In this document: positions 1 to 64,000 of the stretch, in pieces | Layout: the number at the start of each line of letters is the position of its first letter | Numbering within the stretch: position 1 is the first letter of the stretch | Notes under the pieces: model-generated | The model's database searches: none | Seen by the model: the letters and a program-made list of their open reading frames with translations, nothing else | What the model was told of the DNA's origin: nothing | Program-made: the position numbers and the translations under genes | NCBI RefSeq assembly: GCF_002836255.1 | Contig: NZ_PJAU01000032.1 | Location: forward strand, 124,001 to 188,000 | Direction: 5' to 3' | Origin: Colwellia sp. 75C3 | GTDB taxonomy: Bacteria > Pseudomonadota > Gammaproteobacteria > Enterobacterales > Alteromonadaceae | Length of the DNA: 64,000 nt

Positions 1-306
1 ACGTTCAGAGTGACCAACTATTACATAGTTAATCGCTAGGTCTTTCAACATAGCCGTGGATATTTCGCCGGTAAAGGCACCACTTTCATGTTCACTCACA
101 TTCTGTGAGCCGACATGAATTGCTTCATTTAACTTAGCTGCTTTTATTTTCTGATTAAGCTCAGATAAATAAGGAAAGCTAGGACAAATAACTACATCAA
201 CGTGTGATGAAAGTTTAATATCTGCCAATCCTGAAACCATAGTATCAACTAGGGCTGAGTCACCGTTCATCTTCCAATTTGCGGCTACAATTGCTTGTCT
301 AGTCAT
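1..306 (-). CDS. tpiA: Triosephosphate isomerase, N-terminal part (cut by window edge)
   Basis: Interconverts dihydroxyacetone phosphate and glyceraldehyde 3-phosphate in glycolysis and gluconeogenesis, in the cytosol. The visible part begins MTRQAIVAANWKMNGD, with the NWKMN motif carrying the substrate-binding Asn and Lys. It runs to VIVGHSER at the very edge, which holds the catalytic histidine; the catalytic glutamate and the rest of the barrel lie outside the window. The ATG at 306 gives the normal family N terminus. It lies downstream of glmM on the same strand, about 195 bp away, an arrangement common in gammaproteobacteria where secG usually follows. The gene is intact as far as visible. 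Confidence 0.97.
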   Translation of the reverse strand, partial: MTRQAIVAANWKMNGDSALVDTMVSGLADIKLSSHVDVVICPSFPYLSELNQKIKAAKLNEAIHVGSQNVSEHESGAFTGEISTAMLKDLAINYVIVGHSER

Positions 307-501
307 TTATACCTCTTAGCCTAGGTTATTATCTTATGACTTCAGTTAATTTTAAAAGAGGTCATTGCTAAAATGAAGCCGCGAGATAGTAACTAACCTA
401 CGCAAAAGATACAAGTATTTAACCCATATCTTTTACTGGTTGCAGTTTTTTTATACTTATCGCGGCATTTAGCTATTAATAGTGGTGATTAGTCTTGCTA
501 A

Positions 502-1839
502 TTACTTAACAAGTTTCACAAGATCAGCAATTTTATTCGCTAATAAAGTGACCTCATCCATATCTGGACCTTCAACCATTACACGTATAAGTGGTTCGGT
601 ACCTGATTTGCGTAATAATACTCGACCTCGACCTGTTAGCGTTTCATTAACTTCATCAACAGCGGTTAGTACATCAGCATCATTCAGTGGGTTGTTTTCA
701 CCCGCAAAACGTACATTAACAAGAAGTTGCGGTAGCATAGTAATACCTTGACGTAATTCATGTAATGATTTTTTCTGCTTAATTACTGCAGTAAGTACAT
801 TAAGTGCGGCAATGATACCGTCACCAGTAGAAGTGTGATTTAGGTTTATAACATGACCTGAATTTTCTGCACCAAGCTGCCAACCTTTTTCTCTTAATAA
901 TTCCATTACATGACGGTCACCAACATTACTGCGGACAAACTCGATATCTAATTCTTTTAAGGCTAACTCTAAGCCCATATTACTCATTAAGGTACCAACA
1001 ACACCGCCATCCTTGCGACCAGTTCTTAGGTCATTACAAGCGATGATATAGATGATTTCATCACCATCAATAACATAACCGGTATGGTCAACCATCATAA
1101 TACGGTCGCCATCACCATCAAGGGCAATACCTAAGTCGGCGTTATGTTCAACAACCGCTTTACTGATAGCGTCCATTGATGTTGCGCCACAACCGTCATT
1201 GATATTGGTACCATTTGGCGCAGTGCCTATTTCGATAACCGTTGCACCTAATTCACGAAATACATTAGGCGCTATGTGATAGGTTGCCCCGTGGGCACAA
1301 TCAACCACGATGGTTAAATCTTTTAATGACTTTCTGCTAGGGAAATTACTTTTACAAAATTCTATGTAACGCCCTGCCGCATCATTAATACGATTTGCTT
1401 TACCTAGTTTTGCTGATTCAACACAACCCATAGGTTTGTCTAATTCAGCTTCAATGGCTAATTCAACATCATCAGGTAGTTTCTGACCTGTGCTTGAGAA
1501 GAACTTGATGCCGTTGTCGTAGAAAGGGTTATGCGATGCACTAATAACAATGCCGGCTTCGGCTCTGAATGTTTTAGTTAAATAAGCAATACCTGGCGTT
1601 GGCATAGGCCCAAGAAGCCCTACATCGATACCTGCCGCTGAAAATCCCGCTTCAAGTGCTGATTCAAGCATGTAACCTGAGATACGTGTATCTTTACCGA
1701 TAAGTACCTTTTTAGTGCCTTGACCGGCAAGTACTTTACCTGCGGCATAACCTAGCTTCATTACGAATTCTGGTGTTATTGGATATTGACCAACTAAACC
1801 ACGGATACCATCGGTACCAAAATATTTACGATCAGACAT
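502..1839 (-). CDS. glmM: Phosphoglucosamine mutase
   Basis: Converts glucosamine 6-phosphate to glucosamine 1-phosphate, the step before UDP-GlcNAc, and so feeds peptidoglycan and LPS synthesis. The 445-residue length is normal. The N terminus has the FGTDGIRG signature, the phosphoserine loop is SASHNP at residues 100-105 with the active serine at 102, the metal loop DGDGDR is near residue 242, and the C-terminal phosphate-binding loop is [12 protein letters not shown]. It follows folP by about 100 bp on the same strand, as in Escherichia coli, where folP and glmM are co-transcribed. The gap holds only small hairpins and no clear terminator, so co-transcription is likely. Confidence 0.97.
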
Positions 1840-1936
1840 ATATCTTCCTTATATATTTTATTCTATAGCAGCATTTATTCGCTGCTAGATTTGTTAGCTT
1901 AACTAACATTATTTATTGTTATTTTTGCAGTACTGA

Positions 1937-2773
1937 TTACTGATATTTAGCTGTCATGGATAATACTTTTAAGGCATCGACAGTTTCTTTAATATCATGC
2001 ACTCGAATTATACTAGCGTTTTGCTGTGCGGCTATTATAGCGGTAGTTATGCTACCTGCAAGACGTTCATCAACATTACGTGCTAATAAATTGCCTATCA
2101 TTGATTTCCTCGATGTACCCGATAACAAAGGCAAGCCTAAATCATTAAACTGATTCAATTGAGCCAGTAGCTGATAATTTTGCTCTAACGTTTTACCAAA
2201 GCCAAAGCCGGGATCTAAAATTAGACGATCTCGCTTAATACCGGCTTGTTCACAAAGACTAATACGGTCGATGAAAAACTGCTTTATATCGCCAATAACT
2301 TCATTATATTGCGGATTATGCTGCATTGAACGCGGTAAACCTTGCATATGCATTAAGCACACGGGGACATCACTTTGTGCTAATACCGCTAAACAGCCTT
2401 CGTTCTGTAATGCTCTAACATCATTAATAATGTCAGCACCGTGAGCGATTGCTTGCGACATTACTTCAGCTTTACTGGTATCAATTGATACCTTGATATC
2501 AAAATTTGATTTTATCGCTTTAAGTAATGGAATAACGCGTGCTAACTCATCTTCTTCGCTAACATCAACAGCGCCCGGGCGAGTCGATTCTCCACCGATA
2601 TCGATAATATCAGCACCGTCGAGTATCATTTGTTCAACTTGCGCTAACGCTTTATCGAACGTGGCAAACTTTCCGCCATCAGAGAATGAGTCTGGGGTTA
2701 CATTGAGAATACCCATAACTTGTGGCGAATTTGTATTGCTTAAGTTGCTTGATGTTAATTTATTTTCAGTCAT
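1937..2773 (-). CDS. folP: Dihydropteroate synthase
   Basis: Condenses p-aminobenzoate with dihydropterin pyrophosphate in folate synthesis; it is the sulfonamide target family. Signatures visible in the 278 residues are MGILNVTPDSFSDGG near residue 20, DIGGESTRPGA near 60, the DPGFGFGKT loop near 187 and SRKSMIG near 221, together spanning the pterin and pABA sites of the TIM barrel. The N-terminal 17 residues are polar and not conserved, so the start is slightly uncertain, but ATG at 2773 is the only upstream candidate. A strong terminator separates it from ftsH upstream, so it probably has its own promoter and reads into glmM. Confidence 0.96.
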   Translation of the reverse strand: MTENKLTSSNLSNTNSPQVMGILNVTPDSFSDGGKFATFDKALAQVEQMILDGADIIDIGGESTRPGAVDVSEEDELARVIPLLKAIKSNFDIKVSIDTSKAEVMSQAIAHGADIINDVRALQNEGCLAVLAQSDVPVCLMHMQGLPRSMQHNPQYNEVIGDIKQFFIDRISLCEQAGIKRDRLILDPGFGFGKTLEQNYQLLAQLNQFNDLGLPLLSGTSRKSMIGNLLARNVDERLAGSITTAIIAAQQNASIIRVHDIKETVDALKVLSMTAKYQ

Positions 2774-2825
2774 TACTTAATCTTTATTGCTCTTATCGAT
2801 ACTTAAATACAAGAGTTATACATAA

Positions 2826-2866
2826 GAAAAAGCCTCGATATTTAAAGTAAATATCGAGGCTTTTTT
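2826..2866 (-). terminator. Rho-independent terminator after ftsH
   Basis: A 15-bp perfect stem (AAGCCTCGATATTTA and its complement) with a 3-nt loop is flanked by A and T runs on both sides. It lies between the ftsH stop and the folP start, both on the minus strand, so it should end the rlmE-ftsH transcript. Confidence 0.9.
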
Positions 2867-2893
2867 ATTTATTAAAAGCTTATTGGAAGCAAA

Positions 2894-4885
2894 TTAACTT
2901 GAAGGAGTATCGCCGCTTGGCTTAGTCGTATCAGGTGTTACTTCAGTAGGCTTTTCAGTCTCAGTAGCTTTTTCAGCATCTTTACTTGCAACTTCAACAT
3001 CTGCAGCTTTATCACCTTTGCTGTTATCAGAGTTAGAGTTTGAACTATCATTGTCTTCCCAACCTGCTGGTGGGCGAACAGTCGTTCTAGCCATTAAGTC
3101 ATCAATCTGCAACGCATCAATCGTTTCATACTTCATCAAACAATCTTTCATGGCGTGTAAAACGTCCATATTTTCTTTGATTAAGTCTTCTGCGCGTTGA
3201 TAATTACGGTTAACTACTGCTTTTATTTCTTCATCAATCAGTTTTGCTGTTTCATCAGACATGTGTAATGACTTAGAAGAGGTGCGACCTAAGAATACTT
3301 CACCTTCTTCTTCAGCGAACAACATAGGACCCATTTTTTCAGATAAGCCCCATTGCGTTACCATTTTACGAGCAATGTTAGTTGCACGTTCAATGTCGTT
3401 TGAAGCACCGGTAGATACTTTATCACTACCGTAAATAACGTCTTCAGCAACACGACCACCATATAGAGAAGAGATATTACTTTCTAAATGTTGCTTAGAG
3501 TGGCTGAATCGATCTTGCTCTGGTAAGTACATAGTCACACCAAGGGCACGGCCACGTGGAATGATACTTACTTTATAAACAGGATCATGATCTGGCACTA
3601 AACGACCAATAATCGCGTGACCCGCCTCATGATAAGCAGTCATTTCTCTTTCTGAATCACTCATAACCATTGATTTGCGTTCTGAGCCCATCATGATTTT
3701 ATCTTTAGCTGCGTCAAATTCTTTCATGCTAACTAAACGACGTTCTGTACGCGCTGCACATAAAGCCGCTTCGTTTACTAAGTTAGCTAAATCAGCACCT
3801 GAGAATCCAGGAGTACCACGTGCAATAACTTCAGCTTTAACATCATCACCTAACGGTACTTTACGCATATGTACTTTAAGGATTTGTTCGCGACCTTTAA
3901 TATCAGGTAAACCAACGGTTACTTGACGGTCAAAACGGCCTGGACGAAGTAACGCAGGGTCTAATACGTCTGGACGGTTAGTTGCGGCAATAACGATAAC
4001 GCCTTCATTACCTTCAAAACCATCCATTTCTACTAACATTTGGTTTAGTGTTTGTTCACGTTCATCATGTCCACCACCCATACCTGCGCCACGTTGGCGA
4101 CCTACGGCATCGATTTCATCGATAAAGATAATACAAGGCGCTGCTTTTTTAGCTTGTTCGAACATGTCACGTACACGAGATGCACCAACACCAACAAACA
4201 TTTCAACAAAATCTGAACCAGAAATAGTAAAGAAAGGAACTTTCGCTTCACCGGCAATAGCTTTAGCTAATAACGTTTTACCTGTACCAGGTTGGCCAAC
4301 AAGTAAAATACCCGATGGAATACGTCCACCCAGTTTTTGGAAGCGGCTTGGTTCACGTAAGTAATCAACTAATTCGGCAACGTCTTCTTTAGCTTCATCA
4401 CAACCAGCCACATCGGCGAAAGTTGTTTTGATTTGTTCTTCGCTAAGTTGACGTGCTTTAGATTTACCAAAAGACATAGCACCTTTACCACCACCACCTT
4501 GCATTTGACGCATGAAGAAAATCCATACACCAATAAGCAAAATCATCGGGAACCATGAAACGAAAATAGTCGTTAAGAAACTAGTTTCTTCAGGTAATTT
4601 TCCTTGGGCACGTACACCTTGCTTAACAAGATCGTTAATTAAATCACGATCATAGCCACCAGGTATAACTGTTTTGTATTCTTCACCACTACGTTTTTCA
4701 CCTGTGATCACGCCATTTCTATCGACATTCGCATCGCGAATTTGTCCTTGACGCACATCCTGAATAAAGCGGGTATAGTCCATTGCTTGGTCTTTTGATG
4801 TATCAGGAGTAAAACTCTGAAATACACTCATCAAAACAACTGCAATTACTAACCATAAAATAAGATTTTTTGCCATATCGCTCAA
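2894..4885 (-). CDS. ftsH: ATP-dependent zinc metalloprotease FtsH
   Basis: Membrane-anchored AAA+ protease that degrades unstable or misassembled membrane and regulatory proteins. Two membrane segments lie at about residues 6-24 and 106-125, with a periplasmic loop between them. Walker A is GQPGTGKT at 197-204, Walker B is IIFIDEIDA near 252, the pore motif is FVGVG, and the zinc-protease motif HEAGH is at 419-423. The C-terminal ~55 residues form a low-complexity Ser/Asp/Lys/Thr tail. The frame opens with TTG at 4885, which has GAGG about 8 nt upstream. An ATG three codons in (4876) matches the E. coli N terminus MAKNLILWL but is poorly spaced from that site, so either start is possible. 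It follows rlmE, the usual pair. Confidence 0.97.
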
Positions 4886-5033
4886 CTTAGTGACCTCTTT
4901 TGATATTTAATATATTTATAAGAATAAATCTATTCTAGTCTATTGTGCCTAATTTACTACAATTCAAGGCCAGTCGCTATTTAACTTTAGTCGCCAGTAA
5001 CAACTGGTTACAACTTCCGCTTAAAAATTGCAC

Positions 5034-5663
5034 CTAACCTTTATAACCAGTACCTACTAAATAAACTTCTCGAGAGCGTGCTCTTGATGAATCAGGCTTA
5101 CGGGTTTTGACTGTTTTAAATACTTCTCGGGTAGCTTTCATATATTCTTCAAAACCAGCACCTTGGAATACTTTTGCCACAAATGAGCCATTAGGCTTCA
5201 ATACCTGGCTACACATATCTAACGCTAACTCGACTAAATACATACTACGCGCTGAATCAGCACTTTCATTACCTGTCATGTTCGCAGCCATGTCAGACAT
5301 AACAACGTCAATGTTTTTTCCTGAAATACGTTTTAATAACGCATCGAGTACTTCCTCTTCTCGAAAGTCACCTTCAAGAAAATCAACACCAACAATGGCA
5401 TCCATAGGTAAAATATCACAGGCGATAACTTGACCTTTATCCCCAACAACTTTAACAGCATATTCAGACCAACCACCTGGGGCTGCACCTAAATCAACAA
5501 CTTTCATACCTGGTTTAATCAATTTATCTTTAATATTGATTTCTTCAAGTTTAAAAACTGCGCGCGAGCGTAAACCTAAACGTTGTGCCTTTTTTACATA
5601 TTCATCATCAAAGTGTTCGTCTAACCACTTTTGACTGCTCGCTTTGTGTTTTTTATTTGTCAT
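5034..5663 (-). CDS. rlmE: 23S rRNA (uridine-2'-O-)-methyltransferase RlmE (FtsJ/RrmJ)
   Basis: Methylates the 2'-OH of U2552 in the A loop of 23S rRNA, late in large-subunit assembly, using S-adenosylmethionine. The 209-residue length matches the family. Visible motifs are the SAM-binding loop [13 protein letters not shown] near residue 58, [10 protein letters not shown] with the catalytic Asp near 125, VAKVFQG with the catalytic Lys near 163, and the [10 protein letters not shown] tail carrying the Glu of the K-D-K-E tetrad. The N terminus is basic, as expected for RNA binding. It lies upstream of ftsH with a 148-bp gap lacking a terminator, so the two are probably co-transcribed, and it is divergent from yhbY. 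Confidence 0.97.
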
Positions 5664-5815
5664 GTTTTTTCTTACTCACAATAACTTAAACGTTTTTAAT
5701 TATTTAACTATTAGTATCATATCAATTCTAATAAATTTTGTATTGGTCTAGTTATTCTAGTCCTAAAAAAATTTATGAACTTATCACTTACCTGACAAGT
5801 TTCCGGAGGGCCAGT

Positions 5816-5948
5816 TTAAAAGGCTTATATGCTACTTTATTGATTTTTACAAGGACGCAACACGGATGTTGCTTATCCGAGAATGCAGGAGCATATTCTC
5901 CTGAACAACCATTATCATCAATCAATACCTTGCCTCTAAGCCTTTTAA
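5816..5948. other. Structured inverted-repeat segment in the rlmE/yhbY gap
   Basis: The 383-bp gap between rlmE and yhbY has no convincing gene. It contains a perfect 12-bp inverted repeat, TTAAAAGGCTTA at 5816-5827 and TAAGCCTTTTAA at 5937-5948. Nested inside are TATTGAT/ATCAATA (5838-5844 with 5921-5927), a CGGAT/ATCCG hairpin (5863-5879) with an overlapping alternative GCAAC/GTTGC, and a GAGAATGC hairpin closed by ATTCTC (5879-5900). The nesting resembles a folded RNA, or a small mobile element with inverted ends. No U-run follows and no target duplication is seen, so its nature is unresolved. Confidence 0.4.
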
Positions 5949-5979
5949 TTCTCGCTGAGTAGGAAAAAACTTAATAGAC

Positions 5980-6009
5980 TTGGTATTAGTCACTAGATAA
6001 GGGTAAAAT
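5980..6009 (+). promoter_or_regulatory. Candidate sigma70 promoter of yhbY
   Basis: TTGGTA at 5980-5985 and TAAAAT at 6004-6009 are separated by 18 bp, with transcription expected to start about 30 bp before the yhbY ATG. This is pattern matching only. Confidence 0.4.
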
Positions 6010-6046
6010 GGCCGCAATTCAAGGCAACAGATAACGAAATTTAGTA

Positions 6047-6343
6047 ATGAGCTTAAACAAAAAACAAATCCAGCACCTTAAAGGCGCTGCACACTCTCTA
6101 AAACCAGTAGTTTTATTGGGTAATAATGGCTTAACAGAAGCGGTTGTAGCTGAGATTGATTATGCGCTTAACCACCATGAGTTAATCAAAGTAAAAATCC
6201 CTACTGATGATAAAGAAACTAAAGCGTTAATCGTTGAAGCTATTTGTCGTGAAACCAAATCTACTCAAGTACAAGTGATTGGTAAGACTTTAGTTATTTA
6301 TCGTGAAAGTGCAGAAAAGAAGATTAGAATTCCTAAAGTATAA
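6047..6343 (+). CDS. yhbY: Ribosome-assembly RNA-binding protein YhbY
   Basis: Small CRS1-YhbY (CRM) domain protein that associates with pre-50S ribosomal subunits; its precise role is not settled. The 98 residues form one CRM domain: KQIQHLKGAAHSLKPVV at the N terminus and the GNNGLT loop (GxxG type) near residue 26, followed by a basic C-terminal strand. It is divergent from rlmE, which keeps two ribosome-maturation genes together as in many gammaproteobacteria, and a palindromic terminator follows its stop codon. The ATG at 6047 gives the family N terminus. Confidence 0.93.
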   Translation: MSLNKKQIQHLKGAAHSLKPVVLLGNNGLTEAVVAEIDYALNHHELIKVKIPTDDKETKALIVEAICRETKSTQVQVIGKTLVIYRESAEKKIRIPKV

Positions 6344-6385
6344 ATTTACTTTGGCTTTTGCTTTTGCTTTGCCTGATAAATAGTT

Positions 6386-6419
6386 AAAAAAAATGACAGC
6401 CATGGCTGTCATTTTTTAT
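6386..6419. terminator. Bidirectional terminator after yhbY
   Basis: A near-perfect palindrome, AAAATGACAGCC paired with GGCTGTCATTTT across a two-base centre, is flanked by A and T runs. It lies between yhbY on plus and the small gene at 6436 on minus, so it can serve both convergent transcripts. Confidence 0.88.
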
Positions 6420-6435
6420 GTCTCACTAATAGGGT

Positions 6436-6636
6436 TTACTTTTTAACAGCGTCACCCTCTTCTACTATAGTTACCACTTGTTGAATCAGTTTTACTCGGC
6501 CGGAATCAACCAATGCTTTTCTTAATACATATTCAATTTGAGCATTAACGCTACGCAATTCGTCATCAGACCAACGTTGCATTGCCGCTAAAACCTCAGG
6601 GTTAATTCTAAGTGGGAAGCTTTTCTTAGCTGCCAT
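6436..6636 (-). CDS. Arc-like ribbon-helix-helix family small protein
   Basis: A 66-residue protein beginning MAAKKSFPLRINPEVLAAMQRWSDDELRSVNAQIEY. The KSFPLRINPEVL strand followed by two helices fits the Arc/MetJ ribbon-helix-helix DNA-binding fold; its target is unknown. The frame is open 15 codons further upstream, but ATG at 6636 is preferred: AGGAAA lies about 7 nt before it, the domain starts there, and the upstream codons come from an interspersed repeat (6652-6814). It lies downstream of the SPFH gene on the same strand, and I recall similar SPFH/Arc-like pairs in other proteobacteria. The repeat now separates the two genes, so shared transcription is not assured. Confidence 0.75.
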   Translation of the reverse strand: MAAKKSFPLRINPEVLAAMQRWSDDELRSVNAQIEYVLRKALVDSGRVKLIQQVVTIVEEGDAVKK

Positions 6637-6651
6637 ACTATTTCCTATTGC

Positions 6652-6814
6652 TAATACCAATTCCGTTAAATTATTGACCACTTGTACTGGCTAAAATTCT
6701 TCATGACGGCGTTGCTTTCAATCCCAATAGCCAGCTATTGGTCAATCAAGCGCCTTGCCCTGAAATATTTTCACTTCGTACAACAAGACCAGGAACTTAT
6801 CGGAATTGGTATAA
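6652..6814. repeat. MITE-like element with ATACCAATTCCG inverted ends
   Basis: About 160 bp bounded by a perfect 12-bp inverted repeat, ATACCAATTCCG at 6654-6665 and CGGAATTGGTAT at 6801-6812. It lies between the SPFH gene and the Arc-like gene and carries no coding capacity. An internal AATAGCCAGCTATT palindrome lies near 6727. The size, inverted ends and intergenic position suggest a small non-autonomous interspersed element. No second copy occurs in this window, so repetition in the genome is inferred. Confidence 0.6.
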
Positions 6815-6837
6815 TTAAACAATTACTACCTAAATAA

Positions 6838-7683
6838 TTAATACAAACTACCTGTATTCACTACTGGCTGGGTGCTTTTATCACTACACAGTACCACCAA
6901 TAAATTACTGACCATGGCTGCTTTACGTTCTTCATCAAGCTCAACAATACCTTTTTCTGATAGTTGCGCTAACGCCATTTCTACCATACCAACAGCGCCA
7001 TCAACAATTAGTCTACGTGCGGCAATAATGGCAGAAGCTTGCTGCCTTTGTAACATAGCATTAGCTATTTCAGGTGCATAAGCAAGATGACTAATACGTG
7101 CTTCATGTACTCGAACGCCCGCTTTACCTAGTCGTTGCTGTATTTCTATTTTTAATGCTTCTGAGACTTCTTGTGGATGACTACGTAGTGCAACTTCATC
7201 ACCTTCGTGTTGATCATAAGGATAGCTGATCGCCATATTACGCAAAGCCGATTCACTTTGAATATTTACAAAACTGATATAATCATCTACTTCAAACGAG
7301 GCTTCTGCGGTATCGTCTACCGACCATACAACAACCGTAGCAATCTCAATAGGGTTACCATGATTATCATTCACTTTCATTTGGTTGGATTCAAAGTTTC
7401 TAATACGCAATGAAATATTTTTACGCATAAATAAGGGAATAGTCCAACGTAAACCACAGGCCTTTACCGATCCAACATAACTACCAAAAAAAGTCATTAC
7501 CTTCGCTTGGTTTGGTTGCACCATAAAGAAACCAGGAATAGCTGTAACGGTAAGAATAAAAACAACGACGGTGGCTATTTCAATATTCCCCGTAGCTGCT
7601 TGGCTAACTATAAACCCTACTGCAGCTAACAAGGCGACAAAAACACCATAACCACTAATTGAAAAACCTATATTCTCGTTCAT
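6838..7683 (-). CDS. SPFH/Band 7 domain membrane protein
   Basis: A 281-residue protein with two hydrophobic segments near the N terminus (about residues 10-30 and 36-54) followed by an SPFH domain. [35 protein letters not shown], and [12 protein letters not shown] through [22 protein letters not shown] resemble stomatin/prohibitin-like proteins. Such proteins scaffold membrane microdomains and often accompany proteases, but no protease gene is adjacent here. ATG at 7683 has GGAG a short distance upstream (CAAGGAGTTAGT). The next gene on the strand is the Arc-like protein, separated by a repeat. Its specific function is unknown. Confidence 0.85.
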
Positions 7684-7820
7684 ACTAACTCCTTGGGATG
7701 AATAAAAGTGATATCACTTTGATATCATAAAGACTACTATTGATCTGAGCTTTTTGCAAGACGATTTTTTGATATAGAAAAAGACTAGCTAAATTATTAT
7801 TTTGCTAAGTAAACGCGCAT

Positions 7821-7857
7821 AAAAAAGGCCAAAAACATTACGTTTTCGACCTTTTAT
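7821..7857 (-). terminator. Rho-independent terminator after greA
   Basis: Read on minus, a 14-bp stem with a few G-U pairs (AAAAGG...AAAAC with GTTTT...CCTTTT) has a 5-nt loop and is followed by a run of six T. It lies about 55 bp beyond the greA stop. Confidence 0.82.
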
Positions 7858-7909
7858 CTAAACAGTTATAGCGGCATCAAATGCCCTAATCACGGTTTAA
7901 TATAGTGTA

Positions 7910-8386
7910 TTAAATATGCTCAACGGCAACAATTTCATACTCAACTACGCCACCAGGAATAGTTATTTCAATTTCGCTATCAACTTCTTTGCCAATTAAA
8001 CCACGAGCAATAGGAGAGTTAACTGAAATACGACCTGTTTTAAAATCAGCTTCATCATCGCCAACAATTTGATAAGTCACTTCAACTTCAGTATCAAGGT
8101 TCAATAAAGTAACCGTTGTACCAAAAATAACTTTACCGTGGTTAGGTATGGACGTTACGTCAATCACTTGCGCGTTACATAAACGACCTTCAATGTCTTG
8201 AATACGACCTTCACAAAAGCCTTGCTCTTCTTTTGCAGCATGGTATTCAGCATTTTCTTTTAAATCGCCATGCTCACGTGCAGTAGCAATGTCTTTTACA
8301 ATACGTGGGCGCTTTTCTGTTTTTAAAACTTTAAGCTCTTCATGTAATAGATCAGAGCCACGAAGGGTCATTGGATATTTAGTCAT
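7910..8386 (-). CDS. greA: Transcription elongation factor GreA
   Basis: Rescues backtracked RNA polymerase by stimulating cleavage of the RNA 3' end in the secondary channel. The 158-residue length is exact for the family. The N-terminal coiled coil includes [20 protein letters not shown] and the acidic tip [15 protein letters not shown] with the conserved Asp and Glu. The C-terminal FKBP-like domain contains [19 protein letters not shown]. It lies downstream of carB on the same strand, the usual carAB-greA order, with a hairpin in the 120-bp gap, so it may be partly or wholly independent of carAB. Confidence 0.97.
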
Positions 8387-8409
8387 AATTGTCTTCTTAT
8401 TCTAACAAT

Positions 8410-8449
8410 AAAGGCGGTTAGCCTATCTATGATAGGGATAACCACCTTT
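8410..8449 (-). terminator. Hairpin between carB and greA, possible terminator
   Basis: A long imperfect stem (AAAGG.GGTTA..CCTATC paired with GATAGG..TAACC.CCTTT) has a 3-nt loop. On minus it is followed by TTTATTG, a weak U-tract. It could be a partial terminator or an mRNA-stabilising element between carB and greA. Confidence 0.5.
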
Positions 8450-8506
8450 TAAAATATTTTAGATAAGGCTCAATTCACTCCGGAATAAAAGCCTTATTCG
8501 CCTAGT

Positions 8507-11500
8507 TTATAACGTATTGTGCAGCTCTTGCACGGTACGTACTGTAGTCATTTCATCTGCAGCATGCGCCATACAAGTAGCAAATGCAGCATTTAATGTC
8601 GTAGTATAAGCAACTTTATAACGTAATGCACCACCACGTAATGCTTTAGAATCTTCAATCGCTTTGCGACCTTCTGTCGTATTAATAATGTAGTTGTACT
8701 CACTATTTTTGATTCTATCAAGAATATGTGGACGACCTTCATGAACTTTATTGACTAAACGACATGGAATATTAGCTTCACCTAACATGACTGCGGTGCC
8801 ATGAGTAGCATCTAGTTCATACCCTAAAGCAACTAACTGCTTAGCTAAGTCAACCACACGTTTTTTATCACTATTACGAACAGAAATTAGCGCTCGACCT
8901 GATTTAGGTACCGAAACACCCGCACCTAAACACGCTTTAGCATAAGCTTCTTCAAAGGTATCACCTACGCCCATGACTTCACCCGTTGAACGCATTTCTG
9001 GGCCAACTAAAGGATCACTACCATGGAATTTGTTAAACGGAATAACCACTTCTTTAACAGAGAAGTACTTTGGAATAACTTCCTTAGTAATGCCCTGCTC
9101 TTTCAATGATTTACCCGCCATTACGCGTGCGCCTACTTTAGCAAGTGGTACTGACGTTGCTTTTGAAACAAATGGAATAGTACGTGCTGCACGTGGGTTA
9201 ACTTCAATGATATAAACTTCATTATCTTTAACAGCCATTTGCGTATTCATTAAACCAATAACACCTAGCTCAAACGCTAAATCTGTTACTTGCTTACGCA
9301 TAACATCTTGGATTTCTTGGCTTAAGCTATATGCTGGTAATGAACATGCACTATCACCTGAGTGAACACCGGCTTGTTCAATGTGCTGCATAATGCCACC
9401 AATAACGACATCAGTACCATCACAGACAAGATCAATATCAACTTCAATCGCATTATCAAGGAAGTGATCAAGCAATACTGGTGAATCATTAGAAACACTT
9501 ACTGCTTCTGTCATGTAACGACGTAAATCGTCTAAGTCATAAACGATTTCCATCGCTCTGCCACCTAGTACATAAGATGGACGCACAACTAACGGGAAGC
9601 CAATACCTTCAGCTTTTGCCATAGCTTCTTCTAATGAAGTTACCGTGGCATTTTCTGGCTGTAATAAACCTAAACGGTCAACCGCTTGTTGGAAACGTTC
9701 TCTGTCTTCAGCTCTATCAATAGCGTCTGGAGAGGTACCAATAATTGGTACACCTGCAGCTTCTAAAGCACGTGCTAATTTAAGTGGTGTTTGACCACCG
9801 TATTGCACGATAACGCCTTTAGGTTTTTCGATACGAACAATTTCAAGTACATCTTCAAACGTAATTGATTCAAAATATAAACGGTCTGATGTATCGTAAT
9901 CGGTAGAAACAGTTTCAGGGTTACAGTTAACCATGATAGTTTCATAACCATCTTCACGTAGTGCTAATGCCGCGTGTACACAACAGTAATCAAATTCAAT
10001 ACCTTGACCAATACGGTTAGGGCCACCACCTAGAATCATAATTGATTCTTTGTCGGTCGGGTTTGATTCACATTCTTCATCATATGTTGAATACATATAA
10101 GCCGTATCAGAACTAAACTCTGCAGCACAGGTATCAACACGTTTGTACACTGGGTAAATATCTGCGTTATGACGTTTTTTACGTACTTCAGCTTCAGATA
10201 CACCAATAAGATCAGCTAAACGTGAATCGGCAAAACCTTTACGCTTAAGTTTACGTAAATATTCAGGGTTTAATATTTTTAAACCGCCTTCGCTCACTTT
10301 TGCTTCTTCTAAAACAATGTCTTCAATTTGTACTAAGAACCAACGGTCAATCATTGTTGTTCTATAAACGTCTTCAACTGTTAAGCCTAAACGGAACGCA
10401 TCAGCTACATACCAAATACGGTCTGAACCAGCTTCTTGAAGCTCGTGCATTATTTTGGTTTTAGCGCCAGGTTGAGTTACATCAACAATTGAATCAAAGC
10501 CATTTACGCCAACTTCTAAGCCGCGTAATGCTTTTTGCAAAGACTCTTGTTGGTTACGGCCAATAGCCATTACTTCACCAACAGATTTCATTTGCGTCGT
10601 TAATCTGTCTTCACAACCAGCGAATTTTTCAAAGTTAAAACGTGGAATCTTAGTTACAACGTAATCAATGGTTGGCTCAAATGATGCTGGTGTTTTGCCA
10701 CCAGTAATATCATTACTTAACTCATCTAGCGTATAACCTACCGCTAACTTAGCCGCGATTTTAGCAATTGGGAAACCTGTTGCCTTTGACGCTAATGCTG
10801 ATGAACGAGACACACGTGGGTTCATCTCGATAATAACCATACGGCCAGTTTCAGGACAAATACCAAACTGTACGTTTGAACCACCTGTTTCAACACCAAT
10901 TTCACGTAATACCGCTAAAGAAGCGTTACGCATGATTTGGTATTCTTTATCAGTTAATGTTTGCGCAGGTGCAACAGTAATTGAATCACCAGTGTGAATA
11001 CCCATAGGGTCGATGTTTTCAATGGCACAAATAATGATACAGTTATCATTTTTGTCGCGAACCACTTCCATTTCATATTCTTTCCAACCGATTAATGATT
11101 CATCGATTAGTAGTTCTGATGTTGGAGAAAGGTCTAAGCCACGCGTACAAATTTCATCAAATTCTTCGATGTTGTATGCGATACCGCCACCGGTGCCACC
11201 CATTGTAAATGAAGGACGTATAATACAAGGGAAACCTAATATTTTACTTGCCGCGTGTGCTTCTTCAATAGTATGTACAATTTCAGCATTTGGCGTATCA
11301 AGGCCAATCGCTTTCATTGCTTTATCAAAACGACTACGATCTTCTGCTTTATCAATTGCGTCAGCAGTAGCGCCAATCATTTCAACATTAAATTCTTTTA
11401 GTACGCCTTTGGCTTCAAGTTCTAAAGCACAGTTTAATGCGGTTTGACCACCCATAGTAGGTAGAACAGCACAAGGACGTTCTTTTTCAATAATATTACG

Positions 11501-11722
11501 AACAACTTCCCAGTGAATTGGTTCGATATAAGTCGCATCGGCCATATCTGGGTCTGTCATTATCGTTGCCGGGTTAGAGTTAACTAAAATAACTCGATAA
11601 CCTTCTTCACGAAGTGCTTTACACGCTTGAGCGCCAGAATAATCAAACTCACAGGCTTGGCCAATCACGATTGGACCTGCACCTAAGATCAAGATACTTT
11701 TTAAATCAGTACGTTTTCCCAT
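8507..11722 (-). CDS. carB: Carbamoyl-phosphate synthase large subunit
   Basis: Makes carbamoyl phosphate from bicarbonate, ammonia supplied by CarA and two ATP, for pyrimidines and arginine. The 1071-residue length is normal. It shows the duplicated ATP-grasp architecture: the first half starts [21 protein letters not shown] and contains [12 protein letters not shown], and the second starts [21 protein letters not shown] and contains [11 protein letters not shown]. The C-terminal MGS-like allosteric domain follows from about residue 935. It is 28 bp downstream of carA with no terminator, hence an operon. I see no frameshift or missing motif. Confidence 0.98.
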
Positions 11723-11750
11723 TATTTTCTCTCTTCTCTTGTCTGTCGGC

Positions 11751-12926
11751 TTAAGCGTTGTTTGATTTGTAGGTTTTGATCAAATCGATGAAGTGATCAA
11801 ATAATGGCGCTGCATCATGTGGACCAGGACTTGCTTCAGGGTGACCTTGGAAGCTAAATGCTGGTTTATCTGTACGATGAATACCTTGCAATGAATCATC
11901 AAATAATGACTTATGAGTAACAGTTAAGTTACTTGGTAAGTTTTCTTCGTTAACTGCAAAGCCGTGGTTTTGTGCAGTAATCATTACTACATCACGTGCG
12001 AAGTCTTTCACCGGGTGGTTAGCACCGTGATGACCAAACTTCATTTTCACTGTGCTTGCGCCACTTGCTAGGCCAAGTAATTGATGACCTAAACAAATAC
12101 CAAAAACAGGTATTTCTGTTTCTAGGAATGTTTTAATCGCCGCTATAGCGTAATCACATGGTTCTGGATCACCAGGTCCATTTGATAAGAAAATACCATC
12201 TGGGTTCATTGCTAATACATCGCTTGCTGATGTTTGCGCAGGTACTACGGTTAATTTACAACCACGGTCAACTAGCATACGCAAAATGTTGTGTTTAGCA
12301 CCAAAATCGTAGGCTACAACATGGAATTCAAATTTTTCTGGTTGAGTAAAGCCTGTACCGGTGTTATCACCATTGCTTAAATCAAGAGTCCAGCTACCAC
12401 TCGTCCATTCATATTGTTCTTTAGTAGAAACAACTTTCGCTAAATCCATGCCTTTAAGACCTGGAAATGCTTTCGCTTTTGTTAGCGCTTCAGCTTGTAA
12501 ACTCTCATCGCTGCTATCATCAAGCGTTAAGATACAACCGTTTTGAGCACCTTTTTCACGCAAAATTCGTGTTAACTTACGTGTATCGATATCCGCAATA
12601 CCTAAGATATTATGGTCGATTAAGTAGTCACTTAAATTCTGTTCATTTCGAAAGTTACTAGCAAGTAAAGGCAAATCACGAATAACCAAGCCTTTAGCAA
12701 CAATGCTATTCGACTCTTTATCTTCGCTATTAGTACCAGTATTACCTATATGCGGGTAAGTCAGGGTAATAATCTGCTCTGCATATGATGGATCGGTAAG
12801 GATTTCCTGATAACCTGTCATAGAAGTGTTAAATACCACCTCCCCAACAGCCGAGCCTTGTGCACCAATTGCGGTGCCTTTAAAAACAGTGCCGTCTTCA
12901 AGCACTAAAATAGCAGATGTAGCCAA
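11751..12926 (-). CDS. carA: Carbamoyl-phosphate synthase small subunit (glutaminase)
   Basis: Hydrolyses glutamine and channels ammonia to CarB. The C-terminal class I amidotransferase domain has the nucleophile motif [13 protein letters not shown] and the [10 protein letters not shown] end with the catalytic His and Glu; the N-terminal domain has the conserved [15 protein letters not shown]. The frame is open to a TTG at 12938, but that codon overlaps the GGAGG ribosome-binding site (12932-12936). The second TTG at 12926 lies 5 nt after GGAGG and gives [13 protein letters not shown], matching E. coli carA, which also starts with TTG. The product is then 391 residues. First gene of carAB. 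Confidence 0.96.
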
Positions 12927-12991
12927 TGTAACCTCCAAAGAAGAAATAAACGTAAACGCGCATGTAACAGCAAAATGCTCCGTGCAGTTGC

Positions 12992-13020
12992 CTCGTACTC
13001 CTTGTACAAAACGGTGTCAA
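12992..13020 (-). promoter_or_regulatory. Candidate carAB promoter
   Basis: On minus, TTGACA (13020-13015) is followed after 17 bp by TACGAG (12997-12992), a good -35 with a poor -10. The leader would be about 60 nt. No convincing arginine or pyrimidine operator was recognised. The 272-bp carA-dapB gap contains nothing else I can name. Confidence 0.35.
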
Positions 13021-13198
13021 AAAACACTTTTCAGTTAAATTTTTGACAAAATCCACTTATTTTACGCTTGTGCGATGAATTCGTCTAGTAATAAAGTTAA
13101 AAACATAGTCTTTTCTGGGCTTTCTTATCATTTCCTGACCAAATGGCCAAAAAGACTACTTATCTATAATAAATTTAGTTGATATCTAGGTATTAATA

Positions 13199-14005
13199 TT
13201 AATCTTTTAATCCGAGTACATCTTGCATATCATAAAAGCCTGCATCAGCATCTTTTAACCAAAATGCCGCACGCATAGCCCCTAGAGCAAATGTCATTCG
13301 AGAGCTCGCTTTATGGGTAATTTCAAGTCGCTCACCAAGATCAGCAAAAATAGCCGTATGTTCACCAACAATATCGCCAGCTCTAACCGTTGCAAAACCA
13401 ATGGTTTCTCTCTTACGCTCTTCAGTTATGCCCTCACGACCATAAACAGCAACCTCATTTAGATCACGGCCCAAAGTATCAGCAATAACTTGGCCTATTT
13501 TTACAGCCGTTCCTGAGGGCGCATCTTTTTTAAATCTGTGATGCGCTTCAAAAATTTCTATATCAGTATAGTCGCCAATTGCTTTTGCGGTAATTTGCAA
13601 TAACTTAAACATTAAATTAACGCCAACACTGGTGTTAGGCGCTAAAATGACAGGCATTGTTTTACCTGCTTGTTCAATAACTTGGACTTGTTCATCAGAA
13701 AACCCTGTAGTACCTATAACGAGAGACTTTTTGTTCTCATTGCACCACACAAGGTTTTCTAAGGTGGTTTCTATTGAAGTAAAATCAATAAAAACATCCG
13801 CTGCAGTTAATTGAGTTAATTCTGTTGACGTTTTAATGCCTATTGCGCCAATACCCGACAATTCCCCTAAATCAAAATCGACAAAAGATGAACTGCTACG
13901 TACGCTACCACCAACCAATTCAATACTGGCATGCTCATGAGCTGCCTGAATTAAATTACGTCCCATACGACCGCTGCAACCTAGAATAGCTACTTTTACT
14001 TTCAT
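13199..14005 (-). CDS. dapB: 4-hydroxy-tetrahydrodipicolinate reductase
   Basis: NAD(P)H-dependent step of the diaminopimelate and lysine pathway, feeding peptidoglycan cross-links. The 268-residue length is normal. The Rossmann loop [12 protein letters not shown] is at residues 8-19, the substrate-binding [15 protein letters not shown] segment near 155 holds the catalytic His pair and Lys, and IGTTGF lies near 102. It is upstream of carAB on the same strand, as in many gammaproteobacteria, but 270 bp away, so it is probably a separate unit. It starts at ATG 14005. Confidence 0.97.
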
Positions 14006-14115
14006 AATGTTCTCTATTATTCTGAATGAAATCGCGGAAAACCGCCTAAAACACTTATATCTGATAAGCTTTTATCGAAAAGACTTAGAGATTAAGTACT
14101 AACAATAAATATTGT

Positions 14116-14532
14116 TTACCAGCTAATGGATTCGGATAAAGTTAAGGAACTCTCAAGTTCATGAGAAACCACATTAACTATTTTCAATGCCTCACCTGTA
14201 TCTAATACGTGGTATATGGCAGAAAAGTCAGCAAACACTTGTCCCGACCCATCAATAAAATCCCAATCTATGCACACTAAATATAACTGTTCACTCATTT
14301 GTACAAAAGAAGCTTTCTTCGCGATAACATCACTGGTATTCGCTTCTTTCAGTTGAGTGAATATTTCGCCAAACTCTCTCTGGCAATCAGCCCTACTTGT
14401 AAGCAAGACTATTTTGTCAGGTGTATTTAGTGTGCATGGTAAGTGATAGCAGCTGCTTACTCCATCCATATCGTAATTGATAAATGAATGTTGGTATGCT
14501 TTAAATAGCTGTTGTATTTTTATTTTTGACAT
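14116..14532 (-). CDS. NTF2-like hypothetical protein
   Basis: A 138-residue soluble protein with no signal peptide. The N-terminal helix pair (LFKAYQHSFINYDMDGVSSCYHLPCTL), TSRADCQREFGEIFTQL and the strands LVCIDWDFIDGSGQVFADFSAIYHVL fit the cone-shaped NTF2/SnoaL fold, which binds small ligands or has enzymatic roles. No catalytic residues can be assigned. It lies between fklB and dapB on the same strand, downstream of the fklB terminator, so it is probably transcribed alone. Function unknown; the fold assignment is pattern-based. Confidence 0.65.
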   Translation of the reverse strand: MSKIKIQQLFKAYQHSFINYDMDGVSSCYHLPCTLNTPDKIVLLTSRADCQREFGEIFTQLKEANTSDVIAKKASFVQMSEQLYLVCIDWDFIDGSGQVFADFSAIYHVLDTGEALKIVNVVSHELESSLTLSESISW

Positions 14533-14559
14533 AGACTTTATTTATTACTTTTAGCTTAA

Positions 14560-14584
14560 AAAAAAGCCCTCATTGAGGGCTTAA
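14560..14584 (-). terminator. Rho-independent terminator after fklB
   Basis: The stem AAGCCCTC/GAGGGCTT with an ATT-type loop is followed on minus by a run of eight T. It lies about 20 bp past the fklB stop. Confidence 0.88.
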
Positions 14585-14602
14585 TCATTTATTTTTTGCT
14601 AA

Positions 14603-15214
14603 TTACTTGATGCTTAGTAATTCAACATCAAATACTAACGTAGCATAAGGAGGGATAGCACCTTGTGAACCACGTTCGCCGTAAGCTAGGTCATAAGGGA
14701 TAGTTAATTTCCACTTACTGCCTTCAGTCATTAACTGTAGTGCTTCAGTCCAACCAGCGATAACGCCGTTTACTGGGAATTCAGCCGGTTGGCCACGCTC
14801 AACAGAACTATCAAACACATCACCGTTAGCAAATGTACCGTGGTAATGAACACTTACAGTGCTTTCAGCTGCTGGCTTTTCGCCTTCACCAGTAGTAATT
14901 ACTTCGTACTGTAAACCAGACTCAGTAACTGTAACTTCATCACGCTTAGCATTATCAGCTAAGAATTTTTCGCCTTCAGCTGATGCTTCTTTAGCTGCAG
15001 CTTGCTCTAATTCTTGCATTTTTTTAGAAACAACACCAAAAGCTTCATTTAAATCTTCATCTGAAACTTGGCTTGTAGCATCAGCTAACGCGTCAGCAAT
15101 ACCAGCTTGTACTGCAGTGATATCAAATTCTTTAAAAGGGTTGTTGCGAAGTTGGTCACCTAATTGACGACCTACGCCATAGCTAACACGTTGTTCAATA
15201 GTATCAAAACTCAT
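14603..15214 (-). CDS. fklB: FKBP-type peptidyl-prolyl cis-trans isomerase (FklB/FKBP22)
   Basis: Catalyses proline isomerisation during folding. The 203 residues comprise an N-terminal dimerisation helical domain (FDTIEQRVSYGVGRQLGDQL) and a C-terminal FKBP domain from about residue 110, with VSVHYHGTFANGDVFDSS, VIAGWTEALQLM, and YGERGSQGAIPPYATLVFDVELL as pocket segments. No signal peptide is seen, which favours cytosolic FklB over periplasmic FkpA. ATG at 15214 fits the family N terminus. It is single-gene, with its own terminator and an upstream gap of about 195 bp. Confidence 0.94.
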   Translation of the reverse strand: MSFDTIEQRVSYGVGRQLGDQLRNNPFKEFDITAVQAGIADALADATSQVSDEDLNEAFGVVSKKMQELEQAAAKEASAEGEKFLADNAKRDEVTVTESGLQYEVITTGEGEKPAAESTVSVHYHGTFANGDVFDSSVERGQPAEFPVNGVIAGWTEALQLMTEGSKWKLTIPYDLAYGERGSQGAIPPYATLVFDVELLSIK

Positions 15215-15408
15215 CGGTATATAAACTCCAGACTAAATTGTCTTTTTAATGATTAATATTTTTAAAGTAAACCTAATTAATTGAAGGTTTAAAATTATCG
15301 CGATTCTAGCATATAAGCTCTAATGCGAACAACTTGAAATTAGCCAAGTCGCTTAATAATTAGCAGTGAATAACGACAAATCTCACATGAAAATAAAGTC
15401 CTAAAAAC

Positions 15409-15443
15409 AAAAAACTCATTACCTTTTAAGGTAATGAGTTTTT
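15409..15443 (-). terminator. Terminator after putP
   Basis: A 16-bp perfect stem (AAAAACTCATTACCTT and its complement) with a TT centre ends in T runs in both directions. It lies 31 bp beyond the putP stop. Confidence 0.88.
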
Positions 15444-15473
15444 GGACTGACTATTTATTACATCATGAATTGC

Positions 15474-16961
15474 TTATTTATGAATCTCTAACATTTCATC
15501 AAACTTAATGCTGATGCTCTCTTCTACTTTAGGAGAGAGTTTACTGACGAGATAAATAGCCAGTGAACAAACAATAAAGCCTGGTACTATTTCATACATA
15601 ACAGCACTAAGCGCCTGTCCACCAATAGTAATAGGTGCATAAATCCAGATAAGTACTGTGATCGCGCCACTTAACATACCGGCTAATGCACCATTACGTG
15701 TCATATCTTTCCAATACAAACAACCAATAATAACAGGACCAAAAGCAGCACCAAAACCAGCCCAAGCATTACTAACTAAACTTAAGATACTGCTATCACG
15801 ATCATAAGCTAAATAAATAGCGACCAATGCTACGACGAAGACTGAAATCCTGCCAACTAACACCAATTGCTTTTCACTCGCATCGCGATGTAAAAACGCT
15901 TGGTAAAAGTCACCCGTAAGCGAGCTAGAAGTAACGAGCAATTGAGAGGATATAGTACTCATTATTGCAGCGAGAATAGCTGCAAGTAAAAAACCAGCAA
16001 TTAAAGGGCTAAATAGTAATTGGGATAATACGATAAAAATGGTCTCCGCATCATCTAGCTTCATGCCTGTTTTAGCGACATAAGCAATACCTGCTAAACC
16101 GGTTGCCATCGCACCAATAATAGCAACAATCATCCAGCTCATACCTATACGGCGTGCTGTTGGCATCTCTTTAACACTTCTAATCGCCATGAAGCGAACA
16201 ATTATATGTGGTTGACCAAAGTAACCTAAACCCCAAGCCATGGCAGAAATAATACCAATTGCGCTGACGCCACTAAAAATATCAAGTAAATCTGGATTTA
16301 TCGTTTCGATAGTGCTTTGCATCTCAGCTATGCCGCCTACTTCACTTATCGCAACAACAGGCACTAACACTAAGGCAATAAACATTATACAGCCTTGTAC
16401 AAAGTCAGTTAAGCTTACCGCTAAAAAACCGCCAAACAAGGTATAAGCAACAACAACACTAGCAGTTACATATAAGCCAACTTCATAGTTTAAGCCAAAA
16501 GAGCTTTCAAATAATTTACCGCCTGCAACAACACCACTTGATGTGTAAAGGGTAAAAAACACCACAATAACTACCGATGATACGATTCTTAACAAGCGAG
16601 ATTTATCGTTAAATCGATTCTCAAAAAAGTCTGGCAAGGTAATCGAATCATTAGCTATTTCGGTATACGTTCTAAGGCGTGGTGCAACCACTAAGTAATT
16701 AAGAAACGCGCCAATGACTAAACCTATTGCAATCCAAAGACTACTCACGCCACTTATATACATAGCGCCAGGTAACCCCATCAACATCCAACCACTCATG
16801 TCTGAAGCCCCGGCAGATAAAGCAGCAACACTAGGAGATAAACTACGACCACCTAACATATAGCCAGCAACATCGCTGGTAGATTTTTTATAGGCGTATA
16901 AGCCAATTAATAGCATGACGATGAAGTAGAGAGTTAAAGAAATTAAGGTACCGATAGCCAA
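15474..16961 (-). CDS. putP: Sodium/proline symporter
   Basis: Inner-membrane SSS-family transporter importing proline with Na+. The 495 residues carry about 13 hydrophobic segments. Family motifs are visible: GGRSLSPSVAALSAGASDMSGWMLMGLPGA at residues 37-66, containing the Na+-site Asp and Ser residues, GYFGQPHIIVRFMAIRS near 245, and LLVTSSSLTGDFY near 335. Proline is the likely substrate because of close similarity to PutP; related solutes are possible. No putA is adjacent. It is divergent from the EAL-HDOD gene, with a 277-bp AT-rich gap in which I see no clear operator. Confidence 0.93.
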   Translation of the reverse strand: MAIGTLISLTLYFIVMLLIGLYAYKKSTSDVAGYMLGGRSLSPSVAALSAGASDMSGWMLMGLPGAMYISGVSSLWIAIGLVIGAFLNYLVVAPRLRTYTEIANDSITLPDFFENRFNDKSRLLRIVSSVVIVVFFTLYTSSGVVAGGKLFESSFGLNYEVGLYVTASVVVAYTLFGGFLAVSLTDFVQGCIMFIALVLVPVVAISEVGGIAEMQSTIETINPDLLDIFSGVSAIGIISAMAWGLGYFGQPHIIVRFMAIRSVKEMPTARRIGMSWMIVAIIGAMATGLAGIAYVAKTGMKLDDAETIFIVLSQLLFSPLIAGFLLAAILAAIMSTISSQLLVTSSSLTGDFYQAFLHRDASEKQLVLVGRISVFVVALVAIYLAYDRDSSILSLVSNAWAGFGAAFGPVIIGCLYWKDMTRNGALAGMLSGAITVLIWIYAPITIGGQALSAVMYEIVPGFIVCSLAIYLVSKLSPKVEESISIKFDEMLEIHK

Positions 16962-17238
16962 AGTAATTACCTGCTTATTGTGAGCTAGAGAATGGTTAGG
17001 GTCGCTAAACTATCAAAATTAGCCAAACAATGAAACCTTAGTCGAGTAAGTCATTGTCTGCTTATATTTATTACTAACGTTAATGGATAGAAAATAAGAA
17101 GCTTAATTGAGGATGAATTTAGGATAAAAGTACCAACAGATTCGAAAAAATAATACAAATAAATAATGCAAAAAATATGGCTATACCATATATTCAATAC
17201 TAATTACCCCATAGATCCTGAGCTAGTTAATAACATTT

Positions 17239-18459
17239 ATGAATTTTTACGCTGCAAGACAACCTATTTTAGATAAGAGTAAAAACCTTTTTGCTTATGA
17301 ATTACTTTTTCGTGACGGCATAGATAATGTATTCCCAGATATAGATGGCGATGAAGCCACCAGTAAAATGATTGAAGCTAGCCAATTTAATATGGGCATC
17401 AGTGATTTTACCGGTAATAAGCCCGCTTTTATCAACTTCACCCTTGAAACATTGAGCCAAGGGTATCCTGAAATGCTTACGCCTGACGAAGTTGTGGTAG
17501 AAATTCTTGAAACGATAAAACCGGGTAAAAAATTATTAGCACTTTGTAAAGATTTACATAAAAAAGGTTATACCCTTGCCTTAGATGATTATGAACATCA
17601 AAATGTTTGGATTCATTTTTACCCTTATATTAAAATAATTAAAATTGATATCCGCCAAAGTGGACTTGACGAAATTAAAGAAGTGCTTACCGCAGTTAAA
17701 GATCATCCTCATATAAAAATGTTAGCTGAAAAAGTTGAAACGTATGAAGAATATAATCAAATGCTGCAACTAGGCTTTGATTACTTCCAAGGCTATTTCT
17801 TCGCTAAACCTGAAATGATCAAGACTAAAAACTTATCGCCTTCACAAATGGCTATGGCCGAATTACTTTATGAAACGTCTAAAACTGAGCTTGATTTAAA
17901 CAGTATCACCAGTGTATTTGAACGTGACGTTTCTTTATCTTATAAACTGCTTCGTTATGCAAACTCGGCAATATTCAAACGCCGCAACGAAATATCAACC
18001 ATCAAGCAAGCCTTAGTTATTTTAGGGTCGGGTGAATTAAAACGCTTTATCGGCTTAATGTTTGCGGTAACAGCGAACCCAGATAAACCCTCTGAATTAA
18101 TTAACTTAGCCATGACTAGAGCAAAATTTTGTGAGTTAGTTGCACAGGATATTCGTTCACAACTGGATGCTTCTATCGCCTTTTTAACCGGTCTATTATC
18201 GATGATTGACGCTATATTAGATGAAGATATGGCGACAGTATTAGAAAAGTTACCGCTTTCAAGCGAAATAAAGGATCCGCTACTCACTAAAAAAGGGGTC
18301 ATGGCAGCCTTGATAAAACTTGTTGAGTTTATTGAACAAGCTGAGTGGGATAAAACCACGTTGGTCATGGAAAAGTTAAAACTTGATAAAGATAAAGTGG
18401 TCGAACATTATAATCAAGCTGTTGCTTGGGCTGATGAGCAAACACTGGTCGTTGATTAG
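17239..18459 (+). CDS. EAL and HDOD domain protein (YuxH family)
   Basis: A 406-residue cytosolic signalling protein. Residues 1-200 are an EAL-like domain (ARQPILDKSKNLFAYELLFRDG, VVVEILETI, LALDDYEHQN, IKIIKIDI, KMLAEKVET, YFQGYFFAKP). The EAL signature is YELLFR and the metal-binding acidic positions are incomplete, so hydrolysis of cyclic di-GMP is doubtful. Residues ~205-390 are an HDOD domain (FERDVSLSYKLLRYANSAIFKRR, ISTIKQALVILGSGELKRF). Proteins of this architecture tend to act in motility, biofilm or virulence control. The gene stands alone, with a terminator downstream. Confidence 0.88.
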   Translation: MNFYAARQPILDKSKNLFAYELLFRDGIDNVFPDIDGDEATSKMIEASQFNMGISDFTGNKPAFINFTLETLSQGYPEMLTPDEVVVEILETIKPGKKLLALCKDLHKKGYTLALDDYEHQNVWIHFYPYIKIIKIDIRQSGLDEIKEVLTAVKDHPHIKMLAEKVETYEEYNQMLQLGFDYFQGYFFAKPEMIKTKNLSPSQMAMAELLYETSKTELDLNSITSVFERDVSLSYKLLRYANSAIFKRRNEISTIKQALVILGSGELKRFIGLMFAVTANPDKPSELINLAMTRAKFCELVAQDIRSQLDASIAFLTGLLSMIDAILDEDMATVLEKLPLSSEIKDPLLTKKGVMAALIKLVEFIEQAEWDKTTLVMEKLKLDKDKVVEHYNQAVAWADEQTLVVD

Positions 18460-18512
18460 CTTAACTCGCTAAAACTAAAATGAGTGATAATTTAGTTACC
18501 ACCTAAACTTTA

Positions 18513-18548
18513 TTAAAGGTCGATTACTTAGGTAGTTGACCTTTTTTA
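18513..18548 (+). terminator. Rho-independent terminator after the EAL-HDOD gene
   Basis: AAAGGTC and GACCTTT pair around a roughly 16-nt partly paired loop, followed by a run of T. Confidence 0.75.
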
Positions 18549-18654
18549 TAACCCTTTTATTTAACAAAAACGTTTAGCCATCTAAACATCTAAGTTGACA
18601 GTTCGAATTTTACTTTTATAATGCTACAACAATATTATTTTATGTAGTTCTTTT

Positions 18655-19986
18655 ATGACTGATAAAAAAGCCCCACAAGAAAACTTATTTGCCCTATTCC
18701 CTTTTGCCATTTTTCTAGGACTTTTCCTCGGCACAGGTATTATTTTAACGCTACAAGGTGTTGATTTTGCCTTTTATCAACTCCCTGCAAGTATTGCTAT
18801 TATTCCAGCGATTATTGCTTCTATGGCTTTAGGTAAGTTCTTATCTAAAAGTACGATAGAACAGCAAGTAGCACAATTTGTCAGTGGCGCTGGACATAAC
18901 AATATAACCACCATGTGTATTATTTATTTGCTTGCTGGTGCTTTTGCTGTAGTTGCAAAAGCGACCGGCAGTGTTGATGCGAGTGTACAACTGGGTTTAG
19001 CCATATTCCCTGACTATCTGTTACTACCAGGTTTATTTCTAGTTGCTGCTTTCTTATCTACCGCGATGGGAACCTCAATGGGCACCATTGCTGCCATTGC
19101 ACCTGTTGCATTAGGATTTATTGAAACTGCCGATTTGGATGCTGCACTGGTCGCTGGTTGTTTGGTTTCTGGCGCAATATTTGGTGATAACTTATCTATC
19201 ATTTCTGATACCACTATAGCTTCCACACGTAGTCAAGGCGCGCACATGAAAGATAAGTTTAAAGTAAACTTTAAATTTGCCGTTCCTGCAGCACTTATTT
19301 GCTTAGTGATATTCACCGTATTAGGCGGTGAAGTAAATCATGAACTTAGCAGCGAGTCCGCTGTGGTCGGATTAATACCTTACGTGGTAATTCTTGTACT
19401 CGCCTTAATGGGCGTGAATGTTTTTGTTGTTTTAACATTGGGTATTGTTTTAGCTGCAGCCATTGGCATGATAAGCAATGGTTATCAGTTATCAGCATGG
19501 TTAACAGATATCACTGCCGGATTTTCCAGCATGCAGGACATCTTTATATTGTCTCTATTTATTGGCGGTTTAAGTGAGTTAGTACGCCAGCAAGGTGGTT
19601 TATCAGCTTTAACGCGAGTGATAGAAACACTTGCTAGAAAAATAACGCCTAATAATAATAAACGTGCGGCGGGATTAGGGATAGCAGGACTTGCTTTTGT
19701 TTGTAACTTCTTCACTGCAAACAATACAGTATCGATTATTGTCACCGGTGACACGGCGAAAAATCTTGCCACTGATGGCGAGTTATCTCCTGCTGAGTCA
19801 GCCAGTTTACTCGATGTTTTTGCCTGCATTAACCAAGGTATATTACCTTATGGTGCTCAGGCGTTGCTGTTAGGTGCAACTTTACATATATCGCCATTAT
19901 CAGTAGCAAGCCACGCATATTATCCGATGATATTGTTTTTTGTCGCTGGATTCGCATTTTGGCGATTAACCCGTAAAACTACATAA
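18655..19986 (+). CDS. NhaC-family Na+/H+ antiporter
   Basis: A 443-residue polytopic inner-membrane protein with about 11-12 hydrophobic segments. STAMGTSMGTIAAIAPVALG near residue 138 and GAIFGDNLSIISDTTIASTRSQGAH near 177 are typical of NhaC-like antiporters, where Asp and Ser residues line the ion path. FTANNTVSIIVTGDTAK near 352 is the pseudo-symmetric second half. It probably expels Na+ in exchange for H+; specificity cannot be read from sequence, and some relatives exchange malate/lactate. It starts with ATG at 18655 behind a weak ribosome site. Monocistronic. Confidence 0.87.
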   Translation: MTDKKAPQENLFALFPFAIFLGLFLGTGIILTLQGVDFAFYQLPASIAIIPAIIASMALGKFLSKSTIEQQVAQFVSGAGHNNITTMCIIYLLAGAFAVVAKATGSVDASVQLGLAIFPDYLLLPGLFLVAAFLSTAMGTSMGTIAAIAPVALGFIETADLDAALVAGCLVSGAIFGDNLSIISDTTIASTRSQGAHMKDKFKVNFKFAVPAALICLVIFTVLGGEVNHELSSESAVVGLIPYVVILVLALMGVNVFVVLTLGIVLAAAIGMISNGYQLSAWLTDITAGFSSMQDIFILSLFIGGLSELVRQQGGLSALTRVIETLARKITPNNNKRAAGLGIAGLAFVCNFFTANNTVSIIVTGDTAKNLATDGELSPAESASLLDVFACINQGILPYGAQALLLGATLHISPLSVASHAYYPMILFFVAGFAFWRLTRKTT

Positions 19987-20025
19987 CTCTTTTATATTTA
20001 GTTTACGGCTACTTCTTAGAACACA

Positions 20026-20056
20026 TAAAAAAGGACGCGATTAAGCGTCCTTTTTC
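20026..20056. terminator. Bidirectional terminator between nhaC-like gene and ligA
   Basis: AAAAAAGGACGC pairs with GCGTCCTTTTT around a 6-nt loop, with T runs on both strands. It serves two convergent genes. Confidence 0.88.
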
Positions 20057-20084
20057 TTATTTACTATGAAAAGTTAACTATTAA

Positions 20085-22172
<2,088 letters not shown>

Positions 22173-22243
22173 TTAGTAATACGTAATATTTAGGTGATGT
22201 TCAGGTGCTTTTTAGATGGATTTTACATATTTTTTAGAGTAAT

Positions 22244-22267
22244 AAAAACGGGCAGTAGCCCGTTTTA
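22244..22267 (-). terminator. Rho-independent terminator after zipA
   Basis: AAAACGGGC pairs with GCCCGTTTT across a 4-nt loop; on minus it is followed by TTTTTATT. This suggests zipA and ligA are at least partly separate transcripts. Confidence 0.85.
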
Positions 22268-22305
22268 CATAATAAAGAAGAATAAGGTAGTATGATTACA
22301 AACGG

Positions 22306-23481
22306 TTATTCCACCAAAGCAATACGACTTTTACGATCAAACTCTCGTATTTTACCTAAGTAGTGTTGCTCAGTTTGTTTAGTCATAACATTACGTTTAT
22401 CATCGATAACTTGTGCATTAAACTCTTGCGCTAACTGCTTAGCACCATTGAGCATTTGTTCGAAAACAGCCAAAGAATCACCTGCATTAGGTAGTGTCAT
22501 AAATAAACTAACACCTCGTGTAGCGAAGGTTTCCATACTATCTAAATCGAATGAGCCTGGATTCATGATGTTCGCCAAACTAAAAGTCACTCTACCGTTG
22601 CCAGCACTATCTTCATGGCGGTGAAAGATATTCATTTCACCATACTTTAAACCAAGGGTCAGTAAACTCGGTAATAATGCCGCACCAAACATTTGCTGAT
22701 TAGCTGGCATTACCACAGATAAAATAATGACCTGCGGTTCTAATTTAGTTTTACGTTTTTCGGGCGCTGTGACTGGTGTACTTTTTTGACTTTCAAAATC
22801 AATTTCTATTTGGTCACGCTTTAATGTGGCTTTTGATGGCGTTTTTTTAACGTTAATAGTTGGTTCACGGCTTGGTTTAGCTTGTGTAACCGGCTGTTCA
22901 TACAAAGGTTCAACGTAAACGCGTTTTTTTCGCTCGATAGGCGCTTGATTACTAGATTCATAAGAAGGTGCATTTGCTGGTGATAGCTCATCACCTAATT
23001 CTTCTTTAGTAAATTTGGTGCTATTATCTTCTACAGGACTTTCTTGAGAATCCTCTTTGAACCAGTCATCTTCAATACTGTTATCTAATACCTGAACAGG
23101 GCTATTATCAATTTTTTTAGCTTGATCTTCTGTAGACTGACCAGTAAGACCGCCTAAAACATCCTTTTTTATTAATATTTGGCTTTTAGATAGATCATCG
23201 GGTAACTGAACACCTGCGGTTACAACATGCTTAGCAATCGCCTCATCTTCAAGGTTTAGCTTGTCACTTTGTCCACTTGGTTTAACTTTTACTTGCCCAA
23301 CGCCATCTTGATCAAAGCCTTTGCGATCAAAGTCTCGTGTTATCGGATCGATCTTATCTTTCGATGCTTTTAATTTATAGGGATTTTTTTGTTTTCTTAT
23401 TATCCACAAGCCATGTATGAATATTGCGGTTATGACAATGGCACTAAGTATAATTAAGACGTTTCTGAAGTTATCTTCCAT
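22306..23481 (-). CDS. zipA: Cell division protein ZipA
   Basis: Membrane anchor that tethers FtsZ to the inner membrane at midcell. The 391 residues show the expected layout: an N-terminal membrane helix (residues 6-26, NVLIILSAIVITAIFIHGLW), a long charged and proline-containing linker (27-245), and the C-terminal FtsZ-binding domain (VIILSVVMPANQQMFGAALLPSLLTLGLKYGEMNIFHRHE onward). The position upstream of ligA and divergent from cysZ is the classic cysZ/zipA-ligA order, which strengthens the call since the linker is not conserved. A repeat element occupies the intergenic region on its 5' side. Confidence 0.95.
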   Translation of the reverse strand: MEDNFRNVLIILSAIVITAIFIHGLWIIRKQKNPYKLKASKDKIDPITRDFDRKGFDQDGVGQVKVKPSGQSDKLNLEDEAIAKHVVTAGVQLPDDLSKSQILIKKDVLGGLTGQSTEDQAKKIDNSPVQVLDNSIEDDWFKEDSQESPVEDNSTKFTKEELGDELSPANAPSYESSNQAPIERKKRVYVEPLYEQPVTQAKPSREPTINVKKTPSKATLKRDQIEIDFESQKSTPVTAPEKRKTKLEPQVIILSVVMPANQQMFGAALLPSLLTLGLKYGEMNIFHRHEDSAGNGRVTFSLANIMNPGSFDLDSMETFATRGVSLFMTLPNAGDSLAVFEQMLNGAKQLAQEFNAQVIDDKRNVMTKQTEQHYLGKIREFDRKSRIALVE

Positions 23482-23609
23482 TTCGAGCCTATTTACTCTC
23501 TTAAACTGTTTTTTATGCGATGTTTATCGCTGTATATTAACAGGAAACTTTATCAGAAATCAGATAGATTTGTAACAAGTTAATGTTTAAAAGTATGAAA
23601 GAAGCTTTT

Positions 23610-23875
23610 TACCCGTAACCAATCATGATGCCTGCTTCAGAGTGCTTGAGCTATTTCAATTCAAGGCGCTGTGATGAAATAATGGTTATTCCATTATAAG
23701 ACACAGCAACGATGAAGTGATGTTGCTCAAGCGCTTCTTCGATGGGTTTAAAATCACTTTATACGGCGTTAAATAATCAAACCATAGAATGACTATGCTT
23801 AAATAATTAATCTTGCCTAAAATCATTTAAATCCCCACTAAAACCCTGCACTTTGAATGGTAACGGGTATATACT
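23610..23875. repeat. Interspersed repeat, near-full copy A (TACCCGT-ACC ends)
   Basis: About 266 bp bounded by inverted ends: TACCCGTAACCAATCA on the left and AATGGTAACGGGTATA on the right. It is closely similar over its whole length, in the same orientation, to 57171-57432 (shared blocks include CAAGGCGCTGTGATGAAATA and CTTCTTCGATGGGTTTAAAA). It occupies most of the 434-bp zipA/cysZ gap. The internal GCTTGAGC/GCTCAAGC pair suggests a folded structure. It has no ORF. The right end supplies TATACT (23870-23875), a possible -10 for cysZ. Confidence 0.85.
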
Positions 23876-23915
23876 CTAGCGAAGAATATCAGTCACTTAG
23901 GAACACTTTAACTCG

Positions 23916-24671
23916 ATGTCACATTCACCGAAAAAAGCTAAACTTTTACCTATTGATCACAGTGGCGCCAGTTACTTTTTTAAAGGTTTTAGTTTGATAC
24001 GACAAAAAGGTATACGCCGCTTTGTCTTTATTCCTTTAGCAATCAATGTTTTATTGTTTAGTTTTGCCTTTTATTTTGTCTATCTAGAGCTTAATAGCTA
24101 TATGGAAATTATTATGGCGTGGTTACCTAGCTGGCTTGATTGGTTAAGCGTTGTACTATGGCCTTTAGCGGTGCTTACTGTTCTCGTCATTTTTTCTTTT
24201 GTTTTTAGCACAGTGGCTAATTGGCTTGCTGCCCCCTTTAATGGATTATTGTCTGAGAAAATGGAAGCTATTTTGTCCGGACAAAAAGCACCACAGGGCG
24301 AAATGCTCGACATAATAAAGGATATTCCTAGAACACTAAGTAGAGAATGGCAGAAGCTTAGTTATTACTTACCCCGTGCTATAGGCTTTTTCATTGTGTT
24401 GTGTGTTTTACCTATCTTAGGTCAAATAATTTGGTTTTTATTCATTGCTTGGATGATGGCAATACAATACAAAGATTATCCTTTTGATAATCATAAAATC
24501 CCCTTTGCACAAATGAAAGAAGTACTAAAGCAAAATAAAGGTCTTAGCTATAGCTTTGGTCTTACTGTGGCAGGATTTTCTATGATCCCCATTGTGAATC
24601 TTGTCGTTATGCCTGTCGCCATTTGCGGCGCTACTGCTTTATGGGTAGATTATTATCAAGATAAAGTATAA
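23916..24671 (+). CDS. cysZ: Sulfate transporter CysZ
   Basis: Inner-membrane protein mediating sulfate uptake for cysteine synthesis. The 251 residues have four main hydrophobic segments (about 38-60, 76-105, 155-180 and 210-240). The family motif GASYFFKGFSLIRQKGIRRFVFIPLAINVLLF lies near the N terminus and AAPFNGLLSEK sits before the central loop. Its place divergent from zipA matches enterobacteria. The ATG at 23916 follows AGGAA at a normal distance. Confidence 0.93.
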   Translation: MSHSPKKAKLLPIDHSGASYFFKGFSLIRQKGIRRFVFIPLAINVLLFSFAFYFVYLELNSYMEIIMAWLPSWLDWLSVVLWPLAVLTVLVIFSFVFSTVANWLAAPFNGLLSEKMEAILSGQKAPQGEMLDIIKDIPRTLSREWQKLSYYLPRAIGFFIVLCVLPILGQIIWFLFIAWMMAIQYKDYPFDNHKIPFAQMKEVLKQNKGLSYSFGLTVAGFSMIPIVNLVVMPVAICGATALWVDYYQDKV

Positions 24672-24809
24672 AAATCAAATAAATCGTTTAAGGTTCAGAT
24701 CTTTATCTCCTTTTTTATGCTATTTACTGCCCATTTATCGCGTTAGTACTAAAAATCGTATATATTTAAATTATATATAGAAACATAAACTTGAACGGAA
24801 GTGACTTAA

Positions 24810-25262
24810 ATGAAAGTAAAACAAGTTATTAAGCATTTTACATTACTTAGCATGGTAGCCGTTGGCGTTAGTGCTTGTTCTTCAACACAAGATATAGAAG
24901 AACAACCTACTCCAGCACCTGTTGTTTTAGAGCCAATGATTGAAGAGCCAATCGTTGAGGAGCCTGAAGTAGTCAGCGCAGTAATAAATAATGGTGTTAT
25001 TGATATTCCTGTATTGGAAGATGCCCAAGTTTTTGCCGAATTTAGCGACGCACTACCAGCGGTGATTAACTACTTCACCCAATCAACTGAAGTTCAAGTT
25101 ATCAGTTTTTATCAACAAGCCTTTGGTGAAGCCAATTCACAAGAGCGTAAACGTGACCGATTGACGTTAAAATACCAAGAAGGTAAAGAAAAAATGCGCG
25201 TTGTTATTTCACAACAGAATAAAAAACGCCAAGTAGATGTTATTATTGAAAGTAATGATTAA
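24810..25262 (+). CDS. Hypothetical lipoprotein
   Basis: A 150-residue protein with a lipoprotein signal peptide: a basic start (MKVKQVIKHF), a hydrophobic core and a lipobox VSAC at residues 20-23 giving the lipidated Cys23. Next comes a Glu/Pro-rich linker (residues 29-55), then a small domain ending in FYQQAFGEANSQERKRDRLTLKYQEG and a basic tail. The +2 residue is Ser, which favours the outer membrane. The domain is not recognised. A terminator follows the gene. Located after cysZ with about 140 bp between, its link to sulfate uptake is unproven. Confidence 0.75.
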   Translation: MKVKQVIKHFTLLSMVAVGVSACSSTQDIEEQPTPAPVVLEPMIEEPIVEEPEVVSAVINNGVIDIPVLEDAQVFAEFSDALPAVINYFTQSTEVQVISFYQQAFGEANSQERKRDRLTLKYQEGKEKMRVVISQQNKKRQVDVIIESND

Positions 25263-25306
25263 TACTCGCGATTAAACCTTAATAATATAGTTAAGTTACT
25301 AACAAG

Positions 25307-25343
25307 AAAAAGGGCTCAATGTTTTCACATTGAGCCCTTTTTT
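25307..25343. terminator. Bidirectional terminator between lipoprotein and M1 peptidase genes
   Basis: A 16-bp perfect stem (AAAAAGGGCTCAATGT and its complement) has a 4-nt loop with T runs on both sides, between convergent genes. Confidence 0.9.
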
Positions 25344-25369
25344 ATAACTAAAGTTACTTCGTTACTTCG

Positions 25370-27274
25370 TTACTTCAAAACACCATCCACTGTACCTTGG
25401 GCTAAACCATGGTAACCAGGGCGGGCTTGTTTATATACATCAAGAGCCCATGTCTTGTTCTCTGCTGTTTTGGCAAGCTCTTTATATAAAGGCACGATTA
25501 ACTTACGTCGACCAATGCTTTTTAGGTAAGTTGCCATTGCAGGATAAACATCTTTGTAACCGACACGAACTGATAATAAGTACCACGCATGAGTAATCTC
25601 TGCATTAGTACTATTTGTTAAATTAAATTCCTTATCTAAACTAGTCATACGTTCTAGGCTAGTATCTAACGGTAAGTTATTAATAAAATGCAACCATTCG
25701 TGTAATGTCCACTGTGCTGTTGGTAATTGTGTCAACGTTAACTCATTAGCAACTAACTGTTTTATTTGCTTATCAATGACCTTGAAGGCATTCGAAGTAG
25801 GCTGTGGCGCATAACTTGGTAAACCGGCGTTGAAGATCCACTCGTTTATTTCGCTATTGCTAACAATATTTGGATACTTATCAGTTAAATTAGCTTTTAA
25901 GTATTTAACAAAGTTATCAGTACCTAGACTTTCGAAAGCATGGCTATCAAAATACTCTAAAACAAAGGCATCAAAACGTTCGCGACCAAACTTCTCTTCT
26001 AGGAACATTAAAAATAATTGACCTTTAACATAAGGTACACCTGAAAATGCATCATCAGGATCACGGCCCTTTAAATCGATATAAAGTTTAGTATCACCCG
26101 TATCAAGTTCGAGTAATTCCGCATTTAAATCTTGTGCGCCAAGCGCTTGTTCCATTACGGCACGTTCAGTACCAAAAACGGCTTCCATAATACGGTTTTC
26201 AACATAGCTGGTAAAACCTTCGTTTAACCATAGATCGCGCCAGCTTTCGTTAGTAACTAAGTTACCTGACCAAGAGTGAGCAAGTTCATGAGCAATTAAA
26301 TTAACTAAACTTTTATCACCAGCAACAACTGTTGGTGTTATGAATGAAAGACGTGGATTCTCCATGCCGCCAAAAGGAAAGCTTGGTGGTAGCATCAATA
26401 AGTCGTAACGACCCCAACGATATTTACCATACATCTCTTCAGCCTTATCAATCATCGCCTGCGTATCATCAAATTCAGCAACGGCTGCATCTAAAATATA
26501 AGCTTCAGCATAAATGCCTGTTTGATGGCTCATGGCTTTAAACTGAAGGTCACCAACACCAATAGCAATTAAATAAGGAGGAATAGCTTGTGGCATTGAG
26601 AAGAAGTAATCGCCATCACGCTCTGTACCTGGTTCATTATTAGCACTCATTACCGCTAATAAGTCTTTATCGGTAGTAATACGCGCTGTATAAGTTACGC
26701 GAACACTCGGTGTATCTTGAATAGGGATCCAAGAACGCGCATGGATTGCTTGGTTTTGACTAAATAGAAAAGGTTTTTCTTTTCCGGCTGTTTGCTCAGC
26801 GGATAACCACTGTAAGCCTGAAGCTTTTTCTGTTGAGTTATAATAAACACGGACTTTTTTAGCATTAAATTGCGTATTTATCGTTAACTTACTACCTAAA
26901 ACATCATCGCGCTTAGCTAAGTCATAGTTCACTTTTACCCATTCGCCTTGGCTATTTTTTGCCATGATGCGGTGAATAACAAGGTCGCGTGTATCCAAAA
27001 TTAATGGCGCTTTGTTATCAGTTAACCAATCAAGTGATAATTCAGCAAAACCAGACAACGATTTGTTATCAAAATCGACATTAAGGTCAAGATACACGTG
27101 GGTCGCTTTTACTTGATCATAGTTAGCATAAGTATATGCATCTGTTAATGTAGAGACATTAACTTGTTTATGAGCGTCGTGTTGATGAACAGCGCCATCA
27201 TGTGCCCATGTAACGGGTGCTACAGACACAGTAAAAGTGCTGAGTAACAAGCAAAGTTTTGAAAAATGTTTCAT
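25370..27274 (-). CDS. M1-family zinc aminopeptidase (LTA4 hydrolase-like), exported
   Basis: A 634-residue protein with a Sec signal peptide (residues 1-24, ending VTWA). The M1 gluzincin core shows the exopeptidase motif GGMENP at 302-307, the zinc site [10 protein letters not shown] beginning at 329, and the third ligand Glu in NEGFTS at 351-356, i.e. HExxH-18-E. The C-terminal helical domain resembles leukotriene A4 hydrolase-type aminopeptidases. It is probably periplasmic or secreted, releasing N-terminal residues from peptides. The His-rich stretch after the signal ([12 protein letters not shown]) may bind metal. Single gene with a terminator on its 3' side. Confidence 0.92.
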
Positions 27275-27327
27275 TACATTTTATACCTTAAAATTAAATA
27301 GTCGCACTCAAATAGAGCACAGACAAA

Positions 27328-27363
27328 ACAGGCCTGTAGATTACTGCGAATCGACAGGCCTGT
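27328..27363 (-). terminator. Paired ACAGGCCTGT palindromes after motY, possible terminator
   Basis: Two copies of the self-complementary 10-mer ACAGGCCTGT (27328-27337 and 27354-27363) flank a 16-nt spacer and can fold into one 11-bp stem. On minus, TTTTGTC follows, a weak U-tract. It lies 85 bp after the motY stop and 55 bp before the M1 peptidase start, so it could terminate motY or act as an operator. Confidence 0.5.
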
Positions 27364-27448
27364 TCAATACTTAACTTTAGTTTTTTACTCTTTCTATGGC
27401 GTTAATTAGCAAGTTTTATTTACAGCGCTGAATAAAAACGCAATAAAC

Positions 27449-28345
27449 TTAAGGTTTTTGCATTTGAATGACTACTCTACGGTTTTTTCCGCGACCGAGG
27501 GTAGTATCATTAGAAGAGATATGACGCTTTTCACCATAGCCTTTTGCTTCAATTCGGCTAACTTCAATACCATTTTGTACGAAGTAGTCTCTGATCTTGG
27601 CAGCACGGCGTTCTGATAACTTCAAATTTGACCAACGACCACCATAACTATCAGAATAAGCGTCGATCAATACTAATTCTAATTCTGGATCTAGACTCAA
27701 ATATTCACGAATCATTTCGATACGTCTTTGTGATGCTTTAGTGAATTTATCACTACTTGATTGATAGTTTAGTACCGTATAAGAAATATCATCAAAGCTG
27801 TAATTCAATAAATTTCCGACACAGCCAACAAAATCTCTATAAGCTTTTTTAAAGCGTGCCGTTGATAGGCCAACAGAAATTTTATCTTGGTCGCTATACC
27901 AGTCATCATAATAAAAGGTAGGACTCATGCCCTGCTCTAATTCACTTAACATAGTCCAAGCAACTTTTTTCGGTAGGCTCGGATTAAATTGTTTATGTAA
28001 TTTCATATTCGCTAAAGTGCGTGAACCTACGCCAGGTTGCCAGTTAGGTGCAACACTACGAACTTCAGCTAAAGAGTAATTATCGGGTAATAGCATCATA
28101 TCTAGCTCAAATTCCATATTAAGCTGACGACTCGCTTTTGCTGAAAATCGTGCTTCACCATAGCGAGGGATTTGGTGTGATAAGGTGCATTGTAGACGAG
28201 AATCATCCGATAACTGCCATTTAGACGTATGGATATCTGCGCTATATTGACGTATGCCTGCTTTTACATCACTAACAAGTAAACTAGCCATTAAGCTAGT
28301 TATTACAAGAAAATATGTACTCATTGATGTGATTATATGTTTCAT
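27449..28345 (-). CDS. motY: Sodium-driven flagellar motor protein MotY
   Basis: T-ring component that helps assemble the Na+-driven PomAB stator around the basal body. After a signal peptide (to about residue 30) comes the MotY N-terminal domain, with GIRQYSADIHTSKWQL and RYGEARFSAKASRQLNMEFELDM. The C-terminal OmpA-like peptidoglycan-binding domain from about residue 190 holds LVLIDAYSDSYGGRWSNLKLSERRAAKIRDYF and RGKNRRVVIQM. A TTG six codons upstream is open, but ATG at 28345 starts a typical signal peptide. It is divergent from rnt, an arrangement I recall from vibrios and Shewanella. Other flagellar genes are not in the window. Confidence 0.93.
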   Translation of the reverse strand: MKHIITSMSTYFLVITSLMASLLVSDVKAGIRQYSADIHTSKWQLSDDSRLQCTLSHQIPRYGEARFSAKASRQLNMEFELDMMLLPDNYSLAEVRSVAPNWQPGVGSRTLANMKLHKQFNPSLPKKVAWTMLSELEQGMSPTFYYDDWYSDQDKISVGLSTARFKKAYRDFVGCVGNLLNYSFDDISYTVLNYQSSSDKFTKASQRRIEMIREYLSLDPELELVLIDAYSDSYGGRWSNLKLSERRAAKIRDYFVQNGIEVSRIEAKGYGEKRHISSNDTTLGRGKNRRVVIQMQKP

Positions 28346-28575
28346 AATTTTGCACAATATCAATAGCAGTAACAGGACAATTCACTTTATCCTGTATGGG
28401 ATAGATAGGGTATCGCCCTAAAGTTCTATAACTTTAGCATTTTATCGGTAAAAAATCGCTTTAGCGGATAAATAAATAGACTTAATGACTTATAAGCGAT
28501 CTTCACAGTCGTTTTTAAATAAACTTTCTGCGATAATAATCAGCATTATTTGAAATCTCTATTACATAGTGACCA

Positions 28576-29259
28576 ATGCCTGAATCAAGTTCTATAGATA
28601 CCCAGCAAAAAAAACAACTTAATACTGACAAAGTTAAAAGCAAGTTTGCTCAACGATTTCGCGGTTACTTCCCCGTTGTTATTGATGTAGAAACAGCCGG
28701 TTTTAATTCCCAAACAGATGCACTACTTGAGCTTGCTGCTTCAGTATTACATTTAGATGAAGACACCGGTGATTTCTCTATCGATGAAACAATACAGTTT
28801 AACATCGAGCCATTTGAAGGTGCTAATCTTGAACCAAAAGCGCTGGAATTTACCGGTATAGACCCAACAAACCCATTACGCGGTGCAGTTGATGAAGACG
28901 AAGCACTTAAAGTGCTGTTTAAAATGGTTCGAAAAAAGATGAAAGCGGCGGGTTGTCAACGCGCAATTATTGTTGCTCATAATGCAGCCTTTGATTTAGG
29001 TTTTTTAAATGCGGCTACCGAGCGCTGTAATATTAAACGCAGTCCTTTCCATAGCTTTGTCAGTTTTGATACCACTACCCTTGCAGGTCTTGCTTTAGGT
29101 CAAACTGTGCTAGCAAAGGCTTGTATCGCTGCCAAGATAGACTTTAATAATAGTGAAGCACACAGCGCATTATATGACACTGAAAAAACAGCTGAGCTAT
29201 TTTGTCATATCGTTAATAAGTGGCGAGCACTAGGTGGTTGGCCGTTAGTTGAAGAATAA
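28576..29259 (+). CDS. rnt: Ribonuclease T
   Basis: 3'-5' exonuclease of the DEDDh group that trims tRNA and other stable RNA 3' ends. The 227 residues show Exo [23 protein letters not shown] near residue 35, Exo [15 protein letters not shown] near 140, and Exo [17 protein letters not shown] near 195 with the catalytic His. The N terminus has about 20 extra polar residues before the core. It starts at ATG 28576 and is followed by a strong terminator. Divergent from motY. Confidence 0.96.
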
Positions 29260-29309
29260 GTTGAGTCTTAACAACTAAACGAAAGGCTTAACACTAATAT
29301 TTAGACATA

Positions 29310-29335
29310 AAAAAACCGCTTTCGCGGTTTTTTTT
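29310..29335 (+). terminator. Rho-independent terminator after rnt
   Basis: AAAAACCGC pairs with GCGGTTTTT around a TTTC loop, followed by eight or more T on plus. The A-run could also serve the convergent peroxiredoxin gene. Confidence 0.88.
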
Positions 29336-29387
29336 ATTTTTGCATTTGAGATAGTAAATTTAGTAATTAACTATCTCATTAGCAAAA

Positions 29388-29993
29388 TTATAACTGATCA
29401 GCATTGTCAGTAAGGTAAGCTGCAACGCCTTCTGGAGAAGCCGTCATGCCTTTATCACCTTTGTTCCAACCAGCTGGACAAACTTCGCCGTGGTCTTGGT
29501 GGAATTGTAGTGCATCAACCATACGTAACATTTCATCTACATCACGACCTAGTGGTAAATCGTTAATTACTTGATGACGTACATTGCCTTCTTCATCAAT
29601 TAAGAAAGAACCACGGAATGCAACACCAGCTTCAGGATGTTCAACGTCGTATGCTTTACAAATTTCATGCTTAGTATCAGCAACTAAAGTGTATTGTACT
29701 GGACCAATACCACCTTCATTTACTGGAGTGTTACGCCATGCGTTATGTGAGAATTGTGAATCGATAGAAACACCAATTACTACTACGCCACGGCTTTTAA
29801 ATTCTTCCATGCGGTGATCAAAAGCTAAAAGCTCAGATGGACAAACAAAAGTAAAATCTAATGGATAGAAAAATACTACTGCTTTTTTACCGCTAATTGC
29901 TTCGCTTAATGTAAAGCTATCAACAATTTCACCGCTACCAAGTACTGCTGCTGCAGTGAAATCTGGTGCTTGACGACCAACTAATACACTCAT
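29388..29993 (-). CDS. 2-Cys peroxiredoxin (AhpC/Prx1 type)
   Basis: Reduces hydrogen peroxide and organic peroxides. The 201 residues contain the peroxidatic cysteine in FTFVCPSELLAF (about residue 50) and the resolving cysteine in EVCPAGWNKG near the C terminus, the arrangement of typical 2-Cys enzymes, plus the GGxG loop (NEGGIGP) linked to overoxidation sensitivity. The frame extends four codons upstream, but ATG at 29993 has GGAG 7-8 nt before it and gives MSVLVGRQAPDF. It lies downstream of grxD on the same strand, forming an oxidative-stress cluster with sodB. Confidence 0.94.
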   Translation of the reverse strand: MSVLVGRQAPDFTAAAVLGSGEIVDSFTLSEAISGKKAVVFFYPLDFTFVCPSELLAFDHRMEEFKSRGVVVIGVSIDSQFSHNAWRNTPVNEGGIGPVQYTLVADTKHEICKAYDVEHPEAGVAFRGSFLIDEEGNVRHQVINDLPLGRDVDEMLRMVDALQFHQDHGEVCPAGWNKGDKGMTASPEGVAAYLTDNADQL

Positions 29994-30069
29994 TTTATGC
30001 TCCAATTTTATTTATGTTTAATTTACCTACCGACAAATATTATCGCAGGTCTATGTTAAGTAATCTGTA

Positions 30070-30420
30070 TTATGCTTCTGCTGAACTATCTTCTGCTGAG
30101 GCATGCTTAGCCGCTGCTGCTTTAACTAAGGTTTGTAATTCACCTTGTTGAAACATTTCCATAATAATATCGCAGCCGCCAACTAACTCGCCTTCAACCC
30201 ATAATTGTGGGAAAGTAGGCCAATCAGCATATTTAGGTAATTCCGCACGGATATCAGGGTTTTGTAAAATATCAACATAAGCAAATTTCTCTTCACAAGA
30301 AATTAATGCTTGTGACGCTTGTGATGAAAAACCACAATTTGGTAATTTAGGAGACCCTTTCATATATAGCAAGATTGTATTTTCGCTAATTTGTTCTTTA
30401 ATGCGCTCAATTGTATCCAT
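30070..30420 (-). CDS. grxD: Monothiol glutaredoxin (Grx4 family)
   Basis: CGFS glutaredoxin that binds and transfers [2Fe-2S] clusters, often with BolA partners. The 116 residues contain KGSPKLPNCGFSSQ, with the active Cys at 29, plus WPTFPQLWVEGELVGGCDI for glutathione binding. The C-terminal AAAAKHASAEDSSAEA tail is an alanine-rich extension. The ATG is at 30420. It is divergent from sodB and upstream of the peroxiredoxin (gap about 75 bp), consistent with shared iron or redox control, though I found no clear Fur box in the 267-bp gap. Confidence 0.96.
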   Translation of the reverse strand: MDTIERIKEQISENTILLYMKGSPKLPNCGFSSQASQALISCEEKFAYVDILQNPDIRAELPKYADWPTFPQLWVEGELVGGCDIIMEMFQQGELQTLVKAAAAKHASAEDSSAEA

Positions 30421-30687
30421 AGTACCCTCTATTAATTAATACTTATTCTATTCTTTTGTATCGATATATCTTACATATGGAGATAAAAAATAAATTATCA
30501 ACTCTTTTCAATACAACATAATGGAATAAGTACTATTATCTAAAACTGCTTAGCTATTGATTTTAAGATGTATAGCCTTGATAATTGCCTGAACAATACC
30601 AATATATAAATAATACTTGAGTATTTTACTCAAGTTTATATAAAAACACACCAATTTTTGATTAAAATTTACAATTAGGAGAGCATA

Positions 30688-31269
30688 ATGTCCATTGAAT
30701 TACCTGCATTACCTTACGAGCAAGATGCATTAGAGCCACACATTTCTGCAGAAACATTATCATTCCATTACGGCAAGCATCACAACACTTATGTTGTAAA
30801 ACTTAATGGTTTAATTGGCGGTACTGAATTTGAGAATAAAAGCTTAGAAGAAATTGTTAAAACTTCTTCAGCTGGTATTTTTAATAATGCAGCACAAATA
30901 TGGAATCATACTTTTTATTGGAATAGCTTAGCGCCAAATGCTGGTGGTGAACCAACTGGTGATTTATTAGCAGCAATCATTAGTAACTTCGGTTCTTTTG
31001 CTGAATTTAAAGCTAAGTTCACTGATAGCGCTATCAATAACTTTGGCTCTAGCTGGACTTGGTTAGTAAAAAATGCTGATGGCAGCCTAGCTATTGTTAA
31101 TACTTCAAATGCCGCAACTCCATTAACTGACGAAGGTGTTACGCCACTTCTTACCGTAGATTTATGGGAACATGCTTACTACATTGATTACCGTAACGTA
31201 AGACCTGATTACCTTAACGGTTTCTGGGCATTAGCTAACTGGGATTTTGCTCAAGCTAACTTTAGCTAA
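30688..31269 (+). CDS. sodB: Iron superoxide dismutase
   Basis: Converts superoxide to oxygen and hydrogen peroxide in the cytosol. The 193 residues show metal ligands His27 (HYGKHH), His74 (IWNHTFYW), Asp158 and His162 ([15 protein letters not shown]). Gln70 in NNAAQIWNH is the position typical of iron rather than manganese enzymes. Ribosome site AGGAGA lies about 6 nt before ATG 30688. Peroxide made here can be removed by the nearby peroxiredoxin. Confidence 0.97.
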
Positions 31270-31286
31270 TATAAACAAAATCTATT

Positions 31287-31326
31287 TATACCCGTTCCAT
31301 TTATTCCTTAATTGGTAACGGGTATA
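31287..31326. repeat. 40-bp end-to-end palindrome of the TACCCGTTACC repeat family
   Basis: TATACCCGTTCCA at the left and TTGGTAACGGGTATA at the right are the same inverted ends as the 262-266-bp copies, joined by about 12 bp. It lies 17 bp past the sodB stop, where it could form a hairpin in the mRNA. Confidence 0.75.
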
Positions 31327-31853
31327 TACCTCAAAATTCCTGCTCAGTTATACCTCATAAATAAAACATATAACTTCAACACTTCAATTCAAAATAACTT
31401 CACCTGATTTTTCAGACATAAACCCCCAAGCTATTTACATTAGATTTTTTAATCTACAAAATAATCTCAAGTTTATTTAATGAATAAACAAGCATGTTAT
31501 TCTAAGTTAGCTTCACAGACATATTCTATACTTGAATAAAAATTCAACCTACAGGCCTTTAATTCGATGTTAAACACCTGATTCATGAATAATTACGCAT
31601 TAAATTAGCATAGCCAAAACCCAACTAATTCGCATTAGTTTTTCTAATGTAAAAACTACATTTTTTGTAGGTTGTCGGAATAAATAAAGACGATTAAGAT
31701 AGCTTTGTTTTCTGAGTTAGCGCAATGATTTTTTACTCTTTCTCCCAAAGAGCTATCATTAACTAGATTACTCTGAATTGATATTGACTATCTTTTCTCT
31801 CTGACATGTTTCTTGGAATTTAACTTCCTTCTATCAACTTGATATTTAAGTTG
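31327..31853. other. Long AT-rich gap with no gene
   Basis: Between the sodB-side palindrome and the orphan terminator there is over 500 bp with no ORF of convincing length or ribosome site. Small hairpins (for example around TTAATCTA near 31450 and CTACATTTTTTGTAG near 31660) are present. A non-coding RNA ending at the downstream terminator is possible but unproven. Confidence 0.5.
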
Positions 31854-31882
31854 GCCCGCACTTAGTTTGCGGGCTTTTTTTT
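31854..31882 (+). terminator. Orphan plus-strand terminator
   Basis: GCCCGCA pairs with TGCGGGC around CTTAGTT, followed by eight T. It works only on plus, yet the nearest plus-strand gene, sodB, ends almost 600 bp upstream and the next gene is on minus. It may end a long sodB 3' region or a small RNA. Confidence 0.75.
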
Positions 31883-31949
31883 GGCTTTTTTTTAGTAAAG
31901 TAGATAATGATGATTTAGGTATTGAGCTAAGCAGAGGTGATAGGAGTAT

Positions 31950-33218
31950 TTATAACTGCCCTAATACTTGTGCGGGTTCTATTTTTGTTGCTCGCCATGC
32001 TGGGTATATTGTTGCCAACAAACTCATGATTAGGGCGGTGATAACGGTGGCATAAACATCACTCGCATGTAAAACACTCGGTAGATAATTAATAAAGTAC
32101 ACATCACCAGATAAAAACGTAATCCCCATAAACTGCTCTATCGCACTAATAATTCCGGTAAGGTTTAACGCTAAATAAACACCGCACATCGCGCCTAATA
32201 AACTGCCAACGACACCGTTAACCAAACCTTGAACAATAAAAGTTAACATAATAGTTTTTGAGCTTGCTCCCATGGTTTTTAAAATAGCGATATCCCCCTG
32301 CTTTTCATTAACCGCCATAATTAACGTTGAAACAATATTAAAACTCGCTACCGCAATAACCAAGACCAAAACAATAAACATCACCATACGCACCAATTGA
32401 ATATCATTAAATACATGTCCCTGAGTACCCGTCCAATTATTGATATAAACGTAGTGGTCAAAATTATGAGCGACTTGCCTAGCAATTTTAGGGGCAGCAA
32501 AAACATCAGTAACTTTCAGACGTATGCTTTGTGTTTCGTTAGCCTTATAGCCCATAACATCACTTGCTAGAGAAAGTGGGATATAGACTAAGGTTTCATC
32601 TATTGTACCACCAAATTTAAAAATACCGACTACCTCTACATGTCGGGTGATAGGTGCTGAAAAGATTTTTTTAATATCTTCAGCGCCTTGTGGTGGTGGT
32701 AATAACAGTTGAATTTTATCACCGAGTTTTACAGAGAGTTTTTTCGCCACACCACTACCAATAACAATGGTATTTTCATTTGATGCTGTGACCATTAATC
32801 CCTGCCACTTACCGGCAATGATATAATCATCAATACTCGATACTTTCATTTCAAGATTAGCATCAACGCCACGAACTTCTACCGCCTTTAATTTCAAACC
32901 GTGTTGCAGCATGCCGGTCATTTTAATTACTGGCGCGGCCGCCATGACAGCCGAGTCAGTTTGTACTTTTTTAATACTTTCTCGCCAATCTTTTATCGGT
33001 TCATTAACACTGACTAGTTCAACGTGCGGTACTATCGACAGAAGCTTTTGAGATAACTCACGTTCAAAGCCATTCATAGCGCTTAGTACAACAATAAGTA
33101 CAGTTACGCCTAACGCAATACCAATAGTAGAAGAGGCAGAAATAAAAGCTGAAAAACCATTACCATGTCGGCTGCGAACATAACGCCATCCTAAGAAAAC
33201 ACTTAATGGTTTAAACAT
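31950..33218 (-). CDS. lolE: Lipoprotein-releasing ABC transporter permease LolE (or LolC-like)
   Basis: Inner-membrane subunit of the LolCDE complex, which extracts outer-membrane lipoproteins and passes them to LolA. The first membrane helix is ISASSTIGIALGVTVLIVVLSAMNGF (about residues 27-50), a large periplasmic domain follows, and three C-terminal helices contain NIVSTLIMAVNEKQGDIAILKTMGAS, the cytoplasmic coupling region. The frame is open further upstream, but ATG at 33218 gives MFKPLSVFLGWRYVRSR, matching LolC/E starts, and overlaps the lolD stop by 8 bp. LolE is assigned by operon position. Confidence 0.9.
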   Translation of the reverse strand: MFKPLSVFLGWRYVRSRHGNGFSAFISASSTIGIALGVTVLIVVLSAMNGFERELSQKLLSIVPHVELVSVNEPIKDWRESIKKVQTDSAVMAAAPVIKMTGMLQHGLKLKAVEVRGVDANLEMKVSSIDDYIIAGKWQGLMVTASNENTIVIGSGVAKKLSVKLGDKIQLLLPPPQGAEDIKKIFSAPITRHVEVVGIFKFGGTIDETLVYIPLSLASDVMGYKANETQSIRLKVTDVFAAPKIARQVAHNFDHYVYINNWTGTQGHVFNDIQLVRMVMFIVLVLVIAVASFNIVSTLIMAVNEKQGDIAILKTMGASSKTIMLTFIVQGLVNGVVGSLLGAMCGVYLALNLTGIISAIEQFMGITFLSGDVYFINYLPSVLHASDVYATVITALIMSLLATIYPAWRATKIEPAQVLGQL

Positions 33219-33969
33219 GGCTTTCACTAACCTGGTGTTCGCTATCCTCACTACCACTATTTTTAATAACAGACTCTTGTTCATTTATATCAATAAGTGG
33301 TAATAATTTCCCTTGTACTAACTTTACTTGTCTATCCATACGATTAGCTAAGACCAAATCGTGAGTGACAATAACAAAGCTAGTATTAGCGGTTTTATTT
33401 AAGCTGCGAATCAATTGATAAATTTGTTCTGCGGTATCGCTATCTAAATTACCAGTAGGCTCATCGGCTAAAACCAAAGATGGCTTAGTCACTAATGCGC
33501 GAGCAATAGCTACGCGTTGACGTTCGCCCCCTGATAATTGTGAAGGTCGGTAATCAATTCGATGCGACAAGCCAACTTGGTCAAGCATCTCTTTGGCAGC
33601 TAATAAGGCTTGCTTGGGTTTTTTACCTTGGATCATTAAAGGCATAGCTACGTTTTCTTGGGCACTAAATTCCATCATCAAATGATGAAATTGATAAATA
33701 AAGCCGATATGCTGATTTCTAAATTTAGATCTTTCTTTGTCCGATAACTGGTGAATATCAATATCATTAATAAGCACGTGTCCTGAGCTTGGCGTGTCTA
33801 ATGCTCCGGCAAGGTGTAAAAAGGTGCTCTTTCCACAGCCAGAGCTGCCTACTACAGCCAGTAGCTCACCTTTATCGACGCTAAGCTCTAAGTCATTTAA
33901 TACTTTAGTTTCAATATCACCTTGTTTGTATGATTTTGAAAGTTGACGACACTGTAATACTTTACTCAT
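33211..33969 (-). CDS. lolD: Lipoprotein-releasing ABC transporter ATPase
   Basis: ATPase that powers LolCDE. The 252 residues contain Walker A GSSGCGKST near residue 42, signature LSGGERQRVAIARAL near 143, Walker B LVLADEPTGNLDS near 163 and the H-loop VTHD. The last ~20 residues (NEQESVIKNSGSEDSEHQVSESHV) are a charged tail longer than usual, and its codons overlap the start of the next permease by 8 bp, implying translational coupling. It is 12 bp after lolC. Confidence 0.95.
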   Translation of the reverse strand: MSKVLQCRQLSKSYKQGDIETKVLNDLELSVDKGELLAVVGSSGCGKSTFLHLAGALDTPSSGHVLINDIDIHQLSDKERSKFRNQHIGFIYQFHHLMMEFSAQENVAMPLMIQGKKPKQALLAAKEMLDQVGLSHRIDYRPSQLSGGERQRVAIARALVTKPSLVLADEPTGNLDSDTAEQIYQLIRSLNKTANTSFVIVTHDLVLANRMDRQVKLVQGKLLPLIDINEQESVIKNSGSEDSEHQVSESHV

Positions 33970-33981
33970 TAATTTGTGGCC

Positions 33982-35271
33982 TTATTCATTTCGTAATACC
34001 TGTGCTGGCTCAGTAGTCGAGGCTTGATATGCGGGATAAAGCGTCGCAATAAAACTCATTATGAGTGCTGAAACAATAATAGTAAGTACATCAACAAACT
34101 CCAGCTTTACTGGTAATTCTTGCATGCCAAAACCAAATAAATTGACTCCTATTACCAACATTATATCGTTCAAATTTAGTGCCAATATCACACCGAGAAT
34201 GCCACCTAAGCTAACACCCCACAAGCCATTAACCATGCCCTGAGTTATGAAAATTTTAATAACATCTATACGTGCTAAACCTAAGGTTTGTAATATGCCA
34301 ATTTCAGCCTGTTTTTCCACAACAACCATCACTAAGGCCGAGACAATATTAAATGCAGCAACCGCAATGATTAAACTTAACATTAGCCACATCATATTTT
34401 TTTCCATTTTCACGGCAGAAAATAGCGCCCCTTGGCTTTCATCCCAAGTACTAAAACTAGCGGGATTAAGTATTTTATTTTGTGGTGATGCTTGTTGCTT
34501 CAGTTGCTTTTCCTCAAGGCTTTTCACAACCTCTTTGGCATTAAAAGCATCATCTAAATACAGTCGTAATTTATCAATACCATCACCTGTTCTTCTTAGC
34601 AGTTTAGCGCCATAACGGCTATCAACATAAACCATGGCATCATCAACTTGTGAACCAAGATGAAAAATACCTGCTATTGTAAAAACACGTTGTACAGGAA
34701 TACGTCCCATCGGTGTAAAAACACTTTTATTAGGTAACACCAACCGCACTTCATCACCAAGATTAACCTGTAGCTTATTTGCTAAAGACTGTCCGAGGAT
34801 CAAGGAGTAACGTTGTTTGGAGAGCATTTCCATGCTGCCAGAAACCATATGGGTATTAATGATATTTGTTTGTTCATATTTTGGCATTATGCCTTGAACG
34901 AGAACACCTTGAAGGCCTTTAACAGATTGGATTAACGCTTCACTTTCAAGAAAAGGTGTTACTTGAAGCACATGGGGCTCGGTTAATAACTCTTCTCGTA
35001 AGGCTGGCCAGCCCAAATTTTGCTGACTACTGTTTTCTTTATCCGTCTTATTTTCAGTGAAATCACTAACAATAACATGGGGGACTATGCCTAAAATGCG
35101 CTTTTTTAATTCTCCTTCAAAACCATTCATTACAGAAACAACGGTAATAAGTGCCGCCACTCCTAATAAAATACCAACAGTAGAGAAGAAAGTAATAAAA
35201 GAAACAAAGCCCGTATGGCTTTTACTACGACTATAACGTAGCCCGATGAATATACTAATAGGTTGAAACAT
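33982..35271 (-). CDS. lolC: Lipoprotein-releasing ABC transporter permease LolC
   Basis: First gene of lolCDE. The 429 residues begin MFQPISIFIGLRYSRSKSHTGFVSFITFFSTVGILLGVAALITVVSVMNGFE; the first helix lies at about 24-48. The periplasmic domain carries the LolA-contacting region, and three helices near residues 275-420 include NIVSALVMVVVEKQAEIGILQTLG. It is paralogous to the permease at 31950 (shared NGFE.EL...L.IVPHV). C versus E is decided by gene order as in E. coli. It starts at ATG 35271 and is divergent from the PilZ-like gene. Confidence 0.9.
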   Translation of the reverse strand: MFQPISIFIGLRYSRSKSHTGFVSFITFFSTVGILLGVAALITVVSVMNGFEGELKKRILGIVPHVIVSDFTENKTDKENSSQQNLGWPALREELLTEPHVLQVTPFLESEALIQSVKGLQGVLVQGIMPKYEQTNIINTHMVSGSMEMLSKQRYSLILGQSLANKLQVNLGDEVRLVLPNKSVFTPMGRIPVQRVFTIAGIFHLGSQVDDAMVYVDSRYGAKLLRRTGDGIDKLRLYLDDAFNAKEVVKSLEEKQLKQQASPQNKILNPASFSTWDESQGALFSAVKMEKNMMWLMLSLIIAVAAFNIVSALVMVVVEKQAEIGILQTLGLARIDVIKIFITQGMVNGLWGVSLGGILGVILALNLNDIMLVIGVNLFGFGMQELPVKLEFVDVLTIIVSALIMSFIATLYPAYQASTTEPAQVLRNE

Positions 35272-35470
35272 TGAGGTATTATTATTTTATCTGGTACTGA
35301 TTTAGAATACTATGTAGCATAACACAGTCATTAAAATTGTCTGAGGTAAATAGTCGGTGAAACATTTTTCGTTACAGTTCTCTGTTATCAACGTCTGCTA
35401 TTACATTAATTAATTAATAAGCTTTTATCTTATTTATAAAAGCACTACCTTCAATCTGGAAATAAACGAC

Positions 35471-36073
35471 ATGAACTCTCTTTCTCTTGAACAAAAGTTA
35501 GCCCAATATCATGAGTTTTTTGCCATTGAACATCAATTTTCAGTAAATATTATGCCTATTGATATAACTGAAAATAACAGCTTTGATCAGTTTACCGCCA
35601 GTATTCCTATGCCATTTAAACTATCTACCGATATGAGCACAATAGATCAATCGGCATTAAGATCATTACAGAATTTAGGTAATAGCGCCTCTCAATTAGT
35701 TAGTTTCCTTAACCAGCAGTCACAGAAAATTGATTTACTTATTGGTTATATCCTGAGTCAACAAGATGAAGTACAACATAGGTATCAAGGATTAGAGTTT
35801 GGTGGTGGCGGTATTAAATTTAACAACGACAAAGCATTTAGTACCGGTCAATTAATTGAGGTAAAAATATTTTTACTAGAAAATAATTGTGCCATATATT
35901 GCTACGGTGAGGTAATAGAAGTTGAGCCAACTAACGATCAGTTTACCCACAAAATCACCTTCCACTTTATTCGAGAGGAAGACAGAGAAATATTAGTGCG
36001 TACCAGCTTGCTTGAACAATCTAAACAATTACAAAAATTGGCTAAATTACGTAATCAAGAGAATAAAAAGTAA
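35471..36073 (+). CDS. PilZ-like domain protein
   Basis: A 200-residue soluble protein. The N-terminal half is helical (LRSLQNLGNSASQLVSFLNQQSQKIDLLIGYIL). The C-terminal half from about residue 100 resembles a PilZ barrel (HRYQGLEFGGGGIKFNNDKAFSTGQLIEVKIFL, then AIYCYGEVIEVE, KITFHFIREEDREILVRTSLLEQSK). The usual RxxxR and D/NxSxxG c-di-GMP motifs are only partly present (GLEFGGGGI in place of NxSxxG), so ligand binding is uncertain. The layout resembles PilZ proteins tied to polar flagella and pili. It lies alone, divergent from lolC and convergent with a chemoreceptor gene. Confidence 0.65.
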   Translation: MNSLSLEQKLAQYHEFFAIEHQFSVNIMPIDITENNSFDQFTASIPMPFKLSTDMSTIDQSALRSLQNLGNSASQLVSFLNQQSQKIDLLIGYILSQQDEVQHRYQGLEFGGGGIKFNNDKAFSTGQLIEVKIFLLENNCAIYCYGEVIEVEPTNDQFTHKITFHFIREEDREILVRTSLLEQSKQLQKLAKLRNQENKK

Positions 36074-36138
36074 GCACCATTTACAGCCGTTATTGTAAAA
36101 AAGTGCTACTCAACTTACCTTTAACATTCAAATGCTAG

Positions 36139-37305
36139 CTAAACACAAATTCTATTAATGGTTTGTTCCACTTCTTGTGACGTTTGTTGTTGCTGTTCAG
36201 CATGAGCTGCGACAGAGCTTAAACCACGGTTAATGTCATCACTTAATGAGATAACAGCTAACATATTATCATTAATAGATGATGTTGCATTCTGTTGCGC
36301 TAAGGTACTACTGGCAATTTGTGATGTTAAGTTATCAACCTCTTGAAAAGATTGACCTATTTGATCTAAAGCATTAACGACTTCAGCAGAGTAATTCAAA
36401 GAGTCTTGGGTTAATTTATGACCTCGGCTAATACTATTTACCGCATTGGTTGATTTGGATTGTAACCCTTCCACCATAGACTGTATTTCTACCGTTGACT
36501 GTTGAGTTCTGTGAGCTAATGCGCGAACTTCGTCTGCAACAACAGCAAAACCTCGCCCCTGTTCACCAGCACGAGCCGCTTCTATCGCCGCATTTAAAGC
36601 CAATAAATTTGTTTGATCGGCAATGCCCCTAATCACGTCTAATACAGAGCCTATACGTGCACTCTCCTCTTGCAACAATTCTAGCTCTTTGGCCATATCA
36701 CCTACTTCACTAGCCACTGCTTCAATAGTTTTCTGACTGGTATTCGAAGAGTTAACGCCATTTGCTAACGTTTCCATTACCAAGCTTGTTGTCTCACTTA
36801 CTTGCTCTGCAGTGTGAGATAAATTAGTTGAAGTATTAGCAACATCCTCAATAGATTCTGCCATTTGAGTCATTTGTCCTGCTGAGCTCTCAACAAGATT
36901 AACTGAATCGATCATCTGTAAAGACAATGAAGTAGAGCCTTGGCGCAATAGTTCAGCTTCTTGACGAATAACACTAACAACATCAGCTAAGCCGACAATA
37001 AAGTGACTCAGTTCATTGGTCACTTGGGCAAGCTCATCATTGGCGGGATCTTTTAATGGCTCAGAGGGAGCCTCTTCAGTGCTGACTACCATATCAAGGT
37101 AAGCTTTAAGCTGAATTAATCGCTTGGTTAACATTTTGCTGAAAAATACATAACTCGCAATGCTTTGTACGAAAACTAAAACACAAAAGAGCAAAGTCAG
37201 AGTAAAATTACTTACTGGGCCGCTAATAAAAAATAGACTGAGAATAAAAACGATACCAATTGCTAAATTTGGTATGAGGAGCTTTATCGATAATTTATTG
37301 AGCAT
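36139..37305 (-). CDS. Methyl-accepting chemotaxis protein without periplasmic sensor
   Basis: A 388-residue receptor when started at ATG 37305 ([10 protein letters not shown]); the frame is open 15 codons further upstream. Two membrane helices (about residues 8-27 and 33-54) are separated by only a few residues, so there is no periplasmic ligand domain. The signalling hairpin is intact: [47 protein letters not shown]. Methylation helices flank it. It probably senses an intracellular or membrane signal, or works in an array with other receptors. It is convergent with the PilZ-like gene. Confidence 0.88.
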
Positions 37306-37433
37306 ACTTTTTCTCTTTATTATTATGATGCGTACTAAAATTTCTACCAAGCATTTTATATAATAGAATTTATTACCTGTATAGCTTTATTTTTGCTAGT
37401 ATTTTTAATCAAGATTATCAATAAGAGTTATAT

Positions 37434-37601
37434 ATGTCAGTAACAGCAATAATTATTACAGTCCTTGCAATCGGTATTATAGTGGGAGGCATTTTTTTAT
37501 TAAAAAAATCAGCGAACAAGTTCAATTTAACAGCTGAGCAATTAGCTAGTATCAAGAAACGTAATGAAGCGCTAGAAAAAAAAGAAAAGGAACAAGAATA
37601 G
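37434..37601 (+). CDS. Small single-pass membrane protein (DUF2897-like)
   Basis: A 55-residue protein: one membrane helix (about residues 4-24, IIITVLAIGIIVGGIFLLK), then a charged tail (NKFNLTAEQLASIKKRNE...KEKEQE). The helix-GG-LLKKSANKF pattern matches my recollection of the DUF2897 family of short gammaproteobacterial proteins; function unknown. An ATG at 37434 follows AATAAGAG at a plausible distance. Codon use is AT-rich like the neighbours. It lies between the chemoreceptor (divergent) and ppiC (convergent). Confidence 0.72.
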   Translation: MSVTAIIITVLAIGIIVGGIFLLKKSANKFNLTAEQLASIKKRNEALEKKEKEQE

Positions 37602-37654
37602 GAACAAGAAGGTAAATAATAATCTGACTAAACAGTTTATTTATACGATAGTTA

Positions 37655-37933
37655 TTAACTGCGGTATAAGGTCTTAATTAAGTGATAACCAAATTTTGTT
37701 TTTATTGGTCCATGTACTTTCAATAAAGGCCTCTTGAATACAACATCATCAAAAGCTTTTACCATTTGTCCACGACCAAACTCACCCAAATCACCACCTC
37801 TTTTCTTCGATGGACAAAGCGAGTGTTTTTTTGCAAGCGCGCCAAAATTAGCACCATTATCAAGTTGTGTTTTTAAATCTGCCGCTTGTTTTTCAGTTTT
37901 TACTAGAATATGCAGTGCACATGCGTTTGCCAT
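37655..37933 (-). CDS. ppiC: Parvulin-type peptidyl-prolyl isomerase PpiC
   Basis: A single-domain parvulin of 92 residues that speeds proline isomerisation in the cytosol. Conserved segments are [52 protein letters not shown] and [19 protein letters not shown], which form the active-site His, Cys/Ser and Phe pocket. The length matches E. coli PpiC (93). ATG at 37933 sits a few bases after a start-proximal AT-rich stretch. Single gene. Confidence 0.94.
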
Positions 37934-37987
37934 AGTTTTTTACCCATAGAGAATTATTATGGTGATTATACTAGATATACTATGTGA

Positions 37988-38092
37988 GTTACCAATCAAG
38001 ATGTATTTTCAAAGTTATTGAGCTATTTCAATGGTTTTAAAATGACTTTATAGCAAGGTAAATAATGACTTAAATTCCCGCTGAAATCATAG
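37988..38092. repeat. Internally deleted copy C of the TACCCGTTACC repeat family
   Basis: GTTACCAATCAAGATG, then TTGAGCTATTTCAAT, then GGTTTTAAAATGACTTTAT and TTAAATTCCCGCTGAAA follow the order of the full copies. The central ~120 bp and the right terminal palindrome are missing. It lies in the ppiC/can gap. Confidence 0.65.
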
Positions 38093-38145
38093 TCTTTGTA
38101 TGACCATAGGCATATGATTACAATTAATTACTTTCACTTACCTTT

Positions 38146-38168
38146 TTCATGACATAAAATGTCATGAA
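38146..38168. promoter_or_regulatory. Perfect 10-bp inverted repeat upstream of carbonic anhydrase
   Basis: TTCATGACAT, three bases, then ATGTCATGAA. It ends 27 bp before the can start codon, where an operator or an mRNA leader hairpin could act. The binding factor is unknown. Confidence 0.45.
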
Positions 38169-38195
38169 TTTAACTACTCAATGTGACTTAGACCT

Positions 38196-38795
38196 ATGAC
38201 AGCAATACAACACCTGTTTGATAATAATAAACAATGGGCAGAAAAAAGAACGAAAGAAAACCCTGAATTCTTTAAAAGATTATCTGAACAGCAATCGCCA
38301 AAATACTTATGGATAGGTTGCTCAGATTCACGCGTACCTGCTAACGCGCTTCTAGGCATGGATCCGGGAGAGGTTTTTGTACACCGTAATATTGCTAATC
38401 AGGTCATTCATACTGATTTAAATTGCTTATCCGTTATTCAATATGCTGTCGATGTATTAAAAGTGCAACATATTATTGTCTGTGGCCATTATGGTTGTGG
38501 TGGTGTTAGCGCTGCGCTTGACAATAAAAGTCATGGTCTAATAGACAACTGGTTACGTCACATAGAAGATGTTTACCGCTTCCATCAAGAAGAAATGGAC
38601 CAGGTAACCGATGAAAAAGAGCGTATCAACCTATTATGTGAACTCAATGTTATAGAACAAGTAGCCAATATCTGTAAGACTACTACTCTAGTTAACGCAT
38701 GGCAAAGTAATCAAGACATCACCGTTCATGGCGTAGTGTATAACTTACACGATGGTATTTTAAAAGACTTAAACGTCTCCGCTAACAGTAAATAA
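38196..38795 (+). CDS. can: Beta-class carbonic anhydrase
   Basis: Interconverts CO2 and bicarbonate, supplying bicarbonate to carboxylases and to carbamoyl-phosphate synthetase. The 199 residues show zinc ligands Cys42 (GCSDSRVPAN), His98 and Cys101 (CGHYGCGG), with the Asp44-Arg46 dyad and a C-terminal VHGVVYNLHDG segment. It resembles E. coli Can rather than the shorter CynT. ATG at 38196. Single gene, ended by a shared terminator with hppD. Confidence 0.96.
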   Translation: MTAIQHLFDNNKQWAEKRTKENPEFFKRLSEQQSPKYLWIGCSDSRVPANALLGMDPGEVFVHRNIANQVIHTDLNCLSVIQYAVDVLKVQHIIVCGHYGCGGVSAALDNKSHGLIDNWLRHIEDVYRFHQEEMDQVTDEKERINLLCELNVIEQVANICKTTTLVNAWQSNQDITVHGVVYNLHDGILKDLNVSANSK

Positions 38796-38842
38796 AGGCT
38801 AGTTACCTAAGTAATACCTTCAGATAACAAAATTTAATTATA

Positions 38843-38883
38843 AAAAAAAGCCAACAAACTTACTCAGCTTGTTGGCTTTTTTA
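38843..38883. terminator. Bidirectional terminator between can and hppD genes
   Basis: AAAAAAGCCAACAA pairs with TTGTTGGCTTTTTT around an 11-nt loop, with T runs on both strands between convergent genes. Confidence 0.9.
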
Positions 38884-38910
38884 TTGGTTAATGGCTGCTA
38901 TTAACTATTG

Positions 38911-39966
38911 TTATAGAACGCCACGTTCCATTTGATTTAATTCAATAGATTTAAATAAGGTTGAGAAGTTACCTTCACCAAAACCTTGATCGTCTACACG
39001 CTGAATCATTTCAATAAAGATAGGACCAAATAAATTCTTAGTAAATATCTGTAATAAATAAGAATCTTCACTTTGGCTATCAATCAATATTTGATGATCT
39101 TGGATACGTTTTTTATCTTCTTTTACCCACGGTACGCGATCAAATATTTCATCGTAATACTCAGGTACAATATTAAGTGTATCAATAATTGAGCTATCTA
39201 ACTTATCCAGAGAGCCAACAAGATCGTCTGTTATAAACGCTAAATGTTGTACGCCAGGGCCATTATATTCATTAAGGTATTCATCAATTTGATTATTAGT
39301 ACTACCTTTACCTTCATTGATTGGAATACAGAATTTCCCACAAGGTGACGCAAGAGCATAAGAAATCAAGGCTGTTTTAACACCTTTAATATCAAAGTAT
39401 CTAACTTCCGTAAAGCCAAAAACGTCTTTGTAGAAATCAGCCCATTTATGCATAGTGCCTTGATAAACATTATTGGTTAAATGATCTACCGCTAAAAAGC
39501 CTTTATCTTCAACTAATACTGGCTCAGCAATATCTTCAAAGTCAGTATCATATATCAAACCTTTGTTAGCGCCTGTTTTTGCAAAATTCTCGATGAAATA
39601 GATAAGGCTGTCGCCAATACCATAGATAGCAGGATACGGAAGTTTATTTGCTTCATTTACAGCAGATTTTGCTCCGCGCTTAACTGCTTCGGTAAAAGCA
39701 AAGTCAGCATCTTCTACACGCCAGCCCATAGAACAAATAGCAGGACCATGGCTTTTAGCAAACTCTTTAGAAAAACCAGATTTTTCTTTATTTATTAAAA
39801 AGTGGATATCATTTTGATTAAAGTACTCAACATCACGCCCTTTCATTTTTTTAGTTTTAGAAAAACCAAAACCATAGAAAGCTTTTTCCATAAAGTCTGA
39901 ATCTGGTGTAGCGTATTCAGTAAACTCAATACCACATAATTTTAGCGGGTTTTTACTATCGGTCAT
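38911..39966 (-). CDS. hppD: 4-hydroxyphenylpyruvate dioxygenase
   Basis: Fe(II) enzyme converting 4-hydroxyphenylpyruvate to homogentisate in tyrosine catabolism, and towards pyomelanin in some marine bacteria. The 351 residues hold two VOC domains; iron ligands are the His in VDHLTNNV (about 170), the His in VQHLAFITDD (about 247) and the Glu in IFIEMIQR (about 328). The C-terminal QGFGEGNFSTLFKSIE closes the active site. The frame is open seven codons further, but ATG at 39966 follows GAGAGA at good spacing. No homogentisate dioxygenase or other tyrosine catabolic gene is adjacent. Confidence 0.95.
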   Translation of the reverse strand: MTDSKNPLKLCGIEFTEYATPDSDFMEKAFYGFGFSKTKKMKGRDVEYFNQNDIHFLINKEKSGFSKEFAKSHGPAICSMGWRVEDADFAFTEAVKRGAKSAVNEANKLPYPAIYGIGDSLIYFIENFAKTGANKGLIYDTDFEDIAEPVLVEDKGFLAVDHLTNNVYQGTMHKWADFYKDVFGFTEVRYFDIKGVKTALISYALASPCGKFCIPINEGKGSTNNQIDEYLNEYNGPGVQHLAFITDDLVGSLDKLDSSIIDTLNIVPEYYDEIFDRVPWVKEDKKRIQDHQILIDSQSEDSYLLQIFTKNLFGPIFIEMIQRVDDQGFGEGNFSTLFKSIELNQMERGVL

Positions 39967-40209
39967 TGTTATCTCTCTTTCATTCAATTTTTATCTTGTA
40001 GCTATTATCAATGGCAATTGAACGAAGCGAAAGACCTCATAGGACAAGGCTTGAAAGAAGGTTGTAACATAAGTTGTACGAGTATGAGTCCAAAAAAATA
40101 GCTTGCTGCTAACAAGGCTATACTATGGCTAGAAGAGGAGTGTAAACAAATATTAACACCTTGTTGGTGGACTGCAAAAATAGGAAATATTTACCTCTGT
40201 TTAACCTTA

Positions 40210-40249
40210 CAAGGCTATCAATATATTACTGCCTATATTGATAGCCTTG
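40210..40249. promoter_or_regulatory. 16-bp perfect inverted repeat in the hppD/prkA gap
   Basis: CAAGGCTATCAATATA pairs exactly with TATATTGATAGCCTTG around an 8-nt loop. No T-run follows on either strand, so it is not a standard terminator. It lies about 225 bp before prkA and 245 bp before hppD, in a ~510-bp gap that is otherwise without recognisable genes. Confidence 0.55.
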
Positions 40250-40475
40250 CTATTAATTAGCGTATCAAGGGGTAATTAAAAATTACCGAGTAGATCTAAA
40301 GCAAAGTTTTCTCATCAATTACAATTTAATTACATAAATTCCTTAGCAAAACCAGCAAGAACAACTAACCTTAAAATATAGCAAGTGCTTTTTACTTTAC
40401 CTTTACAAGCTGTTAGGTGCTGGCTTTTACTAATTTTATCTTAATGGATTGCATTGTGTTCTTTTGGAGGTAGTT

Positions 40476-42410
40476 ATGAGTATTTTTCAACATTATCAAA
40501 CGCGCTATGAACAGGCCCAACAAGAAGAGTTTGGCTTACAAGAATTCTTAACTATTTGTAAAGACGATAGTCTAGCTTACGCTAGTGCATCAGAACGTTT
40601 ACTAACTGCCATTGGTGAGGCGGAAATGGTCGATACAGCGACTGACCCGAGCCTTAGTAGAATTTTTTCAAACAGGGTTATTAAACGCTATCCTGCTTTT
40701 GTTGATTTTTATGGTATGGAAGAAGCCATTGAGCAAATAGTGTCTTATTTAAAGCATGCTTCACAAGGCTTAGAAGAACATAAACAAATTCTATATTTAT
40801 TAGGTCCTGTTGGTGGGGGTAAATCTTCACTGGCAGAGAAATTAAAGTCTCTGATGCAACAAGAGCCCATTTATGTATTATGCGCAAATGGCGTCCGTAG
40901 CCCCGTTAATGATCACCCTTTTTGCTTATTTGATGCCCATAACGACGGAAAAATCCTTAAAGATGAATATAATATTCCTGCTAGGTACTTAAACAACATC
41001 ATCTCACCGTGGGCTGCGAAACGCTTGCATGAATTTAAAGGCGACATTGCTCAATTTACTGTAGTTAAAGTTTACCCTTCTATTTTAGATCAGATTGCCA
41101 TAGCGAAAACAGAGCCTGGTGATGATAACAACCAAGATATCTCAGCACTGGTGGGTAAAGTTGATATAAGACAACTTGAACATTTTGCTCAAAACGATGC
41201 TGATGCTTATAGCTACTCAGGTGCTTTGTGTCGAGCCAATCAAGGCTTGATGGAATTTGTTGAGATGTTTAAAGCGCCGATAAAAGTGCTACATCCTTTA
41301 CTAACCGCCACCCAAGAAGGTAACTACAATCCTACCGAAGGCCTATCAGCTTTGCCTTTTAACGGAATTTTACTTGCCCATTCAAATGAATCTGAATGGC
41401 AAACTTTTAGAAATAACAAAAACAACGAAGCATTCTTAGACCGTGTCTATATTGTTAAAGTGCCTTATTGTATGCGTGTTTCTGAAGAAGTTAACATCTA
41501 TAAAAAACTATTAGAGCACAGTGAATTAAAAACGGCACAGTGTGCCCCAGACACATTAGATATTCTTGCTCAATTCTCGGTATTATCTCGTTTGAAAGAC
41601 CCGGTTAACTCAAGTATTTATTCGAAAATGCGTGTTTATGATGGTGAAACGCTAAAAGATACCGATCCAAAAGCAAAATCCTATCAAGAATATCGTGATT
41701 ATGCGGGTATTGATGAAGGCATGTCAGGGTTATCGACTCGTTTTGCTTTTAAAATTTTATCACGGGTATTTAACTTTGATAGCGTTGAAGTTGCAGCAAA
41801 CCCGGTTCACTTGTTCTATGTTTTAGAGCAACAAGTTGAACGAGAACAATTACCTAAAGAACTCACCGAGCGCTATTTAGAATTCATCAAAGGCTATTTA
41901 ACGCCTCAATATATAGAGTTTATTGGCAAAGAAATTCAAACAGCTTATCTAGAGTCTTACTCTGAATATGGACAAAACATTTTCGACCGTTATGTTACTT
42001 ATGCAGATTTTTGGATTCAAGACCAAGAATATAGAGATGCTGAAACGGGTCAATTATTCGATCGACAATCACTTAATGATGAATTAGAGAAAATAGAAAA
42101 ACCTGCTGGCATTAGCAACCCTAAAGACTTCCGTAATGAAATTGTCAATTTTGTTTTGAGGGCGAAAGCCAATAACAACGGTAAAAATCCTGTTTGGACT
42201 AGTTATGAAAAACTTAGGACTGTTATTGAGAAAAAAATGTTTTCTAATACTGAAGACTTACTGCCTGTCATTTCTTTCAACGCTAAAACATCAACAGACG
42301 ACCAGCAAAAACATGATGACTTTGTGAAACGTATGATGACAAAAGGCTATACCCAAAAACAAGTTCGCTTATTATCTGAATGGTATTTACGAGTTAGAAA
42401 GTCTTCTTAA
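40476..42410 (+). CDS. prkA: PrkA family serine protein kinase (YeaG)
   Basis: AAA+/PrkA protein kinase of the stationary-phase and nitrogen-stress response. The 644 residues match E. coli YeaG exactly in length. Walker A GPVGGGKSSLAEKL lies near residue 106, and the C-terminal PrkA domain follows (DEGMSGLSTRFAFKILSRVFNFD, then NFVLRAKANNNGKNPVWTSYEKLRTVIE). The frame extends nine codons upstream, but GGAGG 6 nt before ATG 40476 fixes the start. First gene of prkA-yeaH-spoVR, which is conserved across proteobacteria; a repeat remnant lies before the second gene. Confidence 0.95.
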   Translation: MSIFQHYQTRYEQAQQEEFGLQEFLTICKDDSLAYASASERLLTAIGEAEMVDTATDPSLSRIFSNRVIKRYPAFVDFYGMEEAIEQIVSYLKHASQGLEEHKQILYLLGPVGGGKSSLAEKLKSLMQQEPIYVLCANGVRSPVNDHPFCLFDAHNDGKILKDEYNIPARYLNNIISPWAAKRLHEFKGDIAQFTVVKVYPSILDQIAIAKTEPGDDNNQDISALVGKVDIRQLEHFAQNDADAYSYSGALCRANQGLMEFVEMFKAPIKVLHPLLTATQEGNYNPTEGLSALPFNGILLAHSNESEWQTFRNNKNNEAFLDRVYIVKVPYCMRVSEEVNIYKKLLEHSELKTAQCAPDTLDILAQFSVLSRLKDPVNSSIYSKMRVYDGETLKDTDPKAKSYQEYRDYAGIDEGMSGLSTRFAFKILSRVFNFDSVEVAANPVHLFYVLEQQVEREQLPKELTERYLEFIKGYLTPQYIEFIGKEIQTAYLESYSEYGQNIFDRYVTYADFWIQDQEYRDAETGQLFDRQSLNDELEKIEKPAGISNPKDFRNEIVNFVLRAKANNNGKNPVWTSYEKLRTVIEKKMFSNTEDLLPVISFNAKTSTDDQQKHDDFVKRMMTKGYTQKQVRLLSEWYLRVRKSS

Positions 42411-42433
42411 GACGTATCTCTTACGTAAAAGGA

Positions 42434-42475
42434 TATATACCCGTTATCATTCAGAGTTTCAGTGGGAATTTAAAT
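42434..42475. repeat. End fragment D of the TACCCGTTACC repeat family
   Basis: TATATACCCGTTATCATTC followed by TTTCAGTGGGAATTTAAAT is the reverse complement of the right end of the full copies. It lies between prkA and yeaH, inside the presumed operon. Confidence 0.65.
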
Positions 42476-42547
42476 AGCTCACAAACAATGAAACTTAAAT
42501 ACTGATTGATAGCGGATATAAATAAAGGAAAGAGATAAGGAGTACGT

Positions 42548-43825
42548 ATGGCCAACTTTATTGATAGACGTCTGAATAGTAAAAATAAAAGTACTGTCAA
42601 CCGTCAGCGCTTCTTGAGACGTTATAAAAACCAAATTAAAAAGTCTGTTTCTGAGGCCATAAACCAACGTGGCGTGACAGACATTGATTCTGGTGAAAAC
42701 ATTATTATTCCAAAGAAAGACTTATCAGAGCCTACATTCCACCAAGGGCAAGGTGGCATAAAAGATAGAGTTCATCCTGGTAATGATCAGTTTACCACGG
42801 GTGATAGAATTCCTCGTCCGCCAAAAAAACAAGGTCAAGGTGCTGGCGAAGGTGATGCAAGTGATAGTGGTGAAGGTGAAGATGAATTTACTTTTTCAAT
42901 TTCTAAAGAAGAGTATTTAAACCTTCTTTTTGAAGATTTAGAGTTACCTAATCTTGAAAGGAATCAATTAGATAAATTAATCGAGTATAAAACGGTACGT
43001 AGTGGTTTTTGTGCTGAGGGTGTCGCTTCCAATATTGATATTGTCAAATCACTTCAAGGCTCAATTGCTAGACGTATCGCGATGACAGCCTCAAAGCGTA
43101 AGAAGCTAAAAGTGCTTGAAGAAGCACTTTTAGCTTTAAATAATGATAAACACGATAATATTCAACAACAACGTGATTTGATTGCTGAAATTGACAATAT
43201 AAAAGGAAAAATTGCTAAAGTTCCCTTTATTGATACTTTCGATTTACAATTTCGTAATTATGCCAAGCAAGCAGTTCCAACTTCCAAAGCGGTTATGTTT
43301 TGCTTAATGGATGTATCTGGTTCAATGGACCAAGCAACAAAAGAAATGGCCAAACGCTTTTATATTTTACTCTATCTATTTCTTAGCCGTACCTATAAGA
43401 ATATTGATGTTGTTTATATTAGGCATCATACCCAGGCTAAAGAGGTTAATGAGCATGAGTTCTTTTATTCACAAGAAACTGGAGGAACCATTGCATCAAG
43501 TGCTTTAGAGCTTATGAATAACATCATCACTGAACGCTATAATGACAACCAGTGGAATATTTATGGTGCCCAGGCATCAGATGGCGATAATTGGGCTGAT
43601 GATTCTCCCCAGTGCAAGGCGATATTAGAACAACAAATATTACCAAAAAGTCGCTATTTTAGTTATATCGAAATAACCCAACGTGCCCACCAGACGCTAT
43701 GGAAGCACTATCAAGAAGTGGAAGAGTCTCATGCTAACTTTGCTATGCAACATATTAAATCTGTTGCTGATATTTATCCTGTGTTTAGAGAGCTTTTCAA
43801 AAAAAACACACAGAGTGCCGCTTAA
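42548..43825 (+). CDS. yeaH: YeaH/YhbH family protein (DUF444)
   Basis: A 425-residue partner of PrkA with an N-terminal basic region ([31 protein letters not shown]), a Gly-rich linker near 92-115 and a C-terminal von Willebrand A-like domain ([36 protein letters not shown]). DVSGSM is a MIDAS-type metal motif, complemented by a T near residue 315 and ASDGDNW. The biochemical role is unsettled. Ribosome site AAGGAG lies 6-7 nt before ATG 42548. It is 137 bp after prkA and 33 bp before spoVR. Confidence 0.94.
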
Positions 43826-43858
43826 CAGAAACTTTTACCTTAAATAAGTGGGTGATTA

Positions 43859-45403
43859 ATGACTAATAAAAATAATACTGCTGAAACTATTAAAAAAACA
43901 AAAGTGACTCCATTAGATGACACACCTGATTGGACTTTTGATTTGCTTGGGCAATATCAACACGAAATAGCTCGAGTTGCCGACTTTTATCGTTTAGATA
44001 CCTATACCAATCAAATAGAAGTGATCACTGCAGAACAAATGATGGATGCTTATGCTAGCGTGGGTATGCCCATTGGTTATAGTCATTGGACCTTTGGTAA
44101 AAAATTCATTCAAACAGAACAAAACTACAAACGTGGCCAAATGGGCTTAGCGTATGAAATAGTAATCAACTCTAGTCCATGCATATCCTATTTAATGGAA
44201 GAAAACACCCTAACCATGCAAGCGCTAGTTATGGCACATGCCTGTTACGGTCATAACTCCTTTTTTAAGGGGAATTATTTATTTAAGTCATGGACTGATG
44301 CTAGCTCGATTATCGATTATTTATTATTCGCTAAAAACTATATTGCACAGTGTGAACAAAAGTATGGAATTAGTGAGGTAGAATCCACGTTAGATGCTTG
44401 TCATGCTTTAATGAGCCATGGCGTTGACCGTTATAAAAGACCACAAAAAATATCATTAGATGAAGAGCTTAAAAGGCAGTCTGAACGAGCTGAGTATTTA
44501 CAATCACAAGTGAATGCGCTTTGGCGTACTGTTCCCAAAAAAGAGCAACAGGAGAATGAGAAAAAATATATTTTTCCAAAAGAGCCACAAGAAAATATTT
44601 TATATTTCATTGAAAAAAATGCTCCCCTGCTTCAGCCATGGCAAAGAGAGATTGTCAGAATAGTAAGGAAAATTTCCCAATACTTCTACCCTCAAAAACA
44701 AACCCAAGTAATGAATGAGGGCTGGGCATGTTTTTGGCACTACACTATTTTAAACCACTTATACGATGAAGGCTTAGTAACAGATAAATTTATGCTGGAG
44801 TTTTTACACAGTCATACCAACGTTGTTGCACAGCCAGAATACAATAGTAAGTATTATTCAGGCATAAATCCTTATGCTTTAGGTTTTAACATGTTCATTG
44901 ATATTAGACGTATCTGCGAACACCCAACTGAAGAAGATAAAGAGTATTTTCCTGAAATAGCGGGGAGTAACTGGGTAGATACGGTGCATTTTGCCATGGA
45001 GAATTTTAAAGATGAAAGCTTTATCAGCCAATATTTATCACCCAAACTAATACGTGATTTTAAGCTATTTCACATCCATGATGATAGCGATAACAATTAT
45101 GTTGAGATTGGTGCTATTCATAATGAACAAGGGTATAAGAAAGTTCGTCACAATCTAGCCAATCAGTATAACCTGAGTAATATAGAGGTAAACATTCAAA
45201 TAGTTGATGCAAATATTGATGGTGACAGAGCACTAACCCTCAGATACACGCCACACAACGATGTAGAACTAGGCGATTCAAAAGATGAGGTGTTAAAACA
45301 CCTGCATTATTTATGGCACTTTGACGTTAAGATTATTCAAGAAACTAAATCAGGAGAGGATAAGATTATTGCCAGCTGTCCACAAAAAAGTAAAGACGAT
45401 TAA
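43859..45403 (+). CDS. ycgB: SpoVR family protein (YcgB)
   Basis: A 514-residue cytosolic protein of the SpoVR family, third member of the PrkA-YeaH-SpoVR set. Family blocks include WTFGKKFIQTEQNYKRGQMGLAYEIVINSSPCISYLMEENTL near residue 80, MAHACYGHNSFFKGNYLF near 123, YFYPQKQTQVMNEGWACFWHYTILNHLYDEG near 278 and PYALGFNMFIDIRRICE near 342. It acts in an unknown way with the kinase in stress adaptation. Its stop codon sits inside a terminator-like stem. Next to fadR, as in E. coli (ycgB-fadR). Confidence 0.95.
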   Translation: MTNKNNTAETIKKTKVTPLDDTPDWTFDLLGQYQHEIARVADFYRLDTYTNQIEVITAEQMMDAYASVGMPIGYSHWTFGKKFIQTEQNYKRGQMGLAYEIVINSSPCISYLMEENTLTMQALVMAHACYGHNSFFKGNYLFKSWTDASSIIDYLLFAKNYIAQCEQKYGISEVESTLDACHALMSHGVDRYKRPQKISLDEELKRQSERAEYLQSQVNALWRTVPKKEQQENEKKYIFPKEPQENILYFIEKNAPLLQPWQREIVRIVRKISQYFYPQKQTQVMNEGWACFWHYTILNHLYDEGLVTDKFMLEFLHSHTNVVAQPEYNSKYYSGINPYALGFNMFIDIRRICEHPTEEDKEYFPEIAGSNWVDTVHFAMENFKDESFISQYLSPKLIRDFKLFHIHDDSDNNYVEIGAIHNEQGYKKVRHNLANQYNLSNIEVNIQIVDANIDGDRALTLRYTPHNDVELGDSKDEVLKHLHYLWHFDVKIIQETKSGEDKIIASCPQKSKDD

Positions 45404-45417
45404 AATCGTCTTTACTT
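45384..45417 (-). terminator. Terminator of fadR overlapping the spoVR stop codon
   Basis: A 14-bp perfect stem (AAGTAAAGACGATT and its complement) with an AA loop is followed on minus by a run of six T. The spoVR TAA lies in the stem. On plus the U-tract is poor, so it mainly suits fadR. Confidence 0.78.
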
Positions 45418-45441
45418 AATTCATAAGGGATGTATCAATTA

Positions 45442-46155
45442 TTAGTCTTCAGATAACTCTTTTAATACGTCATCCTTTAATTCACTCCACAATGCGCCTG
45501 AATCGATACCATACTTTCGAACGGCTAATATAGCCCCATCAAAATCATTGGCTTGAGCCAGTTCTATCAACGCTTGGTAATAATTTTTAGATATTTCACG
45601 TCCCATAGGGTGAGCAAAATATAAGTTACCAATTCTTGAATGCAAGCCACTCAAACCATTAAGTATTAGTAAGTAAATTGAGTTTCCTGAAGCAACAACT
45701 AAATCTTTATTAAGCTGGTAATCAAACTTGGAAAAGGCTTCACCGGTGTCTTCAATATCCAAATAACCTTTTAGATTTTCGATTGTTTTTTCAGGGTTAT
45801 TTTTTATTGCACCACGAATATATATAGCACTGATATTGGTGCGTGCTGATAATAGGTTATCAACTAAATCAGGAATTCCATCTTGATCTAATTGCGCCAA
45901 CGTTTCCAGAATATTTAAACTCGAGGTTTCCCAGAAGTTATTTACTTTAGTGGGCTTACCATGCTGAATAGTTAACCAACCATCTCGGGCTAATCGTTGT
46001 AATACTTCTCTGAGCGTAGTTCGAGTTACCCCGATAAGTTCAGAGAGTTCGCGCTCGGCGGGTAAGATAGAACCAGGAGGAAAACCACCATTCCAAATAG
46101 ATTCAACGATATATTGTTCCGCAAATCCTGCTGGGCTTTTAGCTTTTATGACCAT
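45442..46155 (-). CDS. fadR: Fatty acid metabolism regulator FadR
   Basis: GntR-family regulator that represses fatty-acid degradation and activates unsaturated fatty-acid synthesis, released by acyl-CoA. The 237 residues show the N-terminal winged helix ([61 protein letters not shown]) with the DNA-recognition residues, and the C-terminal acyl-CoA-binding helical domain (NILETL through [16 protein letters not shown]). It is convergent with spoVR. In E. coli the next genes are nhaB and dsbB; here nhaD and dsbB lie beyond a chemoreceptor-porin-binding protein insert. Confidence 0.95.
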
Positions 46156-46581
46156 TGACGATAGTTACCTGATAATATGAATAAGGACAAATTTCACAAC
46201 AGATTGTACCAGAAGTAGACTTATGTACAAGCGCGAAAAGGTACTAGGAATTACTTGCGCCACTTAGAGTAGAGTTATCATGGCAACCTATAGTATCAGG
46301 GGACTTCTCTATGAATGTTATCAAGGGTTCCTCAATGGGCTCAATAAAAGTTGATGGACTATGAGCTCCCCGCATGAGGTAATCTTTATTCTTTTGGTTT
46401 AGCATTTATTAAGGAGGAACGTTATAGAGTAAAAATTTTTTCTTAAAAACAATGTAAAAATAACGTTTAACTACCGTTACTCCAATCACTCCTTCCATTA
46501 TAACGATGAGTTATATTGTTTCTACAAAAACTAATCCAAGAATCAAACTAAGACATAATCCTCTTTATTAAATAGCTTTTA
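46156..46581. other. Gap between fadR and the chemoreceptor gene
   Basis: 426 bp with no supportable gene. AAGGAGGAAC at 46411-46420 looks like a strong ribosome site, but no start codon with a useful frame follows. This may be decay of a former gene. Confidence 0.4.
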
Positions 46582-48462
46582 TCAGACGATAAATTTTTCC
46601 AGTAATACTTGTTGTTGATTAACTTCATCAACAAGTATCTCATTAGTACTAAACTGTTGTGCTGAAAACTCACCCACTTGAACACTAATATCATTAATAT
46701 GTGTGGTGTTTTTATTGATTTCCTCTATAACCACACTTTGCTCTTCAATAGCTGCCGCTATTTGAATGTTTCTATCCATAATATCTTTAACTGCATTTGA
46801 AATATTACCAAGCGCTTGATTTGCAACTTCAGTATTTTTAACACATGAAATAGCCTTCTCTTGGCTCTCATTCATTGCTTTTTGTACCAAATTAGATGAT
46901 TCTTGAATCTGTTCTATCATCGCTTTAATTTCTGTTGTTGATTCTTGTGTACGTGAAGCTAAGGTTCTTACTTCATCAGCAACAACAGCAAAACCTCGTC
47001 CTTGTTCACCTGCTCTGGCGGCTTCTATTGCCGCATTGAGTGCAAGTAAATTAGTTTGCTCTGCAACACCGTTAATAACAGATAAAATTTGTTCAATGTT
47101 ATTACTATACTCGGCGAGTTGATCACCTAACTGTTGTGATGTAGAAATTGTTTCTGATAATTCAGAAATGTCTTTACTTGTTTTAGTAAAGAGCGATTTC
47201 CCTTCTTCTGCTTGTTCATTCACTGATGATATAGAGCTAGCAGCATCTTGAGCACTTGAGGCAATATCCGTTGATGTCGCACTCATTTCATTCATAGCCG
47301 TCGCTAAGTTTTCAACTAACAGCCCTTGTTGAGTCAGCTCTGAGCTAGATTCAGTTGCCAACTGCTTAGCTTTATCACTGTTATTAACGACTAATCCCGC
47401 TTTATGTTTTATATCATTCACCAGCTGTTGTAGTGACCCCAAGAATTGATTAAAGTTCGTCGCAACGGCACCACATTCATCCTCACTTTTAATAGTTAAA
47501 CGTTGGGTTAAATCCCCTCCTCCTGATGCAATTTCAGCAATTGCTGTTTCCAAATCATTTAACGGCATGAGTAATCTTTTGGCTAGTTTCCTCAAGATGA
47601 AAACACAAAAAATAATACTAAAAATAGCAAATATAACGGATCTCAGTGTTAAGTTTGACAAAGATTGATAAACTTTGTCTTCTTCAAGTAAAACACCTAA
47701 GTACCAGTTCATTCCTGACTCTTTCTTTAAGGGATAAAAATAAATCAGCTTATTTAAACCTTCATGTTTAATTTTTAAAATTTGTTTGGCATTTCCCGGT
47801 GATTTACCGTAAGTATCTTGTGTTGTCTTGCCATTAAATTTAGCTAAAGGATGAGTAATAATCCCCCCTGCTGAATCCGTAATGAAGGCAAGGCCAGTAT
47901 TATTGAAATTTATTGTATTAACACTTTTAGCTATACTATCTAAGCTTAAATCACCTCCCAATACACCTTTTAATTCGCCATCACTTCTTATCGGTGCCAC
48001 CACAGAGAGTAATAATTCTTGTGTTGCTGCATCAGTATAAGGTTCAGTGAAAATAACATTTTGACTCGATGCTCCAAGTTTGTACCAAGGTCTGTCTTTA
48101 AAATCTATATTATCGGGATTTTTCCTATTAGGGTCATTTGAACGAAGCTCTGTTTCATTAGATAAAGTACCAAAAACAAGTGAGAAATCTTCTGTTAAAC
48201 TATTAAGTTCTAGGCTATTTTGAAATACTTTGACTGAATACCTTTCTTCAATAATATTTTTTAATAATCTTATTTGAACAGTTTTACCTGAGAGCCAGTG
48301 ACTAATGCCTTGGGCTAATAATAACGAATTATCTTCTACATATGCTTGAGTTTTTTCTTCAAGTGTTTTGCTAATTAAAATGTAACTAGAAAAAGATAAA
48401 AGAGAAATCACAATAAATACCACAATACCTGAGGCAATAGAAAACTTAGTTCTAATCTTCAT
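46582..48462 (-). CDS. Methyl-accepting chemotaxis protein with dCache-type sensor
   Basis: A 626-residue receptor. A membrane helix (about residues 8-30) precedes a periplasmic sensor of ~240 residues with Cache features ([84 protein letters not shown]). A second helix lies near 275-293, then HAMP ([27 protein letters not shown]) and the intact signalling hairpin [34 protein letters not shown]. Start 48462 has GGTGAT a few bases upstream; an ATG four codons earlier is possible. Divergent from a porin and a binding protein, which may share its ligand. Confidence 0.92.
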
Positions 48463-48542
48463 TTTGATCACCATCTAAAACTATTATATTAAATAATATA
48501 GTCTACACTTTTAAAATGTGAAACCTTTGTAAGTGCTTAATT

Positions 48543-49673
48543 ATGATAATATTAAAATATGCTATTTATCCTCTGATGGTATCATTAATTTACTGTCAGA
48601 GTGCTCTATCACAATCATCTACTTCGTTAGAGGAGTTAACAAAACAAGTTAACTTACTGCAAAAAAAATTGGAATTGGTAGAGAAAGAACAAAATGCCAA
48701 TGTTACCTCCATTACTACCGAAGCGTCTAAAAAAAATTTAAAGCTAACACCCCAAAAAAATGAAGTACGTGTCTATGCAACGGTAAGACCTACTTTTGGT
48801 TACATTGATGAAAATAATGAAAAAACTTGGGATGTAAGAGATGCACTTTCTCATACAGGATTTAAAGCAACTTCTTATTTTAAGGAAGACTGGAGTGCAG
48901 TAGTTCATGGTGAATGGGGAATAGACTTATCAAATAATGGTGATTTTGGTAAAGCTAGACAAGTTTATGTCGCGCTAAATAGCCCTATGGGTAGTATAGG
49001 CATAGGTAAGCAAAGACCTACTCAATATCTTTTTATTGCCGAATACGTGGATATTTTCAACCACAGCAATAGCCCTTTCTCTTACGATCCTGAAAGTATA
49101 TTCTTTGTCGATAATTTAATAACTTACAAATTAAATACAGGTAATATTACTTGGATGCTAGCATCACAATTTGATGGTAGTGAAGGTGATAACAACAGTG
49201 ATTTAACGAACATTGGTATCAGTTATGATAAAGAAGCTTTTCATACAGCTTTTACCTACCTAAATCAAGACCATAACGTAGAAGGAGTAAAGGAAGGTGA
49301 AGATGAAATTTTTGCAGGGTCCTTGGCCTATGAGTTTTCAAATAGTTTATATTTAGCCATAGGATACCAAAACAAAAATTATCAGAGAAAGACAGAACCC
49401 GATAGCCGAGATGGCCATACAATTGATCTTTCTGCATCCTATAAACTTACTAAGATATTCAAACTAAAGTTGGGAGTGTTCGATTTTTCTGACGGTGATA
49501 ACAGCACTCAGAGTCGCGACTTCAATGGCTATAATACCACCTTAGAATGGTTACCGAGTTCTTCACTACGATTCCATATTGAATACCTGCACCGAGAGTT
49601 TGATTACTATGATGATTTCTCATCCATTTCTATCGGGTTTCGTTATGACTTCTCATTAGAGACTAAGTATTAA
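48543..49673 (+). CDS. Gram-negative porin
   Basis: A 376-residue outer-membrane beta-barrel protein. The Sec signal peptide ends near residue 23 (SALSQ). A short coiled coil follows (LEELTKQVNLLQKKLELVEKEQ), then porin strands beginning VRVYATVRPTFGYIDENN and ending in FRYDFSLETKY. Alternating amphipathic strands and blocks such as GKARQVYVALNSPMGSIGIGKQRPTQY are typical of general trimeric porins. Specificity cannot be told. The next gene begins directly at its stop codon, so the two are co-translated; the chemoreceptor lies divergently. Confidence 0.88.
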   Translation: MIILKYAIYPLMVSLIYCQSALSQSSTSLEELTKQVNLLQKKLELVEKEQNANVTSITTEASKKNLKLTPQKNEVRVYATVRPTFGYIDENNEKTWDVRDALSHTGFKATSYFKEDWSAVVHGEWGIDLSNNGDFGKARQVYVALNSPMGSIGIGKQRPTQYLFIAEYVDIFNHSNSPFSYDPESIFFVDNLITYKLNTGNITWMLASQFDGSEGDNNSDLTNIGISYDKEAFHTAFTYLNQDHNVEGVKEGEDEIFAGSLAYEFSNSLYLAIGYQNKNYQRKTEPDSRDGHTIDLSASYKLTKIFKLKLGVFDFSDGDNSTQSRDFNGYNTTLEWLPSSSLRFHIEYLHREFDYYDDFSSISIGFRYDFSLETKY

Positions 49674-50498
49674 GTGAAAAATTTAATAGCCATTTCTACA
49701 ATCCTTTTCATATCGATTGTGTTTTCTACTATATTTGTGCCTAACATTTACGCCGCACAAGCACAAAGAGTCACCATTTTGGCTGACGATAGTTACCCGC
49801 CTTATTCATTTGTAGAGAATGGTCAACTCAAGGGCATTTATATAGATATAGTCAAAGAAGCCGCTAAACTCATCGAACCACACTATAAAATAAAGATTGC
49901 CGCCGTTCCGTGGAAAAGAGGCTTACAAGAGTTACAAAAAGGTATCTCATTTGCGTTACTGCCTCCTTATAAACATATTGAAGAGCGTAGTTATATTTGG
50001 CCCTATTCGGTACCGATAATGAGAGAGAATGTTGTAGCCTTTTGCCAAAAAAACATTGATTTATTTGAATATATCACCCCTCAAGCAATGAAGAAAAGTG
50101 AACCTTTGATTATAGGTATCAATGCAGGATATTTGATTCTAAATAATTCGCTTGAACAAGCAAAAAATAGAAAAAACATTGTTCTTAGTGAAAATAAAAG
50201 TACATCCTCAAATATTATGAAGCTTTTTTACAAAAGACTGGATTGTTACTTAAATGACAAACATTCTACTCTTTGGGAGCTTGCTAATATGACAAAAGAT
50301 AAAAAAATTCACTTCGATAATATTAAAGAAGCTCTTTTAGTGATGAGTCAAACAGCACATATTGGTTATACCAACAACTCAACACATACCTTTATATTTA
50401 AAGATGATTTCATCCTTCGAATGGACCAAGCATTATCAAGGGTTATCTCATCTAGCGAGTATCATAATATTATTAATCGTTATGTCACTATAAAATAA
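49674..50498 (+). CDS. Periplasmic solute-binding protein (SBP family 3-like)
   Basis: A 274-residue protein with a signal peptide (to about residue 28, NIYAAQA) and a type II periplasmic fold: QRVTILADDSYPPYSFVENGQLKGIYIDIVKEAAKLI, VPWKRGLQELQKGISFALLPPYKHIEERSYIWPYS. The start is a GTG adjoining the TAA stop of the porin (TAAGTG). No permease or ATPase gene follows, so it may serve a distant transporter or present ligand to the divergent chemoreceptor. Amino acids or similar polar solutes are typical for the fold. Confidence 0.82.
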   Translation: MKNLIAISTILFISIVFSTIFVPNIYAAQAQRVTILADDSYPPYSFVENGQLKGIYIDIVKEAAKLIEPHYKIKIAAVPWKRGLQELQKGISFALLPPYKHIEERSYIWPYSVPIMRENVVAFCQKNIDLFEYITPQAMKKSEPLIIGINAGYLILNNSLEQAKNRKNIVLSENKSTSSNIMKLFYKRLDCYLNDKHSTLWELANMTKDKKIHFDNIKEALLVMSQTAHIGYTNNSTHTFIFKDDFILRMDQALSRVISSSEYHNIINRYVTIK

Positions 50499-50885
50499 TT
50501 TTTACCGTCATTTCAAATAACGACACACTCAAAATGTTAAGCGTTTATATCCATACTCTATTTATAATGCCGAAGTTAGGAAATCTAAATTAAAAGTTTA
50601 CTATTTAATAATACACACATACGTTGCCAATTATCTGAAATATAGATGCGAAAAAGGTACATGGGATTGAAAACATCAATTGAAATTAAATGTTCAAATA
50701 AAATGAACAAGCTAGCATTAGCTTGTTATAAATCAAATTGATTACGAATATCAATTAAATCTAGAATTTTCAACACCATTATTGTGTCATTTCGTACAGA
50801 ATTTGTTAGAATCTTCGCCGAATATTAATAGCTTATTAACCACACAATTATTCCGTCCATTTTGATCGTCTATTTAGAGAATAAC
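50499..50885. other. Gap before nhaD
   Basis: About 390 bp without a gene. It holds a hairpin, AACAAGCTA/TAGCTTGTT around 50707-50728, with only a weak T-tract on minus, and AT-rich sequence likely to contain the nhaD promoter. No operator was recognised. Confidence 0.4.
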
Positions 50886-52286
50886 ATGAAACCACTTTTA
50901 TATGTTTTACTGGCGTTATCAGCGGTGCTTTTCCCAAGCATGGCTTTTGCTTCAGAGACAGCACACCAGAGTATTGATTTAACTAGTCACTGGATTGGCT
51001 ACACCGCCATTGCTATTTTTGTACTAGCTTACACACTGGTCATTTTAGAAGAACAATTACATTTACGAAAATCAAAACCAGTACTACTTGCTGCTGGTCT
51101 GATTTGGATATTAATCGCTGCTTACTATAGCGCGAATGGTATGCCACATGCTGCAGAAGTAGCAATTCGTCATAACTTCCTTGAGTACGCTGAGTTATTC
51201 TTCTTTTTATTAGTAGCAATGACCTATATCAACGCCATGCTTGAGCGTGATGTATTCAATGCGCTACGTGATTGGTTAGTTCAGAAAGGCTTTAGCTATA
51301 AAGCGCTTTTCTGGATCACTGGTATTTTAGCCTTCTTCATCTCTCCTATCGCAGATAACTTAACTACAGCACTTATTATGTGTGCGGTAGTATTAGCGGT
51401 CGGTAAAGATGAGCCTAAGTTTGTCGCGATGAGCTGTGTGAATATTGTTGTTGGCGCAAATGCTGGCGGTGCATTCAGTCCATTTGGCGATATCACGACA
51501 TTGATGGTATGGCAGAAAGGCATTGTTCAATTCTCTGAGTTCTTCCACTTATTCTTACCTGCCGTTGTTAACTTTGTTATCCCTGCATTTATTATGCAAT
51601 TCTTCTTACCTTCTGGTAAGCCAAATTCAAGTGATAAACCAACAACTCTTATCAAAAAAGGTGGTTTAACCATCGTCGGTTTATTTATTCTAACCATCAT
51701 TACTGCAGTATGTTTCCATAACTTCTTACACTTACCACCTGTATTTGGCATGATGTTAGGTTTAGCTTACTTAAAATTCTTTGGTTACTACATTCGTAAA
51801 TCAGGTCATGGTGAAATTGATAAATCAGATTTACCAACGAGTCATGAAATTGAAGATGACTTTGACATTTTCGACAAAATAGCTAAAGCTGAGTGGGATA
51901 CCTTATTCTTCTTCTATGGTGTTATTTTAGCAGTGGGCGGGTTAGGCTTTATGGGTTACCTAGGCATGGTTTCTGAATTCATGTACGGTGAGCTAGGTGC
52001 TACCAATGCCAACATTTTAGTCGGTATTTTATCTGCGATTGTTGATAACATCCCGGTCATGTTTGCCGTCTTAACAATGAATCCTGAAATGAACCATACT
52101 CAATGGTTGTTAGTAACATTAACCGCAGGTGTTGGGGGTAGTTTATTATCGGTAGGCTCTGCAGCTGGTGTTGCCTTGATGGGTCAAGCAAGAGGTTATT
52201 ATACTTTCTTCAGTCATCTAAAATGGACTCCTGTGATAGCCCTAGGTTACGCTGCCAGCATTTATGTACATTTACTGATAAACTAA
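50886..52286 (+). CDS. nhaD: Na+/H+ antiporter NhaD
   Basis: Inner-membrane antiporter expelling Na+ (and often Li+), mainly active at alkaline pH. The 466-residue protein has a signal-like first helix (MKPLLYVLLALSAVLFPSMAFASE) and about 11-12 further helices. Conserved blocks are FISPIADNLTTALIMCAVVLAVG, SCVNIVVGANAGGAFSPFGDITTLMVW and GILSAIVDNIPVMFAVLTMNP with polar residues in the membrane. The frame opens at a TTG eight codons upstream, but ATG at 50886 follows AGAGAA and fits the family. It occupies the nhaB position of the E. coli fadR-nhaB-dsbB order. Confidence 0.95.
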   Translation: MKPLLYVLLALSAVLFPSMAFASETAHQSIDLTSHWIGYTAIAIFVLAYTLVILEEQLHLRKSKPVLLAAGLIWILIAAYYSANGMPHAAEVAIRHNFLEYAELFFFLLVAMTYINAMLERDVFNALRDWLVQKGFSYKALFWITGILAFFISPIADNLTTALIMCAVVLAVGKDEPKFVAMSCVNIVVGANAGGAFSPFGDITTLMVWQKGIVQFSEFFHLFLPAVVNFVIPAFIMQFFLPSGKPNSSDKPTTLIKKGGLTIVGLFILTIITAVCFHNFLHLPPVFGMMLGLAYLKFFGYYIRKSGHGEIDKSDLPTSHEIEDDFDIFDKIAKAEWDTLFFFYGVILAVGGLGFMGYLGMVSEFMYGELGATNANILVGILSAIVDNIPVMFAVLTMNPEMNHTQWLLVTLTAGVGGSLLSVGSAAGVALMGQARGYYTFFSHLKWTPVIALGYAASIYVHLLIN

Positions 52287-52298
52287 TAATCCGTATCA

Positions 52299-52325
52299 TA
52301 AGCTTACATAATTAATGTAAGCTTA
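52299..52325. other. Stem-loop 1 in nhaD 3' region
   Basis: TAAGCTTACAT and ATGTAAGCTTA form an 11-bp perfect stem with an AATTA loop, 13 bp past the nhaD stop. No T-run follows. Confidence 0.6.
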
Positions 52326-52329
52326 AAGT

Positions 52330-52357
52330 GAAGAAATACTCAATCGGTAATTTCTTC
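52330..52357. other. Stem-loop 2 in nhaD 3' region
   Basis: GAAGAAAT and ATTTCTTC form an 8-bp perfect stem with a 12-nt loop. It lies directly between stem-loop 1 and the terminator. Confidence 0.5.
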
Positions 52358-52368
52358 ATGGTACTATT

Positions 52369-52398
52369 AAAAAGCTTCTAGCTTGCTAGAGGCTTTTT
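52369..52398 (+). terminator. Rho-independent terminator after nhaD
   Basis: AAAAAGC.TCTAGC pairs with GCTAGA.GCTTTTT across a TT loop with a run of six T. It lies 25 bp before the dsbB start. Confidence 0.82.
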
Positions 52399-52423
52399 TA
52401 TTGAAATTTTTTGAGGATTTTTT

Positions 52424-52942
52424 GTGAACTACTTAAGCAATATCACCACCAGCCAAAAACCATGGTTACTACTGGCAACCTCTGCATTGGGTTTAGAGCT
52501 ATCCGCATTATTCTTCCAGTACGTACTAGATCTAGCACCTTGTATCATGTGTGTGTATCAACGACTTGCTATTTTGGCTATTTTTTCCGCTGGCGCTATC
52601 GGCACGATAGGACATAAAAATATCGTTGCTAGAACCCTAGCTTATGCTTTATGGGGCACTGGCGCGATTTGGGGCCTAATTATTGCGTTAGAACATGTTG
52701 AAATGCAAGAAAATAGCGGTTCACTCTTTTTTAGTTGTGAATTTATACCAAACTTTCCTATCTGGGCCCCATTACATGAGTGGATCCCATTCTTGTTTGA
52801 AGCTACAGGTGATTGTGGCGAAATTAGCTGGCAGTTATTTGACTACAGCATGCCACAATGGATGATTTTTGTTTATGCTTTATATACGATCGCATTCGCT
52901 ATAGTGTTGATTAATCGTCTGGTATCAGCCCATAAGCCATAA
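52424..52942 (+). CDS. dsbB: Disulfide bond formation protein DsbB
   Basis: Inner-membrane quinone reductase that reoxidises periplasmic DsbA. The 172 residues have four helices. The first periplasmic loop carries the redox pair in [10 protein letters not shown] (about residues 39-48), and the second carries FSCEFIPNF and TGDCGEISW with the second cysteine pair. The start codon is GTG at 52424 with GAGG about 9 nt upstream; no ATG gives a complete protein. The position after nhaD mirrors the enterobacterial nhaB-dsbB order. Confidence 0.95.
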
Positions 52943-53016
52943 GTCTAAGATAATGCAAAAAGAGGATATGCTACAATCAGAGATATCTTCTCTTTTTCTT
53001 ATTTGGGGTATGGTAT

Positions 53017-54150
53017 TTGCCAATCTTTTACCTTGTTCTTATTTCTTCATCATTCACAATTTTTAGCGTTTTAGCATTACCTCTAAAAATTGATATTGCA
53101 CCCCAAACAGACGCAATAAAGCTCGGCATGTCTAATGCCCTGAGTGGCCCAACATCTGACTTAGGTACAGAATTAAAAAAAGGCGCACAAGCTTACTTCA
53201 GTAACCTGAATAAACACGGAGGTATCAATGGCAGATCCGTTGAAATTATTAGTCTCGATGATGGTTATGAACCCAAAAATACGGTAATCAATACTAAAAA
53301 TCTTATTAACGAAGAAGTATTAGCCTTATTTAGTTACGTTGGCACCCCAACCTCTTACGCGATAATGCCTATAATAGCGAAAAGTAAAATCCCCTACCTT
53401 ATGCCATTTACCGGCGCCGATTTTTTACGAACACCTACAAATGCTAATATTTTTAATTTACGAGCGAGTTATTACCAAGAGATAGAAGCGCAGATAGATT
53501 ACTTAATAACGGTACAAAAATATAAAGAAATTGCCTTAGTGATCCAAGCTGATGAGTTTGGATTAGCAGCACAAAGAGCTGTAAATAAAATACTTGGCGA
53601 TAAAAAAATAACAACGGTGATAACTACCCGTTACCGGAGAAATAGTAATGATATTAAAACAGCATTAACCCAATTAGCTGCATATCCTCTTGACGCTGTT
53701 ATCTTTGTTGGTACCTATCAACCCTTCATAAACTTGATAAACTTAGCCCAGCAAGAAGGTTTAGATGTATTATTTACCAGCCTTTCATTTATTGGCAGTC
53801 ATAATTTACTGAATCAAATACCGCGATCTAGTAGAGTTGCCTTAAGCGAGGTGATGCCTGCACCTAAAGAGTGTCATTGGCAACTATGCCAGCAGTTTAT
53901 AACGGATATGGAAAAGGCTGGTTATACAGAATTAAATAGAATTCAGCTGGAAGGTTATCTAAACGCCTTTGTTTTTAGCCAAGTAGCTGAACAATGCAAA
54001 AATCGTTTAAGTCGACAATGTCTATTAAAACAATTTGAGCTGTTTAATTATCAAGATAATACCCTAAACATTAGTTTTAACCGTGAAAATCATCAGGGTA
54101 TGCAGCAAGTCTATTTCTCTTTTAGTAAAGCACTAAAGAGTCAGTACTAA
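53017..54150 (+). CDS. Branched-chain amino-acid-type periplasmic binding protein (Peripla_BP_6)
   Basis: A 377-residue type I periplasmic-binding protein: KLGMSNALSGPTSDLGTELKKGAQAYFSNLNKHGGINGRSVEIISLDDGY near the N terminus, GTPTSYAIMPIIAKSKIPYLMPFTGADFLR, and VIQADEFGLAAQRAVNKIL. The family usually binds amino acids, amides or small organics for ABC uptake, or regulates as AmiC does. It starts at TTG 53017 with GGGG 8 nt upstream; ATGs at 52953 and 53010 are in another frame and soon stop. The hydrophobic N terminus (FYLVLISSSFTIFSVLAL) is a plausible but charge-poor signal peptide. No transporter genes are adjacent. It overlaps the next gene tail-to-tail by 4 bp. Confidence 0.85.
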   Translation: MPIFYLVLISSSFTIFSVLALPLKIDIAPQTDAIKLGMSNALSGPTSDLGTELKKGAQAYFSNLNKHGGINGRSVEIISLDDGYEPKNTVINTKNLINEEVLALFSYVGTPTSYAIMPIIAKSKIPYLMPFTGADFLRTPTNANIFNLRASYYQEIEAQIDYLITVQKYKEIALVIQADEFGLAAQRAVNKILGDKKITTVITTRYRRNSNDIKTALTQLAAYPLDAVIFVGTYQPFINLINLAQQEGLDVLFTSLSFIGSHNLLNQIPRSSRVALSEVMPAPKECHWQLCQQFITDMEKAGYTELNRIQLEGYLNAFVFSQVAEQCKNRLSRQCLLKQFELFNYQDNTLNISFNRENHQGMQQVYFSFSKALKSQY

Positions 54151-55040
54151 CGCCTGCCCTTACTCACTGACCATGTTTCAAAAATAGCGGTACTTATCAC
54201 TAATAGCCCCCCGATCATCGTCAATGGGTCAGGACGTTCATGTAATAGGAAAAATGCTAAGATGCTACCGTATAATGGCTGTAAACAAGATATAAGACCT
54301 GCGGTAGTAGCCGATAAATATCGTAAACTCGATGCAAATAGAGCGTGAGGTATAGCGGTAAATACCACTCCCACTAATAAAAGCAATAACCAATCACTCT
54401 CAGCTACTTTTCCTAGCGGTACCTCAACAAAGAGGCACAACATCAAACAGGCTACTAAGGTTTGATACAACATAGTGTGAGGACCAGAGTAATGAGAAAA
54501 ATATTTCTTCTGCAGGATATTCCTTAATGCAAAAAATACCGCTGAAATTATTCCAGTGATAATGCCTAATGTGACTTGATTTCCAAAACTAACTTCGGGT
54601 ATTAACAGTACAATACCGATAACAACAATCAATGCCGTGATCATGTCTTTTAATTTAGGCACTGTTTTATTAAATAAAGGCTCAATAAAAACTGTTATAA
54701 CGGGATAAGTAAAAAAAGCTATGATGCCGACAGTAACTCCTGCCAATTGCATGCCAGTAAAATAAGTTACCCAATGTATGCCTACCACACATCCTAACAA
54801 GATCGCGATACCATAATCTTTAAAGCTTGTTAAGGTTATCTGTTTTTTTTGCAACGTTAATAACACAAACAATGTTATAGCTGCAATGCCTGTTCGATAA
54901 ACGGTTATATCCAGAGCAGGTAAACCAATAAGTTTAGAAAATAGTGCAGTACCGCCGAAGAGGAAAACTGCAATATGTAAATAGAGCAAGCTTTGCTGTT
55001 CAGCTTTTATTATTGAGGATGTTTGAGAGGTACTTTTCAT
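54147..55040 (-). CDS. EamA/DMT-family transporter
   Basis: A 297-residue inner-membrane protein with about ten helices arranged as two EamA repeats; the second repeat starts near residue 155 (LGIITGIISAVFFALRNILQKKYF) and includes GLISCLQPLYGSILAFFLLHERPDPLTMIGGLLVI. Members export metabolites or amino acids; the substrate here is unknown. It starts at ATG 55040. Its stop overlaps that of the convergent binding-protein gene by 4 bp. Downstream on the same strand as ycgN, but probably unrelated. Confidence 0.88.
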   Translation of the reverse strand: MKSTSQTSSIIKAEQQSLLYLHIAVFLFGGTALFSKLIGLPALDITVYRTGIAAITLFVLLTLQKKQITLTSFKDYGIAILLGCVVGIHWVTYFTGMQLAGVTVGIIAFFTYPVITVFIEPLFNKTVPKLKDMITALIVVIGIVLLIPEVSFGNQVTLGIITGIISAVFFALRNILQKKYFSHYSGPHTMLYQTLVACLMLCLFVEVPLGKVAESDWLLLLLVGVVFTAIPHALFASSLRYLSATTAGLISCLQPLYGSILAFFLLHERPDPLTMIGGLLVISTAIFETWSVSKGRR

Positions 55041-55080
55041 CGGTAACGATACGCTGTTTACATTTTAGTTGAAATATTAC

Positions 55081-55602
55081 TTAATCAATATCATTCAGCG
55101 GCCAGATGACAATGTGATCTTCAAAATTCTCAATACTCACAGCATTATCTTTGACTATTTTTCCTCTCACTGACATACCCGCTTTATGCATAGCTGACTT
55201 CTTGCCATTATGAAGTAAAGGATGCCAGGACGGCATGCCTCGGCCTTCTTGTAGGCGACGATAGGTGCAACTTGGTGGCATAAAAAATACTGCGTCAATA
55301 TTTTCCTGTGTTAAACGAACACAATCAGGTACTAACGTGGTGCGTTGCTCATATTTAGAACACTGGCAAGATTTTTCATTAAGTAAGTGACAAGCAATAT
55401 TAGAATAGAAAATATGCTCACCTTCATTGATATGATCGGTCGGCAAAAGCTCTGACGCTTCATCGGTATCTTCATCATCAATAAACTTGTTTAGGCAACA
55501 TTTAGCACAACCATCGCACAATGACTCCCATTCAGGGCGAGTCATATCTGCTAAGGTTTTAGTTTGCCAAAAAGGCTGCTTTTCTGTGTTTTTATCGATC
55601 AT
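55081..55602 (-). CDS. ycgN: YcgN family cysteine-cluster protein (UPF0260)
   Basis: A 173-residue protein with the eight-cysteine-like pattern of the YkgJ/YcgN group: CDGCAKCCLNK, ACHLLNEKSCQCSKYEQRTTLVPDCVRL and PPSCTYRRLQEGRGMPSWHPLLH. This suggests bound zinc or iron-sulfur; function unknown. Compared with my recollection of E. coli YcgN (153 residues), there is an insert of about 16 residues between DTDE and FYSN (ASELLPTDHINEGEHI). It lies near ycgL, as in enterobacteria. ATG at 55602. Confidence 0.9.
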   Translation of the reverse strand: MIDKNTEKQPFWQTKTLADMTRPEWESLCDGCAKCCLNKFIDDEDTDEASELLPTDHINEGEHIFYSNIACHLLNEKSCQCSKYEQRTTLVPDCVRLTQENIDAVFFMPPSCTYRRLQEGRGMPSWHPLLHNGKKSAMHKAGMSVRGKIVKDNAVSIENFEDHIVIWPLNDID

Positions 55603-55687
55603 TTACTACTACTTACTTTACGAATGAATTGACGAATGGATTTACTTGTTAATTTATACTGAATTTACCAATAAATGCCTTAATAAA

Positions 55688-56731
55688 TCACTGGATAGGT
55701 GGAAACTTAATACGATCAGATAAATGGCCCACAGAGCTGACAAAATAATAAGATAAGTTCCAGTGCATTAAACTCTTATAGTTATCATAAGCAAGATAGA
55801 CACGGCCATTTTTATCATCTGGAAAAACTAGCGCGGCTTTAATATCAACATTAGGTAAATTAGTACCATCTGTACGCCTCACACCTAGTGCTTGCCATTG
55901 AGAGAGGGTTCTTTCTGTTTTAGACCATGCTTTAAGCCAATTTTTTCGACTGCCGGTATTTTTTGGAATGGCTAAGCTATAGTCAAAGTTTTTTGGTAAC
56001 TTAACTTGGCGACCCCAAGTAAGCTCATCACTCCAACCCTCTTTTTGTAAATAATTCGCCATAGATGAAAAAACATCGGCTTGGTTTTGCCAAATATCCT
56101 TTTTACCATCACCATCGCCATCAACAGCATAACCTAGAAAAGATGTCGGCATAAATTGATTTTGACCCATAGCCCCAGCCCATGATCCCTTCATATCTTT
56201 ACTACTAATATGACCTTCATCTAATATAGTTAGTGCTGCCATTAATTGTTTTTTAAAGAAGGTTTCACGACGCCCTTCATAGGCCAATGTTGATAAAGCG
56301 GAGATTACATTATAGCCACCGGTAAACTTACCAAAATTAGTTTCAAGTCCCCACAAAGCGACAATAAAACGTGGTTGAACTTGATATTTTTCACCTATCT
56401 GATTTAACAGTACTTGGTGTTCTTTATACAAGGCTCTCGCTTTATCTACTTTCCATTTGGGTACTCGCTTAGGTAGGTAAGTATCTAGCGTTTCAACATT
56501 TTCAGGCTGACTTCTATCAGCTTTAACTGCACGTTTGTGAAAGGTTACTTGAGAAAAACTATCATTAACTAAATCTTCGCTAAAACCTTTTTCTATTGCC
56601 TCAGCTTTTAGTGTCACTACATACTTAGCAAAGCCTTCTTCAGTAAGCTCAACTTCTGCAGCAATTGATTGATTGATCACACCTACCGTAATAAGGGCTG
56701 ATAAAGCGACAGTTTTGATTAGAAACTTCAT
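55688..56731 (-). CDS. Soluble lytic murein transglycosylase (MltB family)
   Basis: Cleaves peptidoglycan glycan strands to 1,6-anhydro-muropeptides in the periplasm. The 347 residues start with a normal Sec signal peptide (ending SIAA) and have no lipobox, unlike MltB of E. coli. The SLT_2 domain shows VALWGLETNFGKFTGGYNVISALSTLAYEGRR with the catalytic Glu near residue 127, SWAGAMGQNQFMPTSFLGYAVDGDGDGKKDIW near 182, and WGRQVKLPKNFD. The ATG overlaps the ycgL stop codon (TAATG), so the two are translationally coupled. Confidence 0.92.
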   Translation of the reverse strand: MKFLIKTVALSALITVGVINQSIAAEVELTEEGFAKYVVTLKAEAIEKGFSEDLVNDSFSQVTFHKRAVKADRSQPENVETLDTYLPKRVPKWKVDKARALYKEHQVLLNQIGEKYQVQPRFIVALWGLETNFGKFTGGYNVISALSTLAYEGRRETFFKKQLMAALTILDEGHISSKDMKGSWAGAMGQNQFMPTSFLGYAVDGDGDGKKDIWQNQADVFSSMANYLQKEGWSDELTWGRQVKLPKNFDYSLAIPKNTGSRKNWLKAWSKTERTLSQWQALGVRRTDGTNLPNVDIKAALVFPDDKNGRVYLAYDNYKSLMHWNLSYYFVSSVGHLSDRIKFPPIQ

Positions 56732-57024
56732 TAAAAATCCCCTTGCCCTTTTTCAGCTATCATAGCTTTTTTATGTTCTTTTAATAAATCTTCAGGTGGT
56801 GGTGGTAACTGTAAATAAAAACCTTGTTCAACTAAGCTTGCTTTTACTTTTTCTAAGTCAGCCATTGCTAACTTATCTTTAGTGGCTAAATTAATTAAAG
56901 TAACTAAATTTGGTGTACCAAACATCTTCATCAATTCAACAGGAACATCTGAGAATTCATCACGTTTATTAACAAAAAGATAAGTTTGGGCTTTTTTGGA
57001 GCTTTTATAAATAGCACATAGCAT
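56731..57024 (-). CDS. ycgL: YcgL domain protein
   Basis: A 97-residue protein with the YcgL fold (MLCAIYKSSKKAQTYLFVNKRDEFSDVPVELMKMFGTPNLV...QGFYLQLPPPPEDLLKEHK). It is widespread in gammaproteobacteria and often near ycgN, minCDE or rnd; function unknown. Cytosolic, no membrane segment. Its stop overlaps the transglycosylase start. Upstream is a copy of the interspersed repeat, leaving about 145 bp for a promoter. Confidence 0.93.
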   Translation of the reverse strand: MLCAIYKSSKKAQTYLFVNKRDEFSDVPVELMKMFGTPNLVTLINLATKDKLAMADLEKVKASLVEQGFYLQLPPPPEDLLKEHKKAMIAEKGQGDF

Positions 57025-57170
57025 AATGGAGACCTATAGGAAATTGAGATAATAGCATTGAATGTTCAATATATCATGAGCTAAGGGTGAACCCCATAGT
57101 GACTCAATGAAATATTGTTAACGAAAGTGTAAATTTAGCAGATGATTCACATAGAAAACGAAGTTGATAT

Positions 57171-57432
57171 ATACCCATTACCAATCAAGATGCATGTTTC
57201 AGAGTGCTTGAGCAATTTCAATTCAAGGCGCTGTGATGAAATAATGGTTACTCCCTTATAAATCATAGCTACGATGAAGTGATATTGTTCAAGCGCTTCT
57301 TCGATGGGTTTAAAATGACTTTGTACTGCGTTAAATAATCAAACCATAGAGTGACTATGCTTAAATCATTTGCCTTGCCTAAAGTCATTTTAATTCCCAC
57401 TGAAAACCTGCACTTTGAATGGTAACGGGTAT
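57171..57432. repeat. Interspersed repeat, near-full copy B (TACCC-TTACC ends)
   Basis: 262 bp bounded by ATACCCATTACCAATCA on the left and GAATGGTAACGGGTAT on the right. It matches copy A (23610-23875) along its length with scattered substitutions and no large gap. It begins about 145 bp upstream of ycgL and ends 6 bp from the rnd stop codon, so its right end lies in the rnd 3' region. Confidence 0.87.
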
Positions 57433-57438
57433 CAACCG

Positions 57439-58578
57439 CTATTTATAACCTTTTTTAGCGAAATCTAATAAAGGTTGACCAAACAACGGCTCACGCCAAC
57501 TTGATAATAACTCAACTTTATTAGCATTATTGCGAGCCTTATTTAGGTCAAAATACCAGGTTAAAAATTGATTAATCTGTTTTTTTGAAGCTATATTCTC
57601 TATAGCCAAGCCATTATTTTCACCAGCAGCCACTAAAAAAGCTTTTACTTGTTTAAATATTTGCTTGTAACCTGGATATTCATCTAAGCGATCAATTTTA
57701 TCTGGATAGCTATTTACGTCAGCTTGATCTGCCTGAGCTAATACTGCCAGCATAGCTTTGCCTTTATGGCGAATATCAATGGCTTCGGCACCTTCAAGTG
57801 TAGCCATGGCGATAACACTATCTGGATTACTTTGTGCTAGTGCCATTAAGGTATGATCTTTTGCAACAAATCCAATAGGTAAATCACGTGTTTTTGCTTG
57901 CTGAAAACGCCAACTTGCCAGGTATTTTAACGCATTTAACTGCTTAGGGTTTAAACGCCAACTCATCTTAATATTAAGATACATCTCGTTTTCATCTATT
58001 GGCGTAAACTTTTTATCAATCATGCTCTGTGTTTCCAGCTTTGCATAAGCTAAAAATCCAGCTTCAGTTATTTCAGTCAATAATCTAGGATAAAGAGCAA
58101 ATAAATGGTCAACATCAGCACTTGCATAAACCAACTGTTTTTCAGTTAATGGTCTTCTAGTCCAATCGGTACGTGATTCTGACTTATCTAATTCAATGCC
58201 AGTATAATGGTTAACCATGGCTGCATAACCGAGTGATAAACCATGACCTAAAAATGACATAATTATCTGACTATCAATTAAATTGACCGGTTTGCAATTT
58301 CCTGCCGTTAAGAAAACTTCTAAATCTTCAGAACAAGCATGCAACACTTTAGTGATTTTTTCATTAGTGAGTAACGCCCAAAATGGTGTTAAATCCTCAA
58401 TAGCAATAGGATCAATAAGTGCTAATTGCTCTCCATCGCATACCTGAAGTAATCCTAACTTAGCATACAGAGTCCGTGTACGAACAAACTCTGTATCAAT
58501 GGCTAATACTTTAGCGTTAGCCAGTTGTTCACATAACTGATTTAAGCTGTTCTGATCTTCAATTAATTGATAGTGCAT
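57439..58578 (-). CDS. rnd: Ribonuclease D
   Basis: 3'-5' exoribonuclease involved in tRNA 3' maturation. The 379 residues contain the DEDDy exonuclease domain (AIDTEFVRTRTLYAKLGLLQV, ACSEDLEVF, YASADVDHLFALYPRL with the Tyr and last Asp) and HRDC domains (LNPKQLNALKYLASWRFQQAKTRDLPIGFVAKDHTLMALAQ near residue 210). The length matches E. coli (375). It is 20 bp downstream of rluB, probably one operon. Confidence 0.95.
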   Translation of the reverse strand: MHYQLIEDQNSLNQLCEQLANAKVLAIDTEFVRTRTLYAKLGLLQVCDGEQLALIDPIAIEDLTPFWALLTNEKITKVLHACSEDLEVFLTAGNCKPVNLIDSQIIMSFLGHGLSLGYAAMVNHYTGIELDKSESRTDWTRRPLTEKQLVYASADVDHLFALYPRLLTEITEAGFLAYAKLETQSMIDKKFTPIDENEMYLNIKMSWRLNPKQLNALKYLASWRFQQAKTRDLPIGFVAKDHTLMALAQSNPDSVIAMATLEGAEAIDIRHKGKAMLAVLAQADQADVNSYPDKIDRLDEYPGYKQIFKQVKAFLVAAGENNGLAIENIASKKQINQFLTWYFDLNKARNNANKVELLSSWREPLFGQPLLDFAKKGYK

Positions 58579-58598
58579 AATTTTTAGTTCTACTACGG

Positions 58599-59666
58599 CT
58601 ACTTATGGCGACGACGATTACTTTGTTGATTACGTTGCTGATGTTTTTTAACTGAGCGACGAATTCGACGACTCTTGGCATTATCCATAGCCTTTTCATC
58701 AACTTTCACCTTACTCTCAGCTTCAGGTGTCAAATCTACTAACTTACGATAATAGTTCACTTCTTTTAAGTCTAGCTCTCTCCAACCACCCATAGGTAAT
58801 TGACGTTGCATTTCCATATCACCGTAACGTACTCGGATAAGACGACTTACTTGTACATCTTGGCTTTCCCATAAACGACGAACTTCTCGGTTACGTCCTT
58901 CAGATAATACAACATGGAACCAATGATTTCGTCCTTCGCCACCACGGTAAGTTATCTTTTGAAAACGGGCCATACCATCTTCTAATTTAACACCGGTACG
59001 TAACGTTTGTAACATAGCTTCGTTGATTTCACCAAAGACACGTACCGCGTATTCACGTTCGACCTTTTGTGAAGGATGCATTAATCGGTTGGCTAATTCG
59101 CCATCCGTAGTAAATAACAACATACCCGAGGTATTTATATCTAAACGACCAACAGCAACCCAACGGCCTGCATCAAGAGGCGGAAGACGATCAAAAACGG
59201 TAGCTCGTCCTTCAGGGTCTTTACGTGTACACATTTCACCTTCAGGCTTGTTATAGATAAGTACGCGACAAATATCTTCGTCTTGCGCAGTTAGTTTAAC
59301 GTGATGACCATCAAGACGAATTTGTTCAGTACCGCTAATTCTGTCACCTAAAAAAGCGACTTTACCATCAATGCTAACACGACCTTCACTGATCATCGTT
59401 TCCATTTCACGGCGAGAACCTTTACCAGCTCGAGCTAATACTTTTTGTACTTTCTCTGAATCTTTATGAGTTGCGGTTTTAAACTCGACTTTCTCTACTT
59501 TTTCAGGCTCTTTTTTATGCTGCCCTTTTTTACCAACAACCTTTTTCGCAACATCTTTTTTAGTCAAACCTTTCTTGGCACTGCCTTTTTTCTCAGTACC
59601 ACGCGTGCCATATTTTTTATCGATGGCTTCGTCTTTTCTTGTTTGTTTTTTCTTGTCTACCGTCAT
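58599..59666 (-). CDS. rluB: 23S rRNA pseudouridine synthase RluB
   Basis: Makes pseudouridine 2605 in 23S rRNA. The S4 domain ([33 protein letters not shown]) begins near residue 72, and the catalytic RsuA-family domain has [27 protein letters not shown] with the catalytic Asp, then [13 protein letters not shown]. There is a 70-residue Lys-rich N-terminal extension ([17 protein letters not shown]) and a basic C terminus ([18 protein letters not shown]), both probably disordered RNA-binding tails. Upstream of rnd. It starts at ATG 59666. Confidence 0.94.
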
Positions 59667-59780
59667 TATCTTTTACTCTGTTACGTCAGTAGCAGCTCCC
59701 TTGTAGCTAACTTCTGGCTCATTGTTCAGGTTCAATAATCTAATGAAAATTGCAAATGTTTATTTGCAATTTAATTTAGG

Positions 59781-60401
59781 TTACTGAAATGGAGAAGGGT
59801 CTCCCTCTCCTACGCGTATTATATCAATACTGTCATTAGAAAAATCAATTACAGTGGTAGGGTGTTCCCCTAAATAACCACCATTGACGATAAGGTCAAC
59901 TTGATGTTCTAACAAATCTCGAATCTGTTCAGGATCATATTCAGCCGTATCTTGGCCAGGCATAATCAAACTGGTGGACATTATAGGCTCTGCAAGTTCA
60001 GTCAACAAGGCTTGTGCGATAGTATTATCCGGTACTCTTATGCCTATTGTTTTCTTTTTAGGATTTAATAACCGTTTAGGTACTTCCTTACTTCCTTTGA
60101 AAATAAAGGTGTAAGGCCCTGGAGTATTATTTTTTAGTAATCGATAAGCGGTGTTATCGACTCTAGTGTATTCTGATATTTGCGATAGATCTTGGCACAC
60201 CAAGGTGAAGTTATGGTTTTTATCTATGTTTCTTATTTGACAGATACGCTCTAATGCTTTTTTATCACCTAAATGACAACCTAATGCATAGCCTGAATCT
60301 GTCGGATAAACAATCACACCACCTTGCTTAATAATGTCTGCCGCTTGTTTCATTAAGCGACCCTGAGGATTATCTGGGTGTACATAAAAAAACTGACTCA
60401 T
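59781..60401 (-). CDS. yciO: YciO, Sua5/TsaC-like protein
   Basis: A 206-residue paralogue of threonylcarbamoyl-AMP synthase, the same length as E. coli YciO (206), with start MSQFFYVHPDNPQGRLMKQA. Conserved ATP/threonine pocket residues are in GGVIVYPTDSGYALGC, KNNTPGPYTFIFKG, KTIGIRVPDNTIAQALL and PIMSTSLIMPGQ. Whether it makes threonylcarbamoyl-AMP is uncertain, as in E. coli, where TsaC has that role. It lies in the rnm-yciO-rluB-rnd group, conserved near trp. Confidence 0.94.
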   Translation of the reverse strand: MSQFFYVHPDNPQGRLMKQAADIIKQGGVIVYPTDSGYALGCHLGDKKALERICQIRNIDKNHNFTLVCQDLSQISEYTRVDNTAYRLLKNNTPGPYTFIFKGSKEVPKRLLNPKKKTIGIRVPDNTIAQALLTELAEPIMSTSLIMPGQDTAEYDPEQIRDLLEHQVDLIVNGGYLGEHPTTVIDFSNDSIDIIRVGEGDPSPFQ

Positions 60402-60501
60402 GAGACTTTCCTTTACTTTAAAGAGGTATTTATTGTTAACGGCTTAGTATTGCTTCTTAGCTGTAATATACGTGATTCGTTGTATTAACTACGGAACTAC
60501 T

Positions 60502-61407
60502 TTATTGCCATTGTGCCCAAATAGGTTTGGCGCCAACAGGCATCGTTAGGTTTCGCCCTATATCACTCCACCTATTAGGATAGTGAAAATCAGATCCCAT
60601 GGAAGCATGCAAATCATATTCTTGACAATAAGCCAACATTTTCTGTCTTTGCTCAGGATTCATTTGCGGTAAAACCACTTCTAAACCATCGCCAGCGACT
60701 TCATTAAAATGAACAATCAAACGTCGTAACCACTTTGCCGAAAGATCATATCTGATAGGGTGAGCCATCACCGCACTTCCGCCAGCATGATGTATAGCCA
60801 CAATAGCCTCTTCAATACTACACCAATTAGGTTTTACATAAGCTCGTTGCCCTTTTGAGCCTTTTTTACCAATATATTTATCAAAGGCTTGTTGCATAGT
60901 ATTTACATGCCCTTGTTGATGCAGCACTTTAGCAAAATGAGCACGTGTAATTGAACCTTCACCCGCCATCTCTTTAGCATCGGCATAAACAGATGGAAAA
61001 CCGCACTTCGCTAGTTTCTCGCCCATTGAAATAGCACGTTCTTCTCTTGCTTGTTGTTGCAGTGCTATCAATGCTTTTAATTCAGGATTATTTTTATCAA
61101 TATTTAAACCCACAATATGAATTTCAAATCCCTGCCATGCAGTAGAGATTTCAATACCATCAATCAATTTTAGTGGAATTTTTTTCTCGTCTATATGCTT
61201 TTGCGCTATATCAAGACCAGCGACAGTGTCATGGTCTGTAATCGCTAAAACATCAATTTGAAAGTTAGCTGCCCTATCTATCAAGCTTTGCGGCGACAAG
61301 CCACCATCAGAGCAATTAGTATGGCTGTGCAGGTCAATACGCTTATGGGCAAAACCTTCCATTTTTACTATCTGATGTGGGAAATCAGTGGTTGACAGCA
61401 ACGCCAT
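60502..61407 (-). CDS. rnm: 5'-3' exoribonuclease RNase AM (YciV/TrpH)
   Basis: PHP-domain phosphoesterase that trims 5' ends of rRNAs and degrades short RNA and DNA. The 301 residues show metal-binding motifs IDLHSHTNCSDGGLSP near residue 24, ITDHDTVAG near 57, MAHPIRYD near 215 and MGSDFHYPNRWSDIG near 270. It starts at ATG 61407, but MEGFAHKRIDLHSH at residue 16 is a possible internal start. It is divergent from the trp leader, as in E. coli, where trpH adjoins trpL. Confidence 0.92.
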   Translation of the reverse strand: MALLSTTDFPHQIVKMEGFAHKRIDLHSHTNCSDGGLSPQSLIDRAANFQIDVLAITDHDTVAGLDIAQKHIDEKKIPLKLIDGIEISTAWQGFEIHIVGLNIDKNNPELKALIALQQQAREERAISMGEKLAKCGFPSVYADAKEMAGEGSITRAHFAKVLHQQGHVNTMQQAFDKYIGKKGSKGQRAYVKPNWCSIEEAIVAIHHAGGSAVMAHPIRYDLSAKWLRRLIVHFNEVAGDGLEVVLPQMNPEQRQKMLAYCQEYDLHASMGSDFHYPNRWSDIGRNLTMPVGAKPIWAQWQ

Positions 61408-61594
61408 AATAATGTCTTCTATAGGGGTAAAACTCAGTGTTGTGATAAGTTTACTGATAACGAGTAAATAATGATACTTTTTCCTTTATATTCCTTATTA
61501 TTGGAAAATTAACTGGAAAATAAAATAAGCTGCAAATAGCTAATACTGAGTAACTAAGACCTAGCAAATCATCGTAAATAAAGGCTCGTTAAAA

Positions 61595-61651
61595 ATGAAT
61601 ACAGCAATAACAAACATAACATTAATTTGGTGGTGGCATAACTCGACATAA
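61595..61651 (+). CDS. trpL: trp operon leader peptide 1 (WWW)
   Basis: An 18-codon ORF, MNTAITNITLIWWWHNST, with three consecutive Trp codons (61628-61636). AAGG lies about 10 nt before the ATG. It precedes a classical attenuator: region 1, CATAACTC (61637-61644), just after the Trp codons, pairs with region 2 (61654-61661). The ribosome would stall here when Trp-tRNA is scarce. It is too short for most gene finders. Confidence 0.85.
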   Translation: MNTAITNITLIWWWHNST

Positions 61652-61661
61652 TTGGGTTGTG
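61637..61661 (+). promoter_or_regulatory. trp leader 1:2 pairing region (pause/antiterminator)
   Basis: CATAACTC pairs over eight positions (two G-U) with GGGTTGTG. The GGGTT part (61654-61658) can instead pair with AACCC at the 5' arm of the terminator, giving the competing antiterminator. This is the standard trp attenuation logic, read here by eye. Confidence 0.7.
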
Positions 61662-61701
61662 ATAATTGCGTATATCTTAAAAAAGATTAAACAAATTTCA
61701 A

Positions 61702-61729
61702 AAAAACCCGCTCCTCTCAGCGGGTTTTT
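61702..61729 (+). terminator. trp attenuator terminator
   Basis: AAAAACCCGCT pairs with AGCGGGTTTTT around CCTCTC, with a U5 end. It lies about 50 bp after the first leader stop codon and about 150 bp before trpE. Confidence 0.88.
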
Positions 61730-61784
61730 CTCGTTAAAGCGTTCGAGATTTCAGGTTCAAGATAAAGTTAACAAAGGATTTAAA

Positions 61785-61841
61785 ATGAATAGAACAAAAA
61801 CATGGTTTATTTGGTGGCTATTGCCTATTTACGCAGGTTGA
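61785..61841 (+). CDS. Second Trp-rich small ORF between attenuator and trpE
   Basis: An 18-codon ORF, MNRTKTWFIWWLLPIYAG, with Trp codons at positions 7, 10 and 11 plus Phe and Tyr. AAAGGA lies about 7 nt before the ATG, a good ribosome site. It ends 38 bp before trpE and no terminator follows. It could be a second leader peptide that couples translation to Trp supply, a remnant of leader duplication (both contain ATTTGGTGG), or a chance ORF. Confidence 0.6.
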   Translation: MNRTKTWFIWWLLPIYAG

Positions 61842-61879
61842 CAATTTTTCTTTAAATAAACTCTATAGAAGTAATCAAT

Positions 61880-63565
61880 ATGACAAAAAATATACCCCGT
61901 ACTAATTTACCTAGTAACAATGGTGCATCTCTTATCGGAGTGAACACCATACAAGATAGTACTCACTATCAAAATGACCCGTTAAGTGTCTACCAATTAT
62001 TATGTCACCAACAACAGCATAATATATTGTTAGAATCTGCCGAGATTGATAAGAAGCATTTGTTAAAAAGCCTATTATTAACTGATGCCGCAGTAAAAAT
62101 TGTTTGTAATGGCCATTCTGTCACTTTTTCTGCTCTCACATTAAATGGTGAAAGCGCGGTTGATTTTGCAGCAGCTCAATTAGAAGCACACGCAAAAATA
62201 AGTATTGCTGATGATGGAAAATCATTTCAAGCAACATTTAGCGAGGTTGCTAAAGATCTTGATGAAAAGGCTCGTCTAAGTGCAACAAATCCATTGCACA
62301 GCCTGCGATTATTCAATCAACTCACCGATGATAAAAACCACCCTTTCTCCGTGTTTTTAGGTGGTGTTTTTGCCTTTGACCTTATGGCTATTGCAGAGCA
62401 ATTGCCCGCAGTTGCTGATGGTGATAATACTTGTCCAGATTTTGTTTATTACTTAGCTGAAACGTTAGTGATTATTGATCATGAATTACAAAGCACAGAA
62501 ATCATTGGTAATATTTTCAATTACAACAACGCTGAAAAATCTAAACAAAGCCAATTAGCTATCTCCAGCCGTGTTGCCCATATTAAAGAGACCCTAGCTA
62601 GTTCTATTGATGCCGAACAGGTATCGCAATTAAGCCCTTCATTTGATGATGTTGCTAACAAGCAAGAATTTAATGAACAATTGAAAGTTGATATTAGTGA
62701 CGAACGTTATTGTGAGATTGTTGACCAATTAAAAGAAAATATTCGAGCCGGGGATATTTTTCAAGTAGTACCTTCTCGTACATTTACCTTACCTTGTTTT
62801 GATTCCATTGCCGCTTATAAGGCACTCAAGCTTAGTAATCCTAGTCCCTATATGTTTTATCTAAAAGATAGCGACTTTTGTATTTTTGGTGCTTCTCCCG
62901 AATCCGCATTAAAATACCAAGCCAGTAATCGTCATGTAGAGATTTATCCTATTGCCGGAACACGTCCTCGCGGTTTCGATAAGCAGGGTAATATTTCATT
63001 AGACCTAGACAGTCGTATTGAACTAGAACTAAGACAGGACAAAAAAGAATCAGCTGAGCATATTATGCTGGTAGATTTAGCACGAAATGACATTGCTAGA
63101 GTTTCCCAACCCGGTACTCGTTATGTTGCCGAGTTACTTAAAGTAGACCGCTACTCTCATGTGATGCACTTAGTTTCTCGAGTATGCGGTACGTTACAAA
63201 CAGATTTAGATGCTTTACACGCCTATCAGGCTTGTATGAATATGGGCACACTTTCTGGCGCACCTAAAGTCAAAGCGACGTCACTTATTAGAGAAGTAGA
63301 AGGTAAAAGGCGCGGTAGTTACGGTGGCGCTGTTGGTTACTTAACTGGCACAGGTGAAATGGATACTTGTATTGTAATACGTTCTGCCTTTGTTAAAGAC
63401 AATATTGCTCAAGTACAAGCGGGAGCTGGTGTTGTTTATGACTCAGACCCAATCAGTGAAGCCAATGAAACGAGGCAAAAAGCGCAAGCGGTTCTTAACG
63501 CTATTAGTAAAGCTAATGCCATTTTCACTGCCAACACGTCAGCAAAGGAGCAAGCCAATGACTAA
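61880..63565 (+). CDS. trpE: Anthranilate synthase component I
   Basis: Converts chorismate to anthranilate with ammonia from TrpG, the first step of tryptophan synthesis. The 561 residues (about 40 longer than E. coli) include the N-terminal feedback site with LLESAEIDKKHL near residue 50 and PSPYMFYLKD near 315, and the chorismate-binding domain with AGDIFQVVPSRTF, GASPES, IAGTRPRG, EHIMLVDLARNDIARV, GTLSGAPK and RRGSYGGAVGY. Trp feedback inhibition is likely. ATG 61880 follows AGAAG. Its stop overlaps the start of trpG by 8 bp. Confidence 0.97.
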   Translation: MTKNIPRTNLPSNNGASLIGVNTIQDSTHYQNDPLSVYQLLCHQQQHNILLESAEIDKKHLLKSLLLTDAAVKIVCNGHSVTFSALTLNGESAVDFAAAQLEAHAKISIADDGKSFQATFSEVAKDLDEKARLSATNPLHSLRLFNQLTDDKNHPFSVFLGGVFAFDLMAIAEQLPAVADGDNTCPDFVYYLAETLVIIDHELQSTEIIGNIFNYNNAEKSKQSQLAISSRVAHIKETLASSIDAEQVSQLSPSFDDVANKQEFNEQLKVDISDERYCEIVDQLKENIRAGDIFQVVPSRTFTLPCFDSIAAYKALKLSNPSPYMFYLKDSDFCIFGASPESALKYQASNRHVEIYPIAGTRPRGFDKQGNISLDLDSRIELELRQDKKESAEHIMLVDLARNDIARVSQPGTRYVAELLKVDRYSHVMHLVSRVCGTLQTDLDALHAYQACMNMGTLSGAPKVKATSLIREVEGKRRGSYGGAVGYLTGTGEMDTCIVIRSAFVKDNIAQVQAGAGVVYDSDPISEANETRQKAQAVLNAISKANAIFTANTSAKEQAND

Positions 63566-64000
63566 ATTATTTATGCTCGATAACCTCGACTCTTTTACGT
63601 ATAACTTGGTTGATGAATTTCAATGTTTAGGTTTTGAGCCAAGTGTTTATCGAAACACACTCAGTGCTGACTTTATTTTTGAAAAAATGCTTGAACATAC
63701 TCAACAAACGTCAGAGCCGGTATTACTTGTTTTATCCCCAGGTCCTGGTGAGCCCAAAATGGCAGGTTGCTTAATGGCACTCATTAAAAAGTGTGCCGGA
63801 CGTATCCCAATGCTGGGTATTTGTTTGGGGCATCAAGCATTAATAGAACACTACGGTGGTCGAGTAGACAGAGCTGAAGAAATTGTACACGGTAAAGCCT
63901 CGAATATTACCCACAATGGCAGTGGTGCTTTTGAGGGTATTCAAAATCCTTTACCCGTTGCGCGTTATCATTCGCTGATTGGTAAAGATATACCGCCTGC
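63558..64000 (+). CDS. trpG: Anthranilate synthase component II, glutamine amidotransferase (cut by window edge)
   Basis: The N-terminal 147 residues are visible. MLDNLDSFTYNLV, VLSPGPGEPKMAG and the nucleophile motif LGICLGHQAL with Cys89 mark a class I glutaminase that supplies ammonia to TrpE. The catalytic His and Glu lie beyond the edge. Whether it is a separate trpG or fused to trpD, as in enterobacteria, cannot be seen. It starts at ATG 63558, overlapping trpE. Confidence 0.95.
   Translation, partial: MTKLFMLDNLDSFTYNLVDEFQCLGFEPSVYRNTLSADFIFEKMLEHTQQTSEPVLLVLSPGPGEPKMAGCLMALIKKCAGRIPMLGICLGHQALIEHYGGRVDRAEEIVHGKASNITHNGSGAFEGIQNPLPVARYHSLIGKDIPP

Follow-up and report, generated by a model that had tools for sequence, protein, structure and literature searches.

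The trp operon is the standard example of attenuation, and in Colwellia sp. 75C3 its leader region carries two small Trp-rich reading frames, one on each side of the attenuator terminator. An earlier note on this stretch of 64,000 nucleotides (the window) had read the first frame, leader 1, as part of an orthodox attenuator and had pointed to a second frame, ORF2, with a ribosome site past the terminator and just before trpE. Both readings hold, and they raise the question of what a second leader peptide might do behind an attenuator.

Two leader frames before trpE

The elements of the region are listed by position in the window.

61595–61651, plus strand: leader peptide 1 (trpL), MNTAITNITLIWWWHNST, stop TAA
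61625–61733, plus strand: Trp attenuator region, match to Rfam RF00513 Trp_leader (34.9 bits, below the curated threshold of 41 bits; E 5.2e-05)
61700–61731, no strand assigned: attenuator terminator hairpin CCCGC...GCGGG, then a T run
61774–61778, plus strand: Shine–Dalgarno-like AAGGA of ORF2, 6 nt 5′ of its ATG
61785–61841, plus strand: ORF2, the second leader peptide, MNRTKTWFIWWLLPIYAG, UGA stop
61803–61838, plus strand: conserved C-terminal block of ORF2, WFIWWLLPIYAG, residues −12 to −1 from the stop
61839–61842, plus strand: stop tetranucleotide TGAC of ORF2
61842–61879, plus strand: G-poor spacer of 38 nt from the ORF2 stop to the trpE ATG
61880–63565, plus strand: trpE, anthranilate synthase component I (NF010079 and TIGR00565 over cut-off)

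The gene upstream lies on the minus strand, and its product presumably resembles a PHP-domain protein.

Leader 1 has the look of an ordinary trp attenuator leader, with Trp codons followed by a terminator hairpin and a T run. The Rfam Trp_leader alignment takes in this hairpin; the terminator scan named it on the minus strand only. Among the 99 distinct ORF2 loci left once identical stretches had been removed, a WWH-type leader pattern lies upstream of ORF2 in 97 and farther upstream in the remaining two (L072 and L080), and the attenuator hairpin was called in 90 of 97 relatives' loci and is visible by eye in the other seven. Leader 1 is 16 to 26 codons long within the genus and ends on TAA in 78, TAG in 17 and TGA in 2 of 97 loci. 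A TrpE tree covering 84 of the 99 loci was built with FastTree and rooted at the midpoint. On it, third positions in leader 1 changed only three times for His and twice for Asn, against 17 times for Ser, and GGGTT[GA]TGA, which can pair with the His/Asn stretch, is found downstream in 74 of 84 loci. The near-fixed third positions and the retained pairing partner indicate an RNA-level constraint of the attenuator. Pairing 1:2 is thus backed by conserved nucleotides; pairing 2:3 was judged by eye only.

ORF2 resembles a trp attenuator leader (RF00513) in being Trp-rich and in lying in the same leader region as leader 1 and the hairpins, but what is conserved in it is the peptide, and it lacks a terminator of its own. 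The scan called no terminator-like site from 61842 to 61879, the interval before trpE where a ribosome-mediated attenuator with ORF2 as its leader would have one. Rfam searches of the plus strand up to E 1 returned nothing covering ORF2, with a Phe_leader match (E 0.86) on the minus strand; a Pfam search with the doubled ORF2 peptide gave no match, and two weak plasmid matches to the peptide had E values of 4 and 10. The Trp codons of ORF2 begin 77, 68 and 65 nt 5′ of the trpE ATG, farther away than the 40–60 nt given in the earlier note, and the stop lies 38 nt 5′ of it.

Conservation and reach of the ORF2 peptide

Relatives were gathered through TrpE first, not through ORF2. TrpE was found in all 39 genomes of the genus, and the upstream DNA was readable in 38 of them (in the other the contig ends there). 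The only filter then applied was an ATG frame of 15–22 codons with at least three Trp, and ORF2 was in frame in 38 of 38 genomes; conservation in close relatives, named beforehand as the test that could refute a coding role, therefore speaks for the frame. All 38 genus loci carry the block WF[IL]WWL[LQ]PIYAG, in a set free of residue invariance imposed by a search pattern. Synonymous and nonsynonymous change, the other comparison suggested at the outset, gave pN/pS values for the last 12 residues of 0.063 in the genus (25 distinct versions) and 0.070 over the 99 loci, the latter found with a pattern that demands most Trp, Pro, Tyr, Ala and Gly codons, so that invariance there is partly by construction. 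Immediately upstream, codons −16 to −13 have a pN/pS of 0.52, compared with 0.07 in the C-terminal block.

ORF2 is 18 or 20 codons long, with an N terminus that varies and a C-terminal register to the stop that is fixed, as in leaders of the TnaC and SpeFL kind. A chain anchored at the peptidyl-transferase centre would be expected to show this combination. Equal lengths of 18 codons for the two frames, to which meaning had been attached, are accidental given the range seen for leader 1. A Shine–Dalgarno-like motif of at least three letters precedes ORF2 in 98 of 99 loci. On the tree, third positions changed 11 times at Gly(−1), 13 at Ala(−2), 14 at Tyr(−3), 21 at Pro(−5) and 18 at Leu(−7); slower were Phe(−11), Ile(−4) and residue −6, with 3, 4 and 5 changes. 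Synonymous sites of ORF2 are therefore mostly, not all, free, and ORF2 is mostly the reverse of leader 1, being conserved as peptide rather than as RNA.

Beyond the genus, the strict pattern WFxWWxxPIYAG matched 63 of 246 genomes of the family, spread over 15 of 52 genera, whereas a reversed-pattern control matched 0 of 246; with the 38 of 38 genus genomes, this led us to reject a chance ORF. Among 108 family genomes searched with TrpE, all but one of the 41 whose TrpE is closest carry ORF2, these 41 being 40 taken by score plus one (G094) whose TrpE is split; the line at 41 was drawn where ORF2 ends and marks no clear step in TrpE identity (61% above, 60% below). The one exception, L134, comes from a genome that is 80% complete. 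From 130 to 67 nt ahead of trpE it has a frame about as long as ORF2 (MIIMKVIRWRIRWQLFSEQE) that keeps Trp at −12 and −8 but lacks PIYAG and ends in TAA-A in place of TGAC; it looks like a decayed ORF2. For the other 67 family genomes, the region upstream of trpE could be read in 37 and contained ORF2 in none, and the strict pattern found no match in any of the 67. A looser pattern matched 8 of 295 genomes of the order, all from the same family, with 0 of 271 from other families, and 2 of 274 in a sample of the class, both again from the family.

A scan of 84,980 species genomes yielded 82 stretches, of which 77 are ORF2. In 80 of these stretches, 75 carry ORF2, lying before trpE in 57, before a DAHP synthase gene in 15 and near the fetched end in 3; the remaining two, L254 and L255, also carry it. 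The five others (three Streptomyces, one Verrucomicrobia and one Bacteroides) have no in-frame ATG and look like chance. The ORF2 stretches are titled Colwellia, Thalassotalea, Thalassomonas, Litorilituus, Cognaticolwellia and Pseudocolwellia, together with some unplaced Alteromonadaceae, Colwelliaceae and Gammaproteobacteria and one Endozoicomonas. In the last of these (L251, Endozoicomonas sp. G2_1), ORF2 is the same as in L072, a locus of the window's family, and the organism label is doubtful.

The UGAC stop and the next start codon

The ORF2 stop is TGA in 95 of the 99 distinct loci, and the next base is C in all 95; within the genus TGAC is found in 38 of 38. Searches that made no demand on the stop, which supplied 93 of the 99 loci, returned TGAC in 89, TAA in 3 and TAG in 1, and the other six, from the species scan, which demanded TAA or TGA, all have TGAC. 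The four loci with TAA or TAG (L042, L072, L073 and L135) keep ORF2; three of them end in PLYAG, and three other PLYAG loci keep TGAC. As background, long ORFs in the same stretches use TGA for 58 of 511 stops, with C following in 17% of those. On the tree, stop position 2 changed twice, position 3 once and base +4 once, compared with 14–24 changes at each of bases +5 to +13. With peptide and UGAC slow and their neighbours free, selection acts on both and ends there. UGA is read by RF2 and not RF1, and is described in an excerpt of PMC6764699 as the leakiest bacterial stop, with T favoured after it. The conserved chain end, its fixed register, the UGAC and the free N terminus together point to an action on the ribosome at termination by RF2.

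The distance to the following gene is also narrow. From the ORF2 stop to the next ATG, with start codons chosen by script, there are 28–39 nt in 90 of 98 loci, trpE and DAHP synthase cases together; eight outlying gaps measure 24, 45, 50, 55, 74, 81, 96 and 145 nt, with the peptide kept. The distance from the leader 1 Trp codons to ORF2 ranges from 111 to 391 nt. In 20 of 108 family genomes, ORF2 and trpE are separated by a DAHP synthase gene (NF006421 and TIGR01361 over cut-off, with a Pfam ferredoxin-like domain), and at E 1e-60 this gene was not found anywhere else in the 108. The arrangement is seen at 18 of 84 tree tips and needs two changes; the gene is the first of the trp operon in the subclade loci L069, L074–L077, L086–L106 and L108. 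Because the spacing is about the same whichever gene follows, ORF2 seems to go with the next start codon, although the distance is not absolute. An effect of ORF2 on trpE translation, as first proposed, is therefore likely, and would fall on whichever start codon comes next.

The downstream ribosome site is unpaired at 0.51, compared with 0.48 in shuffled sequence (47 loci), and an RNA switch hiding it is thus unsupported as a read-out, as the site is no more hidden than in shuffled sequence. The spacer up to the Shine–Dalgarno motif contains 5.0% G and 19.1% C, and is thus G-poor but only about 35 nt long for a candidate site of Rho loading. Separately, extra stretches, some with inverted-repeat ends by eye, lie between attenuator and ORF2 in L072/L251 and L080, and between ORF2 and DAHP synthase in L090 and L108; ORF2 is intact in all of them.

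Proposed arrest at termination and other readings of ORF2

We propose that ORF2 acts in cis as a nascent-chain arrest leader, the second of two serial ribosome-based controls of the trp operon, a reading to which we give an even chance; its mechanism is probably that of a new termination-arrest leader peptide. A transcript that has passed attenuation would carry ORF2, which would then be translated. Once Gly occupies the P site and UGA-C the A site, the nascent WFxWWLxPxYAG, lying in the upper part of the exit tunnel, would slow or block release by RF2; tryptophan, or a metabolite close to it in the pathway, would probably tune the delay. The delay would set the usage of the next start codon, that of trpE or, in one subclade, of DAHP synthase. 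The most likely sign is less translation of the first gene when tryptophan is plentiful, which would fit the operon's purpose. We infer translation, stalling, dependence on RF2, the ligand and the sign of control; L-Trp as the ligand is guessed from the nature of the operon and from how the three Trp residues are spaced.

The nearest known parallel is TnaC, in which, according to an excerpt of PMC8429421, free L-Trp lodges against W12, I15 and D16, and RF2 has its GGQ loop blocked. Like TnaC as described there, ORF2 is a short leader peptide that ends on UGA, a stop read by RF2. Both have Lys and then Trp-Phe about 11–14 residues before the stop, with K at −14 in 83 of 99 ORF2 loci and W-F at −12/−11. 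Positions i, i+3 and i+4 of ORF2 are all Trp, and the same spacing separates the TnaC residues W12, I15 and D16 that contact free L-Trp (PMC8429421, same excerpt). The two are, however, out of register: in the E. coli record W12 of TnaC is 13 residues before the stop, whereas the corresponding Trp of ORF2 is at −12, with W at −9 in place of D16 and G at −1 in place of P24, so that W12, D16 and P24 have no counterparts in register. The +4 base is C in ORF2 and U in E. coli tnaC, the next gene is usually 28–39 nt away and not 220, and ORF2 precedes a biosynthetic rather than a catabolic operon, behind a classical attenuator. Judged from the two peptides, the relation is one of resemblance, not homology. 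A more specific version of the proposal, in which ORF2 arose independently of TnaC as a new arrest peptide, sensing tryptophan while RF2 terminates its chain and repressing a biosynthetic operon from behind a classical attenuator, seems to us somewhat short of an even chance.

Two other systems are likened to ORF2 by description, without sequence comparison. Termination arrest on a leader ORF by peptide and metabolite together, as proposed for ORF2, is reported for SpeFL, which in the excerpted account uses RF1 and L-ornithine instead (PMC8429421). Two leader peptides also precede one gene in ermBL/ermBL2, an arrangement that, unlike ORF2, is induced by erythromycin (excerpt of PMC8274638). 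Our searches of the open-licence literature yielded no description of the ORF2 peptide or of a two-peptide trp leader, in agreement with the earlier note, which knew of none.

The read-out is the weakest step of the arrest model. From the paused P-site codon to the next start there are 34–45 nt (44 nt in the window), a distance at which not much RNA stays free but the ribosome site need not be covered; with ribosome footprints of the usual size, 44 nt probably leaves that site uncovered, which makes simple occlusion doubtful. According to an excerpt of PMC5373646, translation of an overlapping gene in E. coli may increase when ribosomes are detained at the stop that precedes it; this effect has the opposite sign to the proposed repression, and the opposite sign could therefore apply to ORF2 as well.

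Other readings explain part of the same evidence. The strong conservation of amino acids would also suit a small peptide that is released and functions in trans. Such a case has been reported in Sinorhizobium meliloti (PMC7298713), where the trp leader peptide peTrpL is said to have an extra role in trans; ORF2 would share with it the nature of a Trp leader peptide with a further role, but peTrpL is the attenuator peptide itself, whereas ORF2 is an additional peptide whose stop codon is constrained. We regard a trans-acting ORF2 peptide as unlikely, as a released peptide needs neither UGA, nor the following C, nor a narrow distance to the next gene, and as the strong conservation starts 12 residues from the stop rather than at the N terminus.

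Similarly improbable, in our judgement, is reinitiation or coupling without any ligand, in which slow termination at UGAC hands ribosomes or subunits to the start about 35 nt away. The 28–39 nt spacing in 90 of 98 loci, the two different next genes and a leaky stop (PMC6764699, in excerpt) would all suit it, and the pause it invokes is common to the arrest model, with which it partly overlaps; such strict conservation of residues, however, is not something that it requires.

Slightly less likely again is a Trp-codon sensor, in which starvation for Trp-tRNA pauses ribosomes at the three Trp codons of ORF2 and alters trpE translation. Three Trp codons are present in every locus (38 of 38 in the genus, where the filter demanded at least three Trp, and 99 of 99, where the pattern demanded them). 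Codon starvation, however, needs no conserved non-Trp residues, register or UGAC, and so leaves the conserved Phe, Leu, Pro, Tyr, Ala and Gly, the fixed distance to the stop and the UGAC unexplained; moreover, no alternative RNA structure was seen around the next ribosome site. Stalling at the Trp codons, which the earlier note had made the key step, is for these reasons unsupported in that role.

Recoding at UGAC, through readthrough by Trp-tRNA or a prfB-like +1 frameshift, is very improbable. Programmed frameshifts of the prfB type have a conserved slippery P-site codon before UGAC, whereas the corresponding Gly codon of ORF2 is GGA in 65, GGT in 19 and GGC in 15 of 99 loci and so offers no conserved slippery codon. 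The leakiness of UGA, with T favoured after it (excerpt of PMC6764699), might allow readthrough, but the in-frame extension ranges from one codon to hundreds, and bases +5 to +13 change freely. A DNA or RNA element such as a −35 box over the stop, suggested by GGT-TGA-CA in the window, which reads TTGACA, has just as little to commend it, as the base before TGA changed 11 times and the base after TGAC 14 times on the tree, no plus-strand promoter-like site was called, and synonymous sites of ORF2 mostly vary.

Arrest of the ORF2 chain at its stop codon is thus the reading that we prefer, and a duplicate leader is one conceivable source of such a peptide. When leader 1 and ORF2 of the window are aligned at the ATG, 26 of 57 bases agree, compared with a shuffled mean of 15.8 and with 26 reached in 13 of 5,000 shuffles; around the shared TGGTGG, identity over 97 loci is 0.355, compared with 0.280 when shuffled. 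The likeness is slightly above chance, and the duplication suggested at the outset is possible. Outside the ORF2 group, tandem Trp-rich leaders occur in 4 of 37 upstream regions (L148, L155, L158 and L161), each leader with its own hairpin by eye, 300–520 nt before trpE; they are apparent tandem trp attenuators in other genera of the family and make duplication followed by terminator loss conceivable. ORF2 may accordingly be a duplicate leader that has shed its terminator and turned into another kind of device.

The regulatory setting in the family may also favour control by the ribosome. TrpR (PF01371) was over the curated cut-off in 0 of 106 family genomes, with five weaker matches, one of them in the window's genome, in a search that detected the E. 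coli TrpR control. As a cause of ORF2, TrpR loss is uninformative, since the count is 0 of 106 with or without ORF2; the absence of TrpR over the cut-off suggests that much of the regulation may fall to translation-based mechanisms. Should arrest be demonstrated, ORF2 would offer a small and independent case for comparing how a nascent chain blocks RF2. A second, strongly conserved leader peptide with a near-invariant UGAC would show two serial ribosome-based sensors acting on one operon and, if the proposal is true, a single mRNA on which a charged-tRNA sensor and a free-tryptophan sensor stand in series.
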